A stretch of 64,000 bases of DNA from Lachnospiraceae bacterium. Lineage in GTDB: Bacteria > Bacillota > Clostridia > Lachnospirales > Lachnospiraceae. The translations under genes and the position numbers were made by a program. Below the pieces are notes generated by a model, which was not told the DNA's origin, did no database searches, and worked only from the letters and a program-made list of their open reading frames with translations. Positions 1 through 64,000 of this stretch are shown here, piece after piece. The DNA is taken from contig JAQYAV010000052.1 in NCBI GenBank assembly GCA_029338675.1, positions 26,326-90,325 of the forward strand, given 5' to 3'. The first letter of the stretch is position 1. The number at the start of each line of letters is the position of its first letter.

Positions 1-324
1 CTTATGATTAAAGCTTTGGCAAATCAAAAAATAACAGGAAAATTAAAATATTTTGGTAATGCATGCTTAGCAATAATGCTTTCTGTAATTATTGTATTTG
101 TTGTTGCTTTTGTTACTTCAGTTCAAAAAAGAGCTTCTGATAAAGAAATCATTGATAATACTGATAGAAGAATTAATTTAGTTCATCCTTATCTTAATCT
201 TCTATATACAGAAGAGAAATACTCACCACAGTCTTCGGGCGATAGTTCTTCTGGAGGCGGAGGTGGAGGCGGCGGAGGCGGCGGAGGCGGCGGTGGTTCT
301 TCAGGTGGAGGACATAGCTTCTAA
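1..324 (+). CDS. C-terminal part of a TPM-domain (YgcG-like) membrane protein, 5' truncated by window edge
   Basis: Reading frame open to window start; one TM helix (NACLAIMLSVIIVFVVAFV) then Ser/Gly tail ending GGGGGSSGGGHSF, typical of TPM/YgcG family C-termini; TPM domain itself not in window. Confidence 0.55.
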   Translation, partial: LMIKALANQKITGKLKYFGNACLAIMLSVIIVFVVAFVTSVQKRASDKEIIDNTDRRINLVHPYLNLLYTEEKYSPQSSGDSSSGGGGGGGGGGGGGGGSSGGGHSF

Positions 325-345
325 GCCACTTATATTTTAATATGT

Positions 346-375
346 TTGACAAACATATGGGTGACATGATACTAT
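346..375 (+). promoter_or_regulatory. putative sigma-A promoter for riboswitch/CDF transcript
   Basis: TTGACA (346-351), 18 bp spacer, TACTAT (370-375), about 35 bp upstream of the aptamer. Confidence 0.55.
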
Positions 376-410
376 CTTAAAAATACTCTTTGCACTGCAT
401 ATTAATCTAC

Positions 411-510
411 AGTACAAACTGAGCAGGCAGTGGATATTATCATATCCATGTGGTCGGGCCTAATGAGGCAGCGGATGAAGAATTTAACATCTGTGGGACA
501 GTAGTTTACT
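411..510 (+). ncRNA. NiCo (czcD) riboswitch aptamer
   Basis: ACTGAGCAGGCAgTGGata..tatCCATGtgGTCGGGCctaatgaGGCAGCGGATGaag..CATCTGTGGGACAGT matches the NiCo riboswitch pattern (GAGCAGGCA-AUG / GCAGCCGGGC / AUCUGUGGGACAGU); located directly upstream of a CDF exporter. Confidence 0.9.
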
Positions 511-537
511 AATTGTTCCGCAGGTGTTTTTTATTTT
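487..537 (+). terminator. intrinsic terminator overlapping 3' part of NiCo aptamer (expression platform)
   Basis: acatctgtgggacag (487-501) pairs with ttgttccgcaggtgt (513-527) with a few GU pairs, followed by T-rich tract. Confidence 0.8.
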
Positions 538-650
538 TATGGAAATTGTTATTATATGTTTTAGATAGTTATGTAATAACTTTTACTATGTAGGAATAAT
601 ATAAATTATGTGTGTGTCATAGAGTTATCTTAAGAGTGGAGGTAACTATT

Positions 651-1556
651 ATGAAACAAAATGAAATAAAAAATAGTGAAGAACAGAATTTTAAGAAAGT
701 AGCAGTAAGGGTTTCAATAGTTAGTATTCTTGTTAATATAATTTTATCGTTGTTGAAGCTTATTGCAGGTATTTTAGCAAAATCAGGGGCGATGATTTCT
801 GACGCAGTTCATTCGGCATCTGATGTTTTTAGTACGATTATTGTAATGCTTGGTGTTACAATATCTAGTAAACAGTCAGATAAGGAGCATCCTTATGGTC
901 ATGATAGACTAGAATGTGTTGCATCAATTTTGCTTGCTACAGTTCTAGCATTTACTGGATTTGCAATTGGTTATAAAGGCTTTTGTAAGATAATAGAAGG
1001 CAATTATACTTTACTTGAAATACAAGGCATTCTTGCCTTATTCGCGGCAGTTTTATCTATAGTTGTTAAAGAATGGATGTATTGGTATACAAAAGCTGCA
1101 GCCAAGAAAATTAATTCAGGAGCCTTAATGGCAGATGCATGGCATCATAGATCAGATGCCCTTTCGTCTATAGGTGCATTTATTGGTATTCTTGGATCTA
1201 GAATGGGTTATCCAGTGTTAGATTCTGTTGCTAGTATAGTAATATGTTTATTTGTTGTTAAAGCTGCTTTTGATATATTTATGGATGCTGTTGATAAGAT
1301 GATTGATAAAGCTTGTCCAGAGGATATGGTAAAGCAGATGGAAAAGGTTATACTTGACTGTCAGGGAGTTTTGAAGATAGATGACATAAAGACAAGACTG
1401 TTTGGTGCCAAGATATATGTGGAAGTTGAGATAGCTGTTGAGGCAACAAAAACCTTGGTTGAGGGACATGATATTGCAGAGATTGTACATGACACTATTG
1501 AAAGAGAATTTATGGATGTAAAGCATTGTACGGTTCATGTTAATCCATTTTTATAA
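651..1556 (+). CDS. cation diffusion facilitator family transporter (likely Co/Ni/Zn-type exporter)
   Basis: CDF motifs SGAMISDAVHSASDVF, HPYGHDRLE, ADAWHHRSDALSS; start moved to ATG 651 with SD gtggaggt. Confidence 0.93.
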   Translation: MKQNEIKNSEEQNFKKVAVRVSIVSILVNIILSLLKLIAGILAKSGAMISDAVHSASDVFSTIIVMLGVTISSKQSDKEHPYGHDRLECVASILLATVLAFTGFAIGYKGFCKIIEGNYTLLEIQGILALFAAVLSIVVKEWMYWYTKAAAKKINSGALMADAWHHRSDALSSIGAFIGILGSRMGYPVLDSVASIVICLFVVKAAFDIFMDAVDKMIDKACPEDMVKQMEKVILDCQGVLKIDDIKTRLFGAKIYVEVEIAVEATKTLVEGHDIAEIVHDTIEREFMDVKHCTVHVNPFL

Positions 1557-1701
1557 AGAATATATATAAGTGATGTGAGAATTTCGCTTGTGACTTTCGT
1601 GTAATTTTTCACTTAATAATTTTAATATAAGGTGAAAATTTATAAGGTTAAAATATAAAAAACAAAGAATTTATTAGATTAGTTTAGAAAAATAAAAATC
1701 A

Positions 1702-1730
1702 TTGTATTATAGCATTTGATTTGATATAAT
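1702..1730 (+). promoter_or_regulatory. putative sigma-A promoter upstream of Hpt gene
   Basis: TTGTAT (1702-1707), 17 bp spacer, TATAAT (1725-1730). Confidence 0.5.
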
Positions 1731-1785
1731 TTATAAAGAATATGCCTAAAATAGTGAGATTGCACATTAAATAAAGGAGAATTAT

Positions 1786-2145
1786 ATGACACTTGAAGAA
1801 TGTTATAAGATGATAAATGGAGATTATAATGATGTTTTGTCGAGATTTCAAAAGGAAAGTCTTGTAGAAAGATTTTTACTTAAATTTCCAAATGATAAAA
1901 CTATGGAATTGCTTAAAAATGCAGTTGCAGAAAAAAATATTGAAGAGTCATTTAGAGCAGCTCATACATTAAAGGGCATTACAATTAATCTTTCATTAGG
2001 TGATTTAACAGTTGCTTCTACTAAACTTACAGACCAGCTCAAGCCTTGTGTAAGTGAGGCAGATCCAGAACTATTAGCTGATGTTGAAAGAGAATACGCA
2101 AAAGTAATCGAAACAATTAATGCATATATTAGTGAAAAACAATAA
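1786..2145 (+). CDS. Hpt (histidine phosphotransfer) domain protein
   Basis: 119 aa; EESFRAAHTLKGITINLSLGDL is the Hpt phospho-His motif. Confidence 0.88.
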   Translation: MTLEECYKMINGDYNDVLSRFQKESLVERFLLKFPNDKTMELLKNAVAEKNIEESFRAAHTLKGITINLSLGDLTVASTKLTDQLKPCVSEADPELLADVEREYAKVIETINAYISEKQ

Positions 2146-2168
2146 TTTTTGTGGAGAGAAAGATTAAT

Positions 2169-3584
2169 ATGGTGCAGTTTACAAATTTTTTAGTTAAATT
2201 AGACAATATAGTGTGGGGAGTTCCGTTAATGGTGTTAATTCTATTAGGTGGAATTTTGCTTACTGTACGACTTGGGATATTACAGGTTAGACGATTACCA
2301 CTTGCGTTAAAGTGGATGGTTAAAAACGAAGAGGGAGGAGATGGTGAAGTTACATCATTTGCGGCTCTTTGTACAGCGCTATCAGCAACAATTGGTACAG
2401 GTAACATCGTAGGTGTTGCAACAGCTGTGTGTGCTGGTGGTCCAGGTGCATTATTTTGGATGTTAGTAGCAGCTTTTTTTGGAATGGCAACAAAATATGC
2501 TGAAGGTGTATTGGCAGTAAAATATCGTGTGGTTGCTGAAGATGGACATTCTTTAGGAGGACCATTCTACTATATTGAAAAGGGTATGGGTTCTAAATGG
2601 AAATGGTTGGCAAAGCTTTTTGCTTTCTTCGGTGTAATGGTTGGTTTGCTTGGTATAGGAACAATAACTCAGGTTAATGGTATTGTTAATGCCCTTAAAA
2701 ATTTCTTTGATCCAAATGAAAATCATATGGTACATGTTCCTGTGATAGGAGATTATTCAATTGTAATAATAATTGGAGCTATTGTAGTTTCAGCTTGTGT
2801 TGCATTAGTTTTGATTGGTGGAATAAAGCGAATTTCAAATGTTGCTCAGGTTGTTGTGCCATTTATGGCTATAATTTATGTATTTTTCTGTGTTGTTTTA
2901 CTTGTAACAAATGCTTCTCTTATTCCAGATGCTATTAAGGTAATTGTTAAGGGTGCATTTAATCCAAGTGCTGTTACTGGTGGTATTGTTGGTACATTTA
3001 TTGTTGCAATGCAAATGGGTGTTGCGAGAGGTATTTTCTCTAATGAGGCTGGATTAGGTTCTGCTCCTATAGCAGCTGCTGCAGCAAAGACTAATGAACC
3101 GGTTCGTCAAGGCTTAGTTTCAATGACAGGTACATTTATTGATACAATTGTTATTTGTACAATGACAGGATTATCTATTGTAATGACAAGTGCTTGGCAG
3201 GTAGAGGGTCTTGAGGGAGTACAGGTTACTACATATGCATTCCAGAAGGGATTGCCATTTCCGGCACAGATTTCATCCTTTGTGTTAATGATTTGTTTAG
3301 TATTTTTTGCTTTTACAACAATATTAGGATGGGACTACTATTCTGAAAGGTGTTTGGAATATCTTGTTGGCGGACAGAAGAAATCTATTATGGTATATAG
3401 ATGGTTATATATTTTGGTTGTATTCATCGGACCATTTCTTACTGTTTCTGCAGTATGGACTATAGCCGATATTGCTAATGGTTTAATGGCAATTCCTAAT
3501 ATGATTGCTATTTTTGCTCTTAGTGGCGTGGTAGTCAAGGAAACAAAGGATTTTTTTGATAGACACAATAATAAGATGATGTAA
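2169..3584 (+). CDS. alanine/glycine:cation (sodium) symporter family protein
   Basis: AGCS motifs FAALCTALSATIGTGNIVGVATA, GIFSNEAGLGSAPIAAAAAKT; ATG 2169 preceded by ggagaga. Confidence 0.92.
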   Translation: MVQFTNFLVKLDNIVWGVPLMVLILLGGILLTVRLGILQVRRLPLALKWMVKNEEGGDGEVTSFAALCTALSATIGTGNIVGVATAVCAGGPGALFWMLVAAFFGMATKYAEGVLAVKYRVVAEDGHSLGGPFYYIEKGMGSKWKWLAKLFAFFGVMVGLLGIGTITQVNGIVNALKNFFDPNENHMVHVPVIGDYSIVIIIGAIVVSACVALVLIGGIKRISNVAQVVVPFMAIIYVFFCVVLLVTNASLIPDAIKVIVKGAFNPSAVTGGIVGTFIVAMQMGVARGIFSNEAGLGSAPIAAAAAKTNEPVRQGLVSMTGTFIDTIVICTMTGLSIVMTSAWQVEGLEGVQVTTYAFQKGLPFPAQISSFVLMICLVFFAFTTILGWDYYSERCLEYLVGGQKKSIMVYRWLYILVVFIGPFLTVSAVWTIADIANGLMAIPNMIAIFALSGVVVKETKDFFDRHNNKMM

Positions 3585-3657
3585 TATTATATTGTTATTA
3601 TGCCGATAATAAAATGAGGAATAGTTTATGCTTAGGTATTGTGGGGTGACTGAATAT

Positions 3658-4260
3658 ATGAAAAAAATAAAAAACAAAGGTTTTACATTAGTTGAGTTAA
3701 TTGTTGTTTTGGTTATTTTGGGAATCTTAGCTGCAATACTGGTTCCTGCATTGCTTGGTTATATTGATAGGGCGAAGGAATCAAAGTACATTCTTAATGG
3801 CAAAAATATAATAGAAGCTTCTCAAGCAAAATTTATAGATGCATATGTTGTTGGCAAGATAAATGGCGTTAGTGAATCAAAACTTACAAGAAATCAAGAT
3901 GTTAATTTAGTAAATACAAAGTTTGCAAAGGATATACTTAAGATTGCAGATGATAAACCATATATGACTATTTTTGGTGTGGGAGATTATGATTCATATG
4001 CAAAGAGCACTGATCCTAGCATTGCACACAGGGCATTTACAGTTTATTTTGTAGTTTATTGGGAAAATAAAAACGTTGATCCAATATTTTTTGATGGAAC
4101 AAAATGGACTCATGAATATCCTTGGCCAGGAACAAAAATGAACACATTTAAAGTAAAAGGTGAAGATATTAAATTACAGTTTTATTTTTTGACAGCACCT
4201 TCTAATAATCTGTCAAATAATTGGAATGAACTTAAAAAGAAAATTAACGTTGTTCAATAA
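3658..4260 (+). CDS. type IV pilin-like / prepilin-type N-methylation domain protein
   Basis: MKKIKNKG|FTLVELIVVLVILGILAAILVPALLGYI prepilin leader and hydrophobic helix; start at 3628 also possible. Confidence 0.9.
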   Translation: MKKIKNKGFTLVELIVVLVILGILAAILVPALLGYIDRAKESKYILNGKNIIEASQAKFIDAYVVGKINGVSESKLTRNQDVNLVNTKFAKDILKIADDKPYMTIFGVGDYDSYAKSTDPSIAHRAFTVYFVVYWENKNVDPIFFDGTKWTHEYPWPGTKMNTFKVKGEDIKLQFYFLTAPSNNLSNNWNELKKKINVVQ

Positions 4261-4277
4261 TATATAATTATGTTATT

Positions 4278-4337
4278 AAGAACTTATAGATGAAGAGGCT
4301 GTCGCTACCAGTTTTGTAATTTATAGGTTCTTTTTTT
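4278..4337 (+). terminator. rho-independent terminator
   Basis: aagaacttata ... ttataggttctt followed by ttttttt. Confidence 0.7.
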
Positions 4338-4501
4338 ATGAAGTAGATAATAATAAACAATCAAATTATTGTCATTTGTGACAAAAAGACAAATGATTTT
4401 TTTTACTATTAAAAACGCCTTATTTTTCTAAATAATTAATGAATATGGTATAATACTAATGTCGGTATTTATTCTAAAAAGGGGAGTGAGAGCTGCTACT
4501 A

Positions 4502-4606
4502 GCGTTTAAAATATCCCAAAATATTGGTAAGCAATTTGATCCAAAGTTTGCAGAGATTATGCTTACAATAATAGATGAGGATAGCGAATATAATTATCAT
4601 GAATAG
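4502..4606 (+). pseudogene. C-terminal remnant of an HD-GYP/phosphodiesterase-like signalling protein
   Basis: No start codon; frame reads AFKISQNIGKQFDPKFAEIMLTIIDEDSEYNYHE*, resembling the C-terminus (G.QFDP.. .IM..IID.D..Y..) of clostridial HD domain response-regulator/PDE proteins; stop codon upstream in frame. Confidence 0.5.
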
Positions 4607-4739
4607 TTCACAACATGATATATATATGTTACAATAATAAGGTATGTCAAAATATAAATATTAGTACATTAGACGTAGAGAATATATTGTTTGGCTAATG
4701 TATAATTACAATATATTTTTAATAAGGAGAAATATATAT

Positions 4740-6290
4740 ATGAATTATAAAATTGATGCACAAAGTTGGAAGAGTGGAATGAAGGAATTTAGAGAAAAAA
4801 CTGCTATGTTCTATAGTGGGGAACTCTCTAAGAATGAGTATAAAGGCTTTTCAGGAAGATATGGCAGCTATGCACAAAAGGATGGAAAATCAAGTATGCT
4901 TCGCCTTCGTATGACAGCTGGCGTTGTTACTAAAGAAAAGCTTGCTTTTATTGCAGCTTCAATTAGAAAATATAATGTTAACAAAGTGCATTTTACTACA
5001 TGCGAAACTATTCAGCTTCATAATTTACATCAGGAAGAGTTATGTAAGATTATGGAGAATGCTTTAGATGTTGGAATAGTTACTATGGGTGGCGGTGGAG
5101 ATTTCCCACGTAATGTTATGTGTTCACCATTGTCAGGAATCGACAAGGATGAGTATTTTGATGTTATGCCTTATGCAAAAGAAGCTGCTGAATATTTAAT
5201 GAATTTTATTGATGCTGAAAAGATGCCAAGAAAATTAAAGGTATGCTTTTCAAATTCACCATCAAATGTTCCTCATGCAACATATAGAGATTTGGGATTT
5301 GTTGCCACTTCAGAAGGCAAATTTGATGTATATAGCGCAGGCGGACTTGGTAACAATCCAAAATTTGGTGTTAAGGTTGCAGAAGGAATTGAGCCGGATA
5401 TGATTTTGTATTATATTAAGGCAATGTGGTTAACGTTTTGTGCATATGGTGATTATGAAAACAGAGCCAAGGCGCGTACTAGATATATTCAGGAAAAACT
5501 AGGTGGAGCAGAAGAATATAAGAAGGCATATTTGGAAAAATTAGAGCAGGTATTTGCATCAAGAGAGGAATTAAAAATTTCTATTTCAACTCCAGTGCTT
5601 TCTAAAACATCAGATGGTTCAACGGTTTCTGATAGAAGAGTAATAGAGCAAAAACAATCAGGTCTTTATACGGTTATATGGCATCCAATTGGAGGCATGC
5701 CTTCTGTTGAAAGCTTATGTAGCTTAAGTGATACTATTGCAGATATGGATGCAGTTGAAATAAGATTATCTAGCGATGAAACTGCATATATTGTTAATTT
5801 AACTGGAGCTGAAGCTAAAAAGGTTTTAGAGGTAACAAAAGAGACAGCTAATACGCTTTTTGAAACTAGTGTAAGCTGTATTGGTTCTAGTATTTGCCAG
5901 GTTGGCGTTCGCGATTCCCAGGCGTTACTTAACGCATGTGTTAAGGCTGTAAGAGAAGCTAATGTTGCAGATGGTGCGCTACCACAGATTCATATTTCAG
6001 GCTGTCCTTCTTCATGTGGCACACATCAAACTGGCAAAATTGGTTTTAGAGGTGGTATGAAGAAGGTGGATGGAGTAGTTTGTGAAGCCTTCGTTCTTTA
6101 TGTAAATGGATGCCATTTGCAAGGACAAGAAAGAATGGGTAGAGAGGTTGGCACTATCTTAACTGAAAAAATACCAGAATTCTTGGTTAGACTTGGTAAA
6201 ATGGTTGAGACTACTGGCTTGGATTTTAATGCTTGGTTTGATAAAAATGAAGATGAATTTGATATGCTAGCAAATAAGTATACTGCATAA
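4740..6290 (+). CDS. nitrite/sulfite reductase (siroheme/4Fe-4S) family protein
   Basis: Siroheme-4Fe4S cysteine motifs CIGSSICQVGV and HISGCPSSCGTHQTGKIGFRGG; start ATG 4740 with SD aaggaga. Confidence 0.88.
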   Translation: MNYKIDAQSWKSGMKEFREKTAMFYSGELSKNEYKGFSGRYGSYAQKDGKSSMLRLRMTAGVVTKEKLAFIAASIRKYNVNKVHFTTCETIQLHNLHQEELCKIMENALDVGIVTMGGGGDFPRNVMCSPLSGIDKDEYFDVMPYAKEAAEYLMNFIDAEKMPRKLKVCFSNSPSNVPHATYRDLGFVATSEGKFDVYSAGGLGNNPKFGVKVAEGIEPDMILYYIKAMWLTFCAYGDYENRAKARTRYIQEKLGGAEEYKKAYLEKLEQVFASREELKISISTPVLSKTSDGSTVSDRRVIEQKQSGLYTVIWHPIGGMPSVESLCSLSDTIADMDAVEIRLSSDETAYIVNLTGAEAKKVLEVTKETANTLFETSVSCIGSSICQVGVRDSQALLNACVKAVREANVADGALPQIHISGCPSSCGTHQTGKIGFRGGMKKVDGVVCEAFVLYVNGCHLQGQERMGREVGTILTEKIPEFLVRLGKMVETTGLDFNAWFDKNEDEFDMLANKYTA

Positions 6291-6386
6291 ATTTATTTTC
6301 TTAAAAATGTGTTGATATAAGCTATTTATCGGCTAAGAGCGTTAGTTTTTTATATGCTAATGTGTAATTTGATTGGGGTTTTTTGT

Positions 6387-7331
6387 ATGAAAAAGATATC
6401 TATAGTTGTTTCAGTTTATAATGAGGAAGAGGTTCTTCCTAAGTTCTACAATGCATTTGAAGAATTTAAGAAGAATATTTCTTGGGATTATGAATTGGTA
6501 TTTGTTAATGATGGAAGTGTAGATAATAGTATTAATCTTTTAAGAGGCTTTGCAAAAAAAGACGATAAGGTTAAAGTTATTGATTTTTCAAGAAATTTTG
6601 GCCATGAGGCGGCCATGATTGCTGGTATTGATAATGCATCAGGTGATGGAATTGTTTGTATGGATGCTGATTTGCAACATCCGTTAGAAAGTGTTGTGGA
6701 TATAATAAACAAATTTGAAGAGGGATATGAAGTAATTAGCATGGTTAGAGTGTCTAATGAATCAGCAGGATTAATTAAGAATATTACTTCAAAGGCATTT
6801 TATAAAATTGTTAATTTGCTTTCTGACCAAGCTGCATTTGAAGAAAATGCTTCAGACTTCTTTGCGATTAATAATAAAGTTGCTGATGTGTTAAGAGATA
6901 ATTATAGAGAAAAAATTAGATTTTTGAGAGGTTATGTTCAAAGTGTTGGATATAATAAGACAACATTGTCGTATGTAGCAGCTAAAAGAGCTGGTGGAAA
7001 GAGCCACTATAGTATTAAGAAACTATTTAAGTTTTCTGTCTCAACTATAGTATCATTTTCTGACTTTCCGCTTAAGCTTGGAATATATGCAGGTTTATTA
7101 AGTGCATTGGCAGGTCTTGCTGTGTTAGTTTATACATTATTCACTTATCATGATGCACCTAGTGGTTATGCAACTATTGTTATATTGATATGCTTCTTGT
7201 TTTCAGTGATGTTCGTTATTATTGGAATAATAGGAGAGTATATAGCAGTACTATTTGCTGAGCTAAAAGACAGGCCTATATATATTGTGAGTAAAAAGAT
7301 TAATTTTGATAACGAGAATATAGAAAAATAA
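6387..7331 (+). CDS. GT2-family glycosyltransferase, DPMS/GtrB-like, two C-terminal TM helices
   Basis: ISIVVSVYNEEEVLPKF, DADLQHP, C-terminal two TMs; start ATG 6387. Confidence 0.88.
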   Translation: MKKISIVVSVYNEEEVLPKFYNAFEEFKKNISWDYELVFVNDGSVDNSINLLRGFAKKDDKVKVIDFSRNFGHEAAMIAGIDNASGDGIVCMDADLQHPLESVVDIINKFEEGYEVISMVRVSNESAGLIKNITSKAFYKIVNLLSDQAAFEENASDFFAINNKVADVLRDNYREKIRFLRGYVQSVGYNKTTLSYVAAKRAGGKSHYSIKKLFKFSVSTIVSFSDFPLKLGIYAGLLSALAGLAVLVYTLFTYHDAPSGYATIVILICFLFSVMFVIIGIIGEYIAVLFAELKDRPIYIVSKKINFDNENIEK

Positions 7332-7403
7332 TAAAATAAAAATATAAAAAACATAATAAAAAATATAAAAAATATAAAAAATATAAAAAAACATAATAAA
7401 AAA
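7326..7403. repeat. AT-only low-complexity tandem repeat (aatataaaa-type units)
   Basis: Near-uninterrupted (ataaaaa/tataaaaa) repeats between GT2 and terminator. Confidence 0.8.
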
Positions 7404-7467
7404 GAGGCAGTCGCTTTAAACTTTGAAAATTAATGAATTTCAAATCGTTTAAACGAGGCCTCTTTTT
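7401..7467. terminator. long hairpin terminator between convergent genes
   Basis: aaagaggcagtcgctttaaac / gtttaaacgaggcctcttt with inner tttgaaa-tttcaaa pairing, T tract on + side. Confidence 0.8.
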
Positions 7468-7566
7468 ATGTAATAAATACTATGCTTATTCTGATTTTAT
7501 TATTATATATAGATTGCTATGACCACACAAGCTAAATATAAAGATTGACTATTTAATTAAATGACT

Positions 7567-9747
7567 TTACAGCTTGAAATTATGCAATACATCAATAAGG
7601 TGATCAGCTTTAGCTTGTAGCTGTTGTGCTGAATGCTCAAGTTCATTTGTCGCTGAAAGCTGAGTTTGGGTTTTGCTATATACTGTTGATGAGCTCGCTG
7701 CTGTCTTTGCTGAAACATCTGATATACTTTCAATTGAATTAAGTGTTTCGTTTCTTGAGCCATCCATTGTTTGCACATTAAGAACGATAGTCTCTAGTGC
7801 TTTAATAAGATTTTCTATTTGAATCTCAATTTGTCTGAAGGATGTAGTAGTATCAGAAACAACTCCTGTTTGAGAGAATACTGCAGCTTCAGCTTCTCTT
7901 GCAATATTACATACATTGCCAGTTTTATCAACAATTTCATCAATTAATACTGATATCTGTCCAGCTGCATCCATACATTGTTCAGATAGCTTTCTAATTT
8001 CATCTGCAACAATTGCAAATCCTCTTCCAGCATCTCCAGCACGAGCAGCTTCAATAGAAGCATTAAGTGAAAGTAATTTTGTTTCTTCTGAAATATCATT
8101 TATTGCATTAATAATATTACTAATTGAATTAGACTTTTTCTCCAACTCTTCTATTGCTGAGATTACGTTGTGTGTAATAGCAGTAGTAGAAGTAGCACTT
8201 TCCATAAGAATATTTACTGATTGGATACCCTGTAATATTGTTTTTCCCGTTTGATTAGTTAATTCTTCAATAGTTTGTGTATTTGTACTAACGTTGTTGA
8301 TTTTACCTGAAAGAGAATCCATTTGTTTTAGGCAATCTGCAGAGCCTGTATCAAGCATATTAATACCAACTTCAATTTCAGATACAGCATTTTGAATATC
8401 AGCTGAAGTTTCTGTAAAAGTAGCAGCAGTTTCAGCAACGTGAGATGCAGCATGATTTAGATCCATACTAACTGCATTTACTTCTTCGATTAATTCTCTC
8501 ATTTGATATACAGTTCGATTAACTCCTTCACATAATAATCCGAATTCGTCATTTGCTTTTGATTTCAAAGTAACTGTAAAATCACCATTTGCAACTTTAC
8601 GTAACTGATGAAGAATATAATTTACAACCTTTGAAATGTGTCTAGAAAGTCTTAATCCAAAGAAGAGTGCAACAATTGTACTAACTATCATTAAAATAAT
8701 TGACAACCTCTTGATAGCACTTGCTTGTGAGATTATATTCTTCTCTGGAATAAGGGTAGCTACCATTGTGTTTCCTGCTTCAATCTTACTATATATAAAG
8801 AGATTTGATTTACCATTAATTGTAACTGTATCAGAACCAGAGGTTTCTTCGGAGACAATAGCTTTTTCATAGAATGAAGTACCATATACTCTTGTAGAAT
8901 CTAAACTAACTTCTTCGTTAGAGTAAAATTCTTTACCATCTGATGTTATGAATAAAACATATCCATTTTTTCCAGGATCTAATTCATTCATAATGCTTCT
9001 TATGTATGCCTCGTCAATATCAACAAATAAACATTGATCATTCTTTTGCATGTTGTGAGCAATTCGCATACTATATGTAGCATCTGGTATTTCAAGAGCT
9101 TCATCAATTGTAGAATCTTTTCCTAGCACAAACCATTCAGTATTGTTTTCTTTGATGGTTTTTCCTACATCAAAACCAGTAAAAATACTGTATGCATTAT
9201 CAGGTAGAGTAGCTTTTCCGTTGCTCTTTAATGTTTTTCCATCGTCTGAAATAATATATACATCTGAAAGCTTTGTATCTAAACCAACATCAACATTTAA
9301 GGTTTTATTAATTGCATTTCTTATATTACCTTCTTCGTAAGAGTCTAGATTTCCACTAAAATATGCTTTTGCATCTTTATCAACTAAGTAAGCCTTATAT
9401 TTGTCCATTTCGCTTGATATAACCATTGTAATATACTTTTGAAGCATATTTGTAGTTTGGCTTACTGAATTTGTATATTGCTTTATTATTGCGTTTGATG
9501 CCTTATTATATGAACCAAGCCCCAAAGCTATAATACAAATAATTGGTATAGCATAAGAGAAGAGCAGCTTAAAGGTAATAGTTTTAAGTAATGGTATTTT
9601 GCTTGTTTTAAGCTTATCAGTTGGTTGATGGTTTGACGAAGAAGTATTACTTTCCTCGTATGACTCAAGGACTTCAATAAATGAATTATTGCTATTTTCA
9701 GAGAGAATATTATCTTGTACTTTGTCTTCGTTTGTATTGGTATTCAT
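7567..9747 (-). CDS. methyl-accepting chemotaxis protein (dCache-like sensor, HAMP, MCP signalling domain)
   Basis: MCP hairpin tip [39 protein letters not shown]; two TMs flanking a ~270 aa extracellular region; start at 9747 with SD AGGAGGG. Confidence 0.95.
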
Positions 9748-9787
9748 ATTAAGCCCTCCTTGAATAGTAAGTTTATATATATAAAAA

Positions 9788-9816
9788 ATTATACTACTTT
9801 TTTGGCTTCTAAACAA
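9788..9816 (-). promoter_or_regulatory. putative promoter for chemoreceptor gene
   Basis: Reverse strand TTGTTT, 17 bp, TATAAT. Confidence 0.45.
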
Positions 9817-9995
9817 TGATTTTTATAAATTAAAATTGTATAAATCTACTTGATTCTGTTATAAAATAACTTAGTTTAAATAATAAATTCTTTTAGTAGT
9901 AATACGTGATTATTTGATTGAATTACAATGATTTTTTTGATAAAATATACGTATGTTATGAACGAAAATACTACTGATAGGAAGGGGGGATTTTT

Positions 9996-12086
9996 TTGAT
10001 TAATTCTGATATTTCTATGGATGTAATTTTAGAAGCAATGAGTATAAGCTATGATTCTATTTTCATGGTTAATATTGAACGGAATAATATTGTTGCTTTT
10101 AGAAAAAGTGATAAGCTTCCTAAGGAATTTTGGGATTTTGTGTCCGAAAATCCTTCGTATGATGAGTTACTTAAGTATTATGTGGAACGATATGTATCAG
10201 ATGATAGTGACCAGATGCTTGATATGGTTTGCCTTGATGCACTTAGTAAACAATTAAAGGATCAACCTGCATATTCTTATGACCACAGAATAAATAGAAA
10301 CGGTGAAACTTTGTGGTATAGAATGAGAATAGTTAATTTTTCTGATGGACCTGAATTATCTTTATTTATTATTGGATTTGAGAATATTACTAATGAAAAG
10401 AATCGAGAAGAGATATTATACGGAACGGGCAAAAAATTACTTATTATAAGTGAGAAGATTGATTATTCAAAAGTATTAGAGAATAGCTTTAATAGTGATT
10501 TCGATATGATATGTGCTGATGGTATTAATGAGGGTTGGCTTAATCTTGTAGAAAAGGCAGGAGAAATTGCTGCAATTATTCTTGATTATACAATATTGAA
10601 GGAGGCTTGTTTTAATTTCCTTAAAAAGTATTCACGAGTCCAAAGATATAAGAGTATTCCTGTTGTTGTAGTCCTATCAGTAGTTACACCTGAATTGGAA
10701 GTTAAATTGTTAAGTGAGGGTGCATCAGATATTATTGTAAGTCCTATTAATGTAGAACTTGCTAAAACAAAGATAAGAAGTTTGATCAGATTAAGAACTG
10801 CTTCTTCTTTGCATAATATTCCTAAGGTAGATCCACTTACTGGATTGTATAGTAAGGATTATTTCTATGAGCAGGTTGAAGAAATAATACAAAGTGATAA
10901 TGAAAGCAAATTTATTCTTGTTGTTTCAGACATAGAGAAGTTCAAAGTAATAAATGAAAGATATGGAATTGATGTTGGAGACGAAGTACTTAAATATTTT
11001 GCTGATTCATTTAAAAAAGCAATTCCAAACTATGTTATTGGCGGAAGAATAGGTGGCGATGTATTTGCTGTGCTACAAAGGGATTTATGCTTTACTTTTG
11101 ATGAAAACATTAAAATTGCAAGGAAGTTAATTGCTAATGCACCAGTTGCTAATTTAGTAATTAATCAGGGTGTCTATTCTATTGATAGAGAAGAAAATTT
11201 AACAGCTCAGGCAATGTGTGATCGTGCTAGTCTTGCAATGAATAGCATTAAGGGTGTATATGGCAAATATTTTGCAGTCTATGATGACAAGTTTAGACAG
11301 GATTTACTTATTCAGCAGCAGATTGTTGATAATATGGAGCATGCTCTTCGTAATAAAGAGTTTCAAGTATATTTACAGCCTAAGTATGATGTTAAGAATA
11401 ATAGGGTTGCAGGAGCAGAAGCCTTAGTCAGATGGATACATCCTGAGCTTGGATTTATGAATCCTGGAATGTTTATTCCTATATTTGAGAAGAATGGGTT
11501 TATTAAAAATTTAGATGGTTATGTATTTGAACAAGTATGTCATACACTTGACAGATGGAAGAAAGAGGATAAATGTCTTGTCCCTATTTCTATTAATTTA
11601 TCTAGAAGAGACTTTGAAGTGGAAGACCTTGCAGATAATATCATTGGATTTGTAGATGCCTTTGGAATTGATCATAGCTTGATTCATTTTGAGGTGACAG
11701 AGACTGCGTTCATTGAAAATGCAGGAGTTATTACTGATATCATTGAAAAGTTTCATGATGCAGGTTTTGTTATTGAATTAGATGATTTTGGAACAGGTTA
11801 TTCTTCATTAACAACGCTTAATAGTATTGATATTGATGTACTTAAATTGGATATGAGTATTATTAAGAATTATGTTCCAGGCTCAGAGAGAAATGTTTTA
11901 GAATTTTGCATGCAGTTAGTTAATATGATGGGACTTGATGCAGTTGCAGAAGGCGTAGAAACAAAAGAACAAGTTGAAAAACTTGCACAGATTGGTTGTG
12001 ATTATATACAGGGATATTATTTTTCTAAACCAATTCCAATTGTTGATTTTGAAAAATACTTGTTAGAAAAAAATTCCAATAATTGA
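9996..12086 (+). CDS. PAS/REC-like/degenerate GGDEF/EAL protein, probable c-di-GMP phosphodiesterase
   Basis: GGDEF site reads GGDVF; EAL domain FQVYLQPKYDVKNNRVAGAEALVRW, DDFGTGYSSL, QGYYFSKP; TTG start preceded by gaagggggga (alternate ATG 10017). Confidence 0.9.
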   Translation: MINSDISMDVILEAMSISYDSIFMVNIERNNIVAFRKSDKLPKEFWDFVSENPSYDELLKYYVERYVSDDSDQMLDMVCLDALSKQLKDQPAYSYDHRINRNGETLWYRMRIVNFSDGPELSLFIIGFENITNEKNREEILYGTGKKLLIISEKIDYSKVLENSFNSDFDMICADGINEGWLNLVEKAGEIAAIILDYTILKEACFNFLKKYSRVQRYKSIPVVVVLSVVTPELEVKLLSEGASDIIVSPINVELAKTKIRSLIRLRTASSLHNIPKVDPLTGLYSKDYFYEQVEEIIQSDNESKFILVVSDIEKFKVINERYGIDVGDEVLKYFADSFKKAIPNYVIGGRIGGDVFAVLQRDLCFTFDENIKIARKLIANAPVANLVINQGVYSIDREENLTAQAMCDRASLAMNSIKGVYGKYFAVYDDKFRQDLLIQQQIVDNMEHALRNKEFQVYLQPKYDVKNNRVAGAEALVRWIHPELGFMNPGMFIPIFEKNGFIKNLDGYVFEQVCHTLDRWKKEDKCLVPISINLSRRDFEVEDLADNIIGFVDAFGIDHSLIHFEVTETAFIENAGVITDIIEKFHDAGFVIELDDFGTGYSSLTTLNSIDIDVLKLDMSIIKNYVPGSERNVLEFCMQLVNMMGLDAVAEGVETKEQVEKLAQIGCDYIQGYYFSKPIPIVDFEKYLLEKNSNN

Positions 12087-12151
12087 TGATAATATTAATA
12101 ATAACAACAATAATTTTTTCTAGTTAATTTAGCTGGTATTTTAGTAGTATT

Positions 12152-12190
12152 AAAGAGACGACATTATAATGATTTGTATGTCGTCTCTTT
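12152..12190. terminator. bidirectional terminator between convergent genes
   Basis: aaagagacgacat ... atgtcgtctcttt flanked by A/T tracts. Confidence 0.85.
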
Positions 12191-12194
12191 TATT

Positions 12195-13487
12195 TTAATT
12201 GAATTTAGAAAATAAATTTTTCCCTATATAGTTTGCGGTATTACCTAGTTCTTCTTCAATTTGTAGTAATCGATTATACTTAGCAATTCGTTCACCTCTG
12301 CATGGGGCTCCTGATTTTATTTGTCCCATGTTTAATCCAACAGCTAAATCAGATATAAAGGTGTCTGTTGTTTCTCCAGATCTATGTGAGGAAATTGTAG
12401 AATAGTTGTTTTTTTGTGCAAGTCTAATTGTTGAAAGTGTTTCTGATATAGTTCCAATTTGGTTAGGTTTAATAAGAATAGAATTAGCGCATTTACTTTC
12501 TAATCCATTTGAAAGACGATTGATGTTTGTAACAAATAAATCATCACCTACAAGCTGCATTTTATTACCTAATTGATGGGTTATTTTTTGCCAACCTTCC
12601 CAATCATTTTCATCAAGAGGATCCTCAATTGAAAAAATAGGATATTTTTCAATTAGTTTGCTCCAATATTCTATTAATTCTTCAGATGTATAGTGTACAC
12701 CTGATTTTGGAAGTGTATAGTATCCACATCCCTTATCAGATTTCCACTCAGAAGAAGCGGCATCTATAGCAATTACGAAGTCGTCTATAAGCTTATAATT
12801 AGATTTTTCGATTGCTGAAATAATTAATTCGATAGCCTCTATATCCCCTGTTAGATTAGGGGCAAAGCCTCCTTCATCCCCAACAGTTGTTGAATATGAT
12901 TTTTCAGATAGTATTTTGGCAAGATTATGATATACTTCTGAACACCATTGTAAGCCTTCTTTGAAGGAACTAGCTCCAACAGGCATTATCATAAATTCTT
13001 GTGTATCTACAGTGTTTGAGGCGTGCATACCCCCGTTTAATATATTCATCATAGGAACGGGAAGGGTAATAGCATTTATTCCACCAAGAAATTTATAAAG
13101 TGGGATTTTTTGGGAGGTTGCCGCAGCATATGCACATGCAATGGATACAGCTAATATTGAATTAGCACCAAGCTTTGACTTATCGTTTGTTCCATCAATT
13201 TTTAACATAGCATTATCTAAAGCATTAATATCATATGCATCAAAACCACATAATCCAGAACTAATTTTGTTATTAATATTTTCTACGGCTTTTTCCACGC
13301 CTTTTTTATTATAACGTTTTTTGTTGTTATCTCTAAGCTCGAGTGCTTCGTATTCTCCAGTGGAAGCACCACTAGGTGCGCATCCAGTACCTATGGTGCT
13401 ATCAGATAAAATAACCTTTGCTTCAATAGTTGGATTGCCACGAGAGTCTAGTATTTCTCTACCGTATATTTTCTCAATTGTTATCAT
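12195..13487 (-). CDS. eno: phosphopyruvate hydratase (enolase)
   Basis: [65 protein letters not shown]. Confidence 0.96.
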
Positions 13488-13664
13488 TTTTTTTCTCCTT
13501 ATTATGTTGAATTATAATTTTAGTATTTGTAAACAAGAGAATTTTATTCCAAAAAAATGATTGATTTTTGGTATATTTATTGAGGAGATATAGCAGGATT
13601 TATATTGTGGCAAATATGGCAATATGGTATTATTAATTAAGAAAATTTAATTGAAATTTGAAAT

Positions 13665-13727
13665 ATGGCTACCGCATTTCTACTGGCTTTAGACATTGGG
13701 GAGTGCACTATTTTTATCTATATATAA
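13665..13727 (+). other. leader element / possible 20-codon upstream ORF ahead of hybrid histidine kinase
   Basis: ORF MATAFLLALDIGECTIFIYI*, less AT-rich than flanks; 7-bp helix GCATTTC (13674-13680)/GGAGTGC (13700-13706). Confidence 0.3.
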
Positions 13728-13768
13728 ATGATATATTATAACAAGTTTTATTGCGAAAGGAGTCGCCT

Positions 13769-16090
13769 ATGCTTGATTATTTTTCACATATTGTTTTTGC
13801 TTGTGGAGTAATTTCGTTTTCTTATGCAGCTAAAATATTTCATTCTAATAGAAAGAGTTCTCAATTAGATGTTTTGTTTTGCTTATTAGCACTTTCAAGT
13901 GGACTGTGGGGGGTAGGATTTGGTGCAATTTCAATACAGCAATCTATACAGGTGGCTTATGTTTGCAGAACAATTGGTTTATTAGGTACATTTATGTATT
14001 TATATTTTGCACTTAAGATGGTAATTAAGATTGCCCCGATTAAAGAAAAAAGTGCCAAGTTTTTTGAAAAATTTTCTATGCTAGGGTTTGTTATATATGC
14101 ATTGATAATAGGAAAAGATCAAGCTGTATATTACAAAGTAGGAAATGGTATCACTTATTCATTAAATAAAACTATTCAAAATAGTTTTTATACTATATTT
14201 TTAATTATAATTGCAGTTTTTATTTTTATATCAACATGTACAATGTTTAGAAAAGAAAATCCCAGAAGAATAAAATGTTTTGGAAGATATTTTATGATTG
14301 TATTAATTGTAATGCTTATAGGTATGGTATTTGATACAATACTTCCACTTCTTGGAAAGGGTGCTTTTCCAGGTAGTTCTATGGCGCAATTTATTGCTTT
14401 AGTTGTATTTGACATGGCTGTAACTGCTATAAATAGGTGTGAAGTAGATGAGAATAATATGTCTGAGTATATATATAATTCATTGAATACTCCTATTCTT
14501 ATATTTAATTTAGATTATAAGCTTAAGATTGTAAATAATGCTGCAAAGGACTTCTTTTATATTGCAGATTATAGTGTAACAGCTGGAAATATTACAATTG
14601 ATAATTTGTTTAATATTGGTTCGGAAATTTTTGATTTTACAAGAAACTCTCATAGTGTTACAGCTGTAAGTGTTGCTCGTGAGCTTACTTGTGAACTTAA
14701 TATTAGTAAGATTAGGGATACGTATGATGATGTAATAGGTTATATTATTTCTGTTACTGATGAAACAGAACATATTGCTAATTTGCATGCAATTGAAAAG
14801 GCAAAAAAAGATGCTGATGCAGCGAGTAAATCAAAGAGTACATTTTTGGCTAATATTTCTCATGAAATTAGAACTCCTATGAATGCAATTATAGGATTTT
14901 CAGAGTTAGCTTTGCAGGAGAATATACCTATAAAAGCAAAAGAGTATATTGAAGATATTCAAAGTGCTTCTAATACATTGTTGGCGCTTATTAATGAAAT
15001 ACTTGATATATCTAAGATAGAGGCAGGTAAAATGGAGCTTGTTTGTTCTGATTACTATCCTGCAACTATGCTTCGTGATGTATATTTAATTATTGAATCT
15101 CAAGCAAAGCAAAAAGGTATTGATTTTGAGATGAGCATTGATCCTAGATTGCCATGCAAATTGTATGGGGATAAGGTTAGAATAAGGGAAATCCTTATTA
15201 ATTTACTGAATAATGCTGTAAAATACACTAAGACCGGTAAAGTCAAATTAAGTGTTATGGTGCTTGAACATAACGGCATGATGTTAGATGTTCAATTTGC
15301 TGTAAAAGATACAGGAGTTGGAATAAAACAAGAAGATTTGGAACTGATTTTTGAGAATTTCTCTAGAGCTGATATTAAGAAGAATCAAAGTATTGAGGGC
15401 ACAGGACTTGGCCTTGCAATTACAAAGGGCTTTGTAGACCTTATGGATGGAGAGCTTAAGGTTAAGAGTGAATACGGAAAGGGTTCTTTATTTAGGGCAA
15501 TTATTCCTCAAAAGGTTGTGGACGCCAATCCTATTGATTTAAGAAGAGTTAAACTTGATGATGCAGGAAATGACTTTAAGTTAGGTAAGCTTAGAATTTG
15601 TAGTGCAGAAATTCTTGTTGTAGATGATAATGAAATAAATAGAAAAGTAGTAAGCAAAGGTCTTGGTCATTATGGAATAAAAATTGATACTGCGTCAGGT
15701 GGTATGGAAGCTTATGAAATGTGTGGCAAAAAGAATTATGACATTGTATTTATGGATCAAATGATGCCTGAGGTGGATGGTGTTGAGGCTATGCATATGA
15801 TAAGAGAAAGATATGAACATTATAAGCTAAACACTGGAAAAGGTAAGATAATTGTACTTACAGCTAATTCAGTGAGTGGTATAAGAGATAAGCTTATTGC
15901 TGAAGGCTTTGATGAGTATATAGGTAAACCAATTAATTATAGGAGAATGGAAGATATACTTAAGAGGCTTTTACCAAAGGAAAGAATATCTTATGAGATG
16001 GAGAATACTAACACAGAAGAAACTGTAGTAGATATGAATAATATTGAAGGAATTAATGTGTTATCTGTTAATGATGTAAAAAACGAGTAG
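13769..16090 (+). CDS. membrane hybrid sensor histidine kinase (multi-TM, PAS, HisKA, HATPase, REC)
   Basis: FLANISHEIRTPMNAIIGFSELA (H box), GTGLGLAITKGFVDLM (G box), ILVVDDNEINRKV...DIVFMDQMMPEVDG (REC); ATG 13769 with SD aaaggag. Confidence 0.95.
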   Translation: MLDYFSHIVFACGVISFSYAAKIFHSNRKSSQLDVLFCLLALSSGLWGVGFGAISIQQSIQVAYVCRTIGLLGTFMYLYFALKMVIKIAPIKEKSAKFFEKFSMLGFVIYALIIGKDQAVYYKVGNGITYSLNKTIQNSFYTIFLIIIAVFIFISTCTMFRKENPRRIKCFGRYFMIVLIVMLIGMVFDTILPLLGKGAFPGSSMAQFIALVVFDMAVTAINRCEVDENNMSEYIYNSLNTPILIFNLDYKLKIVNNAAKDFFYIADYSVTAGNITIDNLFNIGSEIFDFTRNSHSVTAVSVARELTCELNISKIRDTYDDVIGYIISVTDETEHIANLHAIEKAKKDADAASKSKSTFLANISHEIRTPMNAIIGFSELALQENIPIKAKEYIEDIQSASNTLLALINEILDISKIEAGKMELVCSDYYPATMLRDVYLIIESQAKQKGIDFEMSIDPRLPCKLYGDKVRIREILINLLNNAVKYTKTGKVKLSVMVLEHNGMMLDVQFAVKDTGVGIKQEDLELIFENFSRADIKKNQSIEGTGLGLAITKGFVDLMDGELKVKSEYGKGSLFRAIIPQKVVDANPIDLRRVKLDDAGNDFKLGKLRICSAEILVVDDNEINRKVVSKGLGHYGIKIDTASGGMEAYEMCGKKNYDIVFMDQMMPEVDGVEAMHMIRERYEHYKLNTGKGKIIVLTANSVSGIRDKLIAEGFDEYIGKPINYRRMEDILKRLLPKERISYEMENTNTEETVVDMNNIEGINVLSVNDVKNE

Positions 16091-16167
16091 ATATGATAAA
16101 TAAAAACCACTAGACATTTAAAATTATGAGTGTATAATATCAAAAAAACGAAAGGATAATAAGTGAT

Positions 16168-17115
16168 ATGAAGAAAAAAATATTTATCGATGGTAGCGAA
16201 GGTACAACTGGTTTAAGAATTTTTGAGCGTTTCCAGAATCGCGATGATATAGAATTATTAAAGATTGATAAAGAGCTTAGAAAGGATCCAGAAGAACGAA
16301 AGAAAATGATTAATCAGTCGGATATTACATTTTTGTGTTTGCCAGATGCGGCGGCTAAAGAGTCAGTTTCACTTGTTGAAAATGATAATGTAATAATTAT
16401 TGATACCTCTACAGCTCATAGAACTGAAGAAGGATGGGCTTATGGATTTGCGGAACTATCCGATGAACATAGAAATGCAATTAAGCATGGTAAAAGAATT
16501 GCAGTGCCAGGATGCTTTGCAACTGGTTTTGCTTCAGTTGTATATCCATTAGTAAGTGGTGGAATTGTTCCAAAGGATTATCCTATAAGCTGTTTTGCCA
16601 TATCAGGATATAGTGGAGCAGGAAAGAAGACAATTGCTGTATATGAGAGTGAGGATAGACCAAGTACATTTTCTTCAGGAAGAGAATATGCGCTTACACA
16701 ACAGCATAAGCATTTAAAAGAGATGAAGGCTATATCAGGACTTGATAGAACACCAATTTTTATTCCTGTAGTTGATGATTATTATAGTGGAATGATTGTT
16801 TCAGTTCCTTTCTTTACTAATATGTTAAGTAAAGATGTTACTGTTGATAGTCTTATTGAATATTTTACAAAATATTATGAGGGCGAGCAGTTTATAAAGG
16901 TTGCCCCAAAAGATGATGAAACAGCTGCTAGTGGATTTATTCCAGGCAATGATAAATCAGGCTGGGATGGTCTTAAGATTTATGTTACTGGTAATGAAGA
17001 TCGTATTGTTGTTACAGCAAATTTTGATAACCTTGGTAAAGGCGCATCAGGAGCAGCTATTCAGTGTATGAATATTGTTATGGGATGTGAAGAGAATAAA
17101 GGATTAGATTTATAG
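16168..17115 (+). CDS. argC: N-acetyl-gamma-glutamyl-phosphate reductase (short type)
   Basis: KIFIDGSEGTTGLRI..RF, DTSTAHRTEEGWAYGFAEL, VPGCFATGF. Confidence 0.92.
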   Translation: MKKKIFIDGSEGTTGLRIFERFQNRDDIELLKIDKELRKDPEERKKMINQSDITFLCLPDAAAKESVSLVENDNVIIIDTSTAHRTEEGWAYGFAELSDEHRNAIKHGKRIAVPGCFATGFASVVYPLVSGGIVPKDYPISCFAISGYSGAGKKTIAVYESEDRPSTFSSGREYALTQQHKHLKEMKAISGLDRTPIFIPVVDDYYSGMIVSVPFFTNMLSKDVTVDSLIEYFTKYYEGEQFIKVAPKDDETAASGFIPGNDKSGWDGLKIYVTGNEDRIVVTANFDNLGKGASGAAIQCMNIVMGCEENKGLDL

Positions 17116-17152
17116 CTTTGAAGCTTTGCTTAAGATAATAAAATAAATTATA

Positions 17153-17199
17153 TAGCAGATTTTTCAAAAAAAGGTTGACTACCTATGAATAATCTGCTA
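17153..17199. other. 13-bp inverted repeat with nested aggt/acct hairpin (possible terminator or leader structure)
   Basis: tagcagatttttc (17153-17165) / gaataatctgcta (17187-17199), one mismatch. Confidence 0.45.
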
Positions 17200-17300
17200 A
17201 ATTTTATTTATCGCTTTGACGCAGTGAAGTGCAATTACTTTAAAGCCACATTATATAATCTGCCAGAGTGATATCAATATGGTATGAGAGGACATGTGTT

Positions 17301-18266
17301 ATGAAGGATATTAAGAAGTTATTAGGTTACAGAGATAGTATAAAGGTAGTTGATGCTACACTTAGAGATGGTGGATTAGTAAACGATTTTTATTTTTCTG
17401 ATGAATTTGTAAAGAATTTATATAAAGCTAATATTAAAGCTGGTGTGGATTACATGGAGTTTGGATACCGTGCTTCGAAGGCTGTATTTGATGAGACTAA
17501 ATTTGGAAAATGGAAGTTCTGCTCGGATGATCATATTAGAGAGATTGTAGGGGATAATGATACTGATCTTAAATTAGCTATTATGGCTGATATTGGAAGA
17601 CACAATAAGGATGATTTTGATCAGAAGGTAAATAGTCCTGTTGATTTAGTTCGTGTTGCTGCATATATTCATCAGATGCCAGAGGCAATTGATATGATTG
17701 AAGATGCAGCTAAGAAGGGATATATGACAAGCTGTAATATTATGGCTATTTCAAATGCTCAAAAGGAAGATATTTCCGTTGCCTTAGATATGCTTGCTCA
17801 GACTCCTGTTGATGTTCTTTATATTGTTGATAGCTTCGGTTCTATCTATCCAGAGCAGATGAATAGAATTGCAGATTTATTCTTAGAATTTGCTGCTAAG
17901 TCAGGCAAGAAGGTTGGTATTCACGCTCATGATAATCAGAAGCTTGCTTTTGCTAATACAATTGAAGCATGTGGAGATGGTGTTGATTGGTTAGATGCAA
18001 CTTATCTTTCAATGGGAAGAGGAGCTGGTAACTGTGCTATGGAATTACTTCTTGGTTTCTTGAAGAATCCAAAGTATAATGTATATCCAGTATTTAAGTT
18101 TATTGAAGAGCATATGATTCCTCTTAAAGAAGAAGGAATTAAGTGGGGGTACGATTTACAGTACCTTTTAACTGGTTTATATAATCAGCATCCAAGAACT
18201 GCAATACAATATACTAAGGATGAGAGAAGCGATATTACTGAATTCTTTAAAGAAATAATTAACTAA
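17301..18266 (+). CDS. DRE-TIM aldolase family protein (HMG-CoA lyase-like / hydroxy-oxovalerate aldolase-like)
   Basis: VVDATLRDGGLVNDF, VDSFGSIYPEQM, GIHAHDNQKLAFAN; start ATG 17301 with SD agagga. Confidence 0.85.
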   Translation: MKDIKKLLGYRDSIKVVDATLRDGGLVNDFYFSDEFVKNLYKANIKAGVDYMEFGYRASKAVFDETKFGKWKFCSDDHIREIVGDNDTDLKLAIMADIGRHNKDDFDQKVNSPVDLVRVAAYIHQMPEAIDMIEDAAKKGYMTSCNIMAISNAQKEDISVALDMLAQTPVDVLYIVDSFGSIYPEQMNRIADLFLEFAAKSGKKVGIHAHDNQKLAFANTIEACGDGVDWLDATYLSMGRGAGNCAMELLLGFLKNPKYNVYPVFKFIEEHMIPLKEEGIKWGYDLQYLLTGLYNQHPRTAIQYTKDERSDITEFFKEIIN

Positions 18267-18284
18267 TAAAATAATATGATATAT

Positions 18285-18325
18285 GATAGGTGTGTTTAAT
18301 TAATTGAACACATCTATTTTTTTAT
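18285..18325 (+). terminator. rho-independent terminator
   Basis: ataggtgtgttta..tgaacacatctat followed by ttttttta. Confidence 0.75.
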
Positions 18326-18509
18326 TTGAAGTGTTATAGGCTTATGCTTACCGTATAATAAAAATATAAAAAAGTAATTGATATACTAATGAAATAGTAG
18401 TATATCATATTATTATACTTTATCTAATAATAGTAGTTTGACTGATTATATTGTATATAAAAAGTTTATAATAAAGTTTGGCGTAAAAACTATACAGGGA
18501 GAGGATTAT

Positions 18510-19382
18510 ATGAACAACAAGACACAAGGAATAGTTTTTATCATTTTTGCAGGTTTCTTTTTCTCACTAATGACATTTTTTGTTAGATTGTCGGGAGATT
18601 TACCTACTATGCAAAAGGTTTTTTTTAGAAATGCAATTGCAGCTATAGTATCAACAATACTATTGGCTAGAAGTGAAGAAGGCTTTTATATTAAGAAAAC
18701 AAGTTGGTTTGGATTGATAATGCGTTCTTTGTTTGGTGGCATTGGAATGATATGCAATTTTTATGCTATTGATAAATTAGGTTTAGCTGATTCTAATATG
18801 TTAAATAAAATGTCACCTTTTTTTGCAATTATTATGTCTGCGTTTATACTTAAAGAATTTGCAAATAAAGTTGAATGGTTGTGTGTTATATTAGCATTCG
18901 CTGGAACTATTTTTATAATTAAACCATCTCTTAATGTTACCTCTTTTTATGGCTTAATTGGTCTTTTAGGTGGATTTGGGGCAGGTACAGCATATACATT
19001 TGTTAGAAAGCTTGGAAAAGCAGGAGAAAGAGGTCCTGTAATAGTAATGTTTTTCTCAATATTTACAACTATTGCAACCTTGCCGTTTTTTATTATTGGA
19101 TATGAACCTATGTCATTAAAACAGTTAGTTTTGTTGATTATGGCAGGTGTGGCTGCGGCAGGTGGACAGTTATCAATTACTAAAGCATATACAAAAGCTC
19201 CTGCAAAAGAAATTTCAGTATTTGATTATTCGCAGATTATTTTTGCGGCAATACTGGGGGGATTATTCTTAAATGAATTGCCCGATAAATATAGTATTAT
19301 TGGTTATGCTATTATTATTTCTGTTGCTATATGGAAGTGGAAATACAATCTTAATATGGATAGAAAAGAAAAAACGGTTTAG
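18510..19382 (+). CDS. DMT family (EamA) transporter
   Basis: ~10 TM helices, two EamA repeats; start ATG 18510 with SD agggagagg. Confidence 0.9.
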   Translation: MNNKTQGIVFIIFAGFFFSLMTFFVRLSGDLPTMQKVFFRNAIAAIVSTILLARSEEGFYIKKTSWFGLIMRSLFGGIGMICNFYAIDKLGLADSNMLNKMSPFFAIIMSAFILKEFANKVEWLCVILAFAGTIFIIKPSLNVTSFYGLIGLLGGFGAGTAYTFVRKLGKAGERGPVIVMFFSIFTTIATLPFFIIGYEPMSLKQLVLLIMAGVAAAGGQLSITKAYTKAPAKEISVFDYSQIIFAAILGGLFLNELPDKYSIIGYAIIISVAIWKWKYNLNMDRKEKTV

Positions 19383-19409
19383 GTATAACGTTTTGTAAAG
19401 GAGAGAAAA

Positions 19410-19709
19410 ATGTTAGAGAAAAATAGCAATGAAGATATAAATAAAGTTACACAAGAAAATACAAAAGAATATGACGTAATAAGTATTACTGTATCAGACG
19501 GCACAGAAAGAGAATTTGCAATTGTAGATTCATTTATATTAGATGACAAGAATTATATTGTTGTTTCGTTAATTGAAGGAGATACAATTGTAGAAGGGGA
19601 GTATATTTATAGAACAACTGAAGAGGAAGAAGGATCAATAAATGTTGAACAAATTACCCTTCCTTCAGAGTATAAAAAGGTAGTTAAATTTTACGAAAAT
19701 ATGAATTAA
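19410..19709 (+). CDS. DUF1292-like small acidic protein
   Basis: Acidic, ISITVSDGTEREFAIVDSFILDDKNYIVVSLI pattern. Confidence 0.75.
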   Translation: MLEKNSNEDINKVTQENTKEYDVISITVSDGTEREFAIVDSFILDDKNYIVVSLIEGDTIVEGEYIYRTTEEEEGSINVEQITLPSEYKKVVKFYENMN

Positions 19710-19868
19710 TAATTATGTCACAATAGTTATAAAAATGTAAAATCCACCATATATATATTTTTAGAGTTTTGCTATAAATGAATTATAGAATTGGAAACGT
19801 GAGTAGATATACTTATTTTGTTAATAGCTATACCTATAGTAAGTTGCTTTTATGAATGGAGGATTTTT

Positions 19869-22577
19869 GTGAGTAAAATTAATTTCTTAAACAATGATGC
19901 GGTTTTTACAATTGATAAGCCTGAAAATCATAGCTATCTATATTTTCCAGTTGCTGGTGAAAAGGGAATAAAGGGCTCGATTACACCTAATTTAGGTGGA
20001 GATATTAAATTAGATCAAAATAGCTTTTTGTTAGAGCCTGTAAGCTCAGAAAATCTTCATAACAACAAGAGCACAAGAAATTTTTGGTGTAAGATTAAGG
20101 ACAAAGGAGCATGGTCTTTAGCTGGTTCTTCTGCGGAACAGGAATTTAAGAAATTTACTGATAAGCAGGATGACAGTAAGCTAGAGGCTGGTTTTATGTG
20201 GCAGAAGCTTACAAGAAAAACAAAGGAGTATGGATTAAAGTCAGAAGTTTTATCCTTTGTTCCAATAGATTATAATGTTGAGCTTATGTTTGTTACTATT
20301 GAGAATATTTCAGAGGAAGCATGTACATTTACTCCTGTAGCAGCAGTTCCTATATATGGAAGAAGTGCTGATAATATAAGAGATCATAGACATGTTACTT
20401 CTTTATTACACAGAATAAAAACTACAGATAATGGTGTTTTAGTTAAACCAACTTTATCCTTTGATGAACGTGGACATAGAAGAAATGAAATTACATATTT
20501 CGTTTGTGGAATAACAGGTAAGGGAAATAATCCGGCTTCATTTTATCCTGTTGTCGAAGATTTTATTGGAGAAGGTGGTTCATTTAGTAATCCTAGAGCA
20601 ATAATGGATAATGCTGAAGGTGTTAAATCAGGATATTCATGTGAAGGAAAAGAGGCATTAGGTGGAATTAAATTTGACGAAGTTACTCTTAATTGTGGAG
20701 AGAAAACAAGCTATATCATCGTAATGGGCGCTACTGATAATTCAGATGATATTGATGAGACAATGAAGTACTACTGTAATGAAGCTAAGGTTTTAGAAGC
20801 AAAACAAAGACTTCAGCTACATTGGAGTAATCAAGTTAATGTTGATTATAAAACTGGAAACAAAGATTTTGATGGTTTTATGAGATGGGTTAGCTTTCAA
20901 CCATTCTTAAGAAGAATATATGGTTGTTCATTCCTTCCACACCATGATTATGGACGTGGCGGAAGAGGTTGGAGAGATTTATGGCAGGACTGCTTGTCTC
21001 TTCTCATTATGGATCCAAGTGGTGTTAGAAGAATGATTGTTGACAATTATGGCGGAGTAAGAGTTGACGGAACAAATGCTACTATTATTGGCTCAAAGCA
21101 GGGTGAATTTATTGCAGATAGAAATGGAATAGCACGTGTTTGGATGGATCATGGTGTTTGGCCTTTTATGACCACAATGCTTTATATTAATCAAACAGGT
21201 GATTTAGATATTCTTAATGAAACTGCTACTTATTTTAAGGATGAGCAAAAAGAAAGAGGCACTGCACTTGATAAAGAATGGAATGAAAGCTACGGTGTAT
21301 TCCAGAAAACTACATCAGGAAATGTATATAAAGGTACTATATTAGAACATATTTTACTTGAACATCTTTGCTCTTTCTACGAGGTTGGTGAGCATAATCA
21401 TATTAAGCTTAGAGGCGCAGATTGGAATGATGCTCTTGATATGGCTGCTACTAATGGAGAAAGTGTTGCCTTTACATGTGCTTATGCAGGCAATTTAAGT
21501 GATATTGCAGATTTACTTTTACGTGCACATAATGAACTAGGATTAGATGAAGTTGAATTTCTTGAAGAAATTGCTATTTTATTAGAAGATGGTGATGATT
21601 TATATAATAGTATTGAAAAAAAGAAAGAGGTACTTTCAAATTATTTATCAAAATGTGGACATTATGTAAGTGGCAACAAAAAGACTGTTAATGTAGTTGA
21701 TTTAGTTAAAAACTTAAAGAGTAAATCTGAATGGATTAAGAAACATATTCGTGATACAGAATGGATTGAAGGACAGGATGACAGTAGGCTTGAAGGATGG
21801 TTTAACAGCTATTATGACGACAACAAAAATAGGGTTGAGGGTTATTTCCCTAATGAAGTAAGAATGATGTTAACTGGACAGGTATTTTCTGTTATGAGTA
21901 AGACTGCTACAAAAGAGCAGGTTGAAAAAATATGTTATTCTGCTGATAAATACCTATATAAGAAGGATATTGGTGGATATAGACTAAACACTAATTTCCA
22001 TGAGGAAAAATTTGATTTTGGAAGAATGTTTGGCTTTGCCTATGGGGAAAAGGAGAATGGAGCTGTATTCTCTCATATGGCAGTAATGTATGCAAATGCA
22101 CTTTATCAAAGAGGCTTTGTTAAGGAAGGATATAAGGCACTTCAGTCCTTAGCTGATCAGGCAATGGATTTTGAAGCTTCAAAGATATATCCAGGAATTC
22201 CAGAGTATTTTGATGGTTCAGGAAGAGGTCTTTATCATTATTTAACTGGTGCTGCTAGTTGGTATATGCTCACTTTTGTAACTGAAGTATTTGGTGTAAA
22301 GGGCGATTTAGGAGATTTGTCAATTGAACCAAAGCTTGTTAAAGAACAATATGATCAGGATAATAAAGCTATTCTTAAATTGAATTTTGGTGGAAATAGG
22401 TTTGAGGTAACAGTTATTAACAAAGATAGCTTGGACTACGGTGAATATAGTATTATTTCTGCTATTTGTAATGATGATATTAAGCTTGAAATTAAGGATA
22501 GCAAGGCATTACTTAGTAAGATGGATATTGCCAAATTAGATAAAGATATTAATAGAATTGAAATCGTATTAGGATAA
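19869..22577 (+). CDS. GH94 family glycoside phosphorylase (~900 aa; laminaribiose/beta-glucan phosphorylase candidate)
   Basis: GH94 motifs GRGGRGWRDLWQDCLSLL, RGADWNDALDMA, GMFG-like FGFAYGEKENGAVFSHM, YPGIPEYF; GTG start preceded by tggagga. Confidence 0.82.
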   Translation: MSKINFLNNDAVFTIDKPENHSYLYFPVAGEKGIKGSITPNLGGDIKLDQNSFLLEPVSSENLHNNKSTRNFWCKIKDKGAWSLAGSSAEQEFKKFTDKQDDSKLEAGFMWQKLTRKTKEYGLKSEVLSFVPIDYNVELMFVTIENISEEACTFTPVAAVPIYGRSADNIRDHRHVTSLLHRIKTTDNGVLVKPTLSFDERGHRRNEITYFVCGITGKGNNPASFYPVVEDFIGEGGSFSNPRAIMDNAEGVKSGYSCEGKEALGGIKFDEVTLNCGEKTSYIIVMGATDNSDDIDETMKYYCNEAKVLEAKQRLQLHWSNQVNVDYKTGNKDFDGFMRWVSFQPFLRRIYGCSFLPHHDYGRGGRGWRDLWQDCLSLLIMDPSGVRRMIVDNYGGVRVDGTNATIIGSKQGEFIADRNGIARVWMDHGVWPFMTTMLYINQTGDLDILNETATYFKDEQKERGTALDKEWNESYGVFQKTTSGNVYKGTILEHILLEHLCSFYEVGEHNHIKLRGADWNDALDMAATNGESVAFTCAYAGNLSDIADLLLRAHNELGLDEVEFLEEIAILLEDGDDLYNSIEKKKEVLSNYLSKCGHYVSGNKKTVNVVDLVKNLKSKSEWIKKHIRDTEWIEGQDDSRLEGWFNSYYDDNKNRVEGYFPNEVRMMLTGQVFSVMSKTATKEQVEKICYSADKYLYKKDIGGYRLNTNFHEEKFDFGRMFGFAYGEKENGAVFSHMAVMYANALYQRGFVKEGYKALQSLADQAMDFEASKIYPGIPEYFDGSGRGLYHYLTGAASWYMLTFVTEVFGVKGDLGDLSIEPKLVKEQYDQDNKAILKLNFGGNRFEVTVINKDSLDYGEYSIISAICNDDIKLEIKDSKALLSKMDIAKLDKDINRIEIVLG

Positions 22578-22608
22578 TTAATTTATATTGTAGGAGGGAA
22601 AATATAGT

Positions 22609-25023
22609 ATGAAATTTGGATATTTCGACAATGAAAAACGTGAATATGTAATCACAAACCCTAAGACACCAGCTCCATGGGCAAATTATTTGGGATCACC
22701 TGAATATGGTGCATTAATTTCTAACAATGCAGGTGGATATAGTTTTGCAAAATCAGGTGCAAATGGAAGAATTTTAAGATATGTATTTAATAATTTCGAC
22801 CAGCCTGGCAGATATATTTATATTAGAGATAATGCCAGTAAAGACTATTGGTCTGCATCTTGGCAACCAGTTGGTAAGGATTTAAATGAATATAAGAATG
22901 AGTGTCATCATGGTACTGCATATACAAGGATAATTTCTGATTATAGCAATATTCATACTGAGGCATTATATTATGTGCCACTTAATAAATCTCATGAGGT
23001 ATGGAATTTAAAGATTACTAATAAGGATAGTGTTAAGAGAACACTTACAGTTACTGGTTATGCAGAATTTACTAATAACAGTAATTATGAGCAGGATCAG
23101 GTTAATCTTCAGTATTCAATGTTTATTTCAAGAACAAACTTCGTTGAGAATAGAATTAGACAGACTGTTCATGGAAACCTAGATACACTTCCAGAAGGAA
23201 AATATATTGACGAAAAGAGAGCTACTGATAGAATATTTGGTCTAGCAGGAGCTAAAGTATCATCTTACTGTGGCGATAAGGAAGCATTTATTGGCAGATG
23301 TAATGGTTATGGAAATCCAGATGGAGTTGTAAATGGTGATTTAGGTAATGTATTAAGCTATAACGAAAATTCATGTGGCGCACTTGCTACAGTCATTGAG
23401 ATTGAACCAAATGAAACAAAAGAAATTGCATTTGTACTTGGACTTAAAGAAAATGATGAAGCAAAGGCTATTATGGATAGTTATGCAAATCCTTCTGCAA
23501 TATGTGAAAAAGAGCTTGAAGAGCTTATTTCATATTGGCATGGCCAGTTATCACATTTCCAGGTTAAGACACCAAGTGAAGAGTTTAATACAATGATAAA
23601 TACTTGGAATGCATATAACTGTTTTATGACTTTCATTTGGTCAAGAGCTGCTTCTTTTATATACTGTGGACTTAGAAATGGATATGGGTATAGAGATACA
23701 GTTCAGGATATTCAGGGTGTGATTCATTTAGCTCCAGAAATGGCTGTCGAGAAGATAAGATTTATGTTATCAGCGCAGGTTGATAATGGTGGTGGTTTAC
23801 CACTTGTTAAATTCACTCATAATGCAGGACATGAGGATACTCCTGATGACGCTTCATATGTAAAAGAAACTGGTCATCCTGCATATAGAGCAGATGATGC
23901 ATTGTGGTTATTCCCTACAGTTTACAAATATGTTTCTGAATCAGGTAATATGGACTTTATTGACGAGGTTATTCCGTATGCTAATAAGGATGAGGGAACA
24001 GTATATAATCATTTACAAAGAGCAATAGAATTTTCTATGAATCACCTTGGTCCACATGGTATGCCTGCTGGGTTATATGCAGATTGGAATGATTGTCTTA
24101 GACTTGGTAAGGATGGAGAGTCTTCATTTGTAGCTTTACAGTTTTACCTTGGAATGACAATTTTAAGAAAATTTGCAGAATATAAGAAGGATGAAGAGTA
24201 TATCAAATATCTTGATGAAAGTCAGGAAAAGCTAGGTAAATTAATTCAGGATTTATGCTGGAATGAGGATAGATTCATTAGAGGCTTCACGGAAAAGGGT
24301 GAGGTTATTGGTAAGAGAGATGATGTGGAGGCTAATATGTGGCTTAATCCACAGAGCTGGTCTGTAATTAGTGGTTTTGCATCAGATAAGCAGGCTGATT
24401 TGGCTCTTGATAATGTTTATAAGCAGTTGAATACTACGTTTGGTGCAGTTCTTATGGATCCGCCATATCATGAGCATGCATTTGATGGAGCATTAGCTGT
24501 AATATATAATCAGGGTGTGAAAGAAAATGCAGGTATATTCTCTCAATCTCAAGGCTGGATAATTCTTGCAGAAGCATTACGTGGACATGGAGAGCGAGCT
24601 TTTCAGTACTTTATAGAAAATTCACCTGCTGCTCAAAATGATAAAGCAGAAATTAGAAAGCTTGAGCCATATTGCTATGGTCAGTTTACAGAAGGTAAGG
24701 CAAGTCCTCATTTTGGACGTTCTCATGTACATTGGTTAACTGGTACTGCATCCACAGTAATGGTTGGATGTGTTGAAGGTATAATGGGTATGAGACCAGA
24801 TTTCTACGGCTTAAAGATTGCACCTGCTATTCCAGCTACATGGGATGGTTTTGAAATTGAAAAGGACTTTAGAGGAAAGCATTTACATATAGAAGTCAAA
24901 AATCCAGGACATGTTGAGTCTGGATGCAAGAAGCTTATAGTTAACGGAAAAGAAATTGAAGGTAACTATGTTAAAGAAGAACTTATGACTGATAATACAG
25001 ATATTGTGTTGTATATGTCATAA
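22609..25023 (+). CDS. GH94 family glycoside phosphorylase (cellobiose / chitobiose phosphorylase-like)
   Basis: MKFGYFDNEKREYVITNPKTPAPWANYLGSPEYGALISNNAGGYSF, GYRDTVQDIQGV, YADWNDCLRLG, HWLTGTAS; SD taggaggg. Confidence 0.9.
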   Translation: MKFGYFDNEKREYVITNPKTPAPWANYLGSPEYGALISNNAGGYSFAKSGANGRILRYVFNNFDQPGRYIYIRDNASKDYWSASWQPVGKDLNEYKNECHHGTAYTRIISDYSNIHTEALYYVPLNKSHEVWNLKITNKDSVKRTLTVTGYAEFTNNSNYEQDQVNLQYSMFISRTNFVENRIRQTVHGNLDTLPEGKYIDEKRATDRIFGLAGAKVSSYCGDKEAFIGRCNGYGNPDGVVNGDLGNVLSYNENSCGALATVIEIEPNETKEIAFVLGLKENDEAKAIMDSYANPSAICEKELEELISYWHGQLSHFQVKTPSEEFNTMINTWNAYNCFMTFIWSRAASFIYCGLRNGYGYRDTVQDIQGVIHLAPEMAVEKIRFMLSAQVDNGGGLPLVKFTHNAGHEDTPDDASYVKETGHPAYRADDALWLFPTVYKYVSESGNMDFIDEVIPYANKDEGTVYNHLQRAIEFSMNHLGPHGMPAGLYADWNDCLRLGKDGESSFVALQFYLGMTILRKFAEYKKDEEYIKYLDESQEKLGKLIQDLCWNEDRFIRGFTEKGEVIGKRDDVEANMWLNPQSWSVISGFASDKQADLALDNVYKQLNTTFGAVLMDPPYHEHAFDGALAVIYNQGVKENAGIFSQSQGWIILAEALRGHGERAFQYFIENSPAAQNDKAEIRKLEPYCYGQFTEGKASPHFGRSHVHWLTGTASTVMVGCVEGIMGMRPDFYGLKIAPAIPATWDGFEIEKDFRGKHLHIEVKNPGHVESGCKKLIVNGKEIEGNYVKEELMTDNTDIVLYMS

Positions 25024-25050
25024 TATAAATTTTTTCCTATAATATAAAAT

Positions 25051-25089
25051 AAACACAGAGTATGGCATGTATTTGCTTGCTCTGTGTTT
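25051..25089. terminator. bidirectional terminator
   Basis: aaacacagag ... ctctgtgttt between convergent genes. Confidence 0.8.
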
Positions 25090-25094
25090 TGCTT

Positions 25095-25850
25095 TTATTG
25101 CTTTTTGTAATTGTTTCCAATTTCAGTTTGATTTAAATGCATTGATTGATATTTTTTTGGTGTTAAGCCAGTGTGCTTCTTAAATACTTCTGTAAAATAA
25201 CTTTGATCTGAAAAAGACAAAATAGAAGCAATTTCCGCAGAGGAGTAGTCGGAATATATAAGCATATTTTTGGCAGTTTCTATTCTTGTGTTCTGAATGT
25301 ATTCGCTTATAGTTAATCCTGTTTCTTGCTTAAATAATCTTGATAGGTATGAAGGGTTTAACTTAGTGTGCTCTGCAAGGTTTTCAAGAGTTATTTTTGT
25401 ATGCAAATGTTCAGATATGTAATCAATGGATTTTGCAATTGGCTTTGAGGTAATTCGCTTTTTGCGTAGATTTTTCATCCTTGTTGCATATTCTATACAT
25501 ACTGCAGTGTGCAATTCATTTATTTTTTCTTTGGTGGTTGCCATATCAGCCTTTTTAATGTAATAATCACTTAAGCTAAAGGCTGTTGACATATCTAATC
25601 CACCTTCAATGCAGTATCTTGCAGTTATTGCAGTAGATATAACAAAGTGATATTTGAGATTTTGAATAGGGTCTAAAGATAACTCGCCTAATCCTCCCTT
25701 ATCACCGATTGGAATGCTACAAAGCTCTTTAGTTTTATCTACGTTACCTGATTTAATTACAGAATAAAATTCAAGCTCTGGATCGTATTGGGCATGTAAT
25801 ATGTTTTCTTCCCGTCGTATATATTCCTGATATACATAATCCTTTTCCAT
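25095..25850 (-). CDS. AraC family transcriptional regulator
   Basis: Two C-terminal HTH: TLENLAEHTKLNPSYLSRLFKQETGLTISEYI, SAEIASILSFSDQSYFTEVFKKHTGLTPKKYQ; SD caggagg. Confidence 0.93.
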   Translation of the reverse strand: MEKDYVYQEYIRREENILHAQYDPELEFYSVIKSGNVDKTKELCSIPIGDKGGLGELSLDPIQNLKYHFVISTAITARYCIEGGLDMSTAFSLSDYYIKKADMATTKEKINELHTAVCIEYATRMKNLRKKRITSKPIAKSIDYISEHLHTKITLENLAEHTKLNPSYLSRLFKQETGLTISEYIQNTRIETAKNMLIYSDYSSAEIASILSFSDQSYFTEVFKKHTGLTPKKYQSMHLNQTEIGNNYKKQ

Positions 25851-26109
25851 AAAAATTTGCCTCCTGATATATTGTAAACTAGTATAATAATATAAAAAAA
25901 TATATGCTTAATATATTGTTTTGTATTGATTTTTTAAAAAAATAGTTCTTGTGAATACTTTTCATAAATATAAATATTTAACATACAATTAGGTTATTTT
26001 TATATTAAATTTAATATGTAAAAAAAGCAACAAAAAAGTAAAGAAAACAACATATAAAATAATAAAATGATATGAATATATAGAGAGAATAATTCTTTTA
26101 TAAGGATTT

Positions 26110-26235
26110 ATGTACGTGAAAATAGTAGGAGGAAAGGGATTGTGGCCAGCTGCATGGATGATGCCTACTGATGAAAGCTATTATGGACAATGGCCAAAGT
26201 GTGGCGAGATTGATATTATGGAAACGATAAATTGA
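26110..26235 (+). pseudogene. remnant of GH16-family beta-glucanase catalytic core
   Basis: Frame reads MYVKIVGGKGLWPAAWMMPTDESYYGQWPKCGEIDIMETIN*, containing the GH16 signature W..GEIDIME; no further homologous sequence either side. Confidence 0.75.
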
Positions 26236-26326
26236 TTTTGGCATTGTTGACGATAGTAATCAATTATGATAACCTTAATTTATTGTTTGTAAATGTATTT
26301 TTGCTTTACGGAAAGGCGGAATTTAT

Positions 26327-27403
26327 ATGATAAATTTTACAGTAGGACCAGTTCAATCAAGCGAAGTGGTAAAAACAGTAGGTGCATTGGACGTTCCATA
26401 TTTTAGAACACCTGAATTTTCAGAACTAATGCTTGACAACGAGAGAAGAATTAAGGAATTAGCCAAGGCAGATAACTCTTCAAGAGTTGTTTTTATTACT
26501 GGTTCTGGTACAGCATCAATGGAAGCTGCTGTTATGAATATTTTCACAAAAAATGATAAGGTTTTGGTTATTAATGGTGGAAGCTTTGGACAAAGATTTG
26601 TTGACATATGTAATATTCACGAAATACCATGCGATGTTCTTAAGCTTAATGTAGGACAAGCACTTACAAGCGATATGCTTGACGTATATAATAACAAAGG
26701 ATATGCAGGTCTTTTGGTTAACATACATGAAACTTCTACAGGAGTACATTATGATGGTAAATTATTAAGTGATTTCTGTAAGAAGAATAATATGTTATAT
26801 ATTGTTGATGCAATTAGCTCTTTTATTGCTGACGAACTTAATGTAAAGGAGCTTGGAATTGATGTTATGATAACTGGCTCACAGAAGGCTTTAGCCTGTC
26901 CTCCAGGTATTTCTCTTATATTAATGTCAAGTAAAGTAGTGGAAATCATTCAAAATAATAATGTTAAATCTTTGTATTTTGATTTAAAGGATGCATTAAA
27001 GAATGCAGAAAGAGGTCAGACTCCTTTTACACCTGCAGTTGGTACACTTATTCAAATTAATGAGAGACTTAAAGAAATTGATAGCAAAGGTGGATTGGAA
27101 AAAGAACAGGAGTACATTGCAAGCCTTGCTAAGAATTTTAGAGAGGGAATTAAGGATTTACCTTTAGATATATGTTCTGAAAGCTTGTCAAATGCTGTTA
27201 CACCAGTAGCAACAAGAAATTGTTCAGCATATGATTTGTTTATGATTCTTAAGGATGAATATGGAATTTGGATTTGTCCTAATGGTGGAGCATTAAAAGA
27301 TAAGGTATTTAGAGTTGGTCATATTGGTAATTTATCTATGGAAGATAACAAGTGCCTAATAGATGCGTTACATGACCTTTTTGATAGAGGAATACTTAAA
27401 TAA
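26327..27403 (+). CDS. class V aminotransferase family protein (AEP transaminase / alanine-glyoxylate aminotransferase-like)
   Basis: [54 protein letters not shown] (PLP Lys). Confidence 0.88.
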
Positions 27404-27424
27404 CATTAAGTGAGGAAGTATTGT

Positions 27425-28768
27425 ATGAAAAAAGTCATTACATATGGAACATATGATATGATTCATTATGGCCATATTAGATTATTGGAAAGAGCAAAAG
27501 CTTTAGGGGACTATCTTATTGTTGGGGTAACTGCTGATGATTTTGATAAAACACGTGGAAAGATTAATGTACATCAGTCACTTAGTGAGCGAATAGAAGC
27601 AATAAGAGCAACTGGTATAGCTGATGAAATAATTGTTGAAGAATATGAAGGTCAGAAAATTGACGACATAAGAAAGTATGATATAGATATTTTCACTGTT
27701 GGTTCGGATTGGAAAGGCCATTTTGACTATTTAAATGCATATTGTAAGGTGGTTTATCTAGAAAGAACAGAAGGTATTTCAAGTTCAGAAATACGTGAAA
27801 AGAAAAGGTCGGTTAAGCTTGGCATTGTTGGAAATGATAAATATCTTAATAAGGTTTTTACAGAAACGGAGTTTGTTAATGGAATAACTGTTTCTGGAAT
27901 ATGTTCAGATAATCCAGTTAACTTATCTAAAATAGTTAATAAAGCACCAGTGGTTACAGAAAGCTACGACGAGATATTAGAATTGTCAGACGCAGTATAT
28001 ATTCATTCAATACCTAATCTACATTATGAGCAAGTGAAGAAGGCGCTTCTTAAAGGAAAGCATGTGCTATGCGAATCGCCCATTGCATATAATAAACAAC
28101 AGTATTTAGAACTCTTTGATCTTGCAAAAGAAAAAGGTCTTATTTTAACTGAGGCACTTAGAACTGCGTATTCAACTGCATATCATAGATTGCAACTATT
28201 GGTTAGTGCAGGAAAGATAGGTGAGGTTGTCTCTGTTGACGCTGTATGTACTAGTTTGTTAGATGAAGTTAAAAAAGATAAAGAATATCTAAAAAAAGAG
28301 TGGAGTAGTATTACTGCTTGGGGACCAACTGCATTGCTTCCTGTTTTTCAGATTTTAGGAACTGATTATAAGGATATAAGATTTGTAACAAATTTTATAG
28401 ACGAAGAAATAGATTTTGATGGCTTTACAAATATATCTCTTATATATCCTAAAGCGGTTGCGTCTGTAAAAGTTGGTAATGGTGTAAAATCAGAGGGGCA
28501 GCTTATAATATCTGGAACAAATGGATATATTTTTGTGCCTGCTCCATGGTGGAAAACAGATTATTTTGAAATTAGATATGAAAATCCAACAGAAAATAAA
28601 CGATATTTTTACCAGTTAGATGGTGAAGGAATTCGATATGAATTAGCAGACTTTATTAAATCTATTGAAAGTGGAAAGGATAGTCTTTTTATTGATAAAG
28701 AGGTTTCTTTGGAAATAGCTAATGTTATGGATATGTTTGTTGGACATAAGAATATGACTATAATCTAA
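27425..28768 (+). CDS. fusion protein: N-terminal cytidylyltransferase + C-terminal Gfo/Idh/MocA oxidoreductase
   Basis: MKKVITYGTYDMIHYGHIRLLERAKALGDYLIVGV (HxGH), RTEGISSSEIR (cytidylyltransferase signature), then LGIVGNDKYLN...AVYIHSIPNLHYEQVKKALLKGKHVLCESPIAYN (Gfo/Idh/MocA NAD-binding). Confidence 0.9.
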   Translation: MKKVITYGTYDMIHYGHIRLLERAKALGDYLIVGVTADDFDKTRGKINVHQSLSERIEAIRATGIADEIIVEEYEGQKIDDIRKYDIDIFTVGSDWKGHFDYLNAYCKVVYLERTEGISSSEIREKKRSVKLGIVGNDKYLNKVFTETEFVNGITVSGICSDNPVNLSKIVNKAPVVTESYDEILELSDAVYIHSIPNLHYEQVKKALLKGKHVLCESPIAYNKQQYLELFDLAKEKGLILTEALRTAYSTAYHRLQLLVSAGKIGEVVSVDAVCTSLLDEVKKDKEYLKKEWSSITAWGPTALLPVFQILGTDYKDIRFVTNFIDEEIDFDGFTNISLIYPKAVASVKVGNGVKSEGQLIISGTNGYIFVPAPWWKTDYFEIRYENPTENKRYFYQLDGEGIRYELADFIKSIESGKDSLFIDKEVSLEIANVMDMFVGHKNMTII

Positions 28769-28783
28769 AGCAGGAGAAGTATT

Positions 28784-29251
28784 ATGTCAAAAATAAAAAT
28801 TATTAAGAAAAATGATGAATTCTCAAGTGAGTATGAAATTGGTGATGTTTTTGAAATAAAAGGTACTTGGTATGGAGGCGTTCATATTGAAGGAAAAACT
28901 GGAGTACCTGTATCCTTAGATAATGATGAATATGAGGAGCTTTCTGAAACAATAAATCAGTCAAAGGATGATTCGATTTATAAAGATAATGTTTATGAAA
29001 ACTCAAGAATTAATGTGGGTGATATTGTTAAACATTTTAAAAGAGAATGGATAAAGGAAGACAATTCCCAGTATTTATATAAGGTTTTGGCTTTTGCAAG
29101 TCATTCTGAAACAGGTGAAAAACTAGTGATTTATCAAGGCTTATATGCTCCATTTAAAATATGTGCAAGACCATATGACATGTTTATGAGTAAAGTGGAT
29201 AAATATAAATATCCAGATATTATTCAAGAATACAGATTCGAAAAGATATAA
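28784..29251 (+). CDS. DUF1653-like C-terminal domain protein with extra N-terminal ~65 aa
   Basis: [12 protein letters not shown]...[23 protein letters not shown]...[12 protein letters not shown]. Confidence 0.65.
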
Positions 29252-29257
29252 AACAAA

Positions 29258-29308
29258 AAGCTTCAAAAAAGAATTTAAGATTTTTATTCTTTTTTGAAAC
29301 TTTTTTTT
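29258..29308 (+). terminator. rho-independent terminator
   Basis: gcttcaaaaaagaat / attcttttttgaaac followed by tttttttt. Confidence 0.75.
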
Positions 29309-29489
29309 GATTTAAAAAGTATATATTTTGAGACGAAAAAAACGTGGGATTACAGATAATAATAAAGGAGGTAAAAAATTAACAGGTTAATAATGTTTTA
29401 CTAATTGTTAATATATGTTTGGTGTTATAATGTCTGTGTATGTAAAACTATGTAGATACACTAATATGCTTTTTGCTTGGAGAAAAAAC

Positions 29490-30005
29490 ATGAATAGAAA
29501 AGAAAGTAATCAGTCCTACGCAGTAGATTTGGATAAGGCGGTTGATGTTTATTCAGACATGGTACTTAGAGTGGCAATAACGTACACTAAGAATATGACT
29601 GATGCACAGGACATATATCAGGAAACATTTTTAAGATTAGTAAAATATAAAGATACTATTTTAAGTGAAGCACACTTAAAGGCATGGTTAATTAGAGTGG
29701 CAACTAACTGTGCTAAAACTTTCTTAACTAGTAGTTGGAACAAGAACACAGAAGGACTTGACGAAAACATTGCTGAGAAAGAGGTTTTTTATTTTAATGA
29801 TGAATCGGATAACTCTTTATATGAAGCAATTGTTGAATTGCCAGAAAAATATAAAGTACCACTTTATATGTTTTATTATGAGGGATATCCAATTAATCAG
29901 ATAGCTGAAATTCTTGATAAAAATGAAAATTCAGTAAAAACTCTTCTAAAGCGTGGTCGAGAAAAATTAAAGAATGTGTTAAGTAAGGAAGGATATAATG
30001 GATAA
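29490..30005 (+). CDS. ECF-type RNA polymerase sigma factor
   Basis: AQDIYQETFLRLVKY (region 2), LPEKYKVPLYMFYYEGYPINQIAEILDKNENSVKTLLKRGREKLK (region 4); ATG 29490 with SD ttggaga. Confidence 0.92.
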   Translation: MNRKESNQSYAVDLDKAVDVYSDMVLRVAITYTKNMTDAQDIYQETFLRLVKYKDTILSEAHLKAWLIRVATNCAKTFLTSSWNKNTEGLDENIAEKEVFYFNDESDNSLYEAIVELPEKYKVPLYMFYYEGYPINQIAEILDKNENSVKTLLKRGREKLKNVLSKEGYNG

Positions 30006-30696
30006 TCAATATAAACGACTATATGATAGTGTCAAAACTCCTGAAAATTGGAAACTTGACATTAAAGAAAAAATGAAGGCTGAGCAGGCTAAAAATGATT
30101 ATCATGATCAAAATGAAAATAGCAATCAAAATATTAATAGTGGTCAAAATATTGTTAGCTTTAGTAATGCCAAAAAGAAATCTAAAAAAATATATTATTT
30201 TATTCCAGCTGTTAGCGCTGCTGCTTTGTTGTGCTTGGTTTTATTGCTCAGCAGTACCAATAACAAAATAACATTAGACGAAGAAAAAAGTGCAGTAGCA
30301 CAAATTGATCAGTTTACAAAGGAAAATCATAATGTATGTGTTGTTGATAAAGGTGAATTATTAGAGGATGACGCTTTATTTGGAACATTTTCTGATGAAA
30401 CAGTGGATGAGGATAATAGTACAACAGAGGTTAAGTCATCAGTTTATGCATTTGAAAATGGAGGCAACATTAGTATTGTAAAATGTAAAAAAAATCAAAT
30501 GCCAAAAGTTGATAAAAGTGAAATATCCCAAATTGATGGCGTTAATACTGTAATTTGTTTGTATCACAGAAATGGTGAAGAGATATATGTTTCATATATT
30601 GATTTACATGGAGAAGTAGTACAAATTTCATGTGAAAACATGAACAAGGAAGATGTTATATATGCAATTTGGGATTATATTTCGAAAAATAAATAA
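29998..30696 (+). CDS. single-pass membrane protein, probable anti-sigma factor
   Basis: Overlaps sigma gene by 8 nt; cytoplasmic N-term, one TM (IYYFIPAVSAAALLCLVLLLSS), extracytoplasmic C-term. Confidence 0.65.
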   Translation: MDNQYKRLYDSVKTPENWKLDIKEKMKAEQAKNDYHDQNENSNQNINSGQNIVSFSNAKKKSKKIYYFIPAVSAAALLCLVLLLSSTNNKITLDEEKSAVAQIDQFTKENHNVCVVDKGELLEDDALFGTFSDETVDEDNSTTEVKSSVYAFENGGNISIVKCKKNQMPKVDKSEISQIDGVNTVICLYHRNGEEIYVSYIDLHGEVVQISCENMNKEDVIYAIWDYISKNK

Positions 30697-30811
30697 ATAT
30701 TTAGAATAATATTTTTCTAAATATTATATTTTTGAAACCTTTAGTGTATAAAAAAAGTATTACTTATATAATGCAAAAGCATATATTGAATGATCGGAGG
30801 ATAATTTCATT

Positions 30812-33379
30812 ATGAGAAAATATTTCAAAAAGAAAATTGCAATACTTAGTATAGCTAGTATGCTTGCTTTATCTGGCTGTGGCGGACCAAATGTTGGTGT
30901 ACCTGGAATGGATTCAACAACAGAAGCAACAACTGATGCTGTTAATAATAACGATAATTCTGGTACAGCATCTTCAACTAACAATAATACAAATTCACCA
31001 AATCAAGGTAATTCATCATTAACTAGTAATACTAGAAAATCTATAAAGTATAGTGGTGACATTATTAAAGTAAAGAAAACTGATGAAGTAGCAATTAAGG
31101 TTGAATTTAATCCATATGATGAAGGTGTGGATTTATATGAGAATTTTGAAGTATATCAGGATAAAACATGCAGACAGAAGGATACTAATATTACTCATGA
31201 GTGGGATGAAAAAACTAGTTCAATAATCATTAAGCCATCATCAAATGGAAATGGTTTAGTGCATAATTACTCAACTAGCAATACGGATATAAAGGATCTC
31301 AAAGGAAATTATATGGCTGGCTCACAAGAACAAAGCTGGGGTAATTTTGATCAATTATATATTAATATAAAAGTTGATACAAAAACTGGTAAAGCGTTAG
31401 ATGAGTCTCTTATTACAGTTTTATCCATTGAACATGATATTCCTAAGTCACCTCAGGTTACTTATGCATCTACTGAAGATGGTAGAGCAAAAATAACATG
31501 GGAAAAGGTTGATGGAGCAGATGAATATTTAATTTGTTATATTGAAACATTAGATGGATTTGGATTACAGAATTCTATTGTAATTGCCAGAACAAAAGAT
31601 TGTGAATGGATTGGTGAAGTAGATAAAGACCAAAGTCCAAGTGGTAAATTTAACATTGAAAATGTATATTCAATGAATAGTTTATTTTGTTCAAAGGTTA
31701 TATCAGATGATGATAAGCTTGGAAGTGGAATGGCAACTTCTTCTGATTCATCTAACGATTATAAATATGATGATAAATATAACAGATATTATTGTGTATT
31801 GGCTATCAATAAAGAAAAATCATCTGGTTTATCTAATATGATTTCGGCAAATGATTACAGCCATTTATTACCTTTTTCTTCTGCATTTAATACAAATAAT
31901 GAGCGATTCGGCAAGGTATACAATGATATTATGGATTTACCAACAACAATGGCAGTAACAATGTGTGATGGTACAATTGCTGAAAAGGTAATTGATTATG
32001 ATTTCAATAATGTAGTATATCAAGGAAAAACAGCTTATATAAGAGCTGTTGCAACTAATACATTACTTGATGAAAGTGTAACTGTTAAGGTTGATGATAA
32101 AAGTTCTTTTGAAAGCAAATTTAGTGAGATTGTTGAGCGTCAGGATAAGCTTAAGAAAAAGGGTGGTGTTATTGGCCCGGATATTACAATTGATGATGAA
32201 TCAGATAACAATGAACAAAAACCAGATGAAACAACAGAAGCAACAACAGAGTCAAAGCCAGATGAAACAACAGAAGCAACAACAGAGTCAAAGCCAGATG
32301 AAACAACAGAAGCAACAACAGAAGCAACAACAGAAGCAACAACAGAAGCAAAGCCCGATGAAACAACAGAAGCAACAACAGAAAGTAATAGTAATGCTAC
32401 AGATATTGATTCAAGTGGAATATATGCAAACTCAGATTTAGCTTTATATCTTGCGCAAAACATGCTTGCGGGCAATACGGATATTGATGTAAGTGCATTT
32501 AATGAAAAAGTAGATTCTCAGGCTGTATTTGATGCAATGCTTGAGGCATCATATCAAAATCCATTAATTCTTGGACTTAAATCTGCTAATATGAATACAA
32601 AAGATTATATGCTACATGTTAATTACTATTATGATGTAGATACTGCAAATAAGATGCGTGAAGAACTCAAAACTGAAGTAGCCAATGTTGCAAAAAAAAT
32701 CTTTACAGATGGAATGAGCGATTATGAGAAGGATATAGCAATTAACCAATATTTATGTGATAGTGCAAAATACGATGATGCGGCATTAGAAAGTGCAAAA
32801 GCAACTAACTTTAAGAACGTGGATTCTAAATTTAATGATTCTTTTAATGCGTACGGAATTCTTTGTAAGAAAGTTGGTGTATGTGCTAGCTACGCAGCTT
32901 CATACAAGCTTCTTGCAGATGCTTGTGGACTTGAATGTGTTGTTGTAACGGGAAATCTTGCAGGTTTAGGCCCTCATGCATGGAACAAGGTTAAGATTAA
33001 TGGCAACTGGTGTATAGTTGATTCTACAAACAACGATAATGAAATATTTCCAAATGCATTACTTAATTTATCAGATGCAACTTCATATAGTGCACTAGTA
33101 CAGGATGAAAGATTTGTAAATGATAGTAATGTTTCCGATTATATGGCTAACACAGATGAAAATGAATATTATAAGGTAAATGGAATGCTATATAATAAAA
33201 GTGAAATTGTTGACAAAATGGTGGAGCAATTATCAACAAATAGCAAGGCAATTTTAAGAACTGACTATAATTTAACTAATGATGAGGCTAGTGCTCTTAT
33301 GCAAGAAATTGCAGTTAAAGCAGGTAAAAATTACGAAGGTTGCACATGGCTTGGTGTTTTACATATAAAAGAAAAATAA
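30812..33379 (+). CDS. lipoprotein with TTEAT repeat linker and transglutaminase-like domain
   Basis: Lipobox LALSGCGG; C/H/D triad in GVCASYAASYKLLADACGLEC, GPHAWNKVKINGNWCIVDST. Confidence 0.88.
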   Translation: MRKYFKKKIAILSIASMLALSGCGGPNVGVPGMDSTTEATTDAVNNNDNSGTASSTNNNTNSPNQGNSSLTSNTRKSIKYSGDIIKVKKTDEVAIKVEFNPYDEGVDLYENFEVYQDKTCRQKDTNITHEWDEKTSSIIIKPSSNGNGLVHNYSTSNTDIKDLKGNYMAGSQEQSWGNFDQLYINIKVDTKTGKALDESLITVLSIEHDIPKSPQVTYASTEDGRAKITWEKVDGADEYLICYIETLDGFGLQNSIVIARTKDCEWIGEVDKDQSPSGKFNIENVYSMNSLFCSKVISDDDKLGSGMATSSDSSNDYKYDDKYNRYYCVLAINKEKSSGLSNMISANDYSHLLPFSSAFNTNNERFGKVYNDIMDLPTTMAVTMCDGTIAEKVIDYDFNNVVYQGKTAYIRAVATNTLLDESVTVKVDDKSSFESKFSEIVERQDKLKKKGGVIGPDITIDDESDNNEQKPDETTEATTESKPDETTEATTESKPDETTEATTEATTEATTEAKPDETTEATTESNSNATDIDSSGIYANSDLALYLAQNMLAGNTDIDVSAFNEKVDSQAVFDAMLEASYQNPLILGLKSANMNTKDYMLHVNYYYDVDTANKMREELKTEVANVAKKIFTDGMSDYEKDIAINQYLCDSAKYDDAALESAKATNFKNVDSKFNDSFNAYGILCKKVGVCASYAASYKLLADACGLECVVVTGNLAGLGPHAWNKVKINGNWCIVDSTNNDNEIFPNALLNLSDATSYSALVQDERFVNDSNVSDYMANTDENEYYKVNGMLYNKSEIVDKMVEQLSTNSKAILRTDYNLTNDEASALMQEIAVKAGKNYEGCTWLGVLHIKEK
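32219..32391 (+). repeat. tandem repeats (36-nt units plus 12-nt subunits) encoding (PDETTEATTESK)n / (TTEA)n
   Basis: Repeated gatgaaacaacagaagcaacaacagagtcaaagcca. Confidence 0.95.
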
Positions 33380-33409
33380 GAATTATAATAGGTGAAAGAG
33401 AAAAAGATT

Positions 33410-34399
33410 ATGCAAAATATTACAGATATAACACAAGAGGAATTGCAAAGAGCAACGGGAATTATATCTAGATTAAGTGATTACTATGGAAGTAAGGTTG
33501 TTGGTCAACAATATCTTGGCTTTTCAATTTTGGTTGCTATGATGACAAATGGACATATATTACTTGAATCAGTGCCTGGATTAGCAAAGACTACTGCTGC
33601 TAAAGTGATGACAGATGCAGTTAATGGTAAATTCTCAAGAATTCAGTGTACACCTGATCTTCTTCCTAGTGATATTATAGGTACTCAGACTTATAATATG
33701 GCAACTAATTCATTTGAAGATAAGATTGGTCCTGTATATGCAAATTTTGTATTACTTGATGAGGTTAACAGATCAAGTGCAAAGACACAGAGTGCAATGC
33801 TTGAAGCTATGCAGGAACATGAAATAACAATTGGTGGCAAGGGCTATAAGTTACCAGAGGTGTTTGTAGTAATAGCAACACAAAACCCAGTTGAACAGGA
33901 AGGTACATATGTACTTTCCGAGGCTCAGCTAGATAGATTTTTACTTAAGGTAAATCTTTCATATCCAAATACAAATCAAGAAATAGAAATTTTAGACAGA
34001 ATTGAAGCAAATGTTTTTTCTGAAAATCATTCGGTTGCTTCTGTTGAGGATATTATTTTTTTACAAAAATTAACAAAGAAAGTATATGTTGATCCAGCAA
34101 TTAAAAAATATATTGTTGACATTGTTCAGGCATCAAGAAATACAGAATTTTGTTTACCACCAGAATTATCACAATATGTTTCTATGGGAGCAAGTACAAG
34201 AGCTGCAATTTCGTTTATGGAGGTTGCAAAAGCAGTAGCACTTATTAATGGACGAGTTTTTTGTACGCCAGATGATGTAAAAACAATGAGTTACTCAATT
34301 TTACGACATAGAATTGGACTTAACTTCTCGGCAATGGCTGATGGTATTAAAGAAGAAACTATTATTGATGCAATTTTAGGAGCTGTTAAAACACCATGA
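33410..34399 (+). CDS. MoxR family AAA+ ATPase
   Basis: ESVPGLAKTTAAKVM (Walker A), NFVLLDEVNRSSAKTQSAMLEAMQEHEITIGG, VIATQNPVEQEGTY; GTG 33392 also possible start. Confidence 0.93.
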   Translation: MQNITDITQEELQRATGIISRLSDYYGSKVVGQQYLGFSILVAMMTNGHILLESVPGLAKTTAAKVMTDAVNGKFSRIQCTPDLLPSDIIGTQTYNMATNSFEDKIGPVYANFVLLDEVNRSSAKTQSAMLEAMQEHEITIGGKGYKLPEVFVVIATQNPVEQEGTYVLSEAQLDRFLLKVNLSYPNTNQEIEILDRIEANVFSENHSVASVEDIIFLQKLTKKVYVDPAIKKYIVDIVQASRNTEFCLPPELSQYVSMGASTRAAISFMEVAKAVALINGRVFCTPDDVKTMSYSILRHRIGLNFSAMADGIKEETIIDAILGAVKTP

Positions 34400-35280
34400 A
34401 AATGAATTATGTTTCAAGAATCCAATCTAATTTAAAGAAATATAAAACAATTAATACCAACAAAATTACAACTAGAATTCTTGATGGTTCATATAATTCT
34501 GTTTACAAAGGAAGAAGTATGAATTTTGATGAACTACGTGAATACGTTCCTGGTGATGAAATAAAGGATATGGATTGGAAGGCATCTGCAAGAGGAAATA
34601 AGCTTTTAGTAAGACAATATATTGCTGAAAAAAAGCATAATATTATGCTTGTAATTGATAGTAATTGTCGTATGCTTGCCAATGCAAATGACACACAGGA
34701 TAAAGCTGAGGTTGCATTATTAAGTGCAGGAACACTTGCATATCTAGTTAATAGAAATGGTGACTATGTAAGTGCAACATTTGCAACTAAAACATCAGTT
34801 AATCATATTCCATTTAGAAGTGGTTTGATGAATATTGAAAATATTCTTTCTTCGTATCATAAGGCTGTTACGTTGGACAATGATTCGGATTTGAATAAGC
34901 CTCTTGAGTTTATTTTACATAATTACAATAGAAGAATGATTATCTTGATTGTTACAGATATTACAGGTATTGATAAGATTAAGGAAGACAACCTAAAGAG
35001 ATTATTGGTGAGACACGATGTTTTATTAGTTGACGTTAGTGATGCTGATTTATCAGGCAAAAATGTATATGATGTTGAGATGGGCAGCTATCTTCCAGAT
35101 TTCTTTACAAGAGACAAGAAATTTGTCGCATTAGAGGAAGAGAAGAAACAGTCATTTGAACAAAGATGTATAGATAAGCTTAAAAGATATGGTATTGCAT
35201 CCTCTGTTATATCAAACACAAAAGATATAGATGCAAAAATAATTGAGCTTTTGGAAAAGCATAAGGAGAATGTGAAATAA
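34396..35280 (+). CDS. DUF58 domain protein
   Basis: RSMNFDELREYVPGDEIKDMDWKASARGNKLLVRQY; ATGA overlap with moxR. Confidence 0.92.
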   Translation: MKMNYVSRIQSNLKKYKTINTNKITTRILDGSYNSVYKGRSMNFDELREYVPGDEIKDMDWKASARGNKLLVRQYIAEKKHNIMLVIDSNCRMLANANDTQDKAEVALLSAGTLAYLVNRNGDYVSATFATKTSVNHIPFRSGLMNIENILSSYHKAVTLDNDSDLNKPLEFILHNYNRRMIILIVTDITGIDKIKEDNLKRLLVRHDVLLVDVSDADLSGKNVYDVEMGSYLPDFFTRDKKFVALEEEKKQSFEQRCIDKLKRYGIASSVISNTKDIDAKIIELLEKHKENVK

Positions 35281-35281
35281 A

Positions 35282-35755
35282 ATGGATACTAGTTTTGACA
35301 TTAAAGAACCTTTATCGTATTCAGTTGTTCCAGTAATAATATTAGCTATTTTATTTGTGGGCGGCGGAATATTTTTTTTGGCTGTTTTATTTAAGAATAT
35401 AAAGAATAATTCCTCAAAGAACATAAAAGTAGTTGAGCTTAAACCTGAAAAGATTATAAACATCAAAAGAAAGTATGTTGGTGAACTTGAAAAAATATAT
35501 AATGCATATAATCTTGGCAAATTAGACGTTAGAAGTGCTTATCAAAAAATGAGTATCTGTGTAAGAAAATTTGTTTTTGAAATTACAGGAATTAAAGTAC
35601 AAAATTATACATTACAGGATATTAAGAAGCTTAATATGCCTGCTCTAGAAGCTTTGATTAGTGATTTTTACAATCCAGAGTTCAATAAAAATGCAACTGC
35701 AAATTTTGAGATGTCAATAATGAATACAAAAAGGGTAATTGAAGAATGGAATTAA
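35282..35755 (+). CDS. small membrane protein of MoxR/Bat-type operon (DUF4381-like position)
   Basis: One N-terminal TM, alpha-helical cytoplasmic tail; overlaps next gene; operon position. Confidence 0.6.
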   Translation: MDTSFDIKEPLSYSVVPVIILAILFVGGGIFFLAVLFKNIKNNSSKNIKVVELKPEKIINIKRKYVGELEKIYNAYNLGKLDVRSAYQKMSICVRKFVFEITGIKVQNYTLQDIKKLNMPALEALISDFYNPEFNKNATANFEMSIMNTKRVIEEWN

Positions 35756-36765
35756 AAAGTAAATTTGCCATATATTTTGGAATTATATTGTCGGTTATAA
35801 TGCTGTTGTCATTAATATTTAAATCGAGAAGTAAATCGAAATATGGCGGTGGTAAAAAAACTACGGGAATAAAATATTCAAAAGACGAAAGCTATTTTAA
35901 AGCGAAAATGGTTCAGTATAAAATCTTAAAATTATTTGTAACTATGCTATTTATTTTAACGATTTTAACTTATTCAATTATGCTTTCGAGACCATATAAG
36001 AATAAAATTACAACATCAGAAATATACAACAGAGATATTATGCTTTGTATGGATATTTCTTCTTCTGTGGATGATGTAAATGTTGAACTGGTAGATAAAC
36101 TGAAGGAAACTGTTAAAAATCTTAATGGTGATCGTGTGGGAATAATGATTTTTAATACTTCACCAGTTCTAATATCTCCTTTAACAGATGATTACGATTA
36201 CATATGCGAGCAATTAGACCTATTAAAAGAATCCTTGCAGTATAGAATTGATGGTATGCAGGGTAAATCATATAATGAATCAATGACATTATTAGATTTT
36301 ATTTCAGAAGGAACTGTTGTTGATGCTGAAACTATTGGTAGTTCGTTAATTGGTGATGGATTAGCAAGTAGTGTATATAATTTTACTGATTTGGATAGTG
36401 AACGATCAAGAGTAATTATATTTTCAACAGATAATGACTTGTACGGAGAACAGATATTTACTCTTCAGGAAGCTGCTGATCTTTGCGCATCTAAGAAGAT
36501 TACTGTATTTAGTATAGGAATAGAGAATATGCCAAAGGATAAGAAGGATGAGCTTGAACAAGCAGCTTTAAGCACAGGCGGAAAAATGTATATTGCAGAA
36601 GATAATTCATTAAAAAATATAATTAATGATATTGAAAAAACATCTAAATCTGTTATGAAAACTGATACAAAGAGCCAGGAAATAATGATTGTTAAAACAC
36701 CTTTTATACTAATGCTTATTAGTACATTTTTGTTATTTGTGTTTTGTAAAATGACAAGAATATAA
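35746..36765 (+). CDS. VWA domain membrane protein (BatA-like)
   Basis: MIDAS DISSS in IMLCMDISSSVDDVNVE, LIGDGLASSV, N- and C-terminal TMs. Confidence 0.85.
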   Translation: MELKSKFAIYFGIILSVIMLLSLIFKSRSKSKYGGGKKTTGIKYSKDESYFKAKMVQYKILKLFVTMLFILTILTYSIMLSRPYKNKITTSEIYNRDIMLCMDISSSVDDVNVELVDKLKETVKNLNGDRVGIMIFNTSPVLISPLTDDYDYICEQLDLLKESLQYRIDGMQGKSYNESMTLLDFISEGTVVDAETIGSSLIGDGLASSVYNFTDLDSERSRVIIFSTDNDLYGEQIFTLQEAADLCASKKITVFSIGIENMPKDKKDELEQAALSTGGKMYIAEDNSLKNIINDIEKTSKSVMKTDTKSQEIMIVKTPFILMLISTFLLFVFCKMTRI

Positions 36766-36793
36766 AGGCTAACAATCACTAGGAGGGTTATTT

Positions 36794-37744
36794 ATGATAA
36801 TTAAACCAATAATTCCAATATGGATTATGTCAATTATCTGTATATTGATGATTATTCTAAAAAGAAAAAAATTATTAGCTTTTATAAGACAGCTTTTAAT
36901 AGTGGCTTTATTATTTGTTATTAATTTACGTGTGATGGTTCCAGATGGAACACAGACAGTTAAAAATGTTAGCATGGACGTTAAAATTGTATTTGTAATT
37001 GATGACACGCTTAGCATGGTTGCTAACGATTATAGTGGCGAGCAAAGAAGACTAGATGGCGCATTAAATGATTGTTCTCGAATAGTGGAAAAGTTTAATG
37101 GGGCAAAGTTTTCTATTGTTACATTCCATAACACTGCGCTAATTTCTTCTCCCATGACAAACAATATAGAGCATATTAATGGTATTTTAACTTCTATAGA
37201 GCCAATAAGAGAAATTAGTGCAAAGGGAACTTCCTTTGATAGCTGCAGAGATTTGTTGGCTTCTTATTTACCTAAAATAAAGAAAAAGGATGATAGCAAA
37301 GTACTTGTTTACTTACTAAGTGATGGAGAGCTTAATAATGATGCCAAGCTTGCTGATTTTTCTTCGTTGAGGGAATACGTAGATGGAGGAGCAGTGCTTG
37401 GATATGGTACACAAAATGGTGCAAAGATGTATGCAAAGACATCAGGCTTTTACAGTGAAAAAGAAGAATATGATTATGTAATAGATAAGAAAACATATGA
37501 AGAAGCCATATCAAAAATGGATGAAGGAAATTTAAAGAAGATTGCTGATGACATGGGTGTATCCTACGTTAATATGAATAATGCACCTGGAATTTCAGAG
37601 ATTACTGATGACTTCGTTGAAGATTTAAATGTAGATGATGAAGAAGATTCATCTTTGGGATATAAAGATACATATTATTATTTGATTCCAGTGTTAATTA
37701 TATTAATTTTTCTTGATTTTTTAAGTCAAAAGAAACATTTTTAA
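36794..37744 (+). CDS. VWA domain membrane protein (BatB-like; MIDAS DDTLS)
   Basis: VKIVFVIDDTLSMVANDYSGEQRRLDGA, VYLLSDGELN, C-terminal TM. Confidence 0.83.
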   Translation: MIIKPIIPIWIMSIICILMIILKRKKLLAFIRQLLIVALLFVINLRVMVPDGTQTVKNVSMDVKIVFVIDDTLSMVANDYSGEQRRLDGALNDCSRIVEKFNGAKFSIVTFHNTALISSPMTNNIEHINGILTSIEPIREISAKGTSFDSCRDLLASYLPKIKKKDDSKVLVYLLSDGELNNDAKLADFSSLREYVDGGAVLGYGTQNGAKMYAKTSGFYSEKEEYDYVIDKKTYEEAISKMDEGNLKKIADDMGVSYVNMNNAPGISEITDDFVEDLNVDDEEDSSLGYKDTYYYLIPVLIILIFLDFLSQKKHF

Positions 37745-37791
37745 CAGCTTAATTGTAGATTAATATTTTGATTATTGAAAGGATTTAATTT

Positions 37792-38454
37792 ATGAAGAAA
37801 ATAATATTTTCGTTATGGATTGTATCTTTGGTATTGTTTATTTTGGTCTTATCAGGATATAAAAATAATAAAAAATTTATAGATGAATATAAAAGTCATA
37901 ACTACATTGAGGAAAAAATTGCAATACAGGATATTTTAAAGCCGTATGTCAAATTATACAACAATGGTAATTCAGCATATAAAAATAAAGATTATGATAA
38001 GGCAATTTCCTTATATGACGAAGCATTATCAAAGCATCCTTCTCACAAAAACAAATCTGCATGTAAAATCAGATATAATAAAGCATTAGCTATGCTTCAG
38101 ATGCTTTTATCCGAAGAAGAAAATTCTATGGAAAAAGATGAAATGATTAAAAGATTAAATGATATTAAAGCGGTTCTTTTAGAAGAAGGATGTGCTGATG
38201 ATAATAATTCTGGACATGATAATGATTGTCAGATTCTTAAGAATTATATTGATCAATTAATTAATCAGGTGAATAATGGTTCGGGTTCTAGTGGCGATAG
38301 TAAAGATGATAATAAACAACAGGATCCACAAACAAAATCAAAGGAAGAACAGCTTAAGGATAGACAAAAGGAAGGACAAAAGAATAGAATATCAAAATCT
38401 AGTGATTTGCCTTTTGAAGTAGATGATATATATTTTGATGGAGATTCATGGTAA
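37792..38454 (+). CDS. TPR-containing membrane-anchored protein (BatC-like)
   Basis: N-terminal TM, YNNGNSAYKNKDYDKAISLYDEALSKHPSHK TPR unit, charged linker. Confidence 0.7.
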   Translation: MKKIIFSLWIVSLVLFILVLSGYKNNKKFIDEYKSHNYIEEKIAIQDILKPYVKLYNNGNSAYKNKDYDKAISLYDEALSKHPSHKNKSACKIRYNKALAMLQMLLSEEENSMEKDEMIKRLNDIKAVLLEEGCADDNNSGHDNDCQILKNYIDQLINQVNNGSGSSGDSKDDNKQQDPQTKSKEEQLKDRQKEGQKNRISKSSDLPFEVDDIYFDGDSW

Positions 38455-38524
38455 ATAATATGTCTTTGTGTATGTTAAGTAAGCTTTATTAATACAGAAA
38501 TTTACATAGTATTACAAATTGATT

Positions 38525-38580
38525 TTATAATAAAAAAACTATTATAATATATGCATATTATAATAGTTTTTTTATTATAA
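38525..38580. terminator. perfect 25-bp inverted repeat with 6-nt loop, likely bidirectional-looking terminator
   Basis: ttataataaaaaaactattataata-tatgca-tattataatagtttttttattataa. Confidence 0.75.
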
Positions 38581-38621
38581 TAATATTTGTATATTTTTTT
38601 AAAAGGAAGGGGAAGGCTTTT

Positions 38622-39611
38622 ATGAAAATTTTATTTTATGATACAAAGAAATACGATAAAGATTCTTTTGAAAGGGCTTTAACAGAATTTGATGAAATTG
38701 AAATTAATTATCTTGATGCAGATTTATCTGTTGATACTGCTAAATTAGCAGTAGGATATGATGCTGTATGTGCTTTTGTTAGTTCAGATGTTGGTAAAGA
38801 TGTAATAAAAGCCTTAGCTTGTGCAGGAGTAAAATTAATACTAATGCGATGTGCAGGATATAATAACGTAGATTTGGAGGCAGCAAAGAATAATAATATT
38901 ACTGTAATGCGTGTCCCAGGATATTCTCCTGAGGCAGTTGCAGAGCATGCAATTGCACTTGCTTTAGCAGTTGATAGACATATTCATAAAGGCTATATTC
39001 GTGTTAGAGAGAATAATTTTAGTTTATTAGGTCTTACAGGAATCAATTTATTTAAGAAAACCGCTGGAATTGTAGGTACTGGTAAAATAGGAGCAGCAAT
39101 GTGTAAAATATGCCAAGGGTTCGGAATGAGAGTAGTTGCTTACGATGTATATAAGAATCCAGAGCTTGATTTTGTTGAATATGTTGATTTTGATACGCTA
39201 CTTAAAGAAAGTGATTTAATTTCACTTCATTGTCCTCTTACAAATGATAATTATCATTTGATAAACAAGGAAACTATTGAAAAAATGAAGGATGATGTTA
39301 TATTAATCAATACTTCTAGAGGTGCTTTGATTAATACATCTGATTTAATAGAAGGAATAAGGAGCCACAAGTTCTTCGGAGTTGGATTAGACGTTTATGA
39401 AGAAGAGGGACCTAATGTATTTGAAAATCGAGAAGATGATATTATGCAAAATTCTATAACAGCTAGATTATTATCCTTCCCAAATGTAATTGTCACATCA
39501 CATCAAGGATTTTTAACTGAAGAAGCACTTACGTCCATTGGAAGAACAACATTACAAAATGCAGTAGATTTTATGAATGGCACTCTTCAGGAGATAAATG
39601 TAGTTAAATAA
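38622..39611 (+). CDS. D-lactate dehydrogenase-type 2-hydroxyacid dehydrogenase
   Basis: RCAGYNNVDLEAAK, VPGYSPEAVAEHAIAL, GIVGTGKIGAAM, HCPLTNDNYHLINKETI, NTSRGALINT. Confidence 0.93.
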   Translation: MKILFYDTKKYDKDSFERALTEFDEIEINYLDADLSVDTAKLAVGYDAVCAFVSSDVGKDVIKALACAGVKLILMRCAGYNNVDLEAAKNNNITVMRVPGYSPEAVAEHAIALALAVDRHIHKGYIRVRENNFSLLGLTGINLFKKTAGIVGTGKIGAAMCKICQGFGMRVVAYDVYKNPELDFVEYVDFDTLLKESDLISLHCPLTNDNYHLINKETIEKMKDDVILINTSRGALINTSDLIEGIRSHKFFGVGLDVYEEEGPNVFENREDDIMQNSITARLLSFPNVIVTSHQGFLTEEALTSIGRTTLQNAVDFMNGTLQEINVVK

Positions 39612-39680
39612 AAGACGATATGTTTTTTTGATATAAGTAACTATTTTATAGAATAACATAAATGAAAGGTACGAAAGATA

Positions 39681-40598
39681 ATGTTATATTTTATTGTAAA
39701 TAAAACCTCGAGTACAGGTAAATCCTCTCAAATATGGGAAAAGGTTTTATATTATCTTAATAACAATTCAATTGAATACAAATCTTTTTATACAGGATAT
39801 GTAGGCCATGCAAGAATCATATCCAATTATTTATCTAAACTAAATAAGGAAAGAATACATTTAGTTGTTGTAGGCGGAGATGGCACTATAAATGAAGTTA
39901 TTAATGGAGTAACTGACTTTAGTAAAGTAGTAATAAGTGTTATTCCAGCTGGATCCGGGAATGATTTTGCTAATGGACTTGGTATATCTTCAGATATTGA
40001 AGAGAATATGTATAATATCTTACATAATGAGATAGAAACTCATGATTTAGGAATAGTGAAATATGGAGATAGTAATAGTAGGCTATTTTGCATAAGCTCA
40101 GGAGTAGGCTTGGATGCTCTTGTTTGTAAAAAGGTAAACAACTCAAGAATTAAGAAAATCTTAAATGCTGTCAAGCTTGGTAAATTATCTTATATAATAC
40201 TGACGATTATTTCGCTTTTGTCATTAGATACTGTGAAATCTAAAATCAAGATTGATAATAAGGAAGAAAGAGAGTACAGGAGATTAATATTTTCAGCAGC
40301 AATGAATATGTGCTCTGAAGGTGGTGGGGTTCCTATGACCCCAAATTCAAAATCTAACGACGGCAAGATGACAATTTGTTCAGCACATAATTTATCAAAG
40401 TATATTACATTTTTTGTTTTACCGATTTTAGTGCTTGCAAAACATGAGAAACTTAAATGCTTTGATATATTTGATTGTAAGAATTTAAAAATAATAACAA
40501 AGAAGCCAGTTGCCTTACATGCTGATGGGGAGTATTTAGGAGATTTTAATAAAATTCAAATTATGTGCAAGAAAAGCTTATTACGTATAATAAAATAA
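39681..40598 (+). CDS. diacylglycerol/lipid kinase family protein
   Basis: VVVGGDGTINEVINGV, VIPAGSGNDFANGLGI, LHADGEYLG. Confidence 0.92.
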   Translation: MLYFIVNKTSSTGKSSQIWEKVLYYLNNNSIEYKSFYTGYVGHARIISNYLSKLNKERIHLVVVGGDGTINEVINGVTDFSKVVISVIPAGSGNDFANGLGISSDIEENMYNILHNEIETHDLGIVKYGDSNSRLFCISSGVGLDALVCKKVNNSRIKKILNAVKLGKLSYIILTIISLLSLDTVKSKIKIDNKEEREYRRLIFSAAMNMCSEGGGVPMTPNSKSNDGKMTICSAHNLSKYITFFVLPILVLAKHEKLKCFDIFDCKNLKIITKKPVALHADGEYLGDFNKIQIMCKKSLLRIIK

Positions 40599-40690
40599 TT
40601 GTTATATAAGTGAAAATATGATAGATTATTGATGGGTGCTGTAACAGATAATCTCTAATATAGGTATCTTTGAAGATAAAGGAGAAATGT

Positions 40691-41557
40691 ATGAAATGTT
40701 TAGATAGAAATGGCAATTTAGTGAATGAAAATAGCAAACAGAATTATGTATTAGATAAATTATATAATACTTATATTGGAAGATTTATTCTTTCTGGATT
40801 AACCAAACCTATTATTTCAAAGGTTGGTGGGGCAGTTCTTTCATCAGCTTTTTCAAGAATATTTATTTCTTCTTTTATTAAAAATAATAATATTGATATG
40901 AGTATATATGAAACAAAAAAATATAATTCATATAATGATTTTTTCACAAGAAAAATCAAAAAAGAAGCTAGACCAATTGACTACAGTGAGGAAGTGTTTA
41001 TTTCACCTTGTGATAGTAAGCTTACAGTTTATGATATATCTAAGGATAGTGTTGTATCAATAAAGAATACTAGATACACTGTGAATGATTTGTTAAAGAA
41101 TGGTAAGCTCGCTAGAAGATACAAGGATGGAAAAATGCTTGTATTTAGGTTGTGTGTGGATGATTATCATAGATATTGTTATGTTGATGATGGTTATAAG
41201 TCAGATAATAAAATAATTAATGGCGTACTTCATACTGTTAATCCATTAGCAAATGATATATATCCCATTTACAAGGAAAATTCTAGAGAGTATTCTTTGT
41301 TAAAAAGTAGAAACTTTGGAACAATTCTTATGATGGAAGTTGGCGCTTTGATGGTAGGAAAGATATGCAATCATCATGGTGAGCGTTTTGTATGTAAAGG
41401 ACAAGAAAAAGGATATTTCGAATTTGGTGGTTCAACAGTAGTTTTGCTGATACAAAAGAATGCTGTGGATATTGATAAAGATATTTTAGACAATTCAAAA
41501 AACAATATTGAAACAGTTGTTAAATTTGGAGAGAAAATTGGAATAAAGAAAATATAA
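40691..41557 (+). CDS. psd: phosphatidylserine decarboxylase proenzyme
   Basis: YNSYNDFFTRKIKKEARPID, DYHRYCYVDDG, GERFVCKGQEKGYFEFGGSTVVLL (GST self-cleavage); ATG 40691 with SD aaaggaga. Confidence 0.92.
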   Translation: MKCLDRNGNLVNENSKQNYVLDKLYNTYIGRFILSGLTKPIISKVGGAVLSSAFSRIFISSFIKNNNIDMSIYETKKYNSYNDFFTRKIKKEARPIDYSEEVFISPCDSKLTVYDISKDSVVSIKNTRYTVNDLLKNGKLARRYKDGKMLVFRLCVDDYHRYCYVDDGYKSDNKIINGVLHTVNPLANDIYPIYKENSREYSLLKSRNFGTILMMEVGALMVGKICNHHGERFVCKGQEKGYFEFGGSTVVLLIQKNAVDIDKDILDNSKNNIETVVKFGEKIGIKKI

Positions 41558-41558
41558 T

Positions 41559-41603
41559 ATTTGAAATAAAGAAAAGATATTATTTGAAATAAAGAAAAGA
41601 TAA
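41559..41603. repeat. two direct tandem copies, 23-bp period (atttgaaataaagaaaagata)
   Basis: Direct reading at 41559 and 41582. Confidence 0.85.
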
Positions 41604-41646
41604 TATTTTGTTTAATTAACAAAATAGAAAGGTAATTAGAATCACT

Positions 41647-41904
41647 ATGGAAGAATTATTTAAGGCAATTGAAGAAAAAATTAAAGCATCAGGATATCCA
41701 AGAAAAATAGATGGTGCAACAGTATATGATGATATTTGTGATCAGATTGATGGAAAAGAAAATGGTACATATGTGTTAATGTCTAAAATTGAAGATGATG
41801 TTTTGTTTGAGTATAACATAACAATTATGGATGAAGAGTTTAATTTAGGACTTTTGACAATGAGAACTCCAGAAGGAGAATTTAAAGCTAATTTTGATGA
41901 ATAG
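41647..41904 (+). CDS. conserved-looking small protein of unknown function (85 aa)
   Basis: Complete ORF preceded by gaaaggt; no family recognised. Confidence 0.65.
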   Translation: MEELFKAIEEKIKASGYPRKIDGATVYDDICDQIDGKENGTYVLMSKIEDDVLFEYNITIMDEEFNLGLLTMRTPEGEFKANFDE

Positions 41905-41931
41905 TGATATGCATTAAAGATAGGAGAAAAT

Positions 41932-43428
41932 ATGTCGTATTTTTATTTTTCATATAGCTTGATTTTTTTACCTATTGTAATGCTTATATATCAGTTGTGC
42001 CCCAAAAGATTTCGTTATTTAGTTATACTTTTTGTAAACTATATGTTTTTTTTCACCATAAGTGGTGCTTTAATAATTTATCTTATTGGTACAACCATAG
42101 TTTCATATATTACTGCATTTACAGTTGATAAAGTAGTTCGAAGGGGAAAATATAAAGGCAAAAAACTTACTAAACTAAAAAGAATCATTCTTTGGACGGG
42201 TATTTCTTTTAATGTAGCTGCTCTTGTATTGCTAAAATATGTAAAAGTGTTTGGAATTGGAACATCTTGGATTGCTCCAATTGGAATTTCATATTATACA
42301 TTACAGGCTATTTCTTACATGACTGATATATATCGAGGCACGCTTAAATTTGATAAAAATATAATTAAGTTAGCTTTGTTTTTAAGCTTCTTTCCACAGA
42401 TAATGGAAGGTCCAATTAGTAGGTATAATCAAGTTGCTGACTCTTTATATGCAGGAAATGCAATTACATATAAGGGACTTACTTTTGGTTACCAAAGAAT
42501 AGTCTGGGGATTATTTAAAAAGATATTGATTGCTGATAGGTTAGCACCAATCGTTGTTAAGATTTTTGAAAATTATATGTCAGTATCTGGTGCAGCAATT
42601 TTAATTGGGGCAATAAGCTTTACGATTCAATTATATATGGAATTTTCTGGTTGTATGGATATTGTTATTGGTACAGGAATGGTATTCAATGTAAAATTAC
42701 CAGAGAATTTTAGACAACCTTTTTTTGCAAAAAGTGCGTCAGAATTTTGGCGAAGATGGCATATTACTTTAGGAGCATGGCTTAAGGACTATGTATTTTA
42801 TCCGATTTCTCTTGCTAAACCAGTAAAAAAAATATCAAAGCATTTTAAAAAATCATTTGGAAATAGTGTAAGTAAATATGTAGCGCCAACAGTTGCGTTG
42901 TTTTTTGTTTGGCTTGGCAATGGAGTTTGGCATGGACCTAAAAGTAATTATTTGTTTTATGGGTTATTTTATTTTTGCATCATATTTTTTGAGACAATTA
43001 CAGAAAGTTCAGTAATTACATTTGCAAAAAGTCATAATATTAATAGAGAAAGTAACGGCTATAAAGCGTTTCAAATTACAAAGCTGCTTTGTATTGTAGT
43101 AATAGGTGAGATGTTTTTTAGGGCACAAAGCATATATGATGGTTTGTGTATGTTTTTTAGGATTATTTTAGATTTTAATATTAAAGAAATTCCATCTACT
43201 AATTTTGGGGTTGATGTGTATGATATTGTAATGTCTATATTTTTTTCGTTAATTGTTTTATTTGTAGATATAATTAAAGAAAAAAATATAAATATTTGCG
43301 ATAAAATAAATAGTTTTAGACTACCAGTTCGATGGACAATATGGTATACAGTAATTTTGCTAATATTAATATTTGGTGCATATGGAAAGGGCTATAGTAT
43401 TGTGGATATGATATATGCAGCGTATTAA
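41932..43428 (+). CDS. MBOAT family O-acyltransferase (AlgI/DltB-like)
   Basis: SEFWRRWHITLGAWLKDYVFYPI, FVWLGNGVWHGPKSNYLFYG; multi-TM. Confidence 0.93.
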   Translation: MSYFYFSYSLIFLPIVMLIYQLCPKRFRYLVILFVNYMFFFTISGALIIYLIGTTIVSYITAFTVDKVVRRGKYKGKKLTKLKRIILWTGISFNVAALVLLKYVKVFGIGTSWIAPIGISYYTLQAISYMTDIYRGTLKFDKNIIKLALFLSFFPQIMEGPISRYNQVADSLYAGNAITYKGLTFGYQRIVWGLFKKILIADRLAPIVVKIFENYMSVSGAAILIGAISFTIQLYMEFSGCMDIVIGTGMVFNVKLPENFRQPFFAKSASEFWRRWHITLGAWLKDYVFYPISLAKPVKKISKHFKKSFGNSVSKYVAPTVALFFVWLGNGVWHGPKSNYLFYGLFYFCIIFFETITESSVITFAKSHNINRESNGYKAFQITKLLCIVVIGEMFFRAQSIYDGLCMFFRIILDFNIKEIPSTNFGVDVYDIVMSIFFSLIVLFVDIIKEKNINICDKINSFRLPVRWTIWYTVILLILIFGAYGKGYSIVDMIYAAY

Positions 43429-43452
43429 ATTAACATAAGAAAGAGGAAACCT

Positions 43453-44391
43453 ATGAGAAACTTAATAAAAAGTGTTTTGTTTTTTTCAGGCTTATATGTG
43501 TTAATAGTATTTTTTGGATATGTTCTTAAAACAAAAGAAGAATATGTATTCGATAAAACATCTGTTAGAATTAAGAAAGATGAAATTGCTAAAGAAAAAG
43601 ATAATAGTTTAGATGTTATATTTCTTGGAGATAGTATTTGTTATTCAAGCTTTTCACCCCAAATAATATGGGATGAACAAGGAATAACTTCTTATGTTGG
43701 TGCTTCTTCAGCACAAAGATTATGTGATAGCTATGCAATTCTTAAATCAGCATGTGAAACTCAAAATCCTAAGGTTGTTGTTTTAGAAACAACCTGCTTA
43801 TATCGTTCTATAGATATAGAAGAAAATAATGATGATTATGTATTGAATGTTTTTTATCGCAAGCTTCCTTTGTTTGAACACCATTCGAATTGGAAAGATG
43901 CTGCCGATAAAATTGTAAATTCTAAAATGATTCTTGAAAAGAAATCTACAAGAGGTTTTGTTTCGAGAACGAATGTAAATGAATATACTGGTGGAGAATA
44001 CATGATTCCTTCAGAAAAAAGAGATATGTTCTCTAACATAGTAGAAAAGTATTTGAATAGTATTAATCAAATATGTAATGATAACAATATAAAGCTTTTG
44101 TTAGTAAGCTCCCCGTCTCCTGTAAATTGGTCATGGGAAAGATATAATGCTGTTTATGATTGGGCTATAAAAAACAATGTTACATATCTAGATTTAAACT
44201 CTAATAAAGATATAGCTATTGACTGGAAAAATGATACAAAAGATGGTGGTGACCACCTTAATTTATATGGCGCAACAAAAGTAAGTAAATATTTAGCGAA
44301 TTATTTAATTAATAGTTACGATATAGAGGATAAAAGAAATGATTCTGCATATGCAGATTGGCTTGCATATAGCAACCAAACAGATAAGTAA
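43453..44391 (+). CDS. SGNH/DltD/AlgJ-like membrane-anchored protein
   Basis: N-terminal TM, VIFLGDSICYSSFSP (GDS), GGDHLNLYGATKVS (DxxH). Confidence 0.82.
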   Translation: MRNLIKSVLFFSGLYVLIVFFGYVLKTKEEYVFDKTSVRIKKDEIAKEKDNSLDVIFLGDSICYSSFSPQIIWDEQGITSYVGASSAQRLCDSYAILKSACETQNPKVVVLETTCLYRSIDIEENNDDYVLNVFYRKLPLFEHHSNWKDAADKIVNSKMILEKKSTRGFVSRTNVNEYTGGEYMIPSEKRDMFSNIVEKYLNSINQICNDNNIKLLLVSSPSPVNWSWERYNAVYDWAIKNNVTYLDLNSNKDIAIDWKNDTKDGGDHLNLYGATKVSKYLANYLINSYDIEDKRNDSAYADWLAYSNQTDK

Positions 44392-44392
44392 T

Positions 44393-44442
44393 AAAACACC
44401 TTCCTTGGAGACGCAATTTTGCTTTTCAAAGGAAGGTGTTTT
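44393..44442. terminator. bidirectional terminator between convergent genes
   Basis: aaaacaccttcctt ... aaggaaggtgtttt. Confidence 0.85.
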
Positions 44443-44450
44443 AGATTAGT

Positions 44451-45521
44451 TTATCCTTTTTTAACTAGTACTTTAACAATATTAGATGCATAGCAGTTTA
44501 TTTTGTCTTGATCCTTTAAAAAAGAATCAACTAATTCAATATAGGAATACTTTTCCTCGTAGTAATGCTTAAATCCATGGATAAAGTTTGTATTAAGCTG
44601 TGTAATGAAGTATCCTTGTTTTTTTGTGTAACAATTTTGCTTTGTTGCTTTTGTTTTATAATTCTTATCTACAAAAGAAGCAACACTTTTGTGAACTGCA
44701 GTATCTTCAACTGGAAGATAGTAGTATTCATTATAATTATCAAAGAAAAATTTAAGAGTATCATTAATTATAGGCACATAAAGTGTTGCAGAGTTTTTGT
44801 GCGCAGTAAAATTTAGTCCTTCAAAGGTGCAAGTTATGCGCTTTGGAATAGAATAGTCCAAAAGGAATGAAAAAACTAATTGGTTCTCTTTAACAGACAT
44901 TTTGTTTACATGAAAATATCCTTGTTCTAGCTTTGGGTAAGCAAGAAGTGAAAAGATTGACATTAAACCTTCTAAATCCTCATAGTTATGCTGTAATATT
45001 ACAGTTTCTTTTAATTTATTTTTGTCAGTAAGATATTGATTGTAAACCTTTATTAAATCTTTGCCAGAATATTTATCTAAACGGTGTATGCCAAGTAAAA
45101 GCTCAATTGATTTTTGCTTTAAATTATCAAGATGCAGCATATTTTTGTATGGCCGAAGCAATTTATATATATCAATGCTTTCGATATCATCAAAGGTATA
45201 AGATAAATTATATTTTTTTAGCTTGTGAATAATGTATGGCATATCAAAGCCTTCTCCGTTGTAGCTTATTAGTCGATTATAATCTTTAATAAAACTAAAA
45301 AATTCATTTAATATTTGTAATTCAGATATTCCATCGTCATTAAACCATTGAATAATATTCCAATGATTATCCTTGTAATATGAGCAGCCAATTAAATATA
45401 GAAGAGTTGTATCGGAATTAAAACCTGTTGTTTCAATATCGAATAATACTGTGGACTCTTTTTCGAAAAAAACTTGTATACAATTATCAAATTCTTGAGT
45501 TTTGGTAATAATTTTCTTCAT
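44451..45521 (-). CDS. RNase H-like exonuclease domain protein (YprB-like)
   Basis: VLFDIETTGFNSDTTLLYLIGCSYY, SYNGEGFDMPYI, HNYEDLEGL; SD AAGGAGT before ATG 45521. Confidence 0.85.
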   Translation of the reverse strand: MKKIITKTQEFDNCIQVFFEKESTVLFDIETTGFNSDTTLLYLIGCSYYKDNHWNIIQWFNDDGISELQILNEFFSFIKDYNRLISYNGEGFDMPYIIHKLKKYNLSYTFDDIESIDIYKLLRPYKNMLHLDNLKQKSIELLLGIHRLDKYSGKDLIKVYNQYLTDKNKLKETVILQHNYEDLEGLMSIFSLLAYPKLEQGYFHVNKMSVKENQLVFSFLLDYSIPKRITCTFEGLNFTAHKNSATLYVPIINDTLKFFFDNYNEYYYLPVEDTAVHKSVASFVDKNYKTKATKQNCYTKKQGYFITQLNTNFIHGFKHYYEEKYSYIELVDSFLKDQDKINCYASNIVKVLVKKG

Positions 45522-45671
45522 AACGTTACTCCTTATAAAAAATATTAACAAAATAGCTAAAATATATGTTGTATTTTTGATAAAAAAGGCAATAAAAAAC
45601 GTTTTACATAAATTGTTATTATCATATATAACAATTTTAATATATGTGATTACTTACAGTCAAATAAATGC

Positions 45672-45699
45672 TTGTTTTTTTGTTTGATTATGGTATAAT
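45672..45699 (+). promoter_or_regulatory. putative promoter for DivIVA-domain gene
   Basis: TTGTTT, 16 bp, TATAAT. Confidence 0.4.
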
Positions 45700-45734
45700 T
45701 TTTTTAGATTTAATTTTTTGGAGGAAAAAAGTAT

Positions 45735-46190
45735 ATGATGCAACCATTAGATATCAAGACTCAGAAATTCCAAAAAGGTTTGCTTGGATACAAGGCAGCG
45801 GATGTTGATAGTTTTTTGGATACAGTATATAAAGCATATAGTGAATTATATAGTGAAAATGAAAAGTTATCTTCTAATCTTGAGAAGCTTAACGCTACAT
45901 TACAGGAGAATAGAGTTAAGATTTTTGAATTGGAGAATCAATTAAAGGAAGCAAAGACTGAAAGTAAGTCGTCTTCAACAAAACAGACAAAAGAAAAGGC
46001 AACTGTTAAAGAAGAAACAAAGCAGAATGCATCTTCTAAGTTCTTCAAGAAAGAAGAAGCTGCCAAGGTTGCTAATGATGAAGAAGATGATGAGATTTTC
46101 GTTGGAGAGATTGAAGACTCTAGAAAGCCAGACCGTATGATGATTGGTGATGGTGAAGAAGAAGAGGATATGGATTTCGAGTTCTTATAA
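45735..46190 (+). CDS. DivIVA domain-containing protein
   Basis: MQPLDIKTQKFQKGLLGYKAADVDSFLDTVYKAY plus coiled coil. Confidence 0.87.
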   Translation: MMQPLDIKTQKFQKGLLGYKAADVDSFLDTVYKAYSELYSENEKLSSNLEKLNATLQENRVKIFELENQLKEAKTESKSSSTKQTKEKATVKEETKQNASSKFFKKEEAAKVANDEEDDEIFVGEIEDSRKPDRMMIGDGEEEEDMDFEFL

Positions 46191-46202
46191 GATTTTACAT
46201 AG

Positions 46203-46229
46203 AGTGTTGCCGTTGGCAACACTTTTTTT
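46203..46229 (+). terminator. rho-independent terminator
   Basis: agtgttgcc-gtt-ggcaacact + T tract. Confidence 0.85.
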
Positions 46230-46240
46230 AGGAGTGCAAT

Positions 46241-46843
46241 ATGTTATCTTTTATTAAAGGTACAATTGAATACATATATCAGGATTGCTTTGTAATCGAA
46301 AATGAAGGCTTAGGTTATAAAATATATACTAGTTTAGAGGTTTTAGGAAAGCTAGTGCTTCATGAAAATGTTAAGGTATTTACTTATATGAGTGTTCGTG
46401 AAGATGATATTAGTTTGTTTGGCTTTCTAAGACAAGATGAATTAGAAGTGTTTAAATTACTTATTAGTGTTAATGGAATTGGTCCAAAAGGAGCACTGGC
46501 TATTTTATCTGTTTTATCAGTGGATGATTTAAGAATGGCGGTTTTATCAGAAGATTTTAAAGCAATAGCAAAAGCTAATGGAGTTGGACCTAAAACGGCA
46601 CAACGAGTTGTTATTGAGTTAAAAGATAAATTTAAGCTTGAAGATGTTTTGCCGTCCTTGGTAGATTCAAGTGATGTAGCTTTTGTTAGTAGCGATGCAA
46701 GTAAAGAAGCTATTCTTGCTTTAACTAGTTTAGGTTATTCTAACATGGAAGCGACAAAGGCTGTTAAATCAGTAGGTGATATTTCTTCATTGTCAGTTGA
46801 GGAGATAATTAAGTTAGCATTAAAGTCTATGGTGGTAATGTAA
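46241..46843 (+). CDS. ruvA: Holliday junction DNA helicase subunit RuvA
   Basis: MLSFIKGTIEYI, VNGIGPKGALAILS, NGVGPKTAQRVVIELKDK; precedes ruvB. Confidence 0.96.
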   Translation: MLSFIKGTIEYIYQDCFVIENEGLGYKIYTSLEVLGKLVLHENVKVFTYMSVREDDISLFGFLRQDELEVFKLLISVNGIGPKGALAILSVLSVDDLRMAVLSEDFKAIAKANGVGPKTAQRVVIELKDKFKLEDVLPSLVDSSDVAFVSSDASKEAILALTSLGYSNMEATKAVKSVGDISSLSVEEIIKLALKSMVVM

Positions 46844-47857
46844 ATGGGAAATAATGATAAAAGAATAATATCAACTGATATTATTCCAGAAGAAGATAGA
46901 ATTGAAAATGGTTTACGCCCTGCATCGTTATCGGAATATATTGGACAAGAAAAGGCAAAAAAGAATTTACGAGTTTTTATAGAAGCTGCGAAGAAACGTA
47001 AAGAATCCTTGGATCATGTTTTATTGTATGGACCTCCTGGACTTGGAAAGACAACTCTTGCTTCAATTGTTGCTTCAGAGATGGGAGTAAATCTTAAAAT
47101 CACCTCTGGCCCTGCAATTGAAAAACCAGGTGAGTTAGCTGCAATACTTAATAACTTATCTGAGAATGATGTTTTGTTCATTGACGAGATTCACAGACTA
47201 AACAAACAAGTTGAAGAAGTACTTTATCCTGCAATGGAAGATTTTGCTATTGACATAGTAATTGGTAAGGGCGCAGCCGCAAGGTCAATACGACTAGATT
47301 TACCGAGATTTACACTTGTTGGTGCAACAACAAGAGCGGGTATGCTGACAGCACCGCTTAGAGATAGATTTGGTGTTGTGAATCGTCTTGAATTTTATAA
47401 TGTTACTGAACTAATGCAGATTATTATTAGATCAGCTAAAGTACTTGGTGTTGATATTGATGAAGAAGGTGCTTTGGAGATTGCAAAGCGTTCAAGAGGA
47501 ACACCAAGATTAGCAAACAGATTATTAAAACGTGTGAGAGATTTTGCTGAGGTTGAGCATGATGGTGTAATAGATTATAATACTGCTAATATGGCATTGG
47601 ATCGTTTAGAGGTTGATTCCATGGGACTTGATAACATGGATAGAAATATATTAGAAACAATGATATATAAATTTTCAGGTGGTCCAGTTGGTTTAGACAC
47701 ATTAGCAGCTGCTTTAGGAGAGGATTCAGGTACATTAGAGGATGTATATGAACCATATCTAATAAAAAATGGGTTTATAAATAGAACACCACGTGGTAGA
47801 ATGATTACCGAGCATTGTTATAAGCATCTTGGCTTAGAGCATATGATAGAGGATTAA
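46844..47857 (+). CDS. ruvB: Holliday junction DNA helicase RuvB
   Basis: [62 protein letters not shown]. Confidence 0.98.
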
Positions 47858-47877
47858 TTAACGAAGGAGATAAATGT

Positions 47878-48282
47878 ATGGCTAATAAAGTAGATATACC
47901 TGTAGTAATTAATGGGAAAGTTTATACATTAAGTGGATATGAGGGGGAAGACTATCTCCAAAATGTTGCAACTTATATTAATGGAAAAATAGCAGAATGC
48001 AAAACGTCTGATCAGTATAGAAGAATGAACACAGAATATCAGGGTGTTTTGCTTGCACTTAATATAGCAGATGATTATTTCAAAGCTAAGAACAGAGCTG
48101 ACAGTATGGTTAATGAAGATACTAATAAGGAACAACAGCTTTATGATTTAAGACATGAAGTAATAGAAGCTCAGATTAAACATGAATCAGCTCTTAAGAT
48201 GATAGAAGAATATAAAGAGCAAATTAATGCTTTACAAAGAAAGATTATACAACTTGAAGCTGAAAAGGGTCGAAATGATTAA
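47878..48282 (+). CDS. zapA: cell division protein ZapA
   Basis: VVINGKVYTLSGYEGEDYLQNVATYINGKI and coiled-coil C-terminus. Confidence 0.87.
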   Translation: MANKVDIPVVINGKVYTLSGYEGEDYLQNVATYINGKIAECKTSDQYRRMNTEYQGVLLALNIADDYFKAKNRADSMVNEDTNKEQQLYDLRHEVIEAQIKHESALKMIEEYKEQINALQRKIIQLEAEKGRND

Positions 48283-50692
48283 TAATAAAAAATGTGAAAT
48301 TTTATCCCCATGCGGATCATATGATATTTTAATTGCTGCAATTAAAGCAGGCGCTGACGCCTGCTATTTGGGTGGCAATAAATTTGGCGCACGTGCATTT
48401 GCTACTAATTTTGATGAAGATGCATTGATTAGAGCAATTGATTATGCACATTTGCATGACGTTAATATATATTTGACTATAAACACCTTATTTAAGAACA
48501 ATGAGATTGAAGCACTTTATAACTATATTTTGCCGCTATATAAAGCAGGATTAGATGCACTAATTGTTCAGGATTTAGGTGTTTTTTGTTGTGTCAAAAA
48601 ATGGTTTCCTGATATTCATGTTCATTGTAGTACTCAGATGAATATTACTTCTTATAATGCAGCAAAAATGATGTATGAAAAGGGAGCTGACAGAATAGTT
48701 ACAGCACGAGAAATGTCACTTCAGGAGATAAAATATATAAAAGATAGGATACCAGATTTAGAGATAGAATCATTTGTGCATGGAGCAATGTGTTATTCGT
48801 ATAGTGGACAATGCCTGATGAGTTCTTTAGCTGGAGGCAGAAGTGGTAATAGAGGAAGATGTGCACAACCTTGCCGAAAATGCTACGATAATTCTTATAT
48901 TTTATCAATGAAAGATATGTGCGCTTTAGAAAATATACCAAGTATTATTGAAGCTGGTATAGACTCACTAAAAATTGAAGGAAGAATGAAAAATGAATAT
49001 TATGTTGCTTCTGCAGTGGATGCATACAAAAATATAAGAGATGATTATTATAATGGCTCTTTTGACAAAGACAAGGCATTAGCATATAAGAATAAGCTGG
49101 CTAATATTTTTAATCGCGGTGGATTTTGCAATGGTTATTATTTTATGCATAATGGAAAGAATATGATTTCTGTGGATAGACCTAATAACCAAGGTGTTTT
49201 AATTGGAAAAGTAAAGGGAGTAAAGCAAGGAAAAATATGCATTTCTTTGTATGATGAATTATATAGGCAGGATGTATGTGAGATAATATTAAATAATGGT
49301 AACACTATTGAGATAACAAGCGGAATTGATGGGAAAACGAAACAAGAAGTATGGCTGAACTGTCCAAAAACAAAGTCTATTAAAATTAATTCTAACGTTT
49401 ATAGAACAAGATGCAATTATATTTTAGAAGGTGTTATTGATAAAATAAATAAAACTGACCAGTATAAAAAGAAAGTAGATTGTTATTTTACAGGTAAAAT
49501 TGGTAGTAAAATATCTATTTGCCTTGTAACAAATCTTAATGATAAATCTATTTCAGTTACATGTTATGGAATAGATGTTGAAAAATCAGACAAATTTACC
49601 AATGATGTAAAACAAATAGAAAGCAAATTAAACCAGATTGGAGATACAGAATTTGTATTCGATAATATTGTTATTGATATAGATGAAACTGCTTTTCTTC
49701 CAGTGGGTGCTATAAAGAATTTACGAAGAGAGGCAATTGAAAAATTAGAAGAAACAATTGTTAAAGAGTATAAAAGAGACGCTGGTCCTAGTAATGGTAT
49801 AGATTACATGGAAGATCTTTGTAATGCTGATGCGTCAATTATAAGAAAACGAAAGAATAATTCAAATGATAATTACATTTCTAACTTGAAGATAAAAATA
49901 TTTGTTTCTAGTATAGAACAATTGAAAATTGTATCTGATTATAATATATTTGGTGTTTATTTAAGACCTAATTTGTATAAACAAATTAAGAATCAAGATA
50001 TTATAAATAAGCTTTTAGAAAAGAACATAAAAATTTATATTGAATTACCTAATATATTTAGGAATTCATCAAAATCCATTAAAGAAATTCTTGCGGATAA
50101 TTTTGTTTATGGCGTTGCAGTAAAGAATATTGATGGTATGGCATACATTAAAAGCTTAAAGGATTATAATAAGGAGATTGTATATGCATCATCGCTTTAT
50201 GCCTATAATAACGTGGCAATAGATGAAATATATACAGGAAATGAAATATTTGAAATACCAAAAGAGCTTAATCAATATGAATTTGATAGGTTAGCTGTTG
50301 TATCTAGAGAATTTATAATATATGAACACCAGCAGGTTATGCTTTCATCTCAGTGTGTTAAAAAAACAACTGATAAATGTTCTAAAGATTACTCTTTAGG
50401 AAGAATAATTGATGACAAAGGAAATGCATTTTATTATCAAACATTATGTGATGAATGTTGCAATATAATCTATAATGGTGTACCATATTGCAATATTGAT
50501 ATTGTTGACGATAGTTTTGTTTTGGATAAACAAATAGAATATCTTAAAATTAATTTTACTGTTGAAACAGAAGATATAGTTCGTAAACTGATGAATTTGT
50601 TTGTTGGTAATATTGGAAGTATTTCAAATAATCAAGTGCGAGATATCGTAGGCAATACAACAACAGGGCATTATTTTCGAGGAGTTGATTAA
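48275..50692 (+). CDS. U32 family peptidase
   Basis: CEILSPCGSYDILIAAIKAGADACYLGGNKFGARA, ESFVHGAMCYSYSGQCLMSSLAGGRSGNRGRCAQPCR, SLKIEGRMKNEYYVA; start ATG 48275. Confidence 0.94.
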   Translation: MINNKKCEILSPCGSYDILIAAIKAGADACYLGGNKFGARAFATNFDEDALIRAIDYAHLHDVNIYLTINTLFKNNEIEALYNYILPLYKAGLDALIVQDLGVFCCVKKWFPDIHVHCSTQMNITSYNAAKMMYEKGADRIVTAREMSLQEIKYIKDRIPDLEIESFVHGAMCYSYSGQCLMSSLAGGRSGNRGRCAQPCRKCYDNSYILSMKDMCALENIPSIIEAGIDSLKIEGRMKNEYYVASAVDAYKNIRDDYYNGSFDKDKALAYKNKLANIFNRGGFCNGYYFMHNGKNMISVDRPNNQGVLIGKVKGVKQGKICISLYDELYRQDVCEIILNNGNTIEITSGIDGKTKQEVWLNCPKTKSIKINSNVYRTRCNYILEGVIDKINKTDQYKKKVDCYFTGKIGSKISICLVTNLNDKSISVTCYGIDVEKSDKFTNDVKQIESKLNQIGDTEFVFDNIVIDIDETAFLPVGAIKNLRREAIEKLEETIVKEYKRDAGPSNGIDYMEDLCNADASIIRKRKNNSNDNYISNLKIKIFVSSIEQLKIVSDYNIFGVYLRPNLYKQIKNQDIINKLLEKNIKIYIELPNIFRNSSKSIKEILADNFVYGVAVKNIDGMAYIKSLKDYNKEIVYASSLYAYNNVAIDEIYTGNEIFEIPKELNQYEFDRLAVVSREFIIYEHQQVMLSSQCVKKTTDKCSKDYSLGRIIDDKGNAFYYQTLCDECCNIIYNGVPYCNIDIVDDSFVLDKQIEYLKINFTVETEDIVRKLMNLFVGNIGSISNNQVRDIVGNTTTGHYFRGVD

Positions 50693-52126
50693 ATGATTAA
50701 TATTATTTGTGAAGTATCAAAATATATAATTCTATTATTTATGGTGCTTTACACAGTAAAGTGTTTTTCAATTTTAGCAACAAAAGATGAAAAAAAGAAA
50801 AAACATAATCTTAATGTACAGATATTTTATGTATTTATGATTCATTTTTTCTGCTATTTGACGCTGTATTTAAGAATGCAGGATAAAAAGGTTTTGATAT
50901 TATATGGTTTGCAAATTTTTGTAGCTATATTTTATATAGTTGTATTCCATTCAGTGTATAAGGATTCATCTAGATTGTTAACAAATAATACTGCGTTTAT
51001 ATTGTTAATAGGCTATACTATTTTGACAAGACTAGATATGGATAAAGCAATAAGACAGTTTACCTTTGCAACAATTGGATTATTTGTTTCTTCGTTTATT
51101 CCTGCCATTATGATTAAGTGGAAGGATATGAAGAATAAAGGAACCTTATATGGAATATCAGGTATTATATTACTCACAACAGTATTTATTCCAGGCTTAG
51201 GTTATTCCAGCTATGGTTCAAGAAACTGGATTCGTATTGGTGGATTATCATTGCAACCGATGGAATTTGTCAAAATATTGTTTGTATTTTTTGTTGCATG
51301 TATGCTTGTAAAAGCTAGTACATTTAAAGAGTTATTTGTGAATGCAATTATTTCAGCAGGTTTTATGCTTGTGTTGGTTTTAGAAAAAGACTTAGGTGCA
51401 GCTGTAATATTTTATATAACATATGTATTTATGGTTTATCTTGCAACATCTAGAATTATATTTTTGATTGGTGGAGTATCATTAGGCGCAGGAGCAGTAT
51501 TTGCAGGGTATGTTTTATTTAAGGATAGTTTATTTGCACATGTTATGGTTCGAGTAGAAGCATGGTTGGATCCTTTTGCTAATATTGATGGTGGAGGATA
51601 TCAGGTAGCGCAATCATTATTTGCACTTGGTACAGGCGGCTATACTGGTTCGGGATTATATATGGGCAGTGCAGATACAATTCCTGTAAGTGAAAGTGAT
51701 TTTATTTTTTCAGCAATATGTGAAGAATTAGGCGTTGTATTTGGAATGGCATTAATTCTAGTAATATTAAGTATTTTTATATCATTTACTAATGTCGCAA
51801 TGAAATGCAGAATTCCATTTTATAAATATTCAGCATTTGGATTTGCTTCTATATATATTGTTCAGTCATTGCTTAATTTAGGAGGCGTTACAAAATTTAT
51901 TCCTTCAACTGGTGTAACATTACCATTAATTAGTTATGGTCTTAGTTCGGTTCTAAGTACATTAATTATTTTTGCTGTAGTTCAAGGAATATATGTAATA
52001 AGTCATAAAGAGGCGGAGAAGTATGAAAAAGAAAGACAAAAAATTAGAAAACAACAAGAAAAATCAACAATTGAATATATCGTCCCAAGAACAGGAGTTA
52101 ATCGACAAAGAGCACGAGAGAGCTAA
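50693..52126 (+). CDS. FtsW/RodA/SpoVE family SEDS protein
   Basis: SRNWIRIGGLSLQPMEFVKI, EKDLGAAVIFY, FIPSTGVTLPLISYGLSSVLSTL. Confidence 0.94.
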   Translation: MINIICEVSKYIILLFMVLYTVKCFSILATKDEKKKKHNLNVQIFYVFMIHFFCYLTLYLRMQDKKVLILYGLQIFVAIFYIVVFHSVYKDSSRLLTNNTAFILLIGYTILTRLDMDKAIRQFTFATIGLFVSSFIPAIMIKWKDMKNKGTLYGISGIILLTTVFIPGLGYSSYGSRNWIRIGGLSLQPMEFVKILFVFFVACMLVKASTFKELFVNAIISAGFMLVLVLEKDLGAAVIFYITYVFMVYLATSRIIFLIGGVSLGAGAVFAGYVLFKDSLFAHVMVRVEAWLDPFANIDGGGYQVAQSLFALGTGGYTGSGLYMGSADTIPVSESDFIFSAICEELGVVFGMALILVILSIFISFTNVAMKCRIPFYKYSAFGFASIYIVQSLLNLGGVTKFIPSTGVTLPLISYGLSSVLSTLIIFAVVQGIYVISHKEAEKYEKERQKIRKQQEKSTIEYIVPRTGVNRQRARES

Positions 52127-53540
52127 GAAGAACGAAATAAAAAATAAACCAATCGTTTTAACGACTTATGTAGTTGTATTTCTGTTTGTTGGCTTAATAG
52201 GATATATTGCGTATTTTATGCAGTTTAAATCAGAATCAATAATTGCTAATTCTAGAAATATCAGGCAGGATTCTTTTGCTGATAAAATCGAAAGAGGCGA
52301 TATTATTACAAGTGATGGAGTTGTTATTGCTACAAGCGAGACTGATGAAGAGGGAAATACATATAGATCATATCCATATAGTAATATGTTTGCTCATGTT
52401 GTCGGGTACGAAAAGTATGGAAAGTCTGGTATTGAGCTTCAGGGAAATTTTTATATGCTTAGAACACATGTTAATATTGTAGAACGTGTGTATAGAGAAA
52501 TAAAAGAAGAAAAAAATCGTGGTGATAACGTAGTTACTACACTTGATTATAATTTGCAAGAAACTGCATATAACGCTTTAGGTAGCTGTAATGGTGCAGT
52601 TGTTGTGCTAGAACCTGATACTGGAAAGATACTTGCCATGGTTTCAAAGCCAGATTTTGATCCTAACAATATAGATGGGGTTTGGGAGTATTTGCAGTCT
52701 GAAGAGGGACAAAATAGCTCAGTGTTACTTAATAGAGCAACTCAGGGAATGTATGCACCTGGTTCTACATTTAAGATTGTAACACTTCTTGAATATATGA
52801 GAGAGAAGAGTAATTATTCTAATTATAATTTTGATTGCTACGGAAGTGATGTATTTTCAGGGGTAAGCATTCATTGTAGTGACGAAAGAAATCATGGACA
52901 GGAAAATTTGGCTGATTCTTTAGCTTATTCTTGTAATGTTTCATTTGCCAATATTGGAACAAAGCTTAGCTATGATTCATATAAGAATACCGCTGAGGAT
53001 TTACTATTTAATAAAGAATTACCTTTTGATGGTGTATATTCAAAATCACAATTTTTTATAAACGCAAAAAGTAAGGCAGATGAGATCCCTCAAACAGCAA
53101 TTGGACAGGGAGATACAAAAATAACTCCACTTCATAATGCGATGATAATGTCAGCTATTGCTAATGGTGGATATTTAATGAAGCCTTATTTGTTGGATAG
53201 AATTGAAAATGATGATGGAGCACATATAAAAACATTTTCTCCAAAGGGCTATGGTAATATTATTACTAATACTGAATCTTTGGCGTTAACAGAGTATATG
53301 AAAGGTGTGTGTTCGTATGGTACGGCATCAGGTTATTTTGGAGACACATCTTATAGTGTTGCAGGAAAAACTGGAACAGCAGAATATGATGATGATGGAA
53401 ATTGCAATTCTTGGTTTGTAGGATTTTCTAATCCTGATAATCCGGATATTGTTGTAAGTGTAATAGTTGAAGACAGTAATATCAATGGAGTTACAGGTAC
53501 AAGTATTGCAAGACAAATTTTTGATGCATATTACAATTAG
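52023..53540 (+). CDS. penicillin-binding protein (class B-like transpeptidase)
   Basis: N-terminal TM, APGSTFKIVTLLEYM (SxxK), SYSCNVSFANIG (SxN), AGKTGTAEY (KTG); SD ggcggagaag before ATG 52023. Confidence 0.94.
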   Translation: MKKKDKKLENNKKNQQLNISSQEQELIDKEHERAKKNEIKNKPIVLTTYVVVFLFVGLIGYIAYFMQFKSESIIANSRNIRQDSFADKIERGDIITSDGVVIATSETDEEGNTYRSYPYSNMFAHVVGYEKYGKSGIELQGNFYMLRTHVNIVERVYREIKEEKNRGDNVVTTLDYNLQETAYNALGSCNGAVVVLEPDTGKILAMVSKPDFDPNNIDGVWEYLQSEEGQNSSVLLNRATQGMYAPGSTFKIVTLLEYMREKSNYSNYNFDCYGSDVFSGVSIHCSDERNHGQENLADSLAYSCNVSFANIGTKLSYDSYKNTAEDLLFNKELPFDGVYSKSQFFINAKSKADEIPQTAIGQGDTKITPLHNAMIMSAIANGGYLMKPYLLDRIENDDGAHIKTFSPKGYGNIITNTESLALTEYMKGVCSYGTASGYFGDTSYSVAGKTGTAEYDDDGNCNSWFVGFSNPDNPDIVVSVIVEDSNINGVTGTSIARQIFDAYYN

Positions 53541-53648
53541 TGCTTTGTTTGTTATGTAGGCTTGTATTGTCTTGATATATATTCGTTTTTTTGATATAAT
53601 GACTTTAAATGACACACCAATCTTAAATGATTAGCAGGAGGAATTGCA

Positions 53649-54101
53649 ATGATAAAAGCAACAAGCTGTGGAGGTGTGGTAATCTTTAGAGGAAAAGTGT
53701 TGTTACTTTACAAAAACTATAAGAACAAATATGAAGGTTGGGTTTTACCCAAAGGTACTGTTGAGAAGGATGAGCAATACAATGAAACTGCTTTACGAGA
53801 AGTTAAAGAAGAAACAGGGGTAAGTGCTCACATTATTAAGTACGTAGGAAAGAGTAATTACTCATTTAATGCGTCATACGATATTATTAATAAAGATGTG
53901 CATTGGTATCTTATGATGGCAGACAGTTATTATAGCAAACCTCAGAGAGAGGAATATTTCTTAGACTCAGGTTACTACAAGTTCCATGAGGCATACCACC
54001 TTCTTAAGTTTCCTAACGAGAAACAAATATTAGATCAAGCGTATGATGAGTATTTAACGCTTAAACATAATAATTTGTGGGGAAGCAAAAAATATTTTTA
54101 A
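53649..54101 (+). CDS. NUDIX hydrolase
   Basis: GWVLPKGTVEKDEQYNETALREVKEETGV (Nudix box). Confidence 0.95.
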   Translation: MIKATSCGGVVIFRGKVLLLYKNYKNKYEGWVLPKGTVEKDEQYNETALREVKEETGVSAHIIKYVGKSNYSFNASYDIINKDVHWYLMMADSYYSKPQREEYFLDSGYYKFHEAYHLLKFPNEKQILDQAYDEYLTLKHNNLWGSKKYF

Positions 54102-54107
54102 CTAATA

Positions 54108-54129
54108 AAACCCGATTATTCGGGTTTTG
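54108..54129 (+). terminator. rho-independent terminator
   Basis: aaaacccga-ttat-tcgggtttt. Confidence 0.8.
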
Positions 54130-54166
54130 TTTAATTATAGGTTTATTGTTTAGGATGGAGTTATAT

Positions 54167-55081
54167 ATGGCTAAAAATAAAAAAAATAAAATTTATAAAA
54201 TTATATATAATGTATTAATTATATTTTTTACTTTGGTATTTATTGGTTGTTCAATATATCTGATAAGTTACTTTTATGCTAGCAAAAAAAGTGAGAATAA
54301 GGTTGAGGATTTAAGAAAATTAATGTCCAATGACAAGACAACAGAAGTAAAAGTTGCCTCGACAGAAGAAGCGCAAGATGATGAAATGAACTATGTTGTT
54401 GTTAATGGTCAGAAGGTTCAAAGAAAATTTGAGCGTGTTTACCGAAGAAACAATGATTTTGTTGGTTGGCTTAAGATAGAAGGAACTGTTATTGATTACC
54501 CGGTAATGCAAACTCCAGATAATGAGGAGTTTTACATTGATAAAGATTTTGATAAAAAACATAGTTCTGCTGGTACGTTGTTTATAGACGCATATTCTAA
54601 CCTGGAAGAACATAATGATAATGTAATTGTTTATGGACATAATATGAAAACAGGAAAGATGTTTCATGAACTATTAGAATATGAAAATGAAGATTTCTAT
54701 AAGAAGCATAAGTATATTCAGTTTAATACAATTTTTGAGGATGCAACTTATGAGGTAATCGCAGCATTTAGAACAAAAATTTATCCAAAGGATTACGATG
54801 GATTTAAATATTATAAGTTCTATGTAGCTAATACAGAGTTGGAATTTGATAACTATGTTAATTGTTGTAAATCCCTTACTTCTTATCCAATTGAACCAAA
54901 TGCAAAGTATGGAGATGACTTAATTACATTATCTACATGTGCTTATCATGATGATAATGGTAGATTTGTTGTTGTTGCCAAAAAACTAACAGATGAGGCA
55001 GAAATACAAAACGATGAATCATCAGAAAATGAATCTGATGATAATTCAAACAAAGATAAGACTATTAGTAAAACAAAGTAA
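54167..55081 (+). CDS. class B sortase
   Basis: N-terminal TM, VIVYGHNMKTGKMF, LITLSTCAYHDDNGRFVVVA (TLSTC active site); start ATG 54167 with SD gatggag. Confidence 0.93.
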   Translation: MAKNKKNKIYKIIYNVLIIFFTLVFIGCSIYLISYFYASKKSENKVEDLRKLMSNDKTTEVKVASTEEAQDDEMNYVVVNGQKVQRKFERVYRRNNDFVGWLKIEGTVIDYPVMQTPDNEEFYIDKDFDKKHSSAGTLFIDAYSNLEEHNDNVIVYGHNMKTGKMFHELLEYENEDFYKKHKYIQFNTIFEDATYEVIAAFRTKIYPKDYDGFKYYKFYVANTELEFDNYVNCCKSLTSYPIEPNAKYGDDLITLSTCAYHDDNGRFVVVAKKLTDEAEIQNDESSENESDDNSNKDKTISKTK

Positions 55082-55100
55082 TATATGATTGGAGATTATT

Positions 55101-55844
55101 ATGCATCGATTTTATGTTGATAAAGAATGTTTATCAAATTTAAGCACACATGTATATATACAAGGTGAAGATGTTAATCATATTCGTAATGTGCTTAGAT
55201 TAAAACCAGGTGAACAAATTACGGTAAATAATTGTGATGGTACAGACTTTATATGTACAATTGATGATATATCAAAGGAACAGGTATCAGCTAGAATTGA
55301 TGATATTATTACAAACTGTGTTGAATTACCAGTGAAGATTACATTATTTCAGGGAATGCCTAAACAAGACAAGCTTGAATTGATAATTCAAAAAGCTGTT
55401 GAGCTTGGAGTAAATGAAATTGTTCCTGTTATAACAAAGAGAAGTGTTGTTAAAATTGATGAGAAGAAAGCTGATAAAAAGCTTGATAGATATAACATGA
55501 TTGCTTTATCGGCTGCTAAACAATCTGGCAGAGGAATAGTTCCGAAGGTTAAAGATTTCATGAGCTTTAAGGAAGCAATAGAATATGCGAAAGGTCTTTG
55601 TATGAATATTATTCCTTATGAACAAGCTAAAGGAATTGAATATTCAAGAGAGGTTGTTGGTAAGATAAAAGATTATAATAGCTTGGGGATTTTTATTGGA
55701 CCAGAGGGCGGATTTGCAGAAGAAGAAGTTGAATTAGCAAAATCAATAGGGGCTGAGTGTATTACACTTGGTAGGCGAATACTTAGAACGGAAACTGCTG
55801 GTTTAGCAACACTCTCAATAATAATGTTTGAGATAGATAGTTAG
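55101..55844 (+). CDS. rsmE: 16S rRNA (uracil(1498)-N(3))-methyltransferase
   Basis: HIRNVLRLKPGEQI, KAVELGVNEIVPVITKRSV, IGPEGGFAEEEVELAKSIGAECITLGRRILRTETAGLATLSII. Confidence 0.95.
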   Translation: MHRFYVDKECLSNLSTHVYIQGEDVNHIRNVLRLKPGEQITVNNCDGTDFICTIDDISKEQVSARIDDIITNCVELPVKITLFQGMPKQDKLELIIQKAVELGVNEIVPVITKRSVVKIDEKKADKKLDRYNMIALSAAKQSGRGIVPKVKDFMSFKEAIEYAKGLCMNIIPYEQAKGIEYSREVVGKIKDYNSLGIFIGPEGGFAEEEVELAKSIGAECITLGRRILRTETAGLATLSIIMFEIDS

Positions 55845-55859
55845 AAAGGTAATATACAA

Positions 55860-57005
55860 ATGGAAGCATATTTTGATAATGCGGCGACAACTGCTGTATA
55901 TCCACAGGTTAAAGATTTGGTTGTAAAATTAATGGAGGAGGATTATGGAAATCCATCTTCTTTACATATGAAAGGTGTAGATGCTGAAAATTATATTAAG
56001 AAAGCAAAAAATCAAATTGCTAAAGTTCTTAAGTGTCAAGAAAAAGAAATTGTTTTTACTTCAGGTGGTACTGAATCTAATAATATGGCAATTATTGGTT
56101 CGGCATTGGCACATAGAAGAAAAGGAAAGCATATTATTACTTCTACAATTGAACATGCTTCTGTATTAGCGACAATGGAATTCTTAGAAAAGGAAGGCTA
56201 TGAGATAAGCTATGTTAATGTTGACGAAGAAGGAAAAGTCAATTTGAACGAATTAAAAAGCCTACTTAGAGAAGATACTATATTAGTATCTATTATGTAT
56301 GTTAATAATGAGATTGGATCAATTCAACCTATAAAAGAGATTTCGGATATAATAAAATCATATAATGAATCAATTATTTTTCATGTGGATGCAATTCAGG
56401 CTTTTGGAAAGCTTTCTTTTTCACCAAAAAAGCTTGGTGTTGATTTGATGAGTGTTAGCGGTCATAAAATACATGGACCAAAGGGCTCAGGTTTTTTGTT
56501 TATTAAAGAAAAAACATTAATTCGTCCTATAATCTACGGAGGAGGACAACAACAGGCTATGCGTTCTGGAACTGAGAATGTTCCTGCAATTGCAGGACTT
56601 GGTTTGGCAACAGAGCTGATATATGACAAGCATGATGAAAGAGTTTCTTACATTACATACTTAAGAGATTCTTTTGTATCAAAGGTTTTGGAGTTTGATA
56701 ATGTATTCAGCAATACTAAAGCTGCACCTCATATTGCTAGTATTAGTTTTGTTGGTATCAGAAGTGAGGTTATGCTACATGCACTTGAAGATAGAGGTAT
56801 ATATGTATCTTCTGGATCCGCATGTTCATCAAATAAACCGCATATAAGTGGAGTATTAACTTCTATTGGACTTGATAAGGATAGACTTGAATCAACTTTA
56901 AGATTTAGCTTTTGTGAAAGTAATACTATGGAACAGGTTGAATATGCAATTTCAGTTATAGGCGAGCTATTGCCTATGCTCAGAAGATATACAAGAAAAA
57001 AATAG
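55860..57005 (+). CDS. cysteine desulfurase family protein (NifS/IscS-like)
   Basis: AYFDNAATTAVYPQV, VFTSGGTESNNMAI, SVSGHKIHGPKGSGFLF, SSGSACSS. Confidence 0.95.
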   Translation: MEAYFDNAATTAVYPQVKDLVVKLMEEDYGNPSSLHMKGVDAENYIKKAKNQIAKVLKCQEKEIVFTSGGTESNNMAIIGSALAHRRKGKHIITSTIEHASVLATMEFLEKEGYEISYVNVDEEGKVNLNELKSLLREDTILVSIMYVNNEIGSIQPIKEISDIIKSYNESIIFHVDAIQAFGKLSFSPKKLGVDLMSVSGHKIHGPKGSGFLFIKEKTLIRPIIYGGGQQQAMRSGTENVPAIAGLGLATELIYDKHDERVSYITYLRDSFVSKVLEFDNVFSNTKAAPHIASISFVGIRSEVMLHALEDRGIYVSSGSACSSNKPHISGVLTSIGLDKDRLESTLRFSFCESNTMEQVEYAISVIGELLPMLRRYTRKK

Positions 57006-57029
57006 TTAGTGTTAAGAAAAGAGGTATAT

Positions 57030-58211
57030 ATGGATTACAAAATGTTTTTGATTAAATATGCTGAAATAGGCACAAAGGGTAAAAATAGATACTATTTTGA
57101 AGAAACAATGTGTAAAAGAATGCGTGCAAAGTTGAAATCGTTAGGAGATTTTGAGGTTAGAAGAGAGTATGGACGTATTTTTGTTGAAGCATTTTCAGAT
57201 TACGATTTTGATGATGTAGTTGAAGCTCTTAGTACGATTTTTGGAATAGTAGGAATTTGCCCTGTTAAGGTAGTTTCGGATACTTCTTACGAAAGTATTT
57301 CTAAGGCAGTAGTTGAATATATTGATGAAACATACAAAGATAAAGACTTTACATTCAAAGTAAATGCACGTAGAAACGATAAAAGCTATCCAAAGTCTTC
57401 TATGGAACTTAATTGTGATTTAGGAGCAGATTTACTTAGTGCATTTCCAGAGATGAAGGTAGATGTTCATAATCCAGATGTGTTAATTAATGCTGAAATT
57501 AGAAACGTGTTTTATGTATATTCAAAAACTATTCCAGGTCCAGGAGGACTTCCTGTTGGAACTAACGGTAAGGGAATGGCACTTCTTTCAGGGGGTATTG
57601 ATAGTCCTGTAGCTGCTTACATGATTGCAAAACGTGGAGTAGAAATTGAGGCGGTATATTTCCATGCACCACCATATACAAGTGAAAGAGCTAAGCAAAA
57701 GGTTATTGATTTAGGAAAACTTGTTTCAAAATATGCAGGTCAGATTAAACTCCATATTGTTAATTTTACAGATGTTCAGCTTGCAATATATGATAATTGT
57801 CCACATGATGAATTAACAATTATTATGAAGCGTGTTATGTACAAGATGGCTCAAGAAATTGCTCTTAAAGAGGAATGCCAATGTATTATTACAGGAGAAA
57901 GCATTGGACAGGTTTCAAGTCAAACATCACAAAGCTTAATGGTTATTGATCAAGCGGCAGATAAATTACCTGTATTTAGACCATGTATTGGTATGGATAA
58001 GCAGGAAATTATTGATATTTCAGAAAAGATAAATACTTATGAAACATCAATACTTCCATATGAAGATTGCTGTACAACATTTGTTGCAAAGCATCCAGTT
58101 ACAAGACCTAAGCTTGAGGTTATTGAGAAGTCTGAAGAAAACTTAAAAGGCAAGATAGAAGAGCTTTATAAGATAGCAATGGAAACAATTGAGGTGGTAT
58201 ATTGTCGTTAG
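57030..58211 (+). CDS. thiI: tRNA 4-thiouridine synthetase ThiI
   Basis: FLIKYAEIGTKGKNRYYFE, THUMP region, MALLSGGIDSPVAAYMIAKRGVEIEAVYFHAPPYT; ATG 57030 with SD aagaggt. Confidence 0.96.
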   Translation: MDYKMFLIKYAEIGTKGKNRYYFEETMCKRMRAKLKSLGDFEVRREYGRIFVEAFSDYDFDDVVEALSTIFGIVGICPVKVVSDTSYESISKAVVEYIDETYKDKDFTFKVNARRNDKSYPKSSMELNCDLGADLLSAFPEMKVDVHNPDVLINAEIRNVFYVYSKTIPGPGGLPVGTNGKGMALLSGGIDSPVAAYMIAKRGVEIEAVYFHAPPYTSERAKQKVIDLGKLVSKYAGQIKLHIVNFTDVQLAIYDNCPHDELTIIMKRVMYKMAQEIALKEECQCIITGESIGQVSSQTSQSLMVIDQAADKLPVFRPCIGMDKQEIIDISEKINTYETSILPYEDCCTTFVAKHPVTRPKLEVIEKSEENLKGKIEELYKIAMETIEVVYCR

Positions 58212-58591
58212 TATTGTATAATGCCAGTAAAATTAAATCTTACGAAAATTTAAAAGCAATGTTTAAAAGCATTGGAGAGAACATTGAGCTTGCTGATAAG
58301 CTTTGGCAAGAAATGTTAATTGATCAAGAGCTATTAGAGGAGTTTAATTATTTTGTAGTAAATGGAACCTTGAAGGGTACTGCAAAGTGTGGAGAATTAA
58401 CGTTACTTGATATATATTTTAGCCAAATGAATAAATATAATATTTATCATGATATGGGCAAAAATACTGATGTGTGTAACAAAAATAGAATGATACTTAA
58501 TTCGTTTTTTGAAATGATTTCTATGAGAAAACAACCTGATTATATGGTTGATTTTGAAAGAAAAGAAGATAGTGGTTTGGATAAAATGTAA
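58202..58591 (+). CDS. hypothetical protein translationally coupled to thiI
   Basis: 129 aa ORF, TTG start overlapping thiI by 10 nt with SD gaggtgg. Confidence 0.65.
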   Translation: MSLVLYNASKIKSYENLKAMFKSIGENIELADKLWQEMLIDQELLEEFNYFVVNGTLKGTAKCGELTLLDIYFSQMNKYNIYHDMGKNTDVCNKNRMILNSFFEMISMRKQPDYMVDFERKEDSGLDKM

Positions 58592-58596
58592 TAAAA

Positions 58597-58636
58597 AAAG
58601 TTGTGTAATAAATTACTATTACACAACTTTATTTTT
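58597..58636. terminator. terminator between convergent genes
   Basis: aaagttgtgtaat ... attacacaactttattttt. Confidence 0.8.
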
Positions 58637-59698
58637 GCCTTGCTTTTTTCCGATATATAGTCTTTGGTCAGCAAGCTTGAATAAGTCATTATAATCTGAA
58701 GTTTCACTTACTGAAGATACACCGAGAGTTAGTGTAACTTTGATTGAGACAGAATCTAATTCAATATTTAGATTACTAACTGATAAGCGAATTCTTTCGG
58801 CGATTTTTCTTGAGGTTTCTAAATCCATATTATTTACTATGATAAGAAATTCTTCTCCTCCCCATCGGCAAAGAAAATCATTATCTCTAATTTGTTGACT
58901 TAAGCATTTTGAAACTTCGACTAAAACTCTATCCCCCATATCGTGACCATGAGTATCGTTACAATTTTTGAAATCATCAATATCACAAAGAATAATCGAA
59001 AATATTTTTTCACCGTTTTCGTATTGTTTGTATAATTCTCTAATGTGACTTGTCATTGTTCTTCGGTTATATAGATTAGTGAGTGTATCCTTGCTAGCTA
59101 GATTATCTAAAACATTGTTTTGTTTTATTAACTTATTGTATATTTTTTCATTTTCATAAATAAACAATAAAGAAGAAATGCTTATAACAACAAATACGAA
59201 GAAAATATTCAATATATATATAGCAGGAGTAATATATTCTAAATCCTTTGATTGAAAAACAGGATTAGTTGCTTCAGAAATGACATAACATAATACATAA
59301 AATATAAAACTAATAAATGTCATTATGCATGCCTTAACAACAGGATGTTTAACCTTAAATGAATAAAGTAAATTGTATGCAATAGGACAAATAACAATAA
59401 AGTACATAGAAAAACCAAAATCATTTCCAATTAGTATTATGGTCGCAAAAGAGTGTAGCACTATTTCGTAGAATGATATGTAAAATACTGTTTTTGGATG
59501 CTTTTCAATCATAAAAAAAGTAACAATATAAGTAAATATACTAGCAACATTAAATATAGCAAGGGGCTCAACGTGGTATACTGCTGCAAATATTAAAACA
59601 AATAAGTGAATGAATATACACGAAAAGGGGACAGCTAATAGTTTGAATTTTTTATATTGTTTTGAATTAAGAAATAAATTGATTTTTTTATCAAGCAT
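58619..59698 (-). CDS. membrane-bound GGDEF diguanylate cyclase
   Basis: Multi-TM N-terminus; LTNLYNRRTM, RWGGEEFLIIV; SD GAGGAA before ATG 59698. Confidence 0.93.
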   Translation of the reverse strand: MLDKKINLFLNSKQYKKFKLLAVPFSCIFIHLFVLIFAAVYHVEPLAIFNVASIFTYIVTFFMIEKHPKTVFYISFYEIVLHSFATIILIGNDFGFSMYFIVICPIAYNLLYSFKVKHPVVKACIMTFISFIFYVLCYVISEATNPVFQSKDLEYITPAIYILNIFFVFVVISISSLLFIYENEKIYNKLIKQNNVLDNLASKDTLTNLYNRRTMTSHIRELYKQYENGEKIFSIILCDIDDFKNCNDTHGHDMGDRVLVEVSKCLSQQIRDNDFLCRWGGEEFLIIVNNMDLETSRKIAERIRLSVSNLNIELDSVSIKVTLTLGVSSVSETSDYNDLFKLADQRLYIGKKQGKNKVV

Positions 59699-59943
59699 AG
59701 TATTCCTCACAAACATAAAATTTTTCACAAAAGCATATTTAATAAGAATTAATAATTGAATATATCTGTTGTAATTTATTATATATTAGATATATTATTA
59801 TACAATTATAAATTATATCTATTATATTATCATCAAGAAATTTTATTTTTTATATAAAAAAAGATTCGATTTTTTGTATAATTTTTCTTTTTAGCAATTT
59901 ATGTGTTGTTTAATGCAAAAAAATACTATATTATATACTAATA

Positions 59944-59953
59944 AAAACGTTTT
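59944..59953. promoter_or_regulatory. possible LacI-family-like palindromic operator core AAAACGTTTT upstream of GH43
   Basis: Exact 10-bp palindrome with CG centre, ~23 bp upstream of GH43 ATG. Confidence 0.3.
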
Positions 59954-59975
59954 ATTAAATTTTTTGGAGGTAAAT

Positions 59976-61556
59976 ATGAGCGTTATAGCAAAAAATCCAA
60001 TTTTAGCTGGCTTTTATCCAGACCCAACTTTTTTAGCAGTTGGAGATGATTATTATATTGTTAATTCGACATTTTCATTTTTTCCTGGTTTGCCAGTTCT
60101 TCATAGTAAAGATCTTGCACATTGGGAGCAAATAGGAAATATTCTTGACAGAGATAGTCAGTTGCCGCTCAAAAATAGCGGACATTCAAGAGGGTTGTTC
60201 GCTCCTGTTATTAGATATCATGAGGGAAAGTATTACGCAATTTGTACAAACGTATCTCATGGTAACAATTTTATTGTTGTTGCAGATAGTATTGAAGGTC
60301 CATGGTCTGAACCATATTATTTAGAGGATGCAGACGGAATTGATCCAAGTTTATTCTTTGATGATGACGGAAGATGCTATTATTGTGGTACTCATCCTAA
60401 TCCAGATGGAGTAAAATACAATGGCGACTGGTATATATATGTAAAAGAGCTTGATTTAAAGACTATGAAGCTTGTTGGCGAGCATAAGAATGTTTGGAAT
60501 GGTTCAATGCGTAATGTAATTTGGCCAGAAGGTCCACATATATATAAGAAAGATGGATATTATTATATTATGCATGCTGAAGGTGGTACTGGTCCAGATC
60601 ATTGCGTTACAATATGTAGAAGTAAAAGTGTATGGGGACCATATGAAAATTATCCAAAGAATCCTATTTTAACTCACAGACACCTTGGCAAAGATTATCC
60701 AATTCAGTATGTTGGTCATGGTGATATAATTGAGACATCTAATGGAGAGTGGTATATGGTAATGTTAGCAGTTCGTCCATTAGAAGGATATACTACAATG
60801 GGTAGAGAAACTTTCCTTGCAAAGGTTACATGGGAAGATGGATGGCCAGTTGTTAATCCTGGAGTTGGTATGCTTACTGATGAAGTAGAAATTGACTTAC
60901 CAGAATGGAATCCACTTACTGATCCTAACTCATATACATCTAGAACAAAAGGTTTTACTATGCCTCCATTTGGAGATAAGAAGTATGATTTCTCTAAGAT
61001 GGAAAAATTAGGCCATGAGTTTTTATTGCTACGTAATCCAAAAGATAAGATGTACGAGCTTAGCAATGATGGACTTAAATTGAACTATGATGCAAAAACA
61101 ATTATTGATGAAGACGAGGTTTCTTTTGTATCAATAAGACAGCAACATCATTATTTCGATGTAACAACTGAATTAGCTGTTGATTCTTTAAAGAACAACT
61201 ACGCAGCTGGTATTACAGTATTACAGAACAATTTATATAATATTCGTATTGAAGCAAAGAATGAGATGATTAATGCAGTTCTTTGTCAGGACGGAAAGGA
61301 TGAATTAATTGGTTCAGTTGCAATTAACGAGGTTGTTAAAGACAATGTTGTTAAATTAACAATAAGTATTGATGGCTTAATTGCTAAAATGTATGCAGGA
61401 GACAAGTCATTAGGGGAGGCTTCTGTTAAGAACTTATCTACAGAGGTTGCTGGTGGATTTGTTGGATGTGTTATTGGATTATATGCAACTGCAAATGGAA
61501 CTTGTACACAAGATTATGCTACATTTAAATCACTTGAATATGTTGTGAAAAAATAA
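59976..61556 (+). CDS. glycoside hydrolase family 43 (beta-xylosidase / arabinofuranosidase-like)
   Basis: NPILAGFYPDPTFLAVGDDYYIVNSTFSFFPGLPVLHSKDL, WPEGPHIYKKDGYYYIMHAEGGTG, GHGDIIET; SD tggaggt. Confidence 0.93.
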   Translation: MSVIAKNPILAGFYPDPTFLAVGDDYYIVNSTFSFFPGLPVLHSKDLAHWEQIGNILDRDSQLPLKNSGHSRGLFAPVIRYHEGKYYAICTNVSHGNNFIVVADSIEGPWSEPYYLEDADGIDPSLFFDDDGRCYYCGTHPNPDGVKYNGDWYIYVKELDLKTMKLVGEHKNVWNGSMRNVIWPEGPHIYKKDGYYYIMHAEGGTGPDHCVTICRSKSVWGPYENYPKNPILTHRHLGKDYPIQYVGHGDIIETSNGEWYMVMLAVRPLEGYTTMGRETFLAKVTWEDGWPVVNPGVGMLTDEVEIDLPEWNPLTDPNSYTSRTKGFTMPPFGDKKYDFSKMEKLGHEFLLLRNPKDKMYELSNDGLKLNYDAKTIIDEDEVSFVSIRQQHHYFDVTTELAVDSLKNNYAAGITVLQNNLYNIRIEAKNEMINAVLCQDGKDELIGSVAINEVVKDNVVKLTISIDGLIAKMYAGDKSLGEASVKNLSTEVAGGFVGCVIGLYATANGTCTQDYATFKSLEYVVKK

Positions 61557-61629
61557 TAAGTTAATTACTTATTTTTCATAACAAATTAACTAATATATTT
61601 TGTTGATTTATATATATAATACATTTATA

Positions 61630-61665
61630 ATATATCAGGCATAAAATATGCCTGATATATTTTTT
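61630..61665 (+). terminator. rho-independent terminator
   Basis: atatatcaggcata ... tatgcctgatatat + ttttt. Confidence 0.75.
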
Positions 61666-61680
61666 GAATAGGAGAGTCAT

Positions 61681-63825
61681 ATGGATATTACTGGAATTAT
61701 TGCAAAAGAGCTTAGTATTAAAATTTGGCAGGTCGAAAAGACAATTGAATTAATAGATGAAGGAAATACAATACCATTTATTTCTCGATATAGAAAAGAG
61801 GTTACAGGATCACTTAATGATGAACAGTTAAGAGATTTAGATGAACGATTGACATACTTGCGAAATCTTGAAGAAAGAAAGAACACAGTTATTGCTTCAA
61901 TTGAAGAACAAGAAAAAATGACTGATGAATTAAGAAAGCAGATTGATGAAGCAATGACATTGGTTGCTGTGGAAGATTTGTATAGACCATATAAACCAAA
62001 GAGAAGAACAAGAGCTACAATTGCAAAAGAAAAAGGTCTAGAGGGATTAGCTAATATCATTTCATTGCAGCTTACAAACAAAACAATCGAGGAAGAAGCA
62101 GAAGCTTATATTGATGAAGAAAAAGGCGTATCCAACACTGAAGAAGCTATTTCAGGTGCAATGGATATATTAGCTGAACATTACGCAGATGAGGCAGAAT
62201 ATCGTACTAGAATTAGAGAAATCACAAGGGATAAGGGCTTACTTGTTTCTGCAGCTAAAGATAAAGAAGAAAAAAGTGTATATGAGATGTACTACGAATT
62301 CGAAGAACCAATTAAAAAAGCTGTAGGATATAGAATTTTGGCAATCAATAGAGGAGAAAATGAAAAAATATTATCTGTCAAGATAAATGCTCCTAGAGAA
62401 GATATAATTAATTATCTTAGCAAGCAGATAATAAATAATGATAGTCATGATAGCGCAAAGTATATACACATGGCTATTGAAGATAGCTATGATAGATTAA
62501 TCGCTCCTTCTATTGAACGTGAAATTAGAAATGAATTAACTGAGATGGCAGAAGAAGGTGCAATTAATGTATTTGGAAAGAATTTGCATCAGCTTTTAAT
62601 GCAGCCACCTATTTCAGGACAGACAGTTTTAGGATGGGATCCAGCATTTAGAACTGGATGTAAATTAGCTGTAGTTGATCCAACTGGTAAAGTTCTTGAT
62701 ACTGTTGTAATATACCCAACAGCACCTCAGAATAAAGTTGATGAAGCTAAGGTTATATTAAAGAAACTAATAGATAAGTATAATATTTCACTTATTTCTT
62801 TAGGCAATGGTACTGCAAGTAGAGAATCTGAAATGGTAATTGTAGAATTACTAAAAGAAATAAAGCAGGATGTAAAATATGTAATTGTAAATGAAGCAGG
62901 TGCTTCTGTATATTCTGCTAGTAAATTAGCAACTGAAGAATTTCCTAATTTTGATGTAGGTCAAAGAAGTGCTGCTTCAATTGCAAGAAGAATTCAAGAT
63001 CCTTTGGCAGAATTAGTAAAAATTTCACCTAAATCAATTGGTGTTGGTCAGTATCAGCATGATATGAATCAGAAGAATCTTGATAATGCGCTTACAGCAG
63101 TAGTAGAGGATTGTGTTAACAGTGTTGGCGTAGATCTTAATACTGCCTCAGCTTCATTGCTTGAATATATTTCTGGTATTAATAAAACTCTTGCTAAGAA
63201 TATAGTTTCTTATAGAGAAGAAAATGGAAGATTTAAGACAAGAAAAGAGCTTCTTAAGGTTTCCAAGCTTGGACCAAAGGCTTTTGAACAGTGTGCAGGT
63301 TTCCTTAGAATTGTTGGAGGAGATGATATACTTGATGCAACAAGTGTGCATCCAGAGAGCTATGAGGCTGCTCGTTCACTAATGAAGCTTTTAGAGGTTA
63401 CCAATGATGATATTAAAGCAGGTGGAATTAAGGGTATAAGTAAGAAGATTAAGAATTCTTCTGAAATAGCTGAAAAGATTGGTGTTGGAGAACCTACTTT
63501 AGTAGATATTGTTAAGGAGCTTGAAAAACCAGGTCGTGACCCTCGTGAAGAAATGCCTAAGCCTATTCTTCGAAATGATGTATTGGAGATGAAGGATCTT
63601 AAAGAGGGAATGGAATTAAAGGGAACAGTTCGTAATGTTATTGATTTTGGTGCTTTTGTAGACATAGGAGTGCATCAGGATGGACTTGTTCATATTTCAA
63701 AGATGACTGATAAATATATTAAACATCCACTTGAGGTGGTAGCTGTTGGAGATATTGTTGATGTAACAGTTATTGGCGTAGATATGGAAAAGAAGAGAAT
63801 ACAGCTTTCTATGTTAAAAAATTAA
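61681..63825 (+). CDS. tex: Tex family RNA-binding transcriptional accessory protein
   Basis: NTIPFISRYRKEVTGSL, LGWDPAFRTGCKLAVVD, ISPKSIGVGQYQHDMNQ, C-terminal S1 domain GTVRNVIDFGAFVDIGVHQDGLVHIS. Confidence 0.95.
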   Translation: MDITGIIAKELSIKIWQVEKTIELIDEGNTIPFISRYRKEVTGSLNDEQLRDLDERLTYLRNLEERKNTVIASIEEQEKMTDELRKQIDEAMTLVAVEDLYRPYKPKRRTRATIAKEKGLEGLANIISLQLTNKTIEEEAEAYIDEEKGVSNTEEAISGAMDILAEHYADEAEYRTRIREITRDKGLLVSAAKDKEEKSVYEMYYEFEEPIKKAVGYRILAINRGENEKILSVKINAPREDIINYLSKQIINNDSHDSAKYIHMAIEDSYDRLIAPSIEREIRNELTEMAEEGAINVFGKNLHQLLMQPPISGQTVLGWDPAFRTGCKLAVVDPTGKVLDTVVIYPTAPQNKVDEAKVILKKLIDKYNISLISLGNGTASRESEMVIVELLKEIKQDVKYVIVNEAGASVYSASKLATEEFPNFDVGQRSAASIARRIQDPLAELVKISPKSIGVGQYQHDMNQKNLDNALTAVVEDCVNSVGVDLNTASASLLEYISGINKTLAKNIVSYREENGRFKTRKELLKVSKLGPKAFEQCAGFLRIVGGDDILDATSVHPESYEAARSLMKLLEVTNDDIKAGGIKGISKKIKNSSEIAEKIGVGEPTLVDIVKELEKPGRDPREEMPKPILRNDVLEMKDLKEGMELKGTVRNVIDFGAFVDIGVHQDGLVHISKMTDKYIKHPLEVVAVGDIVDVTVIGVDMEKKRIQLSMLKN

Positions 63826-63865
63826 TAATGTAATTTGTAGTATATAATTTGGATTATATAATCAG

Positions 63866-64000
63866 AACCACCGGCTTAGCCGGTGGTTTGTTCAAGCCCT
63901 ATAAGGGCTTATTACCGGCTCTGGAGTCTAAAGACTCATTGAAAAGGTTCGCCAGCCGCAACATCATTTACTCACCGAGCCCTAAAGGGCTCTATTTATT
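63866..64000. other. array of four GC-rich hairpins truncated by window edge; possible IS200/IS605-like element end or structured RNA
   Basis: aaccaccgg-cttag-ccggtggtt (63866-63888), aagccct-ata-agggctt (63894-63910), gagtct-aa-agactc (63924-63937), gagccct-aa-agggctc (63977-63992); much higher GC than surrounding sequence. Confidence 0.5.

Follow-up and report, generated by a model that had tools for sequence, protein, structure and literature searches.

A gene pair for a putative CDP-activated amino-alcohol: a class V aminotransferase and a cytidylyltransferase-Gfo/Idh/MocA fusion in gut and rumen bacteria

Introduction

What might be made by a gene pair in which a class V aminotransferase is followed by a protein that joins a cytidylyltransferase to an oxidoreductase-like domain? 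Such a pair lies in a 64,000-nucleotide stretch of DNA from a Lachnospiraceae bacterium, here called the window, to which all coordinates given without a locus name refer. The original prediction proposed that the two proteins make a CMP-linked amino-alcohol, amino-polyol or phosphonate from an oxidised precursor. The use of CDP-activated alcohol phosphates for glycan decoration is a known kind of system, and the combination of an aminotransferase with a Gfo-fused cytidylyltransferase is a variation on it. We regard it as moderately likely that the module supplies a CDP-activated amino-alcohol, probably based on serinol, for the decoration of surface polysaccharides. We hold more tentatively to the wider picture of a CDP-serinol (or CDP-amino-alcohol) branch which is spread over several phyla, uses two interchangeable aminotransferase families and has turned its fused Gfo domain to a non-redox role.

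The gene pair

The first gene (26327..27403, plus strand) is a complete open reading frame of 358 aa for a class V (fold type I) PLP aminotransferase, which we call AT5 (Pfam Aminotran_5, E 8e-24). Its PLP lysine Lys187, in the sequence GSQKAL, as well as Asp161 and Arg329 are invariant in 41 relatives, and an alignment to 9kk8 identifies Arg329 as the substrate arginine. The nearest solved structure, 3f0h (E 7e-140), bears the title 'Aminotransferase' only. For the second gene, the open reading frame list gives a start at GTG 27410. A ribosome-binding site read from the sequence, GAGGAAG (27412..27418, plus strand), lies 6 nt 5' of ATG 27425 and favours this codon as the start, which gives a gap of 21 bp between the genes and a 447-aa product (27425..28768, plus strand). 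Both reading frames are intact and have ribosome-binding sites. The Pfam matches and the ATG start thus bear out the predicted gene order and spacing.

The cytidylyltransferase (CT) domain of the fusion (27425..27820, plus strand; Pfam CTP_transf_like, PF01467, E 2e-21) has the previously quoted motifs HYGH (residues 14-17) and RTEGISSSEIR intact, and H14, G16, H17, R114, T115, S119 and S120 are invariant across 52 fusion orthologues. The nearest solved structures are the TagD-type glycerol-3-phosphate cytidylyltransferases 2b7l (E 1e-37) and 1coz (E 9e-37), and the next nearest solved family is ethanolamine-phosphate cytidylyltransferase (3elb, E 1e-16). The fusion shares with TagD/TarD the CT domain, the HxGH and RTEGIS motifs and likely the chemistry of CTP with a three-carbon phosphate. 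It differs from them in being fused to a Gfo/Idh/MocA domain, in being paired with an aminotransferase and in scoring 116.7 bits against the TagD/TarD model TIGR01518, below the curated equivalog cut-off of 165.4. Because of this score, the substrate of the CT domain may differ from that of TagD more than supposed.

Distribution and neighbourhoods

Of 150 Lachnospiraceae genomes, 14 contain full-length fusions, as do 5 of the 37 genomes of the window's genus. Among the matches listed, they come from Bacillota, Bacteroidota, Spirochaetota, Elusimicrobiota, Actinomycetota, Planctomycetota and Verrucomicrobiota, mostly from MAGs. A search seeded with AT5 matched 8 of the 150 Lachnospiraceae genomes, with six matches adjoining a fusion. 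Of 88 fusion loci, 73 have an aminotransferase gene next to the fusion or close by, in most cases immediately upstream of it and separated by 3-50 nt. The pair is no local curiosity: by its neighbourhoods, AT5 and the fusion are a conserved functional unit, and the cassette is apparently widespread in gut and rumen bacteria and undescribed, with no description of the fusion found in the literature searched.

Most of the fusion neighbourhoods are surface-polysaccharide loci, and a LicD gene is present in 37 of the 50 aminotransferase-type loci of at least 15 kb. On pRUMAL01 of Ruminococcus albus 7 the genes are arranged as LicD-AT5-fusion-LicD-GNAT-LicD between Wzy and Wzx genes, the annotated flanks being an O-antigen polymerase before the first LicD and a glycosyltransferase, a pyruvyl transferase and a flippase after the last; the AT5-fusion pair of this strain has the accessions WP_013483592 and WP_013483593. 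As had been noted for the window, no LicD, teichoic acid or PEP mutase gene is adjacent to the pair there. Nor does a gene for another transferase that could act on the activated product adjoin it. Elsewhere in the same genome (2.85 Mb, 171 contigs, 99.97% complete), other contigs carry three intact LicD genes and a LicD fragment as well as four Glyphos_transf genes. Further CDP-alcohol gene sets in this genome, on contigs C83 (3611-6697 of locus L160) and C127 (8304-14141 of locus L161), lie near Glyphos_transf genes and consist of an IspD-type cytidylyltransferase and an SDR, a pair of the CDP-6-glucitol/mannitol type (PMC10918830).

AT5 can also pair with a second, unrelated kind of cytidylyltransferase, since in one genome (G051; L159, 6251-11570) it adjoins a LicC-like enzyme without the fusion, near a TagF-like protein; PEP mutase is absent from this genome. 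The same locus encodes a 681-aa YidC-type insertase fused to a Glyphos_transf-like domain. Among 16 relatives in IMG/VR, two are full fusions. One virus-classed contig (IMGVR_UViG_3300046370_000585, 5001-6990) holds a full fusion (40% identity) that is closely preceded by another gene for a TagD-like cytidylyltransferase; no aminotransferase gene occurs in this stretch.

The aminotransferase and its likely product

The partner of the fusion is a class V enzyme in 47 of the 88 loci, a HisC-like enzyme in 26 and a TPP enzyme in three, and 12 loci have none. When the class V label is mapped on the fusion tree, it has to change 24 times, and well-supported branches force at least 10 of these changes. 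Sister pairs such as L063/L105 and L088/L099 differ in aminotransferase type, with the caveats that L088 carries an additional class V gene farther upstream and that the upstream side of L040 is truncated. Among the genus-mates of the window, a class V partner is found in G229 and a HisC-type one in G224 and G205. Since the two unrelated types have repeatedly replaced each other, class V and HisC-like enzymes probably feed equivalent products to the fusion.

The substrate of HisC is imidazole-acetol phosphate, a derivative of DHAP, and serinol phosphate is glycerol-3-phosphate, the substrate of TagD itself, with an amino group in place of the 2-hydroxyl. The conversion of DHAP to serinol phosphate is our leading guess for the aminotransferase step, because HisC acts on an acetol phosphate and Cj1437 of Campylobacter jejuni uses DHAP. 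Cj1437 is reported to convert DHAP to (S)-serinol phosphate for the capsule (PMC11800397). In the pathway that we propose, AT5 would take the amino group of an amino acid and transfer it to a phosphorylated carbonyl compound of central metabolism, most likely DHAP; the amino-alcohol phosphate so formed would most likely be serinol phosphate. The CT domain, judging by its intact TagD-type active site, would then couple this product to CTP to give CDP-serinol or a close relative. The neighbourhoods further suggest that a transferase of the LicD family, or less often a TagF-like one, would pass the amino-alcohol phosphate to a glycan; for the organism of the window, the gene for this transferase would lie elsewhere in the genome.

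The complete catalytic motifs of both the aminotransferase and the cytidylyltransferase argue for a CDP-amino-alcohol as the product, which was also the best of the options first proposed. Weighing against it are the low TIGR01518 score, the lack of an adjacent transferase gene in the window, the three TPP loci and a decarboxylase gene in G229 that is described below. One genome (G071; L055, 9599-11065) encodes a 488-aa fusion of an NAD-dependent glycerol-3-phosphate dehydrogenase and a TagD-type cytidylyltransferase, which apparently leads from DHAP to CDP-glycerol in a single protein. As a non-amino counterpart that also starts from DHAP, it supports the DHAP-based reading.

Ethanolamine phosphate or another 2-amino-alcohol phosphate fits nearly as well as serinol phosphate. 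A route in which AT5 converts glycolaldehyde phosphate to ethanolamine phosphate and the fusion makes CDP-ethanolamine for LicD is possible, though we think it unlikely. The neighbourhood evidence is the same as for CDP-serinol, and after TagD/TarD the solved structures closest to the CT domain are those of the 3elb family. The profile nearest to AT5 is that of AEP transaminase (TIGR03301, PhnW/AepZ), whose substrate phosphonoacetaldehyde is one oxygen away from glycolaldehyde phosphate. AT5 resembles AEP transaminases in its class V fold, Lys187 and Arg329; its score of 169.8 bits lies below the cut-off of 360.8. Yet glycolaldehyde phosphate is no main metabolite and the module has no enzyme to make it, the CT domain is far closer to TagD/TarD than to ethanolamine-phosphate cytidylyltransferase (E 1e-37 against 1e-16), and DHAP is better suited to the HisC-type alternates.

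A decarboxylation of the CobD type was considered and rejected, as the HisC-like alternates are nearer to HisC than to CobD. Likewise, a GHMP kinase beside a HisC-type pair, a candidate threonine/serine kinase for a CobD-like route, proved to be IspE among housekeeping genes. In the TPP variant (L043, L090 and L098), an acetolactate-synthase-like enzyme takes the place of the aminotransferase; a DRE-TIM aldolase gene is found nearby in L043 and L090 and an Fe-ADH gene in L043, and LicD is absent from all three loci. Because of this replacement, the fusion family is not always tied to amino compounds.

The oxidoreductase-like domain

The C-terminal part of the fusion (27821..28768, plus strand) matches Pfam GFO_IDH_MocA (E 5e-15). 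Its AF2 model (pLDDT 90) has a Rossmann fold and a C-terminal alpha/beta fold, and Foldseek matches it to 2o48, 3e9m and KijD10 with target TM scores of 0.81-0.86. The dinucleotide-binding motif is degenerate (27821..27850, plus strand; GIVGNDKYLN against the ancestral GIIGTGRIA), and residues 217-219 (28073..28081, plus strand) read ESP instead of the catalytic EKP of the family. Of 88 fusions, only 6 keep the catalytic lysine and only 18 the second glycine of GxGxxA. Six deep-clade fusions retain both the EKP and GxGRIA motifs, a second group retains the glycine motif with ETP or EIP in place of EKP, and the main group, to which the window belongs, has lost both. Because of the loss of the catalytic lysine and the nucleotide-binding glycines, the Gfo domain in the window's lineage is probably no working dehydrogenase and a redox role seems unlikely, so that the earlier argument for an oxidised precursor is not supported. 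Loss of the lysine alone is no proof of inactivity, since among Gfo-fold proteins without it biliverdin reductase is active; Gal80, which also lacks it, is a non-enzyme.

Could the redox step nevertheless take place on the nucleotide? The CT domain would then make CDP-glycerol or a CDP-polyol, the Gfo domain would oxidise it to a CDP-ketone and the aminotransferase would give a CDP-amino-polyol. The domain make-up of the fusion speaks for such a route, and so does the pairing of a Gfo dehydrogenase with an aminotransferase, which is classical in the UDP-GlcNAc 3-dehydrogenase/GnnB-type routes to UDP-amino-sugars; GnnA is among the fold matches. In addition, the Gfo domain is under purifying selection (dN/dS was about 0.05 and 0.18 in the two pairs that gave usable values, synonymous sites being saturated in most others), with invariant residues in the orthologue alignment that include P374-W375-W376, G402 and R404. 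Against it stand the loss of the lysine in 82 of 88 fusions and of the second glycine in 70, in both cases including the window's. Moreover, an aminotransferase neighbours 2 of the 6 lysine-bearing fusions compared with 71 of the 82 lysine-less ones (Fisher p 0.007, phylogenetically confounded), and the neighbour table of fusion loci shows no further dehydrogenase gene that is found repeatedly next to the pair. We consider this route rather improbable. For the proposed CDP-amino-alcohol module, the Gfo domain has probably been retained for a binding, structural or regulatory role, or for another reaction.

The deep-clade fusions are linked more to genes for glycerophosphodiester phosphodiesterase (GDPD) than to aminotransferases, and for this reason the fusion may originally have served another CDP-alcohol route. 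Free GDPD genes lie close to EKP-type fusions in L050, L051 and L206, and a related Gfo domain is itself fused to GDPD in L053 (9948-11804) and L054 (8130-10046). Beside EKP-type fusions there are also 850-aa proteins (L049, 6723-9263; L050; L051) that look TagF-like by eye; the one in L049 has no match to a Pfam or NCBIfam family.

The orphan position of the pair

The pair of the window stands alone, away from LicD and glycosyltransferase genes. Directly before AT5 we recognised from the sequence a remnant of a GH16 glucanase gene (26116..26235, plus strand; 40 codons, ..LWPAAWMMPTDESYYGQWPKCGEIDIMET..). Genus-mates have an intact GH16 gene (L195-L198), in several cases close to the same AraC gene, which suggests that the pair took the place of the GH16 gene in the window's organism. 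Two tandem GH94 phosphorylase-type genes further 5' (19818-25023) belong to a region that is matched across the genus and is unrelated to the pair. On the other side, 15 bp 3' of the fusion, a gene for a DUF1653-domain protein (28784..29251, plus strand; PF07866, E 9e-18) is possibly co-transcribed with the pair; this neighbour is not conserved in the other fusion loci of the neighbour table. It is followed by a terminator-like inverted repeat with an A+T-rich stem, TTCAAAAAAGAAT...ATTCTTTTTTGAA, and then a T run (29262..29308, plus strand), which was seen by eye and is absent from the scan output. A promoter scan gave no more sites than in shuffled sequence.

The orphan position and the adjacent GH16 remnant, together with the presence of the pair in only five of the 37 genus genomes, could indicate that a capsule locus has been lost and that the pair is what remains of it, conserved while its function drifts. 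This is improbable in our view, given that the reading frames are intact, have ribosome-binding sites and encode complete active-site motifs in both the aminotransferase and the cytidylyltransferase. In several other genomes, HisC-type pairs are also found amid housekeeping genes (ispE, D-Ala ligase, murI).

The phosphonate question

The original prediction left open a phosphonate product. The only PF13714 match in the window genome is a sub-threshold one to a PanB-type protein beside PanC, so this 99.97% complete genome has no PEP mutase, and none above the cut-off was found in the six AT5 genomes of the Lachnospiraceae sample (the window's and five others). Among 39 further AT5-module genomes, 10 have a strong match. 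Taken together, the 45 AT5-module genomes, with the window's included, G229 left out and many being incomplete MAGs, comprise 34 without PEP mutase, 10 with a strong match and one with a doubtful fragment. The exception is the genus-mate G229, in which the pair is followed after 16 bp by a phosphonopyruvate decarboxylase gene (410 bits, above the cut-off), and another contig carries both a PEP mutase gene and an Fe-ADH-like gene.

The PEP mutases of AT5-module genomes, G229 among them, often lie in a frame long enough for a cytidylyltransferase domain of their own, and PEP mutase-cytidylyltransferase fusions are known (PMC6697681). Four loci hold a separate class V aminotransferase that is 24-26% identical to AT5. 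The two tested, from the Bacteroidales loci L066 and L071, are true AEP transaminases with 468 and 471 bits, compared with 153 bits for the module's own AT5 in L071. That AT5 makes 2-aminoethylphosphonate and the fusion CMP-AEP is therefore very improbable, despite the resemblance of AT5 to AEP transaminases, the genes of G229 and the PEP mutases of the 10 genomes. For the window genome a phosphonate route is excluded, barring a PEP mutase outside the known family, and it is unlikely in general.

Comparison with known systems and significance

The closest parallels each differ from the module in at least one component. PntC of Treponema denticola (6pd1; PMC6697681) is likewise a cytidylyltransferase that is coupled with a class V aminotransferase and activates a small amino-phosphorus compound, but it is a LicC-type NTP transferase acting on AEP beside PEP mutase, whereas the module of the window has the TagD-type fold (PF01467) and no PEP mutase. 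The C. jejuni capsule enzymes Cj1437/Cj1436 (PMC11800397) and RtxA (PMC3222319) are PLP enzymes that convert DHAP to serinol phosphate or phosphoserine to ethanolamine phosphate. In C. jejuni, an amidoligase attaches the serinol phosphate and no CDP activation is involved; the window's aminotransferase, in contrast, is a class V enzyme. The CDP-polyol synthases Bcs1/TarIJ and HS5.18/HS5.17 (CDP-6-D-glucitol; PMC10918830) also join an oxidoreductase and a cytidylyltransferase to produce a CDP-alcohol for capsule or teichoic acid. Their cytidylyltransferases are of the IspD type and their reductases are active, whereas the fusion of the window has a TagD-type CT domain with a degenerate Gfo domain and is accompanied by an aminotransferase. 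In the LicC/LicD phosphocholine pathway a CDP-activated amino-alcohol phosphate is passed to LicD, as we propose for the module. Its cytidylyltransferase has another fold, however, and the module has no choline kinase and would obtain its amino-alcohol by transamination.

Surface glycans can become zwitterionic through nucleotide-activated amino-alcohols, and this affects the recognition of the bacterium by the immune system and by phages. For most members of the fusion family, the annotation 'oxidoreductase' is probably misleading. If our reading is correct, it predicts the nucleotide CDP-serinol; neither CDP-serinol nor CDP-alaninol was found in the literature searched. The gene pair would then also serve as a sequence marker for CDP-amino-alcohol modification in Segatella copri, Collinsella, Ruminococcus albus, Lachnospiraceae and Prevotella.
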